DNA from: a virus
Direction: 5' to 3' (one strand)
Virus record (IMG/VR): IMGVR_UViG_3300045911_000426
Location: 1 to 32,785 of that record
Length of the DNA stretch: 32,785 bases
The notes beneath the pieces were generated by a model, which did no database searches, was not told the origin of the DNA, and saw nothing but the letters and a program-made list of their open reading frames with translations. This document shows, piece by piece, positions 1-32,785 of this stretch (positions are counted from its first letter, which is position 1; every line of letters starts with the position of its first letter). A program made the translations under genes and the position numbers.

Positions 1-5
1 TGATT

Positions 6-485
6 ATGGCTTTAGAAATTGAAAGGAGATTTTTGTTAAAAACAATACCTGTATTATCTCCGATAGAACAGAAGGAAATAATACAATATTATAATAATAG
101 TAAAGAGAGGTTTCGAGCTGAAACAAACAGATATGAGCAAAATATGAAAACAACTTATTTTAAAACCATTAAGCAAGAAATCTCACCAGGGGTTATTAAA
201 GAGAGTGAAAGTGAAATTACTTTTGAAGAATGGAACAAAGCAATCAAAAGCTGTAATAAATACATACATAAAACTAGAATTGTTTACAATGATGAATATA
301 ACAAATTCGAAATTGACAAATTTCACCATATAGCTTTAATTATTTTAGAAGTAGAGTTTACAAATGAAGAAGAGATGAAAAAATTCCAATTGCCTGAAAA
401 ATGGTTGCCTTATTTAATTAAAGAAATTACGGGTGAGAAAGAATTTTCTAATTATAACTTAGCGTATGAAAAAAGTGAAATCTAA
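6..485 (+). CDS. CYTH-domain protein (triphosphate tunnel enzyme-like)
   Basis: The N-terminus reads LEIERRFLL, a variant of the ExExK signature of the CYTH superfamily (E4, E6, R8). Further charged strands typical of the fold follow: RFRAE near residue 35, FKTIKQE near 52, ESESEITFEEW, HKTRIVY, FEIDKF and an acidic LEVEF strand near residue 113. CYTH proteins bind metal and hydrolyse or cyclise nucleoside triphosphates, inorganic triphosphate or thiamine triphosphate inside a beta-barrel tunnel; phage versions have no settled role. At 159 aa the length fits a single domain. The start at 6 puts the signature at the extreme N-terminus, as is usual, and a TGA just before it may end an upstream gene. 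The 3' end overlaps the next gene by 20 nt. Fold assignment is fairly secure; the substrate is unknown. Confidence 0.8.
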   Translation: MALEIERRFLLKTIPVLSPIEQKEIIQYYNNSKERFRAETNRYEQNMKTTYFKTIKQEISPGVIKESESEITFEEWNKAIKSCNKYIHKTRIVYNDEYNKFEIDKFHHIALIILEVEFTNEEEMKKFQLPEKWLPYLIKEITGEKEFSNYNLAYEKSEI

Positions 486-819
486 TTCTTTTTCAGAAGA
501 AACAACAACTTCTATTTTTGATTTAACACTACATAGATATGATTATAATAATCATACTCTATATTTTTTATCTCATAGACAGTTTTACTTTGATCATGTT
601 AATTTACTAATTACTGGATTTACATCTAAGGAAATTATAAATGATTTTGTAGATGATGTTGATAGAGATGTAGATATGGAAAACTGTACCTTAGAAGAGA
701 TTCTAGAAAAAATAAATAATAGTGATTATACAATAAAAAAAACATCGGGTTTAACTTTAGAAGATAAATCTTACTTAAATCTGTATAAAGTTTTAAAAAT
801 TATTAAAGAAGAATTGTAA
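466..819 (+). CDS. Small unknown protein, weak member of the NELI C-terminal family
   Basis: Unrecognised protein of 117 aa. It overlaps the end of the CYTH gene by 20 nt, and its TAA shares a base with the ATG of the next gene, so it is probably translationally coupled on both sides. The middle is acidic (VDDVDRDVDMEN). The C-terminus, LYKVLKIIKEEL, has the hydrophobic spacing of the (I/L)xxIxNELI tail seen in the next two genes and in seven minus-strand genes, but lacks the final isoleucine. Membership therefore rests on position and tail only. No catalytic motif, signal peptide or membrane segment is visible. Confidence 0.65.
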   Translation: MKKVKSNSFSEETTTSIFDLTLHRYDYNNHTLYFLSHRQFYFDHVNLLITGFTSKEIINDFVDDVDRDVDMENCTLEEILEKINNSDYTIKKTSGLTLEDKSYLNLYKVLKIIKEEL

Positions 820-1172
820 TGTATAATATTAATGATATTATTGGACAAAAATTATTTTGTAAAAAAACCGGAATTACTTTAACTGTTGTTCCCATTACTC
901 ATAAATACAAAGAACATATTGCTTTAGAAATTCCTTTAAAAGAGCGTGATACTTTTTTAAAAGCATATCATAATTTCATTCATCCTGTCTCATATAACTA
1001 TAGAGAAAATTCATTACTTATAAAATCTGATCAATATGAAACAAAAGGATATCGTATAGAAAAAGGCAAATGTGTTTTAATGTTTACTTTCGATAATTTT
1101 AAAAAATATAACTTAATTTTTATGTCTTCTATTGAATATTTTACTTACTTAATATCAAAAGAATTAATTTAA
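819..1172 (+). CDS. Small unknown protein, NELI C-terminal family
   Basis: Protein of 117 aa starting on the last base of the preceding stop codon. The N-terminal half looks beta-rich (IGQKLFCKKTGITLTVV, a G-containing turn between strands) and the protein ends in a short helix, YFTYLISKELI, right at the stop. The same layout, with a conserved terminal (N/K)ELI, recurs in the gene at 1178 and in the minus-strand genes at 18769-21395 and 22873-23181. A VLMFTFDNF segment precedes the tail and matches the YxYYxxSLxDL segment of the paralogues. Function unknown; nothing suggests an enzyme. Confidence 0.75.
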   Translation: MYNINDIIGQKLFCKKTGITLTVVPITHKYKEHIALEIPLKERDTFLKAYHNFIHPVSYNYRENSLLIKSDQYETKGYRIEKGKCVLMFTFDNFKKYNLIFMSSIEYFTYLISKELI

Positions 1173-1177
1173 AAATT

Positions 1178-1531
1178 ATGATAGAAACAAAAAATATATC
1201 AAGTTATTTCGTTCTCAAACATAAAACCACTGGAGATAAAATTGTTTGCTATCAAATAGATGATAATTATAGAGAAGAGTATCAAATACCTCGTTCATGT
1301 AATTTTGTTGCTTTATTTACTCCCAATGATATACTCGCATGTACATATAAATTAATTACTTCAATAACACCCTGGCCTCTCTTTGATACAGGTAAAGAAC
1401 AAGAATTTAAAAAATTAGGTTTTACTAAAGGGTTTTACTTTGGATTTTCTGATGAAGAAATAAACGATTTCGAAATCATTTCTCATTCATTAGCTAATGT
1501 TATTGGGCAAATAGAAAATGAATTAGTTTAA
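1178..1531 (+). CDS. Small unknown protein, NELI C-terminal family
   Basis: Protein of 117 aa, six bases downstream of its paralogue and on the same strand. It starts with predicted strands (YFVLKHKTTGDKIVCYQI), has a central helix-poor region, then GFYFGFSDEE, matching the conserved aromatic-S-x-D/E segment of the family, and ends in LANVIGQIENELV. The last residue is V rather than I. The three genes at 466-1531 appear to be one operon branch of the family, about 17 kb from the larger minus-strand cluster. Function unknown. Confidence 0.75.
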   Translation: MIETKNISSYFVLKHKTTGDKIVCYQIDDNYREEYQIPRSCNFVALFTPNDILACTYKLITSITPWPLFDTGKEQEFKKLGFTKGFYFGFSDEEINDFEIISHSLANVIGQIENELV

Positions 1532-1558
1532 TATATTTAAGGTTGAAAGAGTTATTAA

Positions 1559-1837
1559 ATGACCAATAGACAAATACGTATAAACAATATTATTAATGAA
1601 TCTTTATTGAAAGAATATAATCTTTCACAGAAGAAAGAATTATTAACTATAATAAATAAAATCGTATTAGCTTTGCCTGATTCTAATAATTCAAAAGCAA
1701 TTGAAAGAAAATTAAACGGGATATTAGAATTTTATCGTTTTTACAAAAACACAAATTTTACAGAAGATAAGTTTGTAGTAGACGAATTTAAAACAAAACT
1801 TAATAATCTCGCTAAACAATATAATATTCAACTCTAA
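1559..1837 (+). CDS. Small helical protein of unknown function
   Basis: A 92-aa protein composed almost entirely of predicted helix (SLLKEYNLSQKKELLTIINK, then KAIERKLNGILEFYRFY). It lies 27 bp after the previous gene and 48 bp before the first large virion gene, on the same strand. There is no Cys/His cluster and no membrane segment. It lacks the C-terminal tail of the three genes before it. Its position suggests either the last early-type small gene or a small virion or assembly factor. I do not recognise the family. Confidence 0.65.
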   Translation: MTNRQIRINNIINESLLKEYNLSQKKELLTIINKIVLALPDSNNSKAIERKLNGILEFYRFYKNTNFTEDKFVVDEFKTKLNNLAKQYNIQL

Positions 1838-1885
1838 TTAAAGTTAAGTTTTTCATATTTAACTATAAAACAATAATATAGTTAA

Positions 1886-3211
1886 ATGTATATAAGAATA
1901 TATCCTTCAAGAAATACGACTATAACTAAATCAAACAACGGTTCTCTACAAGAAGTTAATGGTTTAATTAATACGGGTAAAAATACAATTTTTGAATTAC
2001 AAGATGGAAATAGTTACTCTACTATTTTAATGTCTTTTGATATTAGTAGTATTAAACCTTTATTAGAAGAATATCCTTTTACTTGTAATTTAAAACTATT
2101 TGATGCGGGTACTATATTTGAACCTAGTATTACCCTTAAAACTATTGATTTGGTTTATTTTGAAGAAGAATTTATTGAAGGTGATGGTTGGTTTTATTTT
2201 GGAGAAAAAACACTTACACAAGCAGCTAATTGGCAAGAAAGAGTTACAGGTGTACCTTGGATTCCTGCACAACCCAATACATTCTCACAAGGCTTATTTC
2301 CTGCATATCAATTAAACGATGCAAACGAAGATATTGTTATTAATAATATACAAAACTTTATTAATACAGCTATAAATAATAATGTTAATACTCCTAACTT
2401 CGGAATTAGAATTTCTAATAACACACCAGATAATCAAACATATACTAAGTTTATTCACTCAAGACATACACGAACAATATTTAAGCCATACTTAGAGTTC
2501 TATATTGATAATAATATATTAGATAATAGACATAATTGTGTTGCTACGCAGAATTCTAATTTTTATCTTATAAACGAAACTGGTAGTAATTTTGTAGGCA
2601 GTGTATCAGTAGATATTTTAGATGTAGATAATAATATTATTGCTTCTCCGATAGTTAATAACCCTTCTCCAGGAATATATTACGTTAGTTTTAACCCAAA
2701 TATTTCATATGCTGATAATATTATTTTTGATTCTTGGAAAATAGATGGAAAAGAAATTATAAGAAATTTAATACAAGTTAAGAGCCCTAATCAAATATCA
2801 AGTAATAAATTAGATAATTTATTTTTTTATCCTACAACAACTTATCTATATCCTATAATTCGCAAAGGGGATATAATTAGTTGTGAATTAATATCTGAAA
2901 TTAGAGGGAAAGGAAAAGTTCTTTTATCTAATTATGAATTTAAAGTTGTCTCAACTAGTTTATTTGAAATGCAACCTTGGCAGCCGATTAATATCTATAA
3001 TAATAGATTATTTTTTACTATTAATACTTCTTTTTATTTCCCAGATTTAGAATATGAGATTTTAGTTAGATTAAATCAAGGTGTTAAAGGAATTAAAACA
3101 TCTAATATGACATATAAATTTAAACTGGTTGAAGATACAGCATCTCATTTAAGAGATAAAGCAGCGAGTCCTTATAATAACAGAGATTATCTATTTTTTA
3201 ATAAAAGATAA
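1886..3211 (+). CDS. Probable virion structural protein with DNRLRE-like N-terminal domain
   Basis: A 441-aa protein. Residues 1-210 resemble the beta-sandwich (DNRLRE-type) domains found in phage and surface proteins: it opens YIRIYPSRNTTI, contains SYSTILMSFDISSI near residues 43-56, and closes with SRHTRTIFKPYLEFYI near 192-208, the usual 'T..PYL.v.y' last strand. The C-terminal half is also strand-rich with no catalytic signature. The stop codon is followed directly by the ATG of the next gene, which implies coupled translation with other virion genes. Likely a tail, fibre or baseplate decoration component. Assignment as structural is by composition, domain resemblance and neighbourhood. 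Confidence 0.65.
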   Translation: MYIRIYPSRNTTITKSNNGSLQEVNGLINTGKNTIFELQDGNSYSTILMSFDISSIKPLLEEYPFTCNLKLFDAGTIFEPSITLKTIDLVYFEEEFIEGDGWFYFGEKTLTQAANWQERVTGVPWIPAQPNTFSQGLFPAYQLNDANEDIVINNIQNFINTAINNNVNTPNFGIRISNNTPDNQTYTKFIHSRHTRTIFKPYLEFYIDNNILDNRHNCVATQNSNFYLINETGSNFVGSVSVDILDVDNNIIASPIVNNPSPGIYYVSFNPNISYADNIIFDSWKIDGKEIIRNLIQVKSPNQISSNKLDNLFFYPTTTYLYPIIRKGDIISCELISEIRGKGKVLLSNYEFKVVSTSLFEMQPWQPINIYNNRLFFTINTSFYFPDLEYEILVRLNQGVKGIKTSNMTYKFKLVEDTASHLRDKAASPYNNRDYLFFNKR

Positions 3212-4345
3212 ATGGAAAAGTATAATTTAACAAATAATAATATAGAAAACTATATCCCGATTAATATTACTAAACCAGTTTGGGGATACGTTCCTAAAGA
3301 AGAAAGTGTTCAATTCCAATTAAGAGAACATACATATGATGGTATTAATAATATAGCTAATACTCAAACTGTATTTACTCCAGATGAAGTAAATGAGCGA
3401 AGAAATTACGGCGGAGGTATTCAAAATATCCCAGTTAATACAGCAAATTATGCAACAGATTATGTTGGGGTAGGTGGGTATAATGTTCCTTTTAACCCAG
3501 AAGATAATAAAGTTGATTTTAAATTAATAGATTTACAAACAACTACTTTCCAAACTATACAAAATAGTAATATAGAACAATATGCTATTGATTTATATCT
3601 TCCCGGTGATGCAAATAAAAAATTAATTAATTTATTTAATGGGGCACAAGCATTAAGAATACCTGTTAATCGTTTTGATGATACTAGTGGAGGTGATCCA
3701 GTTCCCAAATATGGTAAATATTTTATCAAAATTAGTCCTAAATATATTGAAGCTACAGTAAGTAGTTTAGTTTGGAGAAAACATGTTAAATGGTCTATAA
3801 TGGATACTTCCGATCCTCAAGGGCGTAGAATGCTTGTTAAAGCAAACAATAATGCTTTTTTAAATACTGTATGGCAATTTGAACAATTTCCTTTACAAAG
3901 AGGAAGATTACATGCTTCTATAGTCGAAATTTGGAATAATACTAAAACAATAAAAAAACAAACTAAAATTATGATGGAAGATGCTTTAAATCTAAATATA
4001 ACTAACGGAGAAGCAGCGTTTGTTTTATCTCCAGATCATATGGGATATGATCCTGCTAGTCAAATAGTCGCACCAGGAGATATATTAAGAATATATCCAA
4101 GAGAAAGTTATTTTAATCCTGTATATATTGAAGTAGATTATTCTAATAATATTAATACGATTGAAGCATTATCGCGTTATTTAAGAAACGATGCAGTAAG
4201 AAATTTAAACAATGGTATTATAGAAATCTATGATGATGCAGGAGTACAAACAGATAGTCAAGGAAATATTAGCGGTCAAGTTATAGAAGCTTATCAAATT
4301 TCTTTAGAAGGAGAAAAAGAAGTAAAACGCAAATTAAACATTTAA
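3212..4345 (+). CDS. Probable virion structural protein (tail/baseplate block)
   Basis: A 377-aa protein whose ATG abuts the preceding stop. It is rich in N, Q, Y and T and in predicted beta strands, with no enzymatic motif. Segments such as LLNTVWQFEQFPLQRGRLH-like helix-loop (around residues 215-235) and DAVRNLNNGIIEIYDDAG near the C-terminus are unfamiliar to me. It lies between the DNRLRE-like protein and the 1517-aa tail protein, nine bases upstream of the latter, so it probably belongs to the same tail or baseplate assembly operon. I do not recognise the family; the structural call is from context. Confidence 0.6.
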   Translation: MEKYNLTNNNIENYIPINITKPVWGYVPKEESVQFQLREHTYDGINNIANTQTVFTPDEVNERRNYGGGIQNIPVNTANYATDYVGVGGYNVPFNPEDNKVDFKLIDLQTTTFQTIQNSNIEQYAIDLYLPGDANKKLINLFNGAQALRIPVNRFDDTSGGDPVPKYGKYFIKISPKYIEATVSSLVWRKHVKWSIMDTSDPQGRRMLVKANNNAFLNTVWQFEQFPLQRGRLHASIVEIWNNTKTIKKQTKIMMEDALNLNITNGEAAFVLSPDHMGYDPASQIVAPGDILRIYPRESYFNPVYIEVDYSNNINTIEALSRYLRNDAVRNLNNGIIEIYDDAGVQTDSQGNISGQVIEAYQISLEGEKEVKRKLNI

Positions 4346-4354
4346 AAAATATAA

Positions 4355-7300
4355 ATGTCTAAAAAAAATATTCCTAATATTCCTACAGGCCAAGATGCTA
4401 TTAAAGGAGGTATCTTTTTTGGTAGTGCATTAACCCCTGGTGGTGCTTTTTCAAATGTTCCTAAAACTACTACAGTTGATGTTGTCCCTACAACTGCTCA
4501 AAAAGAAAAAATGATCTTAACCTTGGAAAGGGTTAAAGAAGCATTAAAACTTAATGCTAAATTAGAAAAACGAGCTACTGATGATGTTTTATCAGAAGAG
4601 GTAATTAATACTTTCTTAAACAATTATGTTCAATTATTAATTGATTATTCTGATTTGCGCAATTATGTTTTTTTCGGAAGTGCTTATAATGAATTAGTAT
4701 ATCATATTAATTATTTAATATTAAATTATCCTTATAAAGTATATTTTGCGAAAAATGCTGGACCAAATTCAGTAAACCCTTTAAATCAAATTAGTATTAC
4801 TTATCCTGGTGGAAATACATCTATTATTACGTTAGAGTATAATAATGTAATATTCCCTGCTAGTTACGATTATACTTTATCAGGAGAAACACAATGGTTA
4901 GATTTTGAAATTGTAGATTCTTTAAATAATAGATTTAAAATAACTAATATTAATTTTATAGATACAGTTTTAAATATTAGTAATGCAACTAACACTTCTC
5001 CTATTATAATTACAACAACAACAAATCATGGTTTAAAATCAGGTGATATAGTAACTATTGAAGGGGTATCAGGAAACACTGCAGCTAATGGCCGTCACCA
5101 AATACAAACTATTGATATTGGTCCAGGAATCGGAGTATTAACTTCAGGGCAAACTTATGTAGTTATATCTGCTTCTGCTACTTATGATTCTAATAATTAT
5201 TTACAAGGGCAAACTTTTACTGCAAACATAAACACCGATTTAAATGCAGGAATTGTAGCGCCAGCCAATCAATTTAGATTAGTAGGTACTACAGGCAATG
5301 GAACATATACTACTGGGGGAATTATTAAATTAAAAGAAATTAATATTACTGTTGATGGTATAATTGGTTTAAATAATTTAATAGATTATTCTCCTAACGT
5401 GGGTGATTTATATAAAGGACTAATTATATCTCCGACACTAAAAGCAATAACAGATTTTGAATTAAAATTAGAAGGTCCACAAAAAGAATTACTTAATCCC
5501 AATAATCCTACCCCTTGGCCTAGAGAGCCAATTACAAATAATATAATTATAAAAGGGCAAACTTTTGAAACTTGGATTGAAGCTCCAACTAATTTAGTAT
5601 CTAATTATGATCCTGAAACATTAGGTCTCGATTCAATAGAAGGAGAAGGTTTAAATCTAACAGGTGCAATAACTTTAGATTCAACTGGTACAACAAATCA
5701 ATTATTAGTTCGTTCTCTGCCACATAGAGTTGTAGATGAACTAAGAGATACAGATGATAAGTTGTTTACAAGATTTGTTTATTTAGCAGGTAAATTATTT
5801 GATTCTATCAAAGTATATATTGATTTTTTAAAATATACTAAATCATTAAATTATACTCCATTTAATCAATTATCTCCTGAGTTTTATAAATTATATGCCG
5901 AACACTATGGATTTGATTTATTTGATGAAGATAATATTGATCTTGCTAAATCTATTATTCGAACAGAACCAGGCATTAAATATAATAATAATCAAATAGT
6001 TTTTAGTGACACTACTAATAGTAAAACATTAAAAGAATTACAATATGAAAAACAAAAAAGATTATTGATAAATTTATTTTATTTATATCAAACTAAAGGT
6101 ACTTTAAAATGTGTTGAACAATTAGTTAAATTAATTGGGTCTCCTGAAGGATTAGTGTTATTTAATGAATATGTATTAAACACAAATCTTTCTCAAAGAG
6201 AAATAGATAATGATAAAGTTAAAATACCTAAACTAGGTTATGAAATTGACCCGGATTATTTATTAGATAAAGTTAATATTTCTAACCCTATAAATTTACC
6301 ATATGTTTATAGATTAAAATTAGATAATGATGATATTGTTAACCTTAGAGAATTAGATGCAGTTACTGACCCGCAAGGTGCTGTTCAATCACAAGTTATT
6401 AAGTGGGGAAAACAATTACACCAATATGGATATTTTAGTCATAATCATTTCGCTAATTTACAATCAAATGATCCAAATGGTTATTATTTATTACCTCTTA
6501 CTTTCCCAGATAAATATTGTGGTATAACAACAGAATATGTTATTCCTCGCGGTGGTTATAAACAACTAATCGGACAAGGATTTGATGAGGCGTCTATACA
6601 CATTGGAAGTTTATTCGATGTAGATGCAATTAGTTATGATACTAATGGACAACCTATTAAGATAAACACTAACTCAAATTATGTTTATGAATTACCACAA
6701 GTATTTGCAGAAAGTATTACTGGTAATAATAATGCTATCCCTATCCAAGGTAAAGGAGAATTTGAAATAATAGGTGTAGAGACTGGTTTATTAGAAATAA
6801 CTGTTAATAACATTACAATTGGTTCTACTAACTGGTTGACTACTCCTAAAGACACTGCTTTAGCATTAGTTAAAGATATTAATTTAAACAATCCTAATTT
6901 TGAAGCTTCTTTAAGAATTAACCCTTCTTCAGTAAGTGTAATTATTCAATCTAATAAAAATTATACTTTACCAAATAATTCTGTTTTAGAAATATTAACA
7001 AACTCAAATTATTCAAATGTAGTTAATATTGATCCTGCCGTTCAAATTGGAGGCGATGCAGCACTTACTATGTCTAATCAAAATACAAGTACTAATTCTA
7101 GACAATATATTATTGCTAAATTAGAAGGAAAAGATTTAGTAGTAAGATTAAAAATGGTTACAGAAAACCCATCTATTACACCTACTATCCAACATAGAGT
7201 AGCAATATTTGAAAACTTATTTGATGACGATGGATTAAATCATCAATTACGCTTAATTTATAGACCAGAAGGGGTAGAAGTATATCAAGATTTAAAATAT

Positions 7301-8908
7301 TTAGGGTTAGCACGTTGGAGAAATCCAAATACGATTTTAGGTGGTTATAACTCTTTAACTTTACCTCATTCTAAAATATTAAATTGTACTCCACAACCAT
7401 TACCTGATATTTTTGCATATCCTAACAATAATAATATACAAGATAATTTTAGATGGTGGGATTTATTAATTGGGTTACCGGTTAATATAGATTTATTTTT
7501 TAAACGAGTAAGTGTTTGGGAAAGTTTAACTATTGATCATCCAGATAGTATTGATAAAGGATTCGATGCTAGCGGATTAGAGGTAGAAAAATATAATTTT
7601 AGTTTTTCTAATCAGCAAAAAATTAATAATATATATGTTAAACAGAATTGTAAAGTCCCTGCACTTTATAAAGCTCCTTTTCCTGATCCTGCTTTAACAA
7701 CTATTACAACAGATCTATTTACTAATTTATTTTTAACCTATCCTAATAATATCATAACTGATATTAATTTAGTTAATCAAAATAGATTAGGTGGTAATTT
7801 TATTTTTACTGAAGATATACAAAACTTTTTTAAACTACCTAATAATCAAATTATAACTATTGATAGTTTATTTACATTCAATGGATGGACAAATACTATT
7901 CATAAAGATTATGAATATGATAGGTTTAATAAAGTATATGAAAATTATCAATTATATTCTGAACAAGTATTAACTTATTTAGCGCTTCTACCTTTTATGG
8001 AATTAGTAGAAGATAAGTTTAAACAATTAGTTAGACAATTTATTCCAATAGTTATTAACATTACTCGCTTTGGAAGATTAATAAGAAGTTTAGAAAGAAG
8101 AAAAGTTAGATATGTCAATATACACAAACAATGTTTAGCAAACATTGAAGGAGTATTTGGGATTGGGGGATTTAGAATTACACATGGAACAAATAATCAT
8201 TATTTACAAAATAATAATTATTTTAATTTATACTTTGTAACTAATTATGATATAGTTAATGCTTCTAATACTCCTACAATTACTATTACTACAGCACAAC
8301 CTCATAACCTATCTTCAGGATATCAAGTTAATATTAGTGGCGTAATAGGTAATACAAATGCTAATGGTACACATATTATAACAGTTACAGGACCTAATAC
8401 CTTTACAATTCCTGTTTCTGGTAATGGTAATTATTTAGCAGGGGGAACTGTAGAATATGAAGTAGTATGGTTAAATGGTAATTATGGAAGTATAGAATGG
8501 CAATTTTCTAATATATACACCGCTGATTTAACAGCAAGTGTTTTAACGTCTGAATGGGATTCTAATTTTATGCACCCTATTCCTTTGTTAACTGCAGAAT
8601 ATGAAAATAATGCAGTTAAATTAATAGTTAATCCAAATGAGTTTTTAGATCGTTTTAATTTTGAATTAAATGATTGTAAACTTAAAATTGTAACTTCTGG
8701 AGAAGTAATAATTGATAGTATTATTTCACCTAATAATAGTGTGAGAAGTAATAACGTTCCTAATAGCTGCGTATCTATAACCTATAGTGCTCCTAATATA
8801 ATTTTAAACTCAAATACTAATACTTACATATATTTTCAATCAGAAAACCAACCTAATACATTTATTTATTTGAATAGTGAAGGTTTAAATCCAACTTATA
8901 TTTATTAG
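4355..8908 (+). CDS. Large tail/baseplate protein with tail protein I-like segment and two FCCH-like modules
   Basis: At 1517 aa this is the longest gene in the window. Residues 470-605 contain KLFTRFVYLAGKLFDSI, then QKRLLINLFYLYQTKGTLK and VKLIGSPEGL. The '(L/N)LFxLYxxKGT...L..L.G' pattern is that of the phage tail protein I family (TIGR02242-like) of contractile baseplates. Residues about 223-326 and 1315-1366 are two copies of an E1 FCCH-like module (HGLKSGDIVTIEGVSGNT...GNGTYTTGG; second copy PHNLSSGYQVNISGVIGNT...GNYLAGG). The first copy is interrupted by about 60 residues (GQTYVVISASATYD...QTFTAN) resembling another small phage tail module. The protein is low in charge and rich in N and T. 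It probably forms baseplate wedge or peripheral tail parts. Family resemblance is moderate; exact position in the virion is unknown. Confidence 0.7.
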   Translation: MSKKNIPNIPTGQDAIKGGIFFGSALTPGGAFSNVPKTTTVDVVPTTAQKEKMILTLERVKEALKLNAKLEKRATDDVLSEEVINTFLNNYVQLLIDYSDLRNYVFFGSAYNELVYHINYLILNYPYKVYFAKNAGPNSVNPLNQISITYPGGNTSIITLEYNNVIFPASYDYTLSGETQWLDFEIVDSLNNRFKITNINFIDTVLNISNATNTSPIIITTTTNHGLKSGDIVTIEGVSGNTAANGRHQIQTIDIGPGIGVLTSGQTYVVISASATYDSNNYLQGQTFTANINTDLNAGIVAPANQFRLVGTTGNGTYTTGGIIKLKEINITVDGIIGLNNLIDYSPNVGDLYKGLIISPTLKAITDFELKLEGPQKELLNPNNPTPWPREPITNNIIIKGQTFETWIEAPTNLVSNYDPETLGLDSIEGEGLNLTGAITLDSTGTTNQLLVRSLPHRVVDELRDTDDKLFTRFVYLAGKLFDSIKVYIDFLKYTKSLNYTPFNQLSPEFYKLYAEHYGFDLFDEDNIDLAKSIIRTEPGIKYNNNQIVFSDTTNSKTLKELQYEKQKRLLINLFYLYQTKGTLKCVEQLVKLIGSPEGLVLFNEYVLNTNLSQREIDNDKVKIPKLGYEIDPDYLLDKVNISNPINLPYVYRLKLDNDDIVNLRELDAVTDPQGAVQSQVIKWGKQLHQYGYFSHNHFANLQSNDPNGYYLLPLTFPDKYCGITTEYVIPRGGYKQLIGQGFDEASIHIGSLFDVDAISYDTNGQPIKINTNSNYVYELPQVFAESITGNNNAIPIQGKGEFEIIGVETGLLEITVNNITIGSTNWLTTPKDTALALVKDINLNNPNFEASLRINPSSVSVIIQSNKNYTLPNNSVLEILTNSNYSNVVNIDPAVQIGGDAALTMSNQNTSTNSRQYIIAKLEGKDLVVRLKMVTENPSITPTIQHRVAIFENLFDDDGLNHQLRLIYRPEGVEVYQDLKYLGLARWRNPNTILGGYNSLTLPHSKILNCTPQPLPDIFAYPNNNNIQDNFRWWDLLIGLPVNIDLFFKRVSVWESLTIDHPDSIDKGFDASGLEVEKYNFSFSNQQKINNIYVKQNCKVPALYKAPFPDPALTTITTDLFTNLFLTYPNNIITDINLVNQNRLGGNFIFTEDIQNFFKLPNNQIITIDSLFTFNGWTNTIHKDYEYDRFNKVYENYQLYSEQVLTYLALLPFMELVEDKFKQLVRQFIPIVINITRFGRLIRSLERRKVRYVNIHKQCLANIEGVFGIGGFRITHGTNNHYLQNNNYFNLYFVTNYDIVNASNTPTITITTAQPHNLSSGYQVNISGVIGNTNANGTHIITVTGPNTFTIPVSGNGNYLAGGTVEYEVVWLNGNYGSIEWQFSNIYTADLTASVLTSEWDSNFMHPIPLLTAEYENNAVKLIVNPNEFLDRFNFELNDCKLKIVTSGEVIIDSIISPNNSVRSNNVPNSCVSITYSAPNIILNSNTNTYIYFQSENQPNTFIYLNSEGLNPTYIY

Positions 8909-8929
8909 TGAATTAAATTCCTAAACTTA

Positions 8930-9397
8930 ATGAAAAATAATTTTAAATCACCAATTACTGAATCAGCTTCAACTAAAAACTATATGTTCTTTCAAAATTT
9001 AGAAACAATGAAAGAAGCAATAGATAATATGTTAAAAATGGACAAAGAATTAGTTGATAAAATTTTAGAAAATGGTCATGATTGGGCAAATGATCATATC
9101 TCAACCTCTAAAGATGATATAGAAGAAGTATATAATTTTTTAAAAACAAAAGTTAATTCTAAAGATATTATTAATCTATTAGATAAACAGCAATTTAAAC
9201 TGACTTATGCCGAAGTAACCGAAATGTTAAATTACTTAAATGATAACGGAGAATATAAATTCGTAAAAAAATATAAAAATAATATTCCCGATAATATTAT
9301 TAAAGGTATTATTGAAATTTGGGCTACTTCCCCAACTGATTCAATTGAAAAAATAGCAGATAAATATTTTACAAGATATCAAAAAAATATACAATAA
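8930..9397 (+). CDS. N-terminal part of a frameshifted gene of unknown function
   Basis: A 155-aa open frame with helices and the striking segment GHDWANDHISTSKDDIEEVY at residues 49-68, followed by NFLKTKV. I have an impression of similar 'GHdWAndHI' segments in other phage proteins, without an assigned function. The frame ends at 9395-9397 just after a run of seven A (9381-9387). The +1 frame then continues without a start codon for over 380 bases and reads as protein, so the intact gene was most likely 8930-9785 (about 285 aa) with six A in the run. The stop may be a real mutation, a sequencing error or a site of slippage. It lies 21 bp after the large tail gene, so a virion or assembly role is possible. 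Confidence 0.65.
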   Translation: MKNNFKSPITESASTKNYMFFQNLETMKEAIDNMLKMDKELVDKILENGHDWANDHISTSKDDIEEVYNFLKTKVNSKDIINLLDKQQFKLTYAEVTEMLNYLNDNGEYKFVKKYKNNIPDNIIKGIIEIWATSPTDSIEKIADKYFTRYQKNIQ

Positions 9398-9785
9398 ATT
9401 AAAAAAAGAATCTAATAATATAAATAAAGATACTAACGAATCTAAAAGCTTTAATATTAAAGAGGTTTTAATATTAGCTTCTGATAAAAAACCAAGCTCA
9501 TGGCAGGAAGTACTTCCACAAACAACAAAAGATATTGTAAAAAATTATCAACGAAAAAAAGGCTTATATTCTTGGGGAGTAAAAGGATTAATTGCGCAAA
9601 TACAAAATTATTTAAAAACATTACCTAAGTTAGATATTACACCTATGGAAGAACCAATAGATAGTTATATTCACATTGATGGAGAACCTTTTATAGGGGT
9701 TAGAAAGTTAGGAAATCAAAAACAAATCTATTATATAGATCCGCAAGGATTTGACTATGCTAGATTTGTGTTGCGTTTAAAATAA
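9355..9785 (+). pseudogene. Out-of-frame C-terminal half of the 8930 gene
   Basis: This frame (+1 to the 8930 frame) is open from just after a TAG at 9352-9354 to a TAA at 9783-9785 and has coding character: ...NIKEVLILASDKKPSSWQEV..., KKGLYSWGVKGLIAQIQNYL, then DSYIHIDGEPFIGVRKLG and a final FDYARFVLRLK. There is no ATG until 9645, which would leave only 46 aa, so it is not a convincing separate gene. Removing one A from the A7 run at 9381-9387 joins it in frame to the preceding protein. The join falls in a lysine/asparagine-rich linker. The C-terminal 50 residues look like a compact beta domain of unknown role. Confidence 0.65.
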
Positions 9786-9812
9786 ATAATAAAAATAAAA
9801 TAACATAAATTA

Positions 9813-10322
9813 ATGGATAAATTAAAAAAATTACAAATAGCTTTGTTAGAAACTAAACTTGAAAAGTTAACAGGTAAGAAAATTGTTTATAAAGAAAATA
9901 AAAACCCATTTAACGGTAAATTGTTATATCATTCAACCAATATTATGAATGCTATTAGCATATTACGAAGTGGCGAAATTAAAACATATGAAAATATCTT
10001 AAAAGCAGTAAACCAAAACCCCGAAGATTGGTATGATGATCCTAATTGCGGCAAGTTTGTATATGTTTCGGATTTCCCACACGACAAAACTAACTATTAT
10101 GGCTTATCTGATTTGGATGTTACCTTTGTAATTGATAGTAGCAAAATTAAACATAAAATGTATCAAGCAGATAGAAGCTATGAAGGTGGAACAATTTCTG
10201 TAAAAGGAAATATACCATTAAGCGCAGTAGTAAATGTTTTACTCCATAAATCAGATGAGAATTTAATTAAATTACTAGAAGATAAAAAAATAAAATATTC
10301 AATCCAAACACAAACTAATTAA
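9813..10322 (+). CDS. ADP-ribosyltransferase-like protein with possible head-targeting N-terminus
   Basis: A 169-aa protein in two parts. Residues 1-30 (KLEKLTGKKIVYKE) closely resemble the N-termini of the two LRR proteins at 17106 and 17772 (LEKLTNKKVRLIE), although the rest is unrelated. From residue 36 the sequence KLLYHSTNIMNAISILRSGE fits the first strand and helix of the ART/KptA/DarT-like fold, with H40-S41 in the NAD-binding position. FVYVSDFPH (Y84) and DRSYEGGTISVKG (E124) fit later strand positions, E124 being a candidate catalytic glutamate. T4 injects its ADP-ribosyltransferase Alt from the capsid, which would suit this layout. The fold call is moderate and activity is inferred. 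It lies 28 bp after the frameshifted gene. Confidence 0.55.
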   Translation: MDKLKKLQIALLETKLEKLTGKKIVYKENKNPFNGKLLYHSTNIMNAISILRSGEIKTYENILKAVNQNPEDWYDDPNCGKFVYVSDFPHDKTNYYGLSDLDVTFVIDSSKIKHKMYQADRSYEGGTISVKGNIPLSAVVNVLLHKSDENLIKLLEDKKIKYSIQTQTN

Positions 10323-10333
10323 TATAAAAAAAA

Positions 10334-10561
10334 ATGACATTTATTAAAAATAATATTGCACTTATTATCTTATTATTATTATTAATATCTTTCACTACTA
10401 TCAATATATTAATTAATAACTACAATAATTATAAATTAAAAAAACAAAATCTTAAATTAGATAATACAATACAATTAAATAATAATAAACAAATAATAAA
10501 AGATACAATCATAACAACTATTAAACCCCATCCCGTAGACTATCTCTTTTTGGAAAATTAA
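10334..10561 (+). CDS. Small single-pass membrane protein, possibly spanin-like
   Basis: A 75-aa protein with one N-terminal transmembrane segment (NIALIILLLLLISFTTINIL, about residues 7-26), then a short Lys/Asn-rich helix (YKLKKQNLKLDNTIQLNN) that could be a coiled coil, and a short tail with KPHPVDYLFLEN. This N-in/C-out layout resembles the inner-membrane spanin (Rz) of phages, but the protein is shorter than most and no lysin, holin or overlapping Rz1 gene is seen nearby. It is the last plus-strand gene before the terminator at 10706. The spanin reading is a suggestion only. Confidence 0.6.
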   Translation: MTFIKNNIALIILLLLLISFTTINILINNYNNYKLKKQNLKLDNTIQLNNNKQIIKDTIITTIKPHPVDYLFLEN

Positions 10562-10631
10562 AATTATTAAACAAAAATAATAACAATATTACTATTAATA
10601 ATTAATACCTATATTATTATTCTGTGAAGCG

Positions 10632-10675
10632 CCTAAAAGCTAAAGACTTTTAGGTTTTCTTTGAGAACTTTATAA
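10632..10675 (+). repeat. Recurrent hairpin element, copy 1
   Basis: Perfect 8-bp stem CCTAAAAG / CTTTTAGG with a 7-nt loop (10632-10654), followed by TTTTCTTTGAGAAC and an A/T tail. The same stem plus tail recurs at 15510 (+), 15885 (-), 16661 (-), 16961 (-) and 30395 (+), with degenerate versions at 22402 and 30124. The stem followed by a T-rich tract resembles a rho-independent terminator, and this copy lies about 70 bp beyond the last gene of the plus operon. Confidence 0.7.
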
Positions 10676-10705
10676 AATATTCACAAAATATTATATACCT
10701 TTTTT

Positions 10706-10742
10706 AAAAGAAGATAAAATTAGTTTTTATCTTCTTTTTTTT
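10706..10742 (+). terminator. Strong rho-independent terminator of the plus-strand operon
   Basis: A 14-bp perfect stem (10706-10719 with 10725-10738, arms AAAAGAAGATAAAA and its complement), a 5-nt loop and an uninterrupted T tract. It lies about 145 bp after the last plus-strand gene and 52 bp after the hairpin element, so the operon has two consecutive potential stops. Confidence 0.8.
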
Positions 10743-10763
10743 TTGATATTAATTTGTCGTGAA

Positions 10764-10808
10764 AATCTATAAAACTTATAATTGGGGAATCTATAGAGCT
10801 TATAATTG
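10764..10808 (+). repeat. Pair of 24-bp direct repeats, iteron-like
   Basis: Two units of the form AATCTATARARCTTATAATTG start at 10764 and 10788. They match the half-unit of the 49-bp repeats at 10969 and the copies at 14026 (shared core TATA...TATAATTG). See the 10969 entry. Confidence 0.6.
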
Positions 10809-10968
10809 CTATTAGAAAACAAAAAAGGAAGTAAATGAATATTATTTACATTCATTCAAAGCCTGATAAACCGTTCTCTTCTTTTCATTGCAAGTGATAA
10901 TTAATTAAAAAAGAATTTCTATCAAGAAAGAGTAATTTCTTTATTTGTAAACTCAATTTTAAAACTCA

Positions 10969-11091
10969 TAAAATTTTATAGGTTTTATAATTGGAAATTT
11001 TTATAAACCTATAATTGTAAAATTTTATAGGTTTTATAATTGGAAATTTTTATAAACCTATAATTGTAAAATTTTATAGGTTTTATAATTA
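10969..11091 (+). repeat. 49-bp tandem repeat, 2.5 copies, built of 24-25 bp inverted half-units
   Basis: Units begin at 10969, 11018 and 11067 (partial). The first two are identical. Each contains TTATAGGTTTTATAATTG followed by TTTTTATAAACCTATAATTG; the TATAGGTTT and AAACCTATA parts are inverted relative to each other, so every unit can fold into a hairpin with a 10-bp stem. Each half-unit ends in TATAATTG, which includes a -10-like TATAAT. Candidates are replication-origin iterons, repressor operators or a promoter array. No gene starts immediately downstream on the plus strand. Confidence 0.75.
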
Positions 11092-11374
11092 GTTGAATAA
11101 AAGATATGAGAAAAAGTTGTTTATATAAACACATTCAAAAAAAACTCGGGGTGTGTTTATGTATAATGTAGTATATGCACAATGTAATAATAGTTTTTTT
11201 TTAATCAACAATGAATTTGTAAAATAGTTTTTCTTTGTTATTGTTAATGGTTATTATCGGTTGCTATAAATGACAATGTAAAAGAGTTATAAATATTAAT
11301 ATGAATTATTTTTGTATTTTTACATATAGTAAATTTGAGATTATTTTAAGGGGGGAGTAGATCAGTTATTTATT

Positions 11375-11953
11375 TTATTTAGGGGGAGTATAAAAGTTTC
11401 TCCATTCTTGTTCTGATTTAAATTTACTTTTATATTCATTTCCATTCCATATAAGTTTCCAATCTCCCCATTGTAGATTTTTATTTAAATTCAGTAAATA
11501 TGGTTTTACTCCAAATGTTTTGCAACCTAGTTCATTTGCTAGTTCAAGTGTAAATGGGAAGCACTCTAAATTAGCATCAGAAAGAATTTTCAATCCGTGT
11601 TCTAATATTTCTTTTACTTCTTGTTTTGATTTTTCCTTATCAATTATCATTGACAATCTCCCACTATGAATAAAATTATGGCAATAGTGGCAAAGCGGTT
11701 CAATAGATATTATTTCGCAAATTCCATTTTGATAATCTATTTTCCAAAATTCATGTGCTTCTAGCCATTTATGTTTTTTTGCTTTTTCTTTAGCAACGCC
11801 ACAAGCGACACAATGATAATTTGTTGAGGTATATGCTATTTTTCTTGCATTATCCCACCATTTTCTTCCCATTATTTCTCTTGGAGCAATTCCATGCAAT
11901 GGTTTCGGGATATGCGGATGTGTTAATATTTCTGGTTTTAAATTCATGTTCAT
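11375..11953 (-). CDS. HNH-type endonuclease-like zinc protein
   Basis: A 192-aa protein. C48-x2-C51 (HCVACG) is followed by WLEAHEFWKIDY with H67, then EPLCHYCHNFIH with C88-x2-C91, H92 and H96. The order Cys pair, 'eaHE.w.yd', Cys pair, H...H is that of a phage HNH-type family in which the two Cys pairs bind structural zinc and the histidines form the beta-beta-alpha metal site. The N-terminus (KPLHGIAPREIMGRKWWDNAR) carries a helix with aromatic and basic residues. It is the last gene of the long minus-strand cassette, 58 bp after the RNA ligase. Phage HNH proteins may be homing, packaging or host-DNA nucleases; which one applies here is not visible. The ATG at 11953 was chosen; a second ATG lies two codons in. 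Confidence 0.7.
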   Translation of the reverse strand: MNMNLKPEILTHPHIPKPLHGIAPREIMGRKWWDNARKIAYTSTNYHCVACGVAKEKAKKHKWLEAHEFWKIDYQNGICEIISIEPLCHYCHNFIHSGRLSMIIDKEKSKQEVKEILEHGLKILSDANLECFPFTLELANELGCKTFGVKPYLLNLNKNLQWGDWKLIWNGNEYKSKFKSEQEWRNFYTPPK

Positions 11954-12011
11954 TAAGTTTTAAATTTGTTTAATAAACAAATCAATCAATATAAGTTTCA
12001 TTATTTTTAAT

Positions 12012-12713
12012 TTACAATTCTTTCCAATTCCAAGTTATTTGTCCGTTATTTTTTTCAGGGAAATATTTCCCATCGATCTTAGAGTGTTTTACGTATTTAG
12101 CAACAAAATCAACTTTCCCTTTTCTTTCAACTCTATATATGACACCTTCAACCTCGTCAACTGCTCCGTGTCCAGATACTTCTACTTTTTTTAACACTTT
12201 ATCAACAGAAATCGGTTGTCCAATATGAACAAGATTAGGAATAACAAAACCTAAAGGTAATACTTTAAGCAAAAAATTATGATAGGTAAGTCTTTCATTG
12301 TTTACAAACAAGTCAAAGACAACAAATGGTTCGTGTTTAAGCTTATAAATAGTACCATGCGCTTGAGCTAACCATTCACCACATACTCTTTCGTTTTCAT
12401 TTAATAATTTATCAAATCTTTTTTCATTTGCTTTTACCCACCTTGAAAATAAATGATGCTGCTCATACGGCGATGTATCAGCTAAGTACCCGCTTCGTAC
12501 AAGAGGTAATATTTGACCGTTTAATTTTACAACACAGCAATTTGAGCCGTCAAGTTTTTCTTGAACAATTATTAAATCATTTTCATCTCTTGCTTTCTTT
12601 GTCGCAATTAATGCTTGTCCTATTTCAATATGGTGGTCTCCAGGGCCTAACCTACTGTTAGGTAAGTGTGGTATTGAGCCATATGCTTTTTGGCCAAGCG
12701 GTTTTTTATTCAT
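12012..12713 (-). CDS. RNA ligase (Rnl2-type nucleotidyltransferase)
   Basis: A 233-aa protein from the ATG at 12713. The open frame extends upstream to a TTG at 12749, but the ATG directly precedes KKPLGQKAYGSIPHL, the typical start of this family. Motif I is QEKLDGSNCC with K53 as the adenylated lysine; GEWLAQAHGTIY and FVVFDLF follow (motif IIIa region), then VEGVIYRVER (motif IV) and VAKYVKHSK (motif V). This is a complete catalytic core without an extra C-terminal domain. Such ligases seal nicks in RNA and in phages often counter host tRNA-cleaving defences; no polynucleotide kinase partner is seen in the window. It sits in the minus-strand cassette upstream of the HNH gene. Confidence 0.9.
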   Translation of the reverse strand: MNKKPLGQKAYGSIPHLPNSRLGPGDHHIEIGQALIATKKARDENDLIIVQEKLDGSNCCVVKLNGQILPLVRSGYLADTSPYEQHHLFSRWVKANEKRFDKLLNENERVCGEWLAQAHGTIYKLKHEPFVVFDLFVNNERLTYHNFLLKVLPLGFVIPNLVHIGQPISVDKVLKKVEVSGHGAVDEVEGVIYRVERKGKVDFVAKYVKHSKIDGKYFPEKNNGQITWNWKEL

Positions 12714-12872
12714 GTTTTTTATTTTAGATTTTTTGCATAAAAATATCAATAATTAAGAATAAAAGCAAATCACAAAATAGTCTTTAATTTTAAAGTTATT
12801 GATTAAACGTTTGAAAGTAGAAAATACACGTTCAATTGTTTTTTTTGTATTTTCGCTTTTGTTTCTATTGTT

Positions 12873-13475
12873 TTAAATTTTAACCTCAATTACTTCTCCT
12901 TCTGGGGTGGGTTTTGTTCTTAATTTTCCACCGTCCATTTCTAAATTAATTACATCAGGTAGTTTAGGTTGGTTTAGTGATTGAATGATTTTATTTTTAT
13001 ATTTATCTCTTTCCGAGTTGAATATTCTATATTCAGCTATATCAAATGCCATTGTAATAGCATTTTCTAAATCTTCTTCTGTATAACTTTTACTAAACTT
13101 ATTGTGTTTTATAAAATTTTCTCTTTTTTGTTTGTTTATGTCAATAGAATTGTGTAACTCTATTGGGTATAAAGTTAAAGCTATTTCTTCAACACTCTGC
13201 TCAACAAACTTAATCACTGGAATAGATTTGTCAATAAGTTTAGTTGAGGCTATGATATATGCAATATCACCATTTGATGAATTAATAAATGAATTGTTTA
13301 ATATAACATTATATTTAATATCGTAATAATAATTAGATTTTAACCTATTAGATTTATCTACAATAATCCAATAATCATCTACTTTTACTTTAATAGGTTT
13401 TAAACTATCTACTATTTTACCATTTACACATACCGCCGTAAATACATGGTGTTTTGGTATTTCTATTACTTTCAT
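12873..13475 (-). CDS. Conserved-looking phage protein of unknown function
   Basis: A 200-aa protein. The N-terminal half is strand-rich (KHHVFTAVCVNGKIVDSL, DDYWIIVD, DIAYIIASTKLI). The C-terminal half is helical, with YTEEDLENAITMAFDIAEY near residues 131-149, a style of segment I associate with hypothetical proteins of Bacteroidota phages. It ends in a Pro/Gly-rich tail (GGKLRTKPTPEGEVIEVKI). It lies 20 bp after the 13495 gene, so they probably share the promoter near 13914. No catalytic motif is recognised. Confidence 0.7.
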   Translation of the reverse strand: MKVIEIPKHHVFTAVCVNGKIVDSLKPIKVKVDDYWIIVDKSNRLKSNYYYDIKYNVILNNSFINSSNGDIAYIIASTKLIDKSIPVIKFVEQSVEEIALTLYPIELHNSIDINKQKRENFIKHNKFSKSYTEEDLENAITMAFDIAEYRIFNSERDKYKNKIIQSLNQPKLPDVINLEMDGGKLRTKPTPEGEVIEVKI

Positions 13476-13494
13476 TGTATTATTTTTTTAAAAG

Positions 13495-13881
13495 TTATTT
13501 TAAAGAATTAAGACATTCTTGCATTTCATTTGTTTGTGCAAATTTACAATATCTAATTAAATCACCCACATCATAATAGTTCGGGTTTAATGATTTGTAA
13601 TAATCTAACATATCCTGTGTCTGTGCTTTTGAACAGTAGGTAATTAACCAGCGTAAATGAGATAAGTCGTTTCCTCTCCTTCTAATTTCCTCAATAGCAT
13701 CAAACTCTTCTGGCAAATCATTATATGCCCTACAAGGAGGTTTTAATAAATCAGATTTCCTTATAATTAATTTTGGCAGTTTCTTATTGTGCTTTTGAAT
13801 AATTTTGGCAATAAAGCTACAGATTAATTTTATATATTTCCCTTCTTTTAATTCTTTAAATTTTTGATTGTTGTTTTTCAT
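13495..13881 (-). CDS. Small unknown protein with internal helical duplication
   Basis: A 128-aa protein with a basic N-terminus. The C-terminal half contains two similar segments, LRWLITYCSKAQTQDMLDYY and LIRYCKFAQTNEMQECLNSL, each ending in an acidic amphipathic helix, so an internal repeat of about 30 residues is likely. An EEFDAIEEIRRRGNDLSH segment precedes them. It is the first gene behind the promoter-like site at 13914-13921 and just downstream of the iteron-like repeats at 14026-14092. Function unknown. Confidence 0.65.
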   Translation of the reverse strand: MKNNNQKFKELKEGKYIKLICSFIAKIIQKHNKKLPKLIIRKSDLLKPPCRAYNDLPEEFDAIEEIRRRGNDLSHLRWLITYCSKAQTQDMLDYYKSLNPNYYDVGDLIRYCKFAQTNEMQECLNSLK

Positions 13882-13913
13882 ATTAAGTTTTGTTTATTTT
13901 AATTTGTTACCCC

Positions 13914-13944
13914 TAAAGATATGTTAAATTGTTTAAATTAATTA
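13914..13944 (-). promoter_or_regulatory. Bacteroidota-type promoter-like site, copy 1 (weak -33)
   Basis: On the minus strand TATCTTTA (13914-13921) fits the -7 box TAnnTTTG except for its last base and is followed by GGGGTAACAAATTAAAA, nearly the same leader as the copies at 15467 and 16145. The TTG expected 20 nt upstream is not present here. It lies 33 bp before the ATG of the 13495-13881 gene. Confidence 0.45.
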
Positions 13945-14025
13945 AAGGATTATTTTTTTTTGTATATAACTGGTAAATTAATTAGCCAATTTTTGAATTT
14001 AAAAACATTTTGGATAATAGTGGTT

Positions 14026-14092
14026 AAATTTATAGATCTTATAATTGAGAATTTTTATAAACCTATAATTGTAAAATTTTATAGGTTTTATT
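14026..14092 (-). repeat. Second locus of the iteron-like 24-25 bp repeats
   Basis: Nearly three half-units: one ending ATAATTG at 14047, one ending at 14071 and one up to 14092. They share 20-base stretches with the array at 10969 about 3 kb away. It lies between the gene ending at 14111 and the promoter-like site for the 13881 gene, where an operator would be expected. Confidence 0.7.
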
Positions 14093-14110
14093 AATAAAAT
14101 AGTGTTGATA

Positions 14111-14338
14111 TTATGTGTCATATAATTTGATTAAATCATCATTACAGGTGTGTAATTCATCATCCAATGGTAAAATGCAACGAAGTTCATCGTGCATACC
14201 AAATTGACGGTTACAGTTTTTACATTCAATCTCTCTCAAATATGGAGTGATTTTGCGTTTTAATTTATAGTTATGTATAAAGCTACATTTCCTTTTCAAT
14301 ATAACTGACTGCTTTATCAAACGATTTATCAATACCAT
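14111..14338 (-). CDS. Small zinc-finger-like protein
   Basis: A frame of up to 75 aa containing RKITPYLREIECKNCNRQFG, then DELRCILPLDDELHTCND. The CxxC pair followed by two further cysteines suggests one zinc site, and the 'LREIeCknC.RqFg' pattern resembles small phage zinc proteins of unknown role. From the ATG at 14338 it overlaps the upstream gene by 56 nt. A TTG just ahead of KRKCSFIH, near the stop of the upstream gene, may be the true start, giving roughly 60 aa. Function unknown. Confidence 0.6.
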   Translation of the reverse strand: MVLINRLIKQSVILKRKCSFIHNYKLKRKITPYLREIECKNCNRQFGMHDELRCILPLDDELHTCNDDLIKLYDT

Positions 14339-14558
14339 TTTTCAAAATGCGCAAACTATCTTTATCTTTCTGTAATACGCATTTCACAAGAAACGGGTTA
14401 GCTATTATAAATTCAATAAAGTAATTATAAACATTACCATATAAATTTTGCTCATTATAATTGTCGCTAACCTTATCATTCATTATACGCATTATTTCTA
14501 TTCTACCTTTTTCGGTCTTTGCGTATTTTTTTAACATCCAAGTGAAAATCGTTTTCAT
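14283..14558 (-). CDS. Small unknown helical protein
   Basis: A 91-aa, mainly helical protein (WMLKKYAKTEKGRIEIMRIM near the start, FDKAVSYIEKEM at the end). A start at 14558 gives a plausible basic N-terminus. Its stop overlaps the zinc-finger-like gene downstream, suggesting coupled translation. No membrane segment or metal-binding cluster. Not recognised. Confidence 0.6.
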   Translation of the reverse strand: MKTIFTWMLKKYAKTEKGRIEIMRIMNDKVSDNYNEQNLYGNVYNYFIEFIIANPFLVKCVLQKDKDSLRILKNGIDKSFDKAVSYIEKEM

Positions 14559-14713
14559 TTTGTTTCAATTTTAAGTTTCTATTAATAATCCGTCTAGTAG
14601 GTAACGGCGGTTTGGCAAAAGTTGTCATAAAGTTTTGATTGTGGGACTATCCATGATAGAGATGTTAATGCAGCAAAAAATATTAAAAATATATTTTTTA
14701 ACAAATATTCACC

Positions 14714-15055
14714 TTAGGTGTTTCGCTTTAAAAATATTTCAAAATTATCGCTACAATCGTTTTCATAAAAAACACAATCAAAATATTTTGCTATTATTCT
14801 AAATGCTTCTGTTTTGTTTTTATTTGGTCTATCAGAACTGAAAGAAGAACAATGTGTTATTTTTCCATCAGAATGATATATTTTGTTATCTTTTGTAAAA
14901 TAGCAGAAAATATTTTCACCATTATAATCAAAAGAAATGCGTTTTAAATCAAAGGGACTTTCATGAATTTTTACATTATCAAATTCATTTTCTATTACAG
15001 TTCTTATTGTTTCAAAATCTATTTTTTTCGGGAATTGTATTTGTGTTGTAATCAT
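14714..15055 (-). CDS. Small unknown alpha/beta protein
   Basis: A 113-aa protein with alternating strands and helices: TTQIQFPKKIDFETIRTVIE, then RISFDYNGENIFCYFTKDN and a helix TEAFRIIAKYF. There are four cysteines but no regular metal-binding spacing. It has its own leader of about 70 bp, and the gap downstream of it (14559-14713) holds the unusually G/C-rich island described in the findings. No family recognised. Confidence 0.65.
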   Translation of the reverse strand: MITTQIQFPKKIDFETIRTVIENEFDNVKIHESPFDLKRISFDYNGENIFCYFTKDNKIYHSDGKITHCSSFSSDRPNKNKTEAFRIIAKYFDCVFYENDCSDNFEIFLKRNT

Positions 15056-15124
15056 ATTTATTTTTTTTAATTTAAAAAGTAATTAATTAATATAATTGCT
15101 TAGTAAATCGAGCAATGCAAGAAG

Positions 15125-15337
15125 TTAAACTATAATAAATCCGAGTGAATTTATAAACTCTATACATTCCTCTTCTGATTCTTTATCAATTATATAATGT
15201 GTTGCTTCTGGAGAAATATCTATAACTAAAACAACTTGCCAACCATGTGAGCTTTCGTGATCCCAATTTTCTCCGGTGTTCTTATAAGGTTTTCTAATAA
15301 ATGCTTCTACTATTTTATCTTTATTTATTGCTCTCAT
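15125..15337 (-). CDS. Small unknown protein
   Basis: A 70-aa protein containing GENWDHESSHGWQVVLVIDI and ending EECIEFINSLGFIIV. A partial copy of its last 15 codons stands upstream at 15382-15429, so this gene has been partly duplicated. The promoter-like site at 15467-15497 faces it across that fragment. Function unknown. Confidence 0.65.
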   Translation of the reverse strand: MRAINKDKIVEAFIRKPYKNTGENWDHESSHGWQVVLVIDISPEATHYIIDKESEEECIEFINSLGFIIV

Positions 15338-15381
15338 ATCTTGTTTATTTTAATAATTTTTATATTGTCAAATTCATTAAA

Positions 15382-15447
15382 CTAAACCGAAATAAATCTG
15401 AGTGAATTTATAAACTCTATACATTCTTTGTGGATGAATCGTAAATA
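15382..15447 (-). pseudogene. Gene fragment: copy of the 3' end of the 15125 gene
   Basis: A short open stretch reads HKECIEFINSLRFISV then stop, against EECIEFINSLGFIIV then stop in the neighbouring gene. At DNA level 15391-15426 and 15134-15169 differ at one of 36 positions. An in-frame stop lies directly upstream, so no protein is made from an intact gene. It looks like a recent recombination scar. Confidence 0.7.
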
Positions 15448-15466
15448 TTATTTTAATTTATTACTC

Positions 15467-15497
15467 TAAAGATATGTTAAAGTAAGTAACTAAACAA
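15467..15497 (-). promoter_or_regulatory. Bacteroidota-type promoter, copy 2
   Basis: On the minus strand TTG (15495-15497), a 20-nt spacer and TATCTTTA (15467-15474), followed by GAGTAATAAATTAAAA. The spacing and flanks match the site at 16145-16175. It would drive the remnant at 15382 and the gene at 15125-15337. Confidence 0.6.
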
Positions 15498-15509
15498 CTT
15501 TTTATATAG

Positions 15510-15554
15510 CCTAAAAGCTAAAGACTTTTAGGTTTTCTTTGAGAACTATATAAA
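15510..15554 (+). repeat. Recurrent hairpin element, copy 2
   Basis: Perfect CCTAAAAG / CTTTTAGG stem (15510-15532) with a TTTTCTTTGAGAAC tail on the plus strand, in a region transcribed from the minus strand. The minus-strand mini-ORF at 15518-15634 ends inside it, and the promoter at 15467-15497 begins just beyond it. Confidence 0.7.
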
Positions 15555-15634
15555 AACCAAGTTAATAAGCGATCTACAAAATAAGTTGTTCCACTAAATG
15601 CTAAAAAGAAAATTATTGTTAATATCAATTTCAT
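15518..15634 (-). CDS. Possible 38-aa membrane mini-protein
   Basis: An ATG at 15634 opens a 38-codon frame with a clear hydrophobic segment (KLILTIIFFLAFSG) and a basic end (YSSQRKPKSL), ending at a TAG inside the hairpin element. Phages often encode such single-pass peptides. Support is limited to the composition and to the similar mini-ORF at 16007-16108; whether it is expressed is unknown. Confidence 0.4.
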   Translation of the reverse strand: MKLILTIIFFLAFSGTTYFVDRLLTWFLYSSQRKPKSL

Positions 15635-15676
15635 ATTTATTTATTTTTAAGTTTAACTCTTTTATGTATCATTTTG

Positions 15677-15859
15677 TCAAAGACTTTTTTTATCTTCATC
15701 TTTTGTAATTTTACAAGTTTCACTGTGATAACAATCTGCATACCATTTAGCTTGTTGCAAGAAAATAGAGGTAGCACAGCCTTCACATATTGGTGTTGCC
15801 TTAAAATTTATGTTAAAAACAACTTTAGTTTTAGCTCCACAAACTTTACACTTTTTCAT
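15677..15859 (-). CDS. Small zinc-ribbon protein
   Basis: A 60-aa protein. KKCKVCGAKTKVVFNINFK is followed by TPICEGCATSIFLQQAKWY, giving two CxxC pairs about 20 residues apart that can form one zinc ribbon, and then a charged tail. I recall similar short proteins from Bacteroidota phages, which supports the host inference. Role unknown; nucleic-acid or protein binding is likely. A hairpin element (15885-15927) lies about 25 bp upstream of its ATG. Confidence 0.75.
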   Translation of the reverse strand: MKKCKVCGAKTKVVFNINFKATPICEGCATSIFLQQAKWYADCYHSETCKITKDEDKKSL

Positions 15860-15884
15860 TTTTATAATTTTAAGTTTTATATGA

Positions 15885-15927
15885 TTTTCTAAAGAAAACT
15901 TAAAAGTCTTTAACTTTTAGATACTTC
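15885..15927 (-). repeat. Recurrent hairpin element, copy 3
   Basis: On the minus strand the element starts at the TGA of the 23-codon mini-ORF (15926-15928), reads AGTATCTAAAAGTTAAAGAC and continues into CTTTTAAGTTTTCTTT before the zinc-ribbon gene. The stem has one or two mismatches. The 5' part is nearly identical to the sequence after the stop codon at 22401. Confidence 0.6.
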
Positions 15928-15997
15928 ACTTTTTTTCTTGATTATTGTTTTTTATAAACAATATTAGGCTTGCTAAAAACGATATTTGTGAATTCAT
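15926..15997 (-). CDS. Possible 23-aa hydrophobic mini-peptide
   Basis: A frame from an ATG at 15997 reads NSQISFLASLILFIKNNNQEKK and stops exactly where the hairpin element starts, as real genes do at 22401 and 30123. It follows the 33-aa mini-ORF by 9 bp. It may equally be chance. Confidence 0.25.
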   Translation of the reverse strand: MNSQISFLASLILFIKNNNQEKK

Positions 15998-16006
15998 AAG
16001 CCAAAT

Positions 16007-16108
16007 TTAGGTTTCAATATCCCTATCGTTTTCAATATCGTAAGCAAAAATTAAAAAGTATATTATTCCTAAGAGAAAACAAAGAGCTGCTTTTGATCGA
16101 TTTGTCAT
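16007..16108 (-). CDS. Possible 33-aa membrane mini-protein
   Basis: An ATG at 16108 opens a frame reading TNRSKAALCFLLGIIYFLIF then AYDIENDRDIET. It has a basic start, one membrane span and an acidic tail, a convincing layout for a tiny inner-membrane protein. It is preceded at the right distance (about 37 bp) by the best promoter-like site in the cassette (16145-16175). Function unknown. Confidence 0.5.
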   Translation of the reverse strand: MTNRSKAALCFLLGIIYFLIFAYDIENDRDIET

Positions 16109-16144
16109 AAAATTAATTTTAAAAATGTTTTTAATTTGTTACCC

Positions 16145-16175
16145 TAAACATATATTAAAATAAGTAACCAAACAA
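16145..16175 (-). promoter_or_regulatory. Bacteroidota-type promoter, copy 3
   Basis: On the minus strand TTG (16173-16175), a 20-nt spacer and TATGTTTA (16145-16152), then GGGTAACAAATTAAAAAC. It differs from the known TAnnTTTG box only in the last base. The same spacing and downstream GTAACAAATTAAAA are seen around 15467 and 13914. Confidence 0.6.
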
Positions 16176-16184
16176 CTTTTTTTC

Positions 16185-16417
16185 AATTAAATTTTTTTTC
16201 TTAATTATTTTTAGTTGAATAGTTCATTTCTTAACTACACTTTGTTACATAAAAAAGTCTAATCATGATAACCTCAATCACTATACAAGCTCTCAAAATT
16301 AGGAAGCATGGTATTATGACAAATCATAGTTAATAAGTTATTGAGAGTTTTAATTATATCATATTAAATTACAAAACCAAAGTTATTATTTTTTTTACCT
16401 TCTAATAATATGTTAGG
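16185..16417 (-). other. Non-coding stretch with a long-range inverted repeat
   Basis: No gene seen. CTCTCAA (16290-16296) and TTGAGAG (16341-16347) could close a 45-nt loop. Near 16395 a weak resemblance to the promoter-like sites follows the stop of the 16418 gene. Otherwise nothing supportable. Confidence 0.35.
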
Positions 16418-16609
16418 TTAATTTGATAATGATACTTTAACACTTTGCCCTGTTTTTATATTTATTTCATCATTTATTGCAAGTAAAATTTGTGTTATTC
16501 CATTTATACCGTGTTTATCATACAACTCATTTATATTATCAACAGTTGTAGTTGCTGATATTTTTTGATTTGTTTTTTCGTCTTCGATTGTTAAAGTAAT
16601 TTTTCTCAT
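16418..16609 (-). CDS. Small unknown protein
   Basis: A 63-aa protein with an N-terminal strand pair (KITLTIEDEKTNQKISATTT), a helix (ITQILLAINDEINI) and a final strand (GQSVKVSLSN). A compact beta-alpha-beta unit without a known motif. A hairpin element (16661-16705) lies about 50 bp upstream. Confidence 0.6.
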   Translation of the reverse strand: MRKITLTIEDEKTNQKISATTTVDNINELYDKHGINGITQILLAINDEINIKTGQSVKVSLSN

Positions 16610-16660
16610 TTTTAAAACTTTTTATATGTTTTTTTTGTCTTTATTTTATGTTTTGAATTT

Positions 16661-16705
16661 TATATAGTTCCCAAAGAAAACCTAAAAGTCTTTGGATTTT
16701 AAGAT
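16661..16705 (-). repeat. Recurrent hairpin element, copy 4
   Basis: On the minus strand it reads TTAAAATCCAAAGAC then TTTTAGGTTTTCTTTGGGAAC; the 5' arm has diverged, so the stem is imperfect. Its upstream flank (to about 16765) is a near copy of the flank of the element at 16961, so the two belong to a larger direct repeat. Confidence 0.6.
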
Positions 16706-16765
16706 AAATTTAGAAGTTAAATTTCTTTTTAAAAAAAAAATATAAGTAATTTTGTTATTATTTTA
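16671..16765 (-). repeat. Direct repeat, copy 1 of 2 (other copy 16980-17066)
   Basis: The two stretches share the hairpin element, the block AAATTTAGAAGTTAAATTTC, an A-run that differs in length, and TATAAGTAATTTTGTTATTA. They are about 310 bp apart and bracket the 16798-16938 module, as expected for a segmental tandem duplication followed by loss. Confidence 0.7.
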
Positions 16766-16797
16766 AAAGATACATATTTTATTATTATATTGGTTTT

Positions 16798-16938
16798 GTT
16801 AAATTAATATTTTGCAAAATAATATTTGGTTAATTTAATAATTTATTGAATATTTGTATAAGGGTGGTACAAATGTTTTCGTTATTTTACCAAATATTAT
16901 TTTGTTTTATTAAATTTATATTAATTCATTTTGTATTT
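16798..16938 (-). repeat. Duplicated 140-bp intergenic module, copy 1 (other copy 19119-19258)
   Basis: About 90% identical by eye to 19119-19258. It contains a perfect 15-bp inverted repeat, CAAAATAATATTTGG (16815-16829) and CCAAATATTATTTTG (16890-16904), with a smaller hairpin (ATTTGTA / TACAAAT) between. At its upper end is the NELI-coding 3' end of a lost paralogue. It resembles either a mobile foldback (MITE-like) unit or a duplicated terminator/promoter spacer. Confidence 0.7.
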
Positions 16939-16960
16939 GAGTGATATAAGGGTTAAGAGT
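16916..16960 (-). pseudogene. Remnant of a NELI-family gene (last 14 codons)
   Basis: The minus strand reads TLNPYITQIQNELI then stop, matching the ends of the genes at 19703 (CITQIQNELI) and 20135 (YIIQIQNELI). An in-frame stop and then a hairpin element lie immediately upstream, so the rest of the gene has been deleted. Confidence 0.8.
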
Positions 16961-17004
16961 TTATATGGTTCTCAAAGAAAACCTAAAAGTCTTTAACTTT
17001 TAGG
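16961..17004 (-). repeat. Recurrent hairpin element, copy 5
   Basis: Perfect CCTAAAAG / CTTTTAGG stem (16982-17004), with CTTTGAGAACC following on the minus strand. It lies about 100 bp downstream of the LRR gene ending at 17106, where a terminator would be expected, and directly before the NELI remnant. Confidence 0.7.
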
Positions 17005-17105
17005 ATAAATTTAGAAGTTAAATTTCTTAAAAAAAAATATAAGTAATTTTGTTATTATTTTAACAAAATTATTTTGAATTAAGAGAATAACAAGGTAGTT
17101 GGTTA

Positions 17106-17750
17106 TTAAAAAGCAATTTTAAATTTCTTTCTATATTGATTTAATAATTCTTCATTTTTAGATAGAGGAGTATTGTCAAGATAAATTATATATCGAACTA
17201 TTAAATCATCGGGTAATTTTTCAATAAGAGTATAAGTTAAATCTAAATTTCCATCAACATATCTTAAATTATTTAAACTCTTTAAATTTTTACAGTTATA
17301 TAAATACAAACCTCCATTAACTTTAATTAAACTATCTGACAGTTTTTCAATAGAGGTGTTAGCCAAATATAAGGACTGCCCAATTTTTAAATCATTAGGC
17401 AATTCTTTAAAGTTTACAGAATCAGATAAATCTAAATAGCCTTTAACATATTTTAGATTATTTAAACTCTTTAAGTTTTTACACTCTGATAAGTCTAAGT
17501 TTCCTTTTACTTCAATTAAATCATCAGGTAACTTTTCTATAGGTGATCCATTTAAATCTAAATCTCCTTTGCTGCCATTTTTAATATATTCCTGAATTTG
17601 TTTATTAATAGCAATGAGATAGTTTTTCTCTCTTTCTTCAGGAGATCTTCTAGGTATTAATATATTATTATTATCTTCATCTTCTATTAATCTAACTTTT
17701 TTATTAGTTAACTTTTCTAATAATGTGATGTATTTATTTAGATTAGACAT
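17106..17750 (-). CDS. Leucine-rich-repeat protein with possible head-targeting N-terminus (copy 2)
   Basis: A 214-aa protein. Residues 1-25 read NLNKYITLLEKLTNKKVRLI followed by EDED, almost the same as in the adjacent LRR gene and similar to the ART-like protein at 9813. A linker with ILIPRRSPEEREKNY follows. From about residue 60 there are LRR units of 20-22 residues of the form G(D/Y)LDLSxCxNLKSLNNLKYV and IEKLPDDLIEVKG, ending in IIYLDNTPLSKNEELLNQYR. LRR solenoids bind proteins. The LIE/D sequence at 21-24 resembles the T4 prohead-protease site (LxE or IxE, cut after E). It is a tandem duplicate of the 17772 gene with fewer repeats. A host-directed effector is an inference. Confidence 0.75.
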   Translation of the reverse strand: MSNLNKYITLLEKLTNKKVRLIEDEDNNNILIPRRSPEEREKNYLIAINKQIQEYIKNGSKGDLDLNGSPIEKLPDDLIEVKGNLDLSECKNLKSLNNLKYVKGYLDLSDSVNFKELPNDLKIGQSLYLANTSIEKLSDSLIKVNGGLYLYNCKNLKSLNNLRYVDGNLDLTYTLIEKLPDDLIVRYIIYLDNTPLSKNEELLNQYRKKFKIAF

Positions 17751-17771
17751 TTGTACTTAAGGTTTAGTTTA

Positions 17772-18482
17772 TTAAACAATAATATCAAGTTTCTTTCTGT
17801 ATTGATTTAATAATTTTTCATTTTTAACTAAGGGTGTATTAACAAGATAAATTATACCTCTAATTATTAAATCATCAGGTAATCTTTCAATAAGAGTATT
17901 ACTTAGATATAAACACCCCTCAACATATCTTAAATTATTTAAATCTTTTAAGTTTTTACAATTAGTTAAATCTAAATCCCCGTATAGGTTAGTTAAACTA
18001 TCAGGTAATTTTTTAATAGAAGTATTACTTAAATATAGAGAACCTCCAACACTCAAACTATCAGGCAATTCTATTAAATTAATACAGTAAGATAAATCTA
18101 AATATCCATTAACATATTTTAAATTGTTTAAACTTATTAAGTTTTTACACTCTGATAAGTCTAAATCACCTTCAACATATTTTAAATTATTTAAACTTTT
18201 TAAGTTTTTACAATTAGCTAAGTTTAACCTACCATTAACTTCTATTAAATTATCAGGTAATGTCTCGATAGGAGTATTACTTAAATCTAAATCACCTTCA
18301 TTTCCATTTTTAATATATTCTTGGATTTTTTTATTAATAGCAATAATATAATTTTTTTGTCTTTCTTCAGGAGATCTTCTTGGTATTAATATATTATTAT
18401 CACTATTTTCTTCTTCAATTAATCTAACTTTTTTATTAGTTAGTTTTTCCAATAATGTAATATATTTGCTTAAGTTAGACAT
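17772..18482 (-). CDS. Leucine-rich-repeat protein with possible head-targeting N-terminus (copy 1)
   Basis: A 236-aa protein, paralogous over its whole length to the gene 21 bp downstream, with one or two more LRR units. N-terminus SNLSKYITLLEKLTNKKVRL is followed by IEEENSD. Repeats such as LIEVNGRLNLANCKNLKSL, YVEGDLDLSECKNLISL and YVNGYLDLSYCINLIEL alternate with LPDSL-containing units. There is no signal peptide or membrane segment. Copy number change by recombination between repeats is likely, since the units are also similar at DNA level. It heads the two-gene LRR operon, behind a 285-bp non-coding leader. Confidence 0.75.
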   Translation of the reverse strand: MSNLSKYITLLEKLTNKKVRLIEEENSDNNILIPRRSPEERQKNYIIAINKKIQEYIKNGNEGDLDLSNTPIETLPDNLIEVNGRLNLANCKNLKSLNNLKYVEGDLDLSECKNLISLNNLKYVNGYLDLSYCINLIELPDSLSVGGSLYLSNTSIKKLPDSLTNLYGDLDLTNCKNLKDLNNLRYVEGCLYLSNTLIERLPDDLIIRGIIYLVNTPLVKNEKLLNQYRKKLDIIV

Positions 18483-18768
18483 TTGTGTTTTAGTTTTAGT
18501 TTAAAAGAATTTTTACAATAAATATAGAGCAAATTAAAAAAAGAAAAATGAATCCCTTCAATTGGTTTTAATTTACAAAACAATAATGTGTGTTAATGTA
18601 ATTTAATTTAGGTAATAATCTTAGATTGAATGAACTATCTAAAAATTAAAAACAGATAGATTTTACACTTTGTTTTGTAAACAACATATTGTATAATAGG
18701 TTTAACAAAGGTAAAAGAACAAAGTATAATAGTTTACAGGACAAGTAGAGAAAACTTAATATAATTAA
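18483..18768 (-). other. Non-coding leader of the LRR operon with an inverted repeat
   Basis: No gene seen. An 11-bp perfect inverted repeat, TTTACAAAACA (18572-18582) and TGTTTTGTAAA (18671-18681), encloses a smaller hairpin CTATCT / AGATAG. The size and layout recall the inverted-repeat module at 16815-16904, but the sequences differ. Probably holds the promoter of the LRR genes. Confidence 0.5.
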
Positions 18769-19104
18769 TTATATTAGTTCATTAATAATAATATTGATAC
18801 ATTTTTTTAATTTACTGTTCTTAACAAGGGTATGTGTATCTATATATACACTAAAAATAGAGTCGCCGAGTTTAACTTCAACTCTTGCGCAAGTATTTTT
18901 TGGATCAACGAATAATACTTTTACCTTAATTGTTTGATTAAGATATCTTTTATACCATACATTATCTTTATACCATACATTAGAAGAATTTTCTTGATAT
19001 ATATCTTCTCTAATGTGGATATAGACATACTTATTAATATAGTTAGATAATTCTTTAATACTATCAACTAAAGGTATATTATCAATATCATTTATATGGC
19101 TCAT
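18769..19104 (-). CDS. Small unknown protein, NELI C-terminal family
   Basis: A 111-aa protein ending CINIIINELI at the stop. It includes a short tandem repeat (NVWYKD then NVWYKR, near residues 44-52), strands TIKVKVLFVD and ARVEVKLGDSIFSVYID, and a terminal helix. Last gene of the six-gene minus-strand family cluster, separated from the upstream member by the duplicated module at 19119-19258. The N-terminal half diverges from the other members. Function unknown. Confidence 0.7.
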   Translation of the reverse strand: MSHINDIDNIPLVDSIKELSNYINKYVYIHIREDIYQENSSNVWYKDNVWYKRYLNQTIKVKVLFVDPKNTCARVEVKLGDSIFSVYIDTHTLVKNSKLKKCINIIINELI

Positions 19105-19118
19105 TGTTATATTAATTT

Positions 19119-19258
19119 GTCAAATTAGCGTTTTGCAAAATAAAATTTGGCTAATTTAATAATTTATTGAATATTTGTATAAGAGGAGTACAAGTGTTTT
19201 TCTTATTTTGCCAAATATTATTTTGTTTTATTTAATTCATATTAATTCATTTTGTATT
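19119..19258 (-). repeat. Duplicated 140-bp intergenic module, copy 2
   Basis: Here the module covers the spacer between the NELI genes at 19237 and 18769 and the last codons of the former, showing its original setting. The inverted repeat arms (CAAAATAAAATTTGG and CCAAATATTATTTTG) match at 14 of 15 positions. Confidence 0.7.
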
Positions 19259-19677
19259 TCTTTTATTATATTACCCAAATATGATGTAAAATCAATTTTG
19301 TATATTTGTATTGGTCTTATGATTAATAAGTCAGTTAAACTAATAAAGCCATAATGAGTATATTTGGGGGAGTTAAATAATTCTGGATTAGTTATCATAG
19401 GATCTGATCCTATTAATTCTTTCAACAATTCTGTGCGCGAATTAAGTATCCTATTTTTAAGACTATCTTGTATATTTACAAAATGTAAAGGTAACCAGAG
19501 CTTAGGATCTATATTATTAGTAATTAAAAGTAAACAACTACCAGGAAATATTTTTTTTGGTGCCCCTACTATTATACATTCTTGTGAGAAGATATGAAAA
19601 GTCTTACCAACTAATTTGCTCAACGCACCATCAGTGTTCATTCGAATCAATTTTTCTATTTGTTCTTTTTGATCCAT
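19237..19677 (-). CDS. Small unknown protein, NELI C-terminal family
   Basis: A 146-aa protein. An N-terminal helix (EQIEKLIRMNTDGALSKLV) is followed by G-containing strands (GKTFHIFSQECIIVGAP), a middle section, then HYGFISLTDLL, which matches the family's YxYYxxSLxDL segment, and the tail LGNIIKEIQNELI. The plan helix, beta unit, aromatic-S-L-x-D, terminal helix is shared with the genes at 19703 and 20135. It is 25 bp downstream of the next family member. No enzymatic residues stand out. Confidence 0.75.
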   Translation of the reverse strand: MDQKEQIEKLIRMNTDGALSKLVGKTFHIFSQECIIVGAPKKIFPGSCLLLITNNIDPKLWLPLHFVNIQDSLKNRILNSRTELLKELIGSDPMITNPELFNSPKYTHYGFISLTDLLIIRPIQIYKIDFTSYLGNIIKEIQNELI

Positions 19678-19702
19678 ATCAACTTACTTATTAAGTTAAA
19701 TT

Positions 19703-20122
19703 TTAAATTAATTCATTTTGTATTTGAGTGATACATTGTCCAATAAGGTTAAGTGATATAACAATATCGTCATCGTTTAAATCATCCCAATCGGATAATA
19801 ACATATAACAATAGTATTTGTAATTTGGAAAGGCTAATAGATTAGGAAGACTTATTATAGTTTGGGGGTCTGATTGGAGATTGCGATTATGTATTGTAGC
19901 TTCAGGCGCATTAATTAAATCATTGCAGATAGGATGATAAGTTCCTAGACTAATATTATCAGAATAACGCTCTGTACTTATTGCTACTAAACATTGTTCG
20001 CTTATTGAATTTATCACACTTATTATGATATATTCTCCCCTTTTAGTTCGTATAGTAGCATTTAAGATTTGATGAGGATTTTTTTCACAAAGTTCTTTAA
20101 ATTTATTTATTGTTATATTCAT
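19703..20122 (-). CDS. Small unknown protein, NELI C-terminal family
   Basis: A 139-aa protein. It begins NITINKFKELCEKNPHQIL, then the strand region IRTKRGEYIIISVI, later YYCYMLLSDWDDLNDDDIV and the tail IGQCITQIQNELI. About half its residues match the next gene upstream (20135-20560) by eye, so the two are a fairly recent tandem duplication. Twelve bases separate them. Function unknown. Confidence 0.75.
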   Translation of the reverse strand: MNITINKFKELCEKNPHQILNATIRTKRGEYIIISVINSISEQCLVAISTERYSDNISLGTYHPICNDLINAPEATIHNRNLQSDPQTIISLPNLLAFPNYKYYCYMLLSDWDDLNDDDIVISLNLIGQCITQIQNELI

Positions 20123-20134
20123 AAAATTTAATAA

Positions 20135-20560
20135 TTAAATTAATTCATTTTGTATTTGAATAATATATTGTTGAATAGTATTAAGTGATATAATAATATC
20201 ATCATCATTTAAATTATTATTTAAGTTAGACAATGATATATAACAATAGTGTTTATAGTTTAAAAAGGTTGATAAACTAGGGAGAGCTATTATATTTCGA
20301 GAATTTAGTAAAGGATTGCGAGCGAGTATTGTATCTTTAGGCGCATTAATTAAATTATTGCAGATAGAATGATAGTTTTTTACATTAACACAATCGTAAT
20401 AACAATCTTTGGTTAGTGCTATTAAATATCGTTGTTCTCTTAAATTTACTATAACAGCTATTATAACATATTCTCCTTTTTTAGTTTGTATAATAGTGTT
20501 TAAGATTTTGCGAGGATTTCTTTCGTAAAGTTGTTTTAGTTCTTTTATTGTTATGTTCAT
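20135..20560 (-). CDS. Small unknown protein, NELI C-terminal family
   Basis: A 141-aa protein, the closest paralogue of the 19703 gene: NITIKELKQLYERNPRKIL, IQTKKGEYVIIAVI, HYCYISLSNL, LNDDDIIISLN, and the tail YIIQIQNELI. Conservation is strongest in the first 35 and last 45 residues; the middle has diverged, as if the variable part were under different selection. Nine bases from the next family member upstream. Confidence 0.75.
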   Translation of the reverse strand: MNITIKELKQLYERNPRKILNTIIQTKKGEYVIIAVIVNLREQRYLIALTKDCYYDCVNVKNYHSICNNLINAPKDTILARNPLLNSRNIIALPSLSTFLNYKHYCYISLSNLNNNLNDDDIIISLNTIQQYIIQIQNELI

Positions 20561-20568
20561 AAAATTAA

Positions 20569-21027
20569 TTAAATTAATTCGTTCACAATTTGATTAGATA
20601 TGACATTAATTTTAGGTGGATTAATCGTTAAAAGCCCAAGATAGTATGGTGTGGTTGATATTATATAATATTGATTATAATTTATTAATAACGATTCATT
20701 ATTAGTGAAGTTAACCTTTGAATTTTCAACAATAAATTCTTGGTTTACGAATTTGACATATTTTGCAAATTCTTTTTTATTTGTAAGTGTTTTTTTACTA
20801 AAAACATTAGGGATTATATGTAATGGATTTTCATTCTCTAATTGTTTTTTCTTCTCTTCGTTAAATTCATTACTACTATTAACAATTAATAATCTATAAT
20901 AGTTAGCACTAACTTTAACACAATAACCTGCAATTTTGCCATATCCTAATACTTCATGATAAACATCCCTGTCCAATATATTATCAGGATTTGTTTTTAA
21001 TATATTAATTAGCTCTTCTCTTGACAT
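20569..21027 (-). CDS. Small unknown protein, NELI C-terminal family
   Basis: A 152-aa protein. N-terminal SREELINILKTNPDNILDR aligns with the KNPxxIL start of the 19703 and 20135 proteins; GYGKIAGYCVKVSANYYRLL forms the beta unit. A lysine/glutamate-rich middle follows, then NQYYIISTTPYYLG and the tail INVISNQIVNELI. The longest member of the family. Function unknown. Confidence 0.75.
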   Translation of the reverse strand: MSREELINILKTNPDNILDRDVYHEVLGYGKIAGYCVKVSANYYRLLIVNSSNEFNEEKKKQLENENPLHIIPNVFSKKTLTNKKEFAKYVKFVNQEFIVENSKVNFTNNESLLINYNQYYIISTTPYYLGLLTINPPKINVISNQIVNELI

Positions 21028-21044
21028 TTTCTTTTGATATTAAA

Positions 21045-21395
21045 TTACATTAATTCGTTTTGTATAGTTTGAATAATACGATGTAATGTTGGGGATTGAT
21101 ATATAATTCTAAATTTAAACTCATTATTAAAATCTCCAACACTATAATAAGCATAATACTCGTAATTCTCTAAGTATGAACAAATTTGTTTTTCCGATTC
21201 TGGCATATCACTAACATTCCATTTAAAAAAACGATTAAGAGTATTCGACCCAATAATATAATAGTCCATATTATTGTAATTATTACAATGATCTCTAGGT
21301 AATATCCCCAGTATTCTACATTCAATTCCCTTTCTGTTTTTTATCCTATAACAGACAGCAGAATAAATTTCAATTATATCACCAACCTTTAACAT
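21045..21395 (-). CDS. Small unknown protein, NELI C-terminal family, first gene of the cluster
   Basis: A 116-aa protein lacking the N-terminal helix: it starts directly with strands (KVGDIIEIYSAVCYRIKNRK), continues CRILGILPRDHC, carries YEYYAYYSVGDF (the conserved aromatic-S-x-x-D segment) and ends RIIQTIQNELM. The final residue is M instead of I. It faces the divergent promoter region at 21396-21585 and so should be the first gene of the minus-strand transcript. Confidence 0.75.
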   Translation of the reverse strand: MLKVGDIIEIYSAVCYRIKNRKGIECRILGILPRDHCNNYNNMDYYIIGSNTLNRFFKWNVSDMPESEKQICSYLENYEYYAYYSVGDFNNEFKFRIIYQSPTLHRIIQTIQNELM

Positions 21396-21585
21396 AAAAT
21401 AATAATAGTTTAGAAAATTGGTTAAATATACAAAATAGCATATAGCTCATCTACTCAATTAAGTATAAGTAGGTTAGATATTTAGAAGGATAAATATAGG
21501 AATTTTTTTCGAGAAGCCCACAAGAATAGTTATGTAGAACATATATTTATTAACAAATATTGTTAGACAAATAAAATAAAAAACA
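21396..21585. promoter_or_regulatory. Divergent promoter region
   Basis: This 190-bp gap separates the start of the minus-strand family cluster from the plus-strand fibre gene, so both promoters should lie here. On the minus strand TTG, 18 nt, then TATTTTG is a possible promoter for the cluster. A CTACT / AGTAG hairpin lies near 21453-21474. No coding sequence is seen. Confidence 0.45.
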
Positions 21586-22401
21586 ATGAGTTTACTTAAT
21601 TGGGGTGGTTACCAGGTTACACAAACAACCATGTCTTTCCCCACTATAACTGAAATGTTTTCTTATTTAAGAAAAGTGCGAATAGATAAGAGTTTAGTAT
21701 TACCATCAGTTATAATAGTAGATGATAGTATATATACTTTTGATAATAATAAAGAAAGATATGTTAAACAGTCTTCAGAAAATCGAAAGGCATTTCTAGT
21801 TAACTCTCTACCGATTGAACAATCAGAGGAAATACAACAATTTCAAACCGGGAATGATATTCAAGAAGTTGAGGATTATATTGATGGTATTAGTGGTAAT
21901 AAAATACGTTTAACAATCAATACTCCTGTATCTTGGAGTGAACTAAATCTATGGGGAAATACATTAGCATATATTTACAGCAACTTTATAGGAATTATGA
22001 TTGAGAATGCTGGCTCCATTAGTGGTACGTATTATAGTTATAGTGATGGAGATAGAGGATATAATTATAACTTTCAAACAGCAAGTTATATTTATTATGA
22101 AACCATAGCGGGATTAACTGCGGAAGAATTTAATACTAATTTCACTGAAGAGTCTAATTTAATATTTTTAACTAGAGAACCTGGCAGATATGTTATTCAA
22201 CATAACCTTAATACATTACAACCTATTGTAAGGGTTTTTGATTCAGGCTCACGTGATGATGAAAGTTTAGAGTATTATGCTCCTGGTACAATGACACCTG
22301 GATTTATAGTAGAAAATAATAATACGATAACTATTTCTACAAATAGTATTTCTAACAATGATAGTAATAGCAGATATATAGCGATAATTGTAGAAAAGTG
22401 A
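21586..22401 (+). CDS. Probable tail fibre or virion tip protein
   Basis: A 271-aa protein. The N-terminus SLLNWGGYQVTQTTMSFPTI is followed by strands and a helix. The C-terminal part from about residue 196 reads PGRYVIQHNLNTLQPIVRVF, later GFIVENNNTITISTN and RYIAIIVEK. The HNLNT...PxVxVxD...NNTITI layout is typical of the final beta domain of phage tail fibre proteins. The start of the minus-strand protein at 22876 (EGRFLIQHNLLVRVIVND) looks like the same domain. Isolated between two minus-strand groups, with its own promoter region upstream and a bidirectional terminator downstream. Confidence 0.6.
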   Translation: MSLLNWGGYQVTQTTMSFPTITEMFSYLRKVRIDKSLVLPSVIIVDDSIYTFDNNKERYVKQSSENRKAFLVNSLPIEQSEEIQQFQTGNDIQEVEDYIDGISGNKIRLTINTPVSWSELNLWGNTLAYIYSNFIGIMIENAGSISGTYYSYSDGDRGYNYNFQTASYIYYETIAGLTAEEFNTNFTEESNLIFLTREPGRYVIQHNLNTLQPIVRVFDSGSRDDESLEYYAPGTMTPGFIVENNNTITISTNSISNNDSNSRYIAIIVEK

Positions 22402-22430
22402 AGTATCTAAAAGTTAAAGGGTTTTTAAAT
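22402..22430 (+). repeat. Recurrent hairpin element, degenerate copy
   Basis: Directly after the TGA: AGTATCTAAAAGTTAAAGGG then TTTTTAAAT. The 5' arm and loop match the minus-strand copy at 15885; the 3' arm has decayed so only about 5 bp can pair. Confidence 0.5.
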
Positions 22431-22439
22431 ATTTCACAA

Positions 22440-22475
22440 AAAAAAAGAGAGATAGCATGTCTCTCTTTTTTTTAT
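22440..22475. terminator. Bidirectional rho-independent terminator
   Basis: Stem AGAGAGA (22446-22452) with TCTCTCT (22460-22466), extended by an A-run upstream and a T-run downstream, loop TAGCATG. It sits between the plus-strand fibre gene and the convergent minus-strand genes and can act in both directions. Confidence 0.85.
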
Positions 22476-22478
22476 CAC

Positions 22479-22602
22479 TCATATAATTTCATCTTCAAAC
22501 AGTTGTTGTAAACTCAGAGGTAAGCTTCTAGAGTTGTTTTTAGTGAGATTATAATAATATTCTTGACAATACATTTCTTCTTCTTCAGTTAAAAAACAAA
22601 GT
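22479..22602 (-). pseudogene. Out-of-frame C-terminal extension of the 22589 gene
   Basis: After the stop of the 22589 gene the minus-strand -1 frame reads FLTEEEEMYCQEYYYNLTKN, then NSRSLPLSLQQLFEDEII and a TGA at 22479-22481, just before the terminator. Adding one T to the T6 run (22591-22596 on the plus strand as A6) restores a continuous protein of about 135 aa ending right at the terminator. A separate 31-aa peptide from an internal ATG at 22574 is the alternative. Confidence 0.55.
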
Positions 22603-22876
22603 CTTTCACACTATCAAACATCATGCCCCATCCCCAATAATATATATTATTATCATCTTGATCGTCTAATTTAATTACCCATTTGTTTTTGTTAAAGTTA
22701 GAACCTTTAGCTCCATAATCTAAAGATGTATCAAGATTATATTTTTTTACGATATCATCTGGAGGTAATGGTAAAATTTGCACAGCATTAAGGGTTGCGT
22801 CATTTACAATAACTCTAACTAATAGATTGTGTTGAATAAGAAATCTGCCTTCGTAAAAACTAGCTATGTTTATCAT
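22589..22876 (-). CDS. Unknown protein with fibre-tip-like start, probably frameshifted
   Basis: A 95-aa frame. Residues 1-25 (INIASFYEGRFLIQHNLLVR) resemble the C-terminal domain of the adjacent plus-strand fibre protein (PGRYVIQHNL...IVRV). Then come LPLPPDDIVKKYNLD and NKWVIKLDDQDDNNIYYWGW. The frame stops after DSVKDFVF in a T6 run, and coding-like sequence continues in another frame to 22479, so the intact protein was probably longer. Its start overlaps the end of the 22873 gene by 4 nt (coupled). A gene derived from a fibre tip on the opposite strand is unusual. Confidence 0.6.
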   Translation of the reverse strand: MINIASFYEGRFLIQHNLLVRVIVNDATLNAVQILPLPPDDIVKKYNLDTSLDYGAKGSNFNKNKWVIKLDDQDDNNIYYWGWGMMFDSVKDFVF

Positions 22877-23181
22877 ATTAATTCGTTTTGTATTAGTGAA
22901 ATATATTTATCAAGCGTAGAAGGATTTATAATGTATTCTCCAGGATGTAAGTATAATTTACGACCATAATCTTTCAATATTGTATCTTTAAAGACATTTT
23001 CTATTATTATTCCAAATTTTTCTGATTTATCGGACGAAAACACACTAAGTATTTTAGCACGAAAATTTAGTTTATTTTTTTCTTTTAATTTATAAACAAA
23101 ATGTTTTTCCCATTTTGTGTTTGACTTTAAACATAAATCAGTTATTTGTATGTTATAAGTACAATTTAAAATTATATTCAT
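22873..23181 (-). CDS. Small unknown protein, NELI C-terminal family
   Basis: A 102-aa protein with a strand-rich N-terminus (NIILNCTYNIQITDLCLKSN), KLNFRAKILSVFSSDK, HPGEYIINPSTLD and the tail KYISLIQNELI. It is separated from the main cluster by the fibre gene but has the same strand and the same tail. It overlaps the next gene by 4 nt. Function unknown. Confidence 0.75.
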   Translation of the reverse strand: MNIILNCTYNIQITDLCLKSNTKWEKHFVYKLKEKNKLNFRAKILSVFSSDKSEKFGIIIENVFKDTILKDYGRKLYLHPGEYIINPSTLDKYISLIQNELI

Positions 23182-23317
23182 AGTTATTTAAATAATTACA
23201 ACATAAAATTAATAATAACAAATAAGTTAGTTATTATGAATTATAATAATTAATTTTACTATAGGTTACAAACGTAAAAATAAAAAAGATATATATAGAT
23301 AGAAAAATAATATTAAA
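23182..23317. promoter_or_regulatory. Divergent intergenic region
   Basis: A 136-bp AT-rich gap between the minus-strand NELI gene and the plus-strand collar gene; promoters for both should be here. I see no clear TAnnTTTG box. The plus-strand leader just before the ATG is A-rich without a Shine-Dalgarno sequence. Confidence 0.35.
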
Positions 23318-24226
23318 ATGAAGCGATTAAATTTACATACAGGCGGTCACCCTTTAAGATTAGATGATATTACACATTTACAATCTGGAATAATAGATGC
23401 TTTAAAAGGTATATGTGATGGAATAGGTTTAGGTACAGGTACTTATATATTATCTGGATGTGAGACTGTTACTATTAATCAATCTACACTCAATATGACT
23501 GCTGGATATATATATCATAATGGCATTATATATCCATTTGACGGGATTAATATAATTGGCGTTCCTGTTAGTGCGGCCTATTGGTATATTCAACAACAAG
23601 TTTTATCACCCTCACCCGTAACTTATCAAGATGGTAATACACAGAATGTTCATATTAGGGAAAGATTTCAAATCGGATTTAACCTCTCACCTCCTCCTAA
23701 TTCTATTCAATTGGGACAAATTAGAAGGTTGAAACAAATTGTTGGTTTTACACCGCAACGTGGTATTATTATGTATTCAGGTTCAGTTTCTGATTTTTTT
23801 CCTAATGGATTTGGAAAACCTGGAACGCCTGTAGATGGTTGGGCATTATGTAATGGAAATACACATAGTTTGGTAGGCGGTGGAACAATTACAACCCCGG
23901 ATTTAAGAGGTAGATTTATAGTTGGTTATGATGGTAGAACTTCAAACCCAGGTAATGGGATTTGGGATCCTGTATATAATAATATAAGTCCGACAAACGT
24001 TGGTGGTTCAAAAATGCATACACTTACTATTAATGAAATGCCAGCACATACTCATGGCCAGGGAGTTAGAATTACAGGTGTTGCATCAGGAGTTTCTGGC
24101 AACGGTAGTGATGGAGCAAGAATAACAGGATCAAACACTAACCCTACTGATTCAACAGGTGGAGGACAACCCCACGAAAATAGACCACCTTTTTATGTTT
24201 TAGCGTATATAATGAAACTTTATTAA
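23318..24226 (+). CDS. Phage tail collar-domain fibre protein
   Basis: A 302-aa protein. The collar domain spans about residues 150-205: GIIMYSGSVSDFFPNG, DGWALCNGNTHSL, then TPDLRGRFIVGYDG, the hallmark of PF07484. The C-terminal head follows with NEMPAHTHGQG (near 240) and GGQPHENRPPFYVLAYIMKL at the end, the usual termination of collar fibres. The N-terminal 140 residues (HTGGHPLRLDDITHLQSGI) probably attach it to the baseplate or to another fibre. A short-fibre or receptor-contact role in the virion is expected. First gene of the second plus-strand virion operon. Confidence 0.9.
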   Translation: MKRLNLHTGGHPLRLDDITHLQSGIIDALKGICDGIGLGTGTYILSGCETVTINQSTLNMTAGYIYHNGIIYPFDGINIIGVPVSAAYWYIQQQVLSPSPVTYQDGNTQNVHIRERFQIGFNLSPPPNSIQLGQIRRLKQIVGFTPQRGIIMYSGSVSDFFPNGFGKPGTPVDGWALCNGNTHSLVGGGTITTPDLRGRFIVGYDGRTSNPGNGIWDPVYNNISPTNVGGSKMHTLTINEMPAHTHGQGVRITGVASGVSGNGSDGARITGSNTNPTDSTGGGQPHENRPPFYVLAYIMKLY

Positions 24227-24261
24227 ACTTACAATAATTATATAAATTATATATTATATAA

Positions 24262-24921
24262 ATGATATTAAATTCTAACCAATTAAAATTAGATATAAAA
24301 GCGCAAGATAGGCTTAGAAGATGGTTTGCAGAAAGGAACAATCCACATAATATACAAATTACTTGTGTAGGTTTAGGTGATTCAGATATTGATTATGAAT
24401 TGGCAGGGAGAAGTAATACAATACAAAACTTAGCAGCTCCTTATGATACACCTACTATTAAACATCATTTGGTGTATAGTGGGTTAGTTAATAATATTAC
24501 AGGTAAAATAACTTTATTTTTAAGAAGAGTAACTAGTAATGGTATTGTACAAAGTTTATATGGATATCCACCTACTTTAGCTTTTACTAGTGGAGTTATT
24601 CCTCCTACATTAGCAAATGGATATGATTTTTCAGTTATTTCTTTTGATAATTCATTAATTACAAGAGAAGGTTTTGTAGGTTTTTTACAAACATTACCAG
24701 ATAATTATTTAGATTCTAATAATGTTCAACAAAGATTAAATGAACAATATACATATGATATAGTAAATTTGCCTACAAATTGGGAATTTATTATTGATCA
24801 TGTTAATAATTCTTTTTTATTAGCTAAACCAGATAATTATGTATTTCAAAACACTTCTGGTTTAATTAAAGTTAAAGGGAACGATTCTGGTTTAAGTAAA
24901 ACAATTATTTTTAATATATAA
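24262..24921 (+). CDS. Probable virion protein of unknown position
   Basis: A 219-aa protein. It begins ILNSNQLKLDIKAQDRLRRW and continues ITCVGLGDSDIDYELAG, then a strand-rich body (KITLFLRRVTSNG) and ends DSGLSKTIIFNI. It lies 35 bp after the collar fibre and 2 bp before the next long virion gene, implying coupled expression. No motif recognised; a tail or fibre-associated role is inferred from context. Confidence 0.6.
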   Translation: MILNSNQLKLDIKAQDRLRRWFAERNNPHNIQITCVGLGDSDIDYELAGRSNTIQNLAAPYDTPTIKHHLVYSGLVNNITGKITLFLRRVTSNGIVQSLYGYPPTLAFTSGVIPPTLANGYDFSVISFDNSLITREGFVGFLQTLPDNYLDSNNVQQRLNEQYTYDIVNLPTNWEFIIDHVNNSFLLAKPDNYVFQNTSGLIKVKGNDSGLSKTIIFNI

Positions 24922-24923
24922 AA

Positions 24924-26318
24924 ATGGGAGTTATTAGTTATAACAATTGGCCTGTAGATACAGTACATGATTTTGCCACTGGTCCGAAAACATATAATGA
25001 TTTTTATTTAAATGTTACTAGTCCGTTTAATGCAAATGGTACTACTTTAGCTAGTACAGAAGATTTGCCAGGATCAGAAAATCAAAGAGGTTTCCAAACT
25101 CGTATGATTTTAAACGGTACTTTTAAAGATGGGCCTAGTATAAATATGCCTCCTACATTTGTAAATTATTATAAAACAAATACTCCTCTTCCGACAAGTT
25201 ATCCAGTTACAAGAAAAAAAACTCAAGATCTAGATACAGTTTGGAGAGGAATCTTTGGATCGAATTATCCTTATCCTTTTACTATTAATAATGTTGGTAC
25301 ACATTATTTAGCTTTTTATTTATTTAATTTCCCTAATCAAAAAGGAGATAGACTTCCACAAAATTATGTAACTAAATTTATAAAAGGATGGAGAGTATTT
25401 CAACAAGCTATTCCTATTACTAGATTTGGCCCTTCTAATACAATTATAGCTAATAATACACAAATTGCTAATTTATCAAATTTAGACGCTTCACAAAATC
25501 ATCAGTTTAATAAAGGATTAAATAGAGGTGACGAGGTTGCTTCATCTTGGCAGATATTAGTACAAAATAATAATAATCAATATGTAACTGCTACGCCAGG
25601 AGTTGATTATAATTTAATAACAGGTAATTTATTTAACGATACTATTATTGTTCAATTTCTTTTAGGAGGTTCACAATCTAAAAATTATAGGATTATTAAT
25701 ACTGCTAGTGGATATACTAGTGCTAATAATCCTTGGGGACCTGTTATTCCTTATACACATTCTTTGCCTGAAGGGCAAGTAGATACAGGTACTATATTAC
25801 TTACAGATAATACAGTAACTAATAACACCGCCCAAGCAATAGTTAACGTTAATGTTACTCCAAATGGGACAACGACAACTGTTGAAGATACTATAGTTCT
25901 TCCAACAGTAAACCCTGTTGTTACTCCAGTTAATGCTTTTAATAATACTGTAGTATCTCTTTCTCCTTTAACTGGAATAGAAAACTTTCAAGTATCTGTT
26001 GGTCCTACATTAAATACAACATCAGCTAGTTTTAGTAGACAAACAACTGTTACAGTGGGAAACAATCCCCCAACAGTAACGACTGTAGACATGGCAGCAA
26101 ATTATACCACTAATGATTGGTTAAATGAAATTGGGAATCGTTGTTCTATAAGATGTGTGGTGCGTATAGGCAATCAAATAATACAACAATATAACGGGTT
26201 TGGTCCTCATGTATTTACATTACCCGCTGGTAATTATAATGTAGGATATGAAATAAGACCATTGATCAACTACACTGACATTGTTATGCTCGGACCTCCT
26301 GATCAATTAAGTTTTTAA
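24924..26318 (+). CDS. Probable virion structural protein
   Basis: A 464-aa protein, low in charge and rich in N, T and P. The first half contains aromatic motifs (FINNVGTHYLAFYLFNFPNQ-like segment near residue 125). The second half is a series of strands with T/V-rich runs (VNVNVTPNGTTTTVEDTIVL) and PAGNYNVGYEIRPLINYTD near the end, all typical of beta-solenoid or Ig-like tail proteins. Its start is 2 bp after the previous stop. Not recognised at family level; assigned as structural from composition and neighbours. Confidence 0.6.
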   Translation: MGVISYNNWPVDTVHDFATGPKTYNDFYLNVTSPFNANGTTLASTEDLPGSENQRGFQTRMILNGTFKDGPSINMPPTFVNYYKTNTPLPTSYPVTRKKTQDLDTVWRGIFGSNYPYPFTINNVGTHYLAFYLFNFPNQKGDRLPQNYVTKFIKGWRVFQQAIPITRFGPSNTIIANNTQIANLSNLDASQNHQFNKGLNRGDEVASSWQILVQNNNNQYVTATPGVDYNLITGNLFNDTIIVQFLLGGSQSKNYRIINTASGYTSANNPWGPVIPYTHSLPEGQVDTGTILLTDNTVTNNTAQAIVNVNVTPNGTTTTVEDTIVLPTVNPVVTPVNAFNNTVVSLSPLTGIENFQVSVGPTLNTTSASFSRQTTVTVGNNPPTVTTVDMAANYTTNDWLNEIGNRCSIRCVVRIGNQIIQQYNGFGPHVFTLPAGNYNVGYEIRPLINYTDIVMLGPPDQLSF

Positions 26319-26389
26319 AAAATAACTAATAAAATATTCAACAATAAAGATTTTTAGTATTTTAATAAAAAATATAGAAACTAATTATA

Positions 26390-28951
26390 ATGTCAAATAT
26401 AATAAATATTTCCAATAATAATCAAAACAATTATCAACAAGTAATTGTTAATAATGTTCCGGTTGCTAATCCAGAAGATTTGAAATTTTCATTAACTCAA
26501 AATTCAACTATTTTTGGAAATGATATAATTTTAGACCAAGTATTTCCCCCTATGTTATATCATGGTGGAAATCCAATTGTTGATCCTGGACAAATACAAA
26601 TACATTCTTGTGATATTGTTAATGTTAATGTAACAGATATAGAAACATTATCAGGAAATAGAACTAAAGGGATATATGAATTAAGAAATAGTTTAGAAGC
26701 AACATTAATTAATATTATTTCAGGATCCACTACTCAATTAGAAATAGATACTCCTTTTAATTTACCAGTAGGTAGTTATATTGAAATACATGCTCCTTCA
26801 GGTGGTAATATTAATGGAATGCCATTTGGTGTATATAAAATTGTTTCAACCGCTTCTTCTCCTACTTATACAGTTTTTGATATTGATTTTGATAGTTCAT
26901 TAACTACTTTATCTTATACTGGTATTATTAATATAAGACAATTTGAATATTTTTGGGATGAAGTATATACTACTCCTTTAAGAGTATATGCATCAGTAGA
27001 TACTACAGTTTCTAATCCAAATTTAGGAGAATTTAAAGTTATTAATAATAATTCTAATCAAATTGTTGTACCTATAAGCGATCCTAATATAGTTCCTAAA
27101 ATTGGAGATAGTTTAGTAATTCAAAGATTTTTTTCTACTTATCCAGTACAAGTAGGATCTTCTACTGACGGATTTAATAACTTTAAAAATTACAGCCAAT
27201 CAGAAACATACGTTTTTAAAATAGAAAATGTATCTGCAATTAATAATCCATTACCGTTACCAACACCTTATACAGAATACACTTTAACATTAGATAAAAG
27301 TTTTAAGCCGATATTGACAGAAACCTATATGTTAGTTTTATTAAACAGAGAAGGGTCAACGGTTAATAGAGAATTATTAACAGATACTTGGCAATTAAAA
27401 GAAGTAAATCGTCAACAATTATTAGGAGATCCGTATGAATATACAGGAGTATTAGATTTTCCAGGTAGAACTAATTATCTTAATTATAGGGGAGCTGAAT
27501 TATTAGGAGTTAAAGAATTATTAAGTGGTATTATTAATCCGGAAAAAACACCTTTTATTATTTTAGATTATTCAAAAGAAATAAAAGATAGAATATATAG
27601 TGGATTAGGGAAATTTGAAATACATTTACCTTGTGTATTAATAGATGGTGAAAAGACTCCTGTTATATTAACAAACATTGATCCGTTTAATACTGGTTCG
27701 TGGATATTGACTGATGTTAATGGAGTTAATAAATACAGCGCGTTGTATTTAAAATATTCTAATAATACAGCGCGAGTAGGTTGGGTATTTTATGATTTGC
27801 GAATTGCCGTTATAGATGATGCTGAACTAGCAACTGCTTTATCATATAATAGTAATAGAAATTATACCTTAGCACCATTGCAAATAAGCAATGCTAATAA
27901 TGCTAGTAGACCTACACCAACTAATCCAGTATTAATTTCTAATATTGATATTTCTAGTAAAATAATTACAACTGTTGGTAATCATAATTTAGAAACAGGC
28001 GATCAGGTTATTATTAATGGGGTTTTAGGTACTGCAGAAGCTAATACTTCTCCAGGAAGTTATTATTATGTTAACGTATTATCTAACAATACTTTTGAAT
28101 TATTTGTAGATAATTTATTAACAATTCCAGTTAATATAACCAATCAATATTTAGGAGGTGGTATAGTAGCTGGTACAAGATTACCATATGAATATTTTAT
28201 AACTTATAGATTAAAAGGGAAACATTATGCTACAGCTCCTTATTCTAAAGTAGTTCCTTTTAATTTTTCTTATCAAGGAGCTGTTAGTAGTAATCCTTCT
28301 GCAGATGTAACTATACAATTTAATGCATTAACTCATTTAATAGATGTAAATAATTCCGAAGGATTTGATGCCGATCATTATGAAGTAATAATAGGTAAAT
28401 ATACCCAATCACAAACAAATTTATATACTCCAGTGAGTATTGAAGATGTTGTAGTTTTAGGTAATGAAACATTAAAAGATCTTTCCGGGGTACAAAACCC
28501 AACACATTCTAAGACATATAGAAAGTCTTATTATGATTCATTAGTATCATTAGCTAATTCTTTAACTAATAATAACCCAGCTAATCCAAAATATGATTTA
28601 TATAATGTTAATAGTCAAAAAATATATCAAGTAACTAATTTGCCAGAAACATTATATACTGGTAATGGAGACTGGTTATTAGGGATTGTAAGTTATCAAG
28701 AAGCAGCCACAAAATATACTGCCACATTTGAATTTACAATTCCGGCAAATAAATGGAATAGTACTTTAAACCCAAGCTATAAACCTGGCGAACCTTTAAT
28801 ACCATATCAATTAATTTCAGAAATAGAATTATTAGTTAAAGATATGTCAGGAAGCTTAATAGATACACCTTATATTTATAGTAAAGTCAACCCACCAATT
28901 AAAAAAACTAACACTAACGATTTAATAATTAGTATACAATTAGATTTTTAA
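26390..28951 (+). CDS. Large virion/tail protein with FCCH-like module
   Basis: An 853-aa protein. Residues about 527-588 hold VGNHNLETGDQVIINGVLGT, then NNTFELFVDN and GGGIVAG, the same E1 FCCH-like module found twice in the 1517-aa tail protein. The flanks are strand-rich, with EYFITYRLKGKHYATAPYSK (near 605) and a late ITYDTP-like fibronectin-style region (EIELLVKDMSGSLIDTPYIY near 825). No enzymatic motif. Preceded by a 71-bp gap and followed after 4 bp by a small gene. Likely tail fibre, baseplate or neck component. Confidence 0.65.
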   Translation: MSNIINISNNNQNNYQQVIVNNVPVANPEDLKFSLTQNSTIFGNDIILDQVFPPMLYHGGNPIVDPGQIQIHSCDIVNVNVTDIETLSGNRTKGIYELRNSLEATLINIISGSTTQLEIDTPFNLPVGSYIEIHAPSGGNINGMPFGVYKIVSTASSPTYTVFDIDFDSSLTTLSYTGIINIRQFEYFWDEVYTTPLRVYASVDTTVSNPNLGEFKVINNNSNQIVVPISDPNIVPKIGDSLVIQRFFSTYPVQVGSSTDGFNNFKNYSQSETYVFKIENVSAINNPLPLPTPYTEYTLTLDKSFKPILTETYMLVLLNREGSTVNRELLTDTWQLKEVNRQQLLGDPYEYTGVLDFPGRTNYLNYRGAELLGVKELLSGIINPEKTPFIILDYSKEIKDRIYSGLGKFEIHLPCVLIDGEKTPVILTNIDPFNTGSWILTDVNGVNKYSALYLKYSNNTARVGWVFYDLRIAVIDDAELATALSYNSNRNYTLAPLQISNANNASRPTPTNPVLISNIDISSKIITTVGNHNLETGDQVIINGVLGTAEANTSPGSYYYVNVLSNNTFELFVDNLLTIPVNITNQYLGGGIVAGTRLPYEYFITYRLKGKHYATAPYSKVVPFNFSYQGAVSSNPSADVTIQFNALTHLIDVNNSEGFDADHYEVIIGKYTQSQTNLYTPVSIEDVVVLGNETLKDLSGVQNPTHSKTYRKSYYDSLVSLANSLTNNNPANPKYDLYNVNSQKIYQVTNLPETLYTGNGDWLLGIVSYQEAATKYTATFEFTIPANKWNSTLNPSYKPGEPLIPYQLISEIELLVKDMSGSLIDTPYIYSKVNPPIKKTNTNDLIISIQLDF

Positions 28952-28955
28952 TATT

Positions 28956-29312
28956 ATGACAAAAGAGGAATTTATAGAAATATTAGCTTTAAACAACTAT
29001 ACAGTTAATCCATTATTTGGGTGTTATATAAAAAATAACACCCAAATAAGTTTTTGTTTTTTTATCAAAGGAGATAAAATAGTAGTAGGGAAAGTTAAAT
29101 GGAATAATATTAATTTAAAAGAATTTAAAGAAGTTTCTTTAAGATCTTTTAATCCTGATATGTATAGTTTAATTACTCCTTTAAAACTAAAACAACGACA
29201 ATTAGCGTTAAAACAAAATGCTTTAATTAGACAAAAAAACAAAGAATTACAATCTAAAGGATATGAACCTATAGACTTTGATAACGCTTCACATGAAACA
29301 GATCTATCTTAA
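28956..29312 (+). CDS. Small unknown protein
   Basis: A 118-aa protein. The start TKEEFIEILALNNYTVNPLF resembles a short helix-turn found in many phage accessory proteins. A strand region ISFCFFIKGDKIVVGKVKW is followed by a long basic helix (LKLKQRQLALKQNALIRQKN) and an acidic tail. Coupled to the preceding virion gene (4 bp). It could be a chaperone or small virion factor; nothing decisive. Confidence 0.65.
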   Translation: MTKEEFIEILALNNYTVNPLFGCYIKNNTQISFCFFIKGDKIVVGKVKWNNINLKEFKEVSLRSFNPDMYSLITPLKLKQRQLALKQNALIRQKNKELQSKGYEPIDFDNASHETDLS

Positions 29313-29687
29313 TTAACTATATTTTTGCACTTTTTTTAATAATCCTTTTTCTGTTTTATCGTGAAGGCGAATATTATCATATTCGTCTCTATAACAAAAC
29401 ATTCCTTCATCTATAGATAGATGTACTTGTCCTTGAAACAAAGGTGTTTTCAAATGAAAAGATTGTGGCAATTTGTTTTTAGATAACTTTTCTGATTTTT
29501 CAATTGAATTATTAATATTATCAGTGTTAGTATTTATAGTAGAATTGTTATTTTCAGTCCAATTATCGTTTAAAGCGTTAAGTTTATCTAATTGTTGCAA
29601 AATAACTGATAATGTATTATCATCTATTGAAATAGTTAATTTTTCTTTTAATTTGTTTAAAAGAATAAATCTATTAATTACATCCAT
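29313..29687 (-). CDS. Small unknown protein on the opposite strand
   Basis: A 124-aa frame occupying the whole gap between two plus-strand genes; its stop directly abuts the plus-strand gene ending at 29312. Residues 1-40 are helical (VINRFILLNKLKEKLTISID), a N/T/S-rich linker follows, and the C-terminus reads SFHLKTPLFQGQVHLSIDEG then YDNIRLHDKTEKGLLKKVQK, which looks like a folded beta-alpha domain. The competing plus-strand frame here is hydrophobic and looks like an antisense shadow. Function unknown. Confidence 0.6.
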   Translation of the reverse strand: MDVINRFILLNKLKEKLTISIDDNTLSVILQQLDKLNALNDNWTENNNSTINTNTDNINNSIEKSEKLSKNKLPQSFHLKTPLFQGQVHLSIDEGMFCYRDEYDNIRLHDKTEKGLLKKVQKYS

Positions 29688-29742
29688 TGTTTTTAATTTC
29701 TATTTACTTTAAATTTAATTTACAATAAAGAGAAAAACAATA

Positions 29743-30123
29743 ATGCCTATTCCTGCTAAGCCTAAAATAAGAAAAAACTGTGCAAATTGCGGAAAAGAAT
29801 TTTTCGTTAGGCCTTGTAAACATTTTAAATATAAGGCAAAGTTTTGCTCAAATAGATGTAAATGGGATTATAAAAAGAAAATCCCATCAAAAAGAAGAAC
29901 ACCAAGAGAGAAAATAATATTATGTACATGCAGTAATGTTTTTTGTAAAAAACAATTTTATTTAAAACCTTATCAATTAAATGTACGTTTGCGAAAAAGT
30001 CCTAATATATTTTGCTCACATAAATGTTTTTTATATTTCAGGACAAAAAAATATCAATTAGATATTGAAAGATTAAGACAAGTACAACAAATAAAAGAAC
30101 AAAGACGTATTTGGAGATTGTGA
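29743..30123 (+). CDS. Double zinc-finger protein
   Basis: A 126-aa basic protein with two similar Cys modules. The first is NCANCGKEF...FCSNRC (C13, C16, C35, C39); the second is CTCSNVFCKKQF...FCSHKC (C61/C63, C68, C91, C95). The pattern CxxC-x(n)-FCSxxC resembles MYM/TRASH-type or HNH-associated zinc fingers that bind nucleic acid. No nuclease residues are seen. It stands 55 bp after the start of the opposite-strand gene and just ahead of the hairpin array. A DNA- or RNA-binding regulator is plausible but not shown. Confidence 0.7.
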   Translation: MPIPAKPKIRKNCANCGKEFFVRPCKHFKYKAKFCSNRCKWDYKKKIPSKRRTPREKIILCTCSNVFCKKQFYLKPYQLNVRLRKSPNIFCSHKCFLYFRTKKYQLDIERLRQVQQIKEQRRIWRL

Positions 30124-30303
30124 ACTACCTAAAATTTAAAAAATTATAGGCTTCCTGCAAAATTTAATTTGCAATACATTAGTGCTTATTACTAATGGCT
30201 CGTTCACAGAAGCAAGTTGGTTGTATTGATAATAACTTATCAATAACTAAACCAGTATAACAATTACAATATTGTAATTCATATTCTATTTACCTCGAAT
30301 ATG
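30124..30303 (+). ncRNA. Tandem hairpin array (candidate structured RNA or origin)
   Basis: Six hairpin-forming inverted repeats stand in a row. Arms: CCTAAAATT / AATTATAGG (30128-30150, one mismatch, a relic of the recurrent element); TGCAAA / TTTGCA (30156-30173); CATTAGT / ACTAATG (30177-30197); TATTGATAA / TTATCAATA (30224-30245, 4-nt loop); the perfect 18-bp palindrome AATTACAAT-ATTGTAATT (30262-30279); CATATTC / GAATATG (30280-30303). No open frame covers it. Candidates: a structured non-coding RNA, a replication origin ahead of the recombination genes, or an operator series. No tRNA could be folded. Confidence 0.5.
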
Positions 30304-30394
30304 GAAGGTTTTACATATATAAAAATAATATAATTTTAAAACAATAACTAAATTATTTATACTTTTTTTTTAAAAAAATATACCCAAATTTATT

Positions 30395-30437
30395 CTAAAA
30401 GCTAAAGATTTTTAGGTTTTCTTTGAGAGCTTTATAA
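30395..30437 (+). repeat. Recurrent hairpin element, copy 6, abutting a start codon
   Basis: CTAAAAG / TTTTTAG stem with the usual 7-nt loop (30395-30416) and the tail TTTTCTTTGAGAGCTTTATAA running directly into the ATG at 30438. Because the tail touches the start codon, a pure terminator role does not explain this copy; it would lie in the leader mRNA. Confidence 0.65.
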
Positions 30438-30887
30438 ATGAGTATTATTAAACAACCACAAAGATATTTGGCGTTAGATTTAAAAGAAGGATCTAATGCT
30501 GTAGTACATTTTCTACCTATGAAAAAAAAACTTATAGGAATTCAATTAGAATTAGATCCTAAATTAAACATTTTAAACCCTAAAATAAGTTTAGAAAACA
30601 TTGGGGTTACCGAGCGCAAAAAAGTTGAATTATTTGTAGAAAAGATAATTGATAAAGTGATTACAAAAGGTAATATATACACTTTATATAGTTATTTATT
30701 CTTATATAAACGCGGCAAATTTTACTTATTATCTGTTAGTTATAACAATTACTCTTTAGCATATTCTACCGTGGTGGAAATTGCTAAAGAATTAGGATTA
30801 AATTATCTTTTACCACAATGGAAGGGTATTTACACTAAACAAAAACTATTCTCTTTTATAGAAGATATTTTTGTACAAAAATTATAG
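30438..30887 (+). CDS. Unknown protein upstream of the ssDNA-binding protein
   Basis: A 149-aa protein with strands LALDLKEGSNAVVHFLP and IGIQLELDPKLNILN, a helix ERKKVELFVEKIIDKVI, then KFYLLSVSYNNYSL and a C-terminal helix pair ending SFIEDIFVQKL. Its start directly follows a hairpin element. Position ahead of the gp32-like and recombinase genes suggests a replication or recombination accessory role, but no family is recognised. Confidence 0.6.
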   Translation: MSIIKQPQRYLALDLKEGSNAVVHFLPMKKKLIGIQLELDPKLNILNPKISLENIGVTERKKVELFVEKIIDKVITKGNIYTLYSYLFLYKRGKFYLLSVSYNNYSLAYSTVVEIAKELGLNYLLPQWKGIYTKQKLFSFIEDIFVQKL

Positions 30888-30915
30888 ATTTTAACTATTT
30901 ACTATTGATATTTGT

Positions 30916-31011
30916 ATTATTATTTTACATATTTACTATAACTTTTATTATTTAATTTTTTATTTATTTTTTTTACTTTTTATTTATTATTTACTTTTTA
31001 TTTTTATTATT
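30916..31011 (+). promoter_or_regulatory. G-free, T-rich leader 1
   Basis: Ninety-six bases without a single G on the plus strand, up to the ATG at 31012, mainly T with scattered A and a few C. The mRNA leader would be an unstructured U-rich tract, in contrast to the A-rich leaders elsewhere in the window. Confidence 0.6.
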
Positions 31012-31266
31012 ATGAATTCTACTATTAACGATCTTATAGTTTCCTATAAAAAAGAATTAGGAAATTTAACTTTCAGAGCAAACAAAGTTAATTATCGTAA
31101 CAAACCGCCTCGTTTGCCTAAAAACCCCACTGAATCGACCTTATCGGGTTATAGAAAAAGATTAGCCAATTGGACTAAAGTTTTGATTCAACTTGAAAAA
31201 GAGAGAAAGCAACTTTCTATTAAAGAAGGTGAAAATCTTTTGCAAAAAATCTCTTCTCATAATTAA
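31012..31266 (+). CDS. Small basic protein of unknown function
   Basis: An 84-aa basic protein: NSTINDLIVSYKKELGNLTF, then YRNKPPRLPKNPTESTLSGY and a long helix RKRLANWTKVLIQLEKERKQ. Lies between two G-free leaders and ahead of the ssDNA-binding protein. Could be a nucleic-acid-associated factor (for example a loader or late-transcription helper), but no signature supports a specific role. Confidence 0.65.
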   Translation: MNSTINDLIVSYKKELGNLTFRANKVNYRNKPPRLPKNPTESTLSGYRKRLANWTKVLIQLEKERKQLSIKEGENLLQKISSHN

Positions 31267-31332
31267 TCAATTTTTTTTTTAATTTTTTTATTTTATATTT
31301 TTTTTATTTATTAACTTTTAATTTTTTATCCA
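31267..31332 (+). promoter_or_regulatory. G-free, T-rich leader 2 (ssDNA-binding protein gene)
   Basis: Sixty-six bases without G between the stop of the 31012 gene and the ATG of the gp32-like gene. T4 gp32 represses its own translation by binding an AU-rich unstructured leader next to a pseudoknot; this leader has the unstructured AU character, though no pseudoknot is evident. Confidence 0.55.
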
Positions 31333-32106
31333 ATGACAAAACCAGTAAATGATTTGCAAGCAACGCTTGCGCGTTTAGCACGAATGAGTTCAGCTAACGC
31401 AAGAACAGAAAAAAAACAAACTGCAAAGTTTTTTAAACCAAAACCAGGTAAAAACAATTTATTAGTTTTACCAACGCCTTTTACCGGAGACCCTTTTAAT
31501 GAATGGGGAACACATAAAAATCTATTAGCAGAAGCTTGGCGAGATGTAGCTTGTGTAAAACACAATAAAGGTGAAGAATGTATTATTTGCTCAGTTGTAG
31601 ATGATTTAAAAGCTAAAGACTGGAGAGGTAATTTTAATATTTGGAAACCTTTAGAATTAAAAATTCGCTATTTCTCACCAGTAATTGATTTAGATAATAT
31701 TGATGAGGGTGTACAATGGTGGGGGTATGGAAAAACAGTTTTATCACAATTTGAAACTTGGTTGTTAAATTTAGAAGAAGGTGAAGTTCCATTTTATGAT
31801 ATAAATCAACCAGAAAAAGTTATTTTAAATTATAACAAAGAAGCCGATCCTATGTCTATGTATAAATTAGATAAGAAATTATTACCTAAGGCATTTACAG
31901 CTTCTCAAAATGAAATTTGGGCAGAACAAATTAAACCACTTACTGAAGTGTTTACATATGAAATGCCAGCTGATGAATTAATGAAAGCATTAGAACAATA
32001 TTTAGAGCGTGTTAATAATGATATCGCCGCTACAGATACAGACGCAGAAGAAGAAGAGCCTGTTACAATTGTTAAAAAAGGTAAATTAGATTCATTGCGC
32101 GATTAA
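31333..32106 (+). CDS. Single-stranded DNA-binding protein, gp32-like
   Basis: A 257-aa protein. A basic N-terminal arm (RLARMSSANARTEKKQTAKF) is followed by FFKPKPGKNNLLVLPTPF, the zinc site CVKHNKGEECIIC (C74, H77, C83, C86) as in T4 gp32, the OB-fold body with NFNIWKPLELKIRYFSPVID and VQWWGYGKTVLSQFETWLL, and an acidic C-terminal tail (DTDAEEEEP near 240). The protein coats ssDNA during replication and recombination, the arm giving cooperativity and the acidic tail contacting partners. It is followed after 54 bp by the recombinase, its functional partner in T4. Length is slightly under T4 gp32 (301 aa). Confidence 0.85.
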   Translation: MTKPVNDLQATLARLARMSSANARTEKKQTAKFFKPKPGKNNLLVLPTPFTGDPFNEWGTHKNLLAEAWRDVACVKHNKGEECIICSVVDDLKAKDWRGNFNIWKPLELKIRYFSPVIDLDNIDEGVQWWGYGKTVLSQFETWLLNLEEGEVPFYDINQPEKVILNYNKEADPMSMYKLDKKLLPKAFTASQNEIWAEQIKPLTEVFTYEMPADELMKALEQYLERVNNDIAATDTDAEEEEPVTIVKKGKLDSLRD

Positions 32107-32160
32107 TCTTCTAATAATATTTTAACAATCTAAATATTAATCTATAAATTATTAAATCAT
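32107..32160 (+). promoter_or_regulatory. G-free leader 3 (recombinase gene)
   Basis: Fifty-four bases without G between the ssDNA-binding protein stop and the recombinase ATG. Less T-rich than leaders 1 and 2 but equally lacking G. Confidence 0.5.
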
Positions 32161-32785
32161 ATGTCTAAATTAAAAGATAAACCAACAGAGTCTCCTGAAA
32201 CATCTAGTAAAGGAGACTCATTAGATAGCTTGTTAAGCCAGCTTGTTAAGCAACATAACGCTTTACAGCCCAAAAGTGCTATGTTTGGAGAAGAAGAATT
32301 GGGATCAACTGTGGAAATATTTATCCCAACAGGATCTATTGCATTAGACACTATTATTTCAAATAAAGAAGTAGGAGGTTGGCCATGTGGTAGAATAGTA
32401 GAATTATATGGAGAACAAGCTTATGGAAAAACTTCTATTTGTTTTCAAGCAATGGCTAATACTCAAAAAATGGGTGGTTTAGCTGTTTTTATTGATGCGG
32501 AAAATGCGGCTTCAGACGAGTTAATGAAAGCGTATGGCGTAGATACCAGTAAAATACTTTACTCTAATTTAGATTTAGTAGAAGATATTTTTGATGCGTT
32601 AGAAAAAAACCTAACTGTGATTGCAAGTTCTGAAACAATGAAGAAAAAACCTACACTAGTTGTAATTGATTCGTTAGCAGCTATTAAATCTAAAAAATTA
32701 GTAGAAGGTACGTATGATTATAACATGAATACACAAGGAGAATTTGCAAAAATTCTAGGATTAGCATTAAAAAGAATTTTACCTT
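32161..32785 (+). CDS. uvsX: UvsX/RecA-type recombinase, 5' part (runs off the window)
   Basis: At least 208 codons, open at the window edge. Walker A is GEQAYGKTS at residues 84-92 (RecA has GPESSGKT), followed by VFIDAENAAS around 109-118 with the catalytic-glutamate position, and Walker B TLVVIDSLAA at 165-174. TYDYNMNTQGEFAKILGLAL then resembles the L1/L2 region. The first 45 residues are a hydrophilic leader. The protein forms filaments on ssDNA coated by the gp32-like protein and drives strand invasion for recombination-dependent replication. The start at 32161 is the only ATG fitting the family; the C-terminus is outside. Confidence 0.9.
   Translation, partial: MSKLKDKPTESPETSSKGDSLDSLLSQLVKQHNALQPKSAMFGEEELGSTVEIFIPTGSIALDTIISNKEVGGWPCGRIVELYGEQAYGKTSICFQAMANTQKMGGLAVFIDAENAASDELMKAYGVDTSKILYSNLDLVEDIFDALEKNLTVIASSETMKKKPTLVVIDSLAAIKSKKLVEGTYDYNMNTQGEFAKILGLALKRILP

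Follow-up and report, generated by a model that had tools for sequence, protein, structure and literature searches.

A hairpin-rich intergenic stretch and its surroundings

The window analysed here, i.e. the whole stretch of 32,785 nucleotides of the viral record IMGVR_UViG_3300045911_000426, carries between 30124 and 30303 a row of inverted repeats reported in a preliminary description as consecutive hairpins. A stem search of the window found these hairpins in place, including a perfect 18-bp palindrome (AATTACAATATTGTAATT, 30262-30279) and a 9-bp stem with a 4-nt loop (30224-30245). The stretch accommodates five non-overlapping perfect stems of at least 6 bp, and both this number and the predicted folding energy (z = -4.24 on the plus strand and -3.61 on the minus strand) withstood the shuffled-sequence control proposed at the time, being reached by 1 of 1000 dinucleotide shuffles and by none of 200 shuffles, respectively. 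The claim that the stretch is unlike the other intergenic regions does not strictly hold: a tandem-repeat region at 10901-11160 holds six to seven such stems, and hairpin density alone is therefore not unique to 30124-30303. A 49-bp repeat (approximate length; AAAATTTTATAGGTTTTATAATTGGAAATTTTTATAAACCTATAATTG), tandem as well as dispersed, at 10969-11090 and 14017-14095 exceeds this stretch in hairpin density.

No tRNA or tmRNA was detected in the region by ARAGORN and no Rfam family matched it at gathering level. A similarity search of annotated phages with about 1.2 kb around the region gave nothing, and the flanking genes had no usable relatives among these phages. The functional unit is larger than the stretch described, extending over 30120-30433, with the minus strand as its reading direction. 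As had been stated, the stretch is non-coding for the most part, with the exception of a relic of a TnpB C-terminus at 30142-30243 on the minus strand (68% identity, E = 2e-9), the readable part of which corresponds to 34 residues (372-405) of the TnpB encoded by the related contig L012. This relic is the sole coding trace inside 30124-30433, where no ORF of at least 60 aa was found. We consider it very likely that 30120-30433 is a complete tnpB-less IS200/IS605 element of the PATE/MITE type residing in a T4-like phage, apparently the product of an internal deletion in a TnpB-encoding element. Its parts are listed below in minus-strand order, each with the observation on which the assignment rests.

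30120..30433, minus: very likely a complete miniature IS200/IS605-type element (PATE) of 314 bp without protein gene; dispersed repeat with common boundaries in contigs L013, L012, L015 and L016
30434..30438, minus: TTTAT target or TAM-like motif adjoining the left end (ATAAA on the plus strand); precedes the left end in every left-end copy listed
30395..30433, minus: left end (LE), with AAAGCTCTCAAAGAAAAC before a hairpin with loop TCTTTAG (hairpin proper, 30395-30416); architecture common to all LE copies
30304..30394, minus: AT-rich linker from left end to scaffold, presumed to be a promoter; scaffold-proximal part (to about 30346) present in copies without adjacent left end
30120..30300, minus: predicted TnpB wRNA/reRNA scaffold of about 180 nt; covariance model R1 from the tnpB ends of six other phages
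30280..30303, minus: 5'-most scaffold hairpin (CATATTC...GAATATG); minus-strand fold, conserved in 5 of 5 aligned tnpB-less copies
30262..30279, minus: 18-bp palindrome or 5' hairpin; re-formed from other sequences in L013, L015 and L012
30224..30245, minus: middle stem; sequence comparison with intact tnpB
30202..30207, minus: closing stem P0, 5' arm GTGAAC; pairs with GTTCAC
30177..30197, minus: hairpin H1 (CATTAGT...ACTAATG); compensatory changes in relatives, invariant stem and variable loop in tnpB-less copies
30156..30173, minus: hairpin H2 (TGCAAA...TTTGCA); covariation in relatives and comparison of tnpB-less copies
30128..30150, minus: right-end (RE) hairpin H3, CCTATAAT-TTTTTAA-ATTTTAGG; in other phages, 7 of the 8 stem pairs covary
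30120..30125, minus: closing stem P0, 3' arm GTTCAC, the last bases of the element; pairs with GTGAAC
30100..30119, minus: flank in guide position, AATCTCCAAATACGTCTTTG; directly 3' of the scaffold

On the minus strand, TTTAT is thus followed by the left-end hairpin, the scaffold, the right-end hairpin, GTTCAC and the flank in guide position, the 3' domain reading GTGAAC, H1, H2, GGAAG, H3, TA and GTTCAC before this flank. The loop TCTTTAG is common to the LE and RE hairpins of most copies, whereas the window copy has TTTTTAA in the RE loop and one mismatch in the RE stem; its RE loop is partly decayed. The middle stem (TTGATAG...CTATCAA) encloses a longer coding loop in intact tnpB; compared with the L012 gene, the tnpB-less copies have lost the coding segment inside this stem and retained the stem itself, with an outer pair that is G-C in the window and L016 and A-T in the others. 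An H-type pseudoknot or leader formed by the LE hairpin and TTTTCTTTGAG was considered and rejected, this structure being the transposon left end.

Copies, ends and insertion sites

A search with 30120-30440 recovered partial copies inside the window, at 16960-17075 and 16659-16790 (both minus) and at 10633-10676 and 15511-15554, as well as fuller copies in unrelated gene contexts of IMG/VR contigs from related samples (L013 966-1279, L012 4411-4633 and L015 8922-9142). The copy at L016 10099-10420 occupies the same locus as that of the window, further copies are found in L102 and L103, and one additional copy, in L012, forms the 3' end of an intact tnpB gene when read as its reverse complement. 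Two of the fuller copies, L012 4411-4633 and L015 8922-9142, share the linker up to about 30346 and have no adjacent left end. The contigs carrying copies, fragments of at most about 42 kb, can be assigned to T4-like phage from their markers, a gp32-like single-strand-binding protein and a gp23-like capsid protein related, among others, to that of Flavobacterium phage immuto. Their occurrence in related samples suggests that sister phages may co-infect.

Besides these copies, we observed terminal-only micro-elements of about 50 nt at 10633-10680 (minus), 15511-15554 (minus) and 15891-15921 (plus) of the window and at L015 8492-8540 (plus). Each consists of a single LE/RE-like hairpin with loop TCTTTAG/A and starts as a left end after TTTAT; a right-end TTCAC or TTCAT is present in three of the four and absent from 15511-15554. 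A second subfamily of PATEs, alike in its ends but with a different TnpB C-terminal relic (FTHGRWGRAWGDIFNKRIYEPRSLKAFSF*), occurs at L012 4740-4962 and 9604-9825, L015 2512-2732 and 8707-8932 and L102 5583-5805, some of its copies directly abutting a copy of the first family. Clusters of phage tRNA-like genes (L012 4300-5000 and 7100-7730) serve as PATE landing sites, and the guide of the L012 4633 copy runs into the start of a tRNA-like gene. The PATE reading accounts for otherwise puzzling repeats across this genome. Among repeated coding sequences, the window contains two tandem paralogous leucine-rich-repeat-like ORFs (17106-18482, minus) and a family of many small ORFs (about 100-150 aa) ending approximately in I(Q/N)NEL(I/V/M) at 19237-23181 (minus) and 819-1531 (plus), which is also present at 3-8 kb of L015; L015 and L102 encode a 630-aa protein made of repeats of about 23 residues (FKDKVDWxxIS...QKLSE).

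The Y1 transposase TnpA recognises subterminal hairpins on single-stranded DNA. Such hairpins lie at both ends of the element (LE 30395-30416, RE 30128-30150), and their recognition by TnpA is predicted. No tnpA gene (Y1_Tnp) was found in the fragments of this phage group; Y1_Tnp with matching ends is present in two related phage contigs. L048, another T4-like phage contig, carries a complete IS605 that encodes both a Y1 TnpA of 137 aa and a canonical TnpB; its ends match those seen here, with AAAGAAAA[hairpin]ATGAATTTG as LE and [hairpin]TAGTTCA as RE. TTTAT directly precedes every left end listed, in several phages, once an entry for L032 is discounted as a spurious match to the RE of that contig.

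When the flanks of 30120-30433 are joined, the junction reads TGGAGATTA-TAA-ATG, i.e. ...TGG AGA TTA TAA followed by the ATG of ORF 30438, the upstream stop directly abutting the downstream start. The last residues of the upstream ORF (R-L-stop) are the same whether or not the element is present, so that its insertion separated two abutting genes without harm. Among the phage contigs, the guide flank 30100-30119 has an exact match only at the same occupied site in sister contigs. A strictly unoccupied allele of this site was not found, the 17 exact 17-mer loci in viral contigs all lying in unrelated contexts. The sister contig L103 lacks the elements of L015 9142-8700, and its unoccupied site, ATTTAC followed by TAGTAACACTAGGTTATTTA, matches the guide of the L015 copy at 20 of 20 positions with TTTAC adjoining, albeit with a right-hand junction that is not perfectly clean. 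The site of the terminal-only copy at L015 8522 is filled in L015 but empty in L103; the junction reads TTTAT in the former and TTTGT in the latter, and no target duplication is seen. L102 carries a 5'-truncated tnpB-less scaffold where L015 (about 6847) has none; the surroundings also differ, and this pair was rejected as a clean excision site. An indel of 1.1 kb between the sisters L016 and L010, an ORF insertion inside an intein-like region (L016 3654-4799, absent at about 9380 of L010), was rejected as a transposon since it looks like an insertion of the homing-endonuclease type, and is probably a homing endonuclease.

A constrained RNA scaffold and a viral TnpB clade

The ORF whose 3' end is repeated in L012 (8366-9586) was identified as TnpB by three Pfam matches above cut-off (OrfB_IS605, 7e-11; TNB, 7e-8; HTH_OrfB, 4e-7) and by a PDB sequence search. 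The clade to which it belongs comprises 20 loci in viral contigs including the query, one of them a distant 25% match, and pattern-based scans of 84,980 species genomes recovered no cellular member. Across 14 aligned members, the RuvC aspartates D188 and D363/D365 never vary, and neither does E329, which lies six residues before a degenerate zinc-finger position; glycine takes the place of the canonical RuvC-II glutamate, and the zinc-ribbon cysteines are lost. Fanzors and some TnpBs are known to have an alternative RuvC2 glutamate located six residues ahead of the zinc-finger motif (PMC10711439). E329 fits this arrangement, and nuclease activity of the clade is thus plausible. The contig of the window and those of the same strain, all fragments, contain no tnpB gene. 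Among TnpB loci L028-L046, some (L034, L035 and L042) have lost the RE transposon hairpin and kept the wRNA, suggesting a non-mobile, homing-type use.

TnpB relatives from other viral contigs, with 48-59% identity, retain the same scaffold architecture with changed sequences. A nearly gap-free alignment of six phages, made exclusively from the tnpB 3' ends of phages other than that of the window, displays changes on both sides at 12 of 29 pairs, with 96.6% of cells paired; none of 500 shuffles reached the observed values, and slid controls paired at 36-47%. The covariance model built from this alignment (R1) matches the window at 30120-30219 on the minus strand with 72 bits (E = 1.5e-18). The match ends exactly at 30120, the boundary of the element, with the guide flank directly beyond, and the same model also detects the other tnpB-less copies. 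A joint MAFFT alignment displaced H1 by one codon, and the two scaffold groups were therefore aligned separately and linked by the covariance model. The closing stem illustrates the changes, GTGAAC/GTTCAC of the window being replaced in relatives by ATGAAC/GTTCAT, ATGACA/TGTCAT, ATGAGC/GCTCAT and CTGACA/TGTCAG. In a larger set of up to 19 hand-aligned sequences, supportive only as its helices were chosen by hand, 113 of 114 cells were paired in P0, 114 of 114 in H1, 96 of 96 in H2 and 102 of 104 in H3.

Covariation within five tnpB-less copies alone is weak because their stems hardly vary, and we compared instead the variability of paired and unpaired positions. Across six tnpB-less copies, none of the 38 paired positions of P0, H1 and H2 varies, as against 10 of 23 unpaired ones (Fisher p = 1.3e-5); with the terminal hairpin included, the values are 4 of 54 and 14 of 34 (p = 2e-4). 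These copies are few and related, and the stems were partly defined from them, so that the comparison, although good evidence that in tnpB-less copies the RNA matters and not the DNA ends only, is not conclusive. From homology and from the structure shared with the tnpB 3' end plus RE, we identify 30120-30300 as the predicted TnpB wRNA scaffold.

Of the readings offered in the preliminary description, that of a structured RNA thus proved right in kind, the covariance search suggested there having revealed pairing kept with changed sequences in related phages and a match of the window to their model. A replication origin, an operator series or a decayed tRNA-like array, for which dense palindromes in an AT-rich intergenic stretch could speak, appears extremely improbable: no tRNA or Rfam family is detected, the relatives are tnpB 3' ends, and the same sequence recurs with identical anatomy at several unrelated loci as a dispersed polymorphic insertion.

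Possible homing between phages and relation to known systems

TnpB uses an RNA derived from the right end with a guide taken from the flank (PMC8612924, PMC10278001), and a TnpB gene drive of IS200/605 elements by cutting of unoccupied copies has been shown experimentally in plasmid populations (PMC11870625). By extension, the protein-less element, which keeps the two subterminal hairpins and the full minus-strand wRNA scaffold, would be moved by TnpA acting in trans. The sequence just beyond the right end would act as guide, such that the RNA would be addressed to its own insertion site in the unoccupied state, adjacent to a TTTAT-type motif. TnpB supplied from elsewhere in the phage group (L012 8366-9586) could load the RNA of the window and other tnpB-less wRNAs and cut co-infecting phage genomes without the insertion, into which recombination would then copy the element, one nuclease driving several dispersed small elements. 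For the whole chain, from transcription of the tnpB-less RNA through TnpB loading in trans and sister-phage cleavage to homing, we see roughly an even chance. Slightly below that we place the broader proposal that one TnpB of a clade known only from viral contigs, programmed in trans by several mobile protein-less wRNA genes, constitutes a multi-guide homing drive between phages, cutting rival sister genomes at several loci and converting them by recombination.

The main rival supposes that TnpA alone mobilises an inert tnpB-less element, of which the wRNA scaffold is a passenger. Because the wRNA overlaps the right end, every derivative that has lost tnpB by deletion retains the scaffold automatically, and Haloquadratum indeed has PATEs with C-terminal tnpB remnants next to 52-bp terminal-only versions (PMC3119063), the latter having counterparts here (window 10646 and 15907, L015 8522). 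However, stems distinct from the TnpA hairpin (P0, H1 and H2) show no change in six tnpB-less copies whose loops do vary, and some copies, such as L012 4411-4633, preserve scaffold and upstream region without an adjacent left end; we regard a passenger scaffold as a serious possibility, albeit one less likely than not. Far less probable is a domesticated TldR-like guide RNA with which TnpB, or a dead relative, would repress DNA or the two flanking genes without cutting. Phage-encoded TldR repressors exist (PMC13418256) and the canonical RuvC-II glutamate is missing in the whole clade, but the relocated glutamate and all the aspartates are invariant, the insertion site itself supplies the guide, for which the phage contigs hold no other exact target, and the copies are polymorphic between sister phages.

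On the homing interpretation, stray guide RNAs could direct a single phage nuclease to several sites. With TnpB regarded as the ancestor of Cas12, the question arises how a nuclease with a guide in cis came to be served by many separate ones. One TnpB combined in a phage with several structure-conserved tnpB-less guide elements at polymorphic sites would represent a natural midway stage on this path, and would open RNA-guided homing between phages to direct tests. PATEs, their terminal-only forms and TnpB gene drive have been described before; the open-access literature searched yielded no case of a phage in which several tnpB-less TnpB guide RNAs under structural constraint are paired with a TnpB clade recovered only from viral contigs. 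Altae-Tran et al. are said to have described, in 2021, trans-acting stand-alone wRNAs of IscB in Ktedonobacter, which like those presented here lie without an adjacent nuclease gene; there the nuclease is the Cas9-like IscB, whereas here it is the Cas12-like TnpB, in phages.

The PATEs of Haloquadratum walsbyi (PMC3119063) share with the present elements the lack of inverted terminal repeats and of target duplication, the IS605-type subterminal palindromes, the internal deletion derivatives, the occasional C-terminal tnpB remnant and the terminal-only forms of about 50 bp, our micro-elements resembling the 52-bp forms. They reside in an archaeal chromosome, whereas those described here are found in a T4-like phage, where the remnant is a predicted structure-constrained wRNA scaffold present at several loci with different guides. 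ISDra2-type TnpB-wRNA systems (PMC8612924, PMC10278001) likewise derive their RNA from the tnpB 3' end and the right end, with a guide from the flank and a TAM at the left end. In contrast to these, the RNA considered here occurs without tnpB in cis, and the related TnpB lacks the zinc-ribbon cysteines, has the alternative glutamate and was found here only in viral contigs. With the plasmid TnpB gene drive (PMC11870625), finally, the proposed system would share a self-derived guide targeting copies without the insertion, and would differ in operating between phage genomes, as deduced from sequence, and in involving several protein-less guide elements per nuclease.
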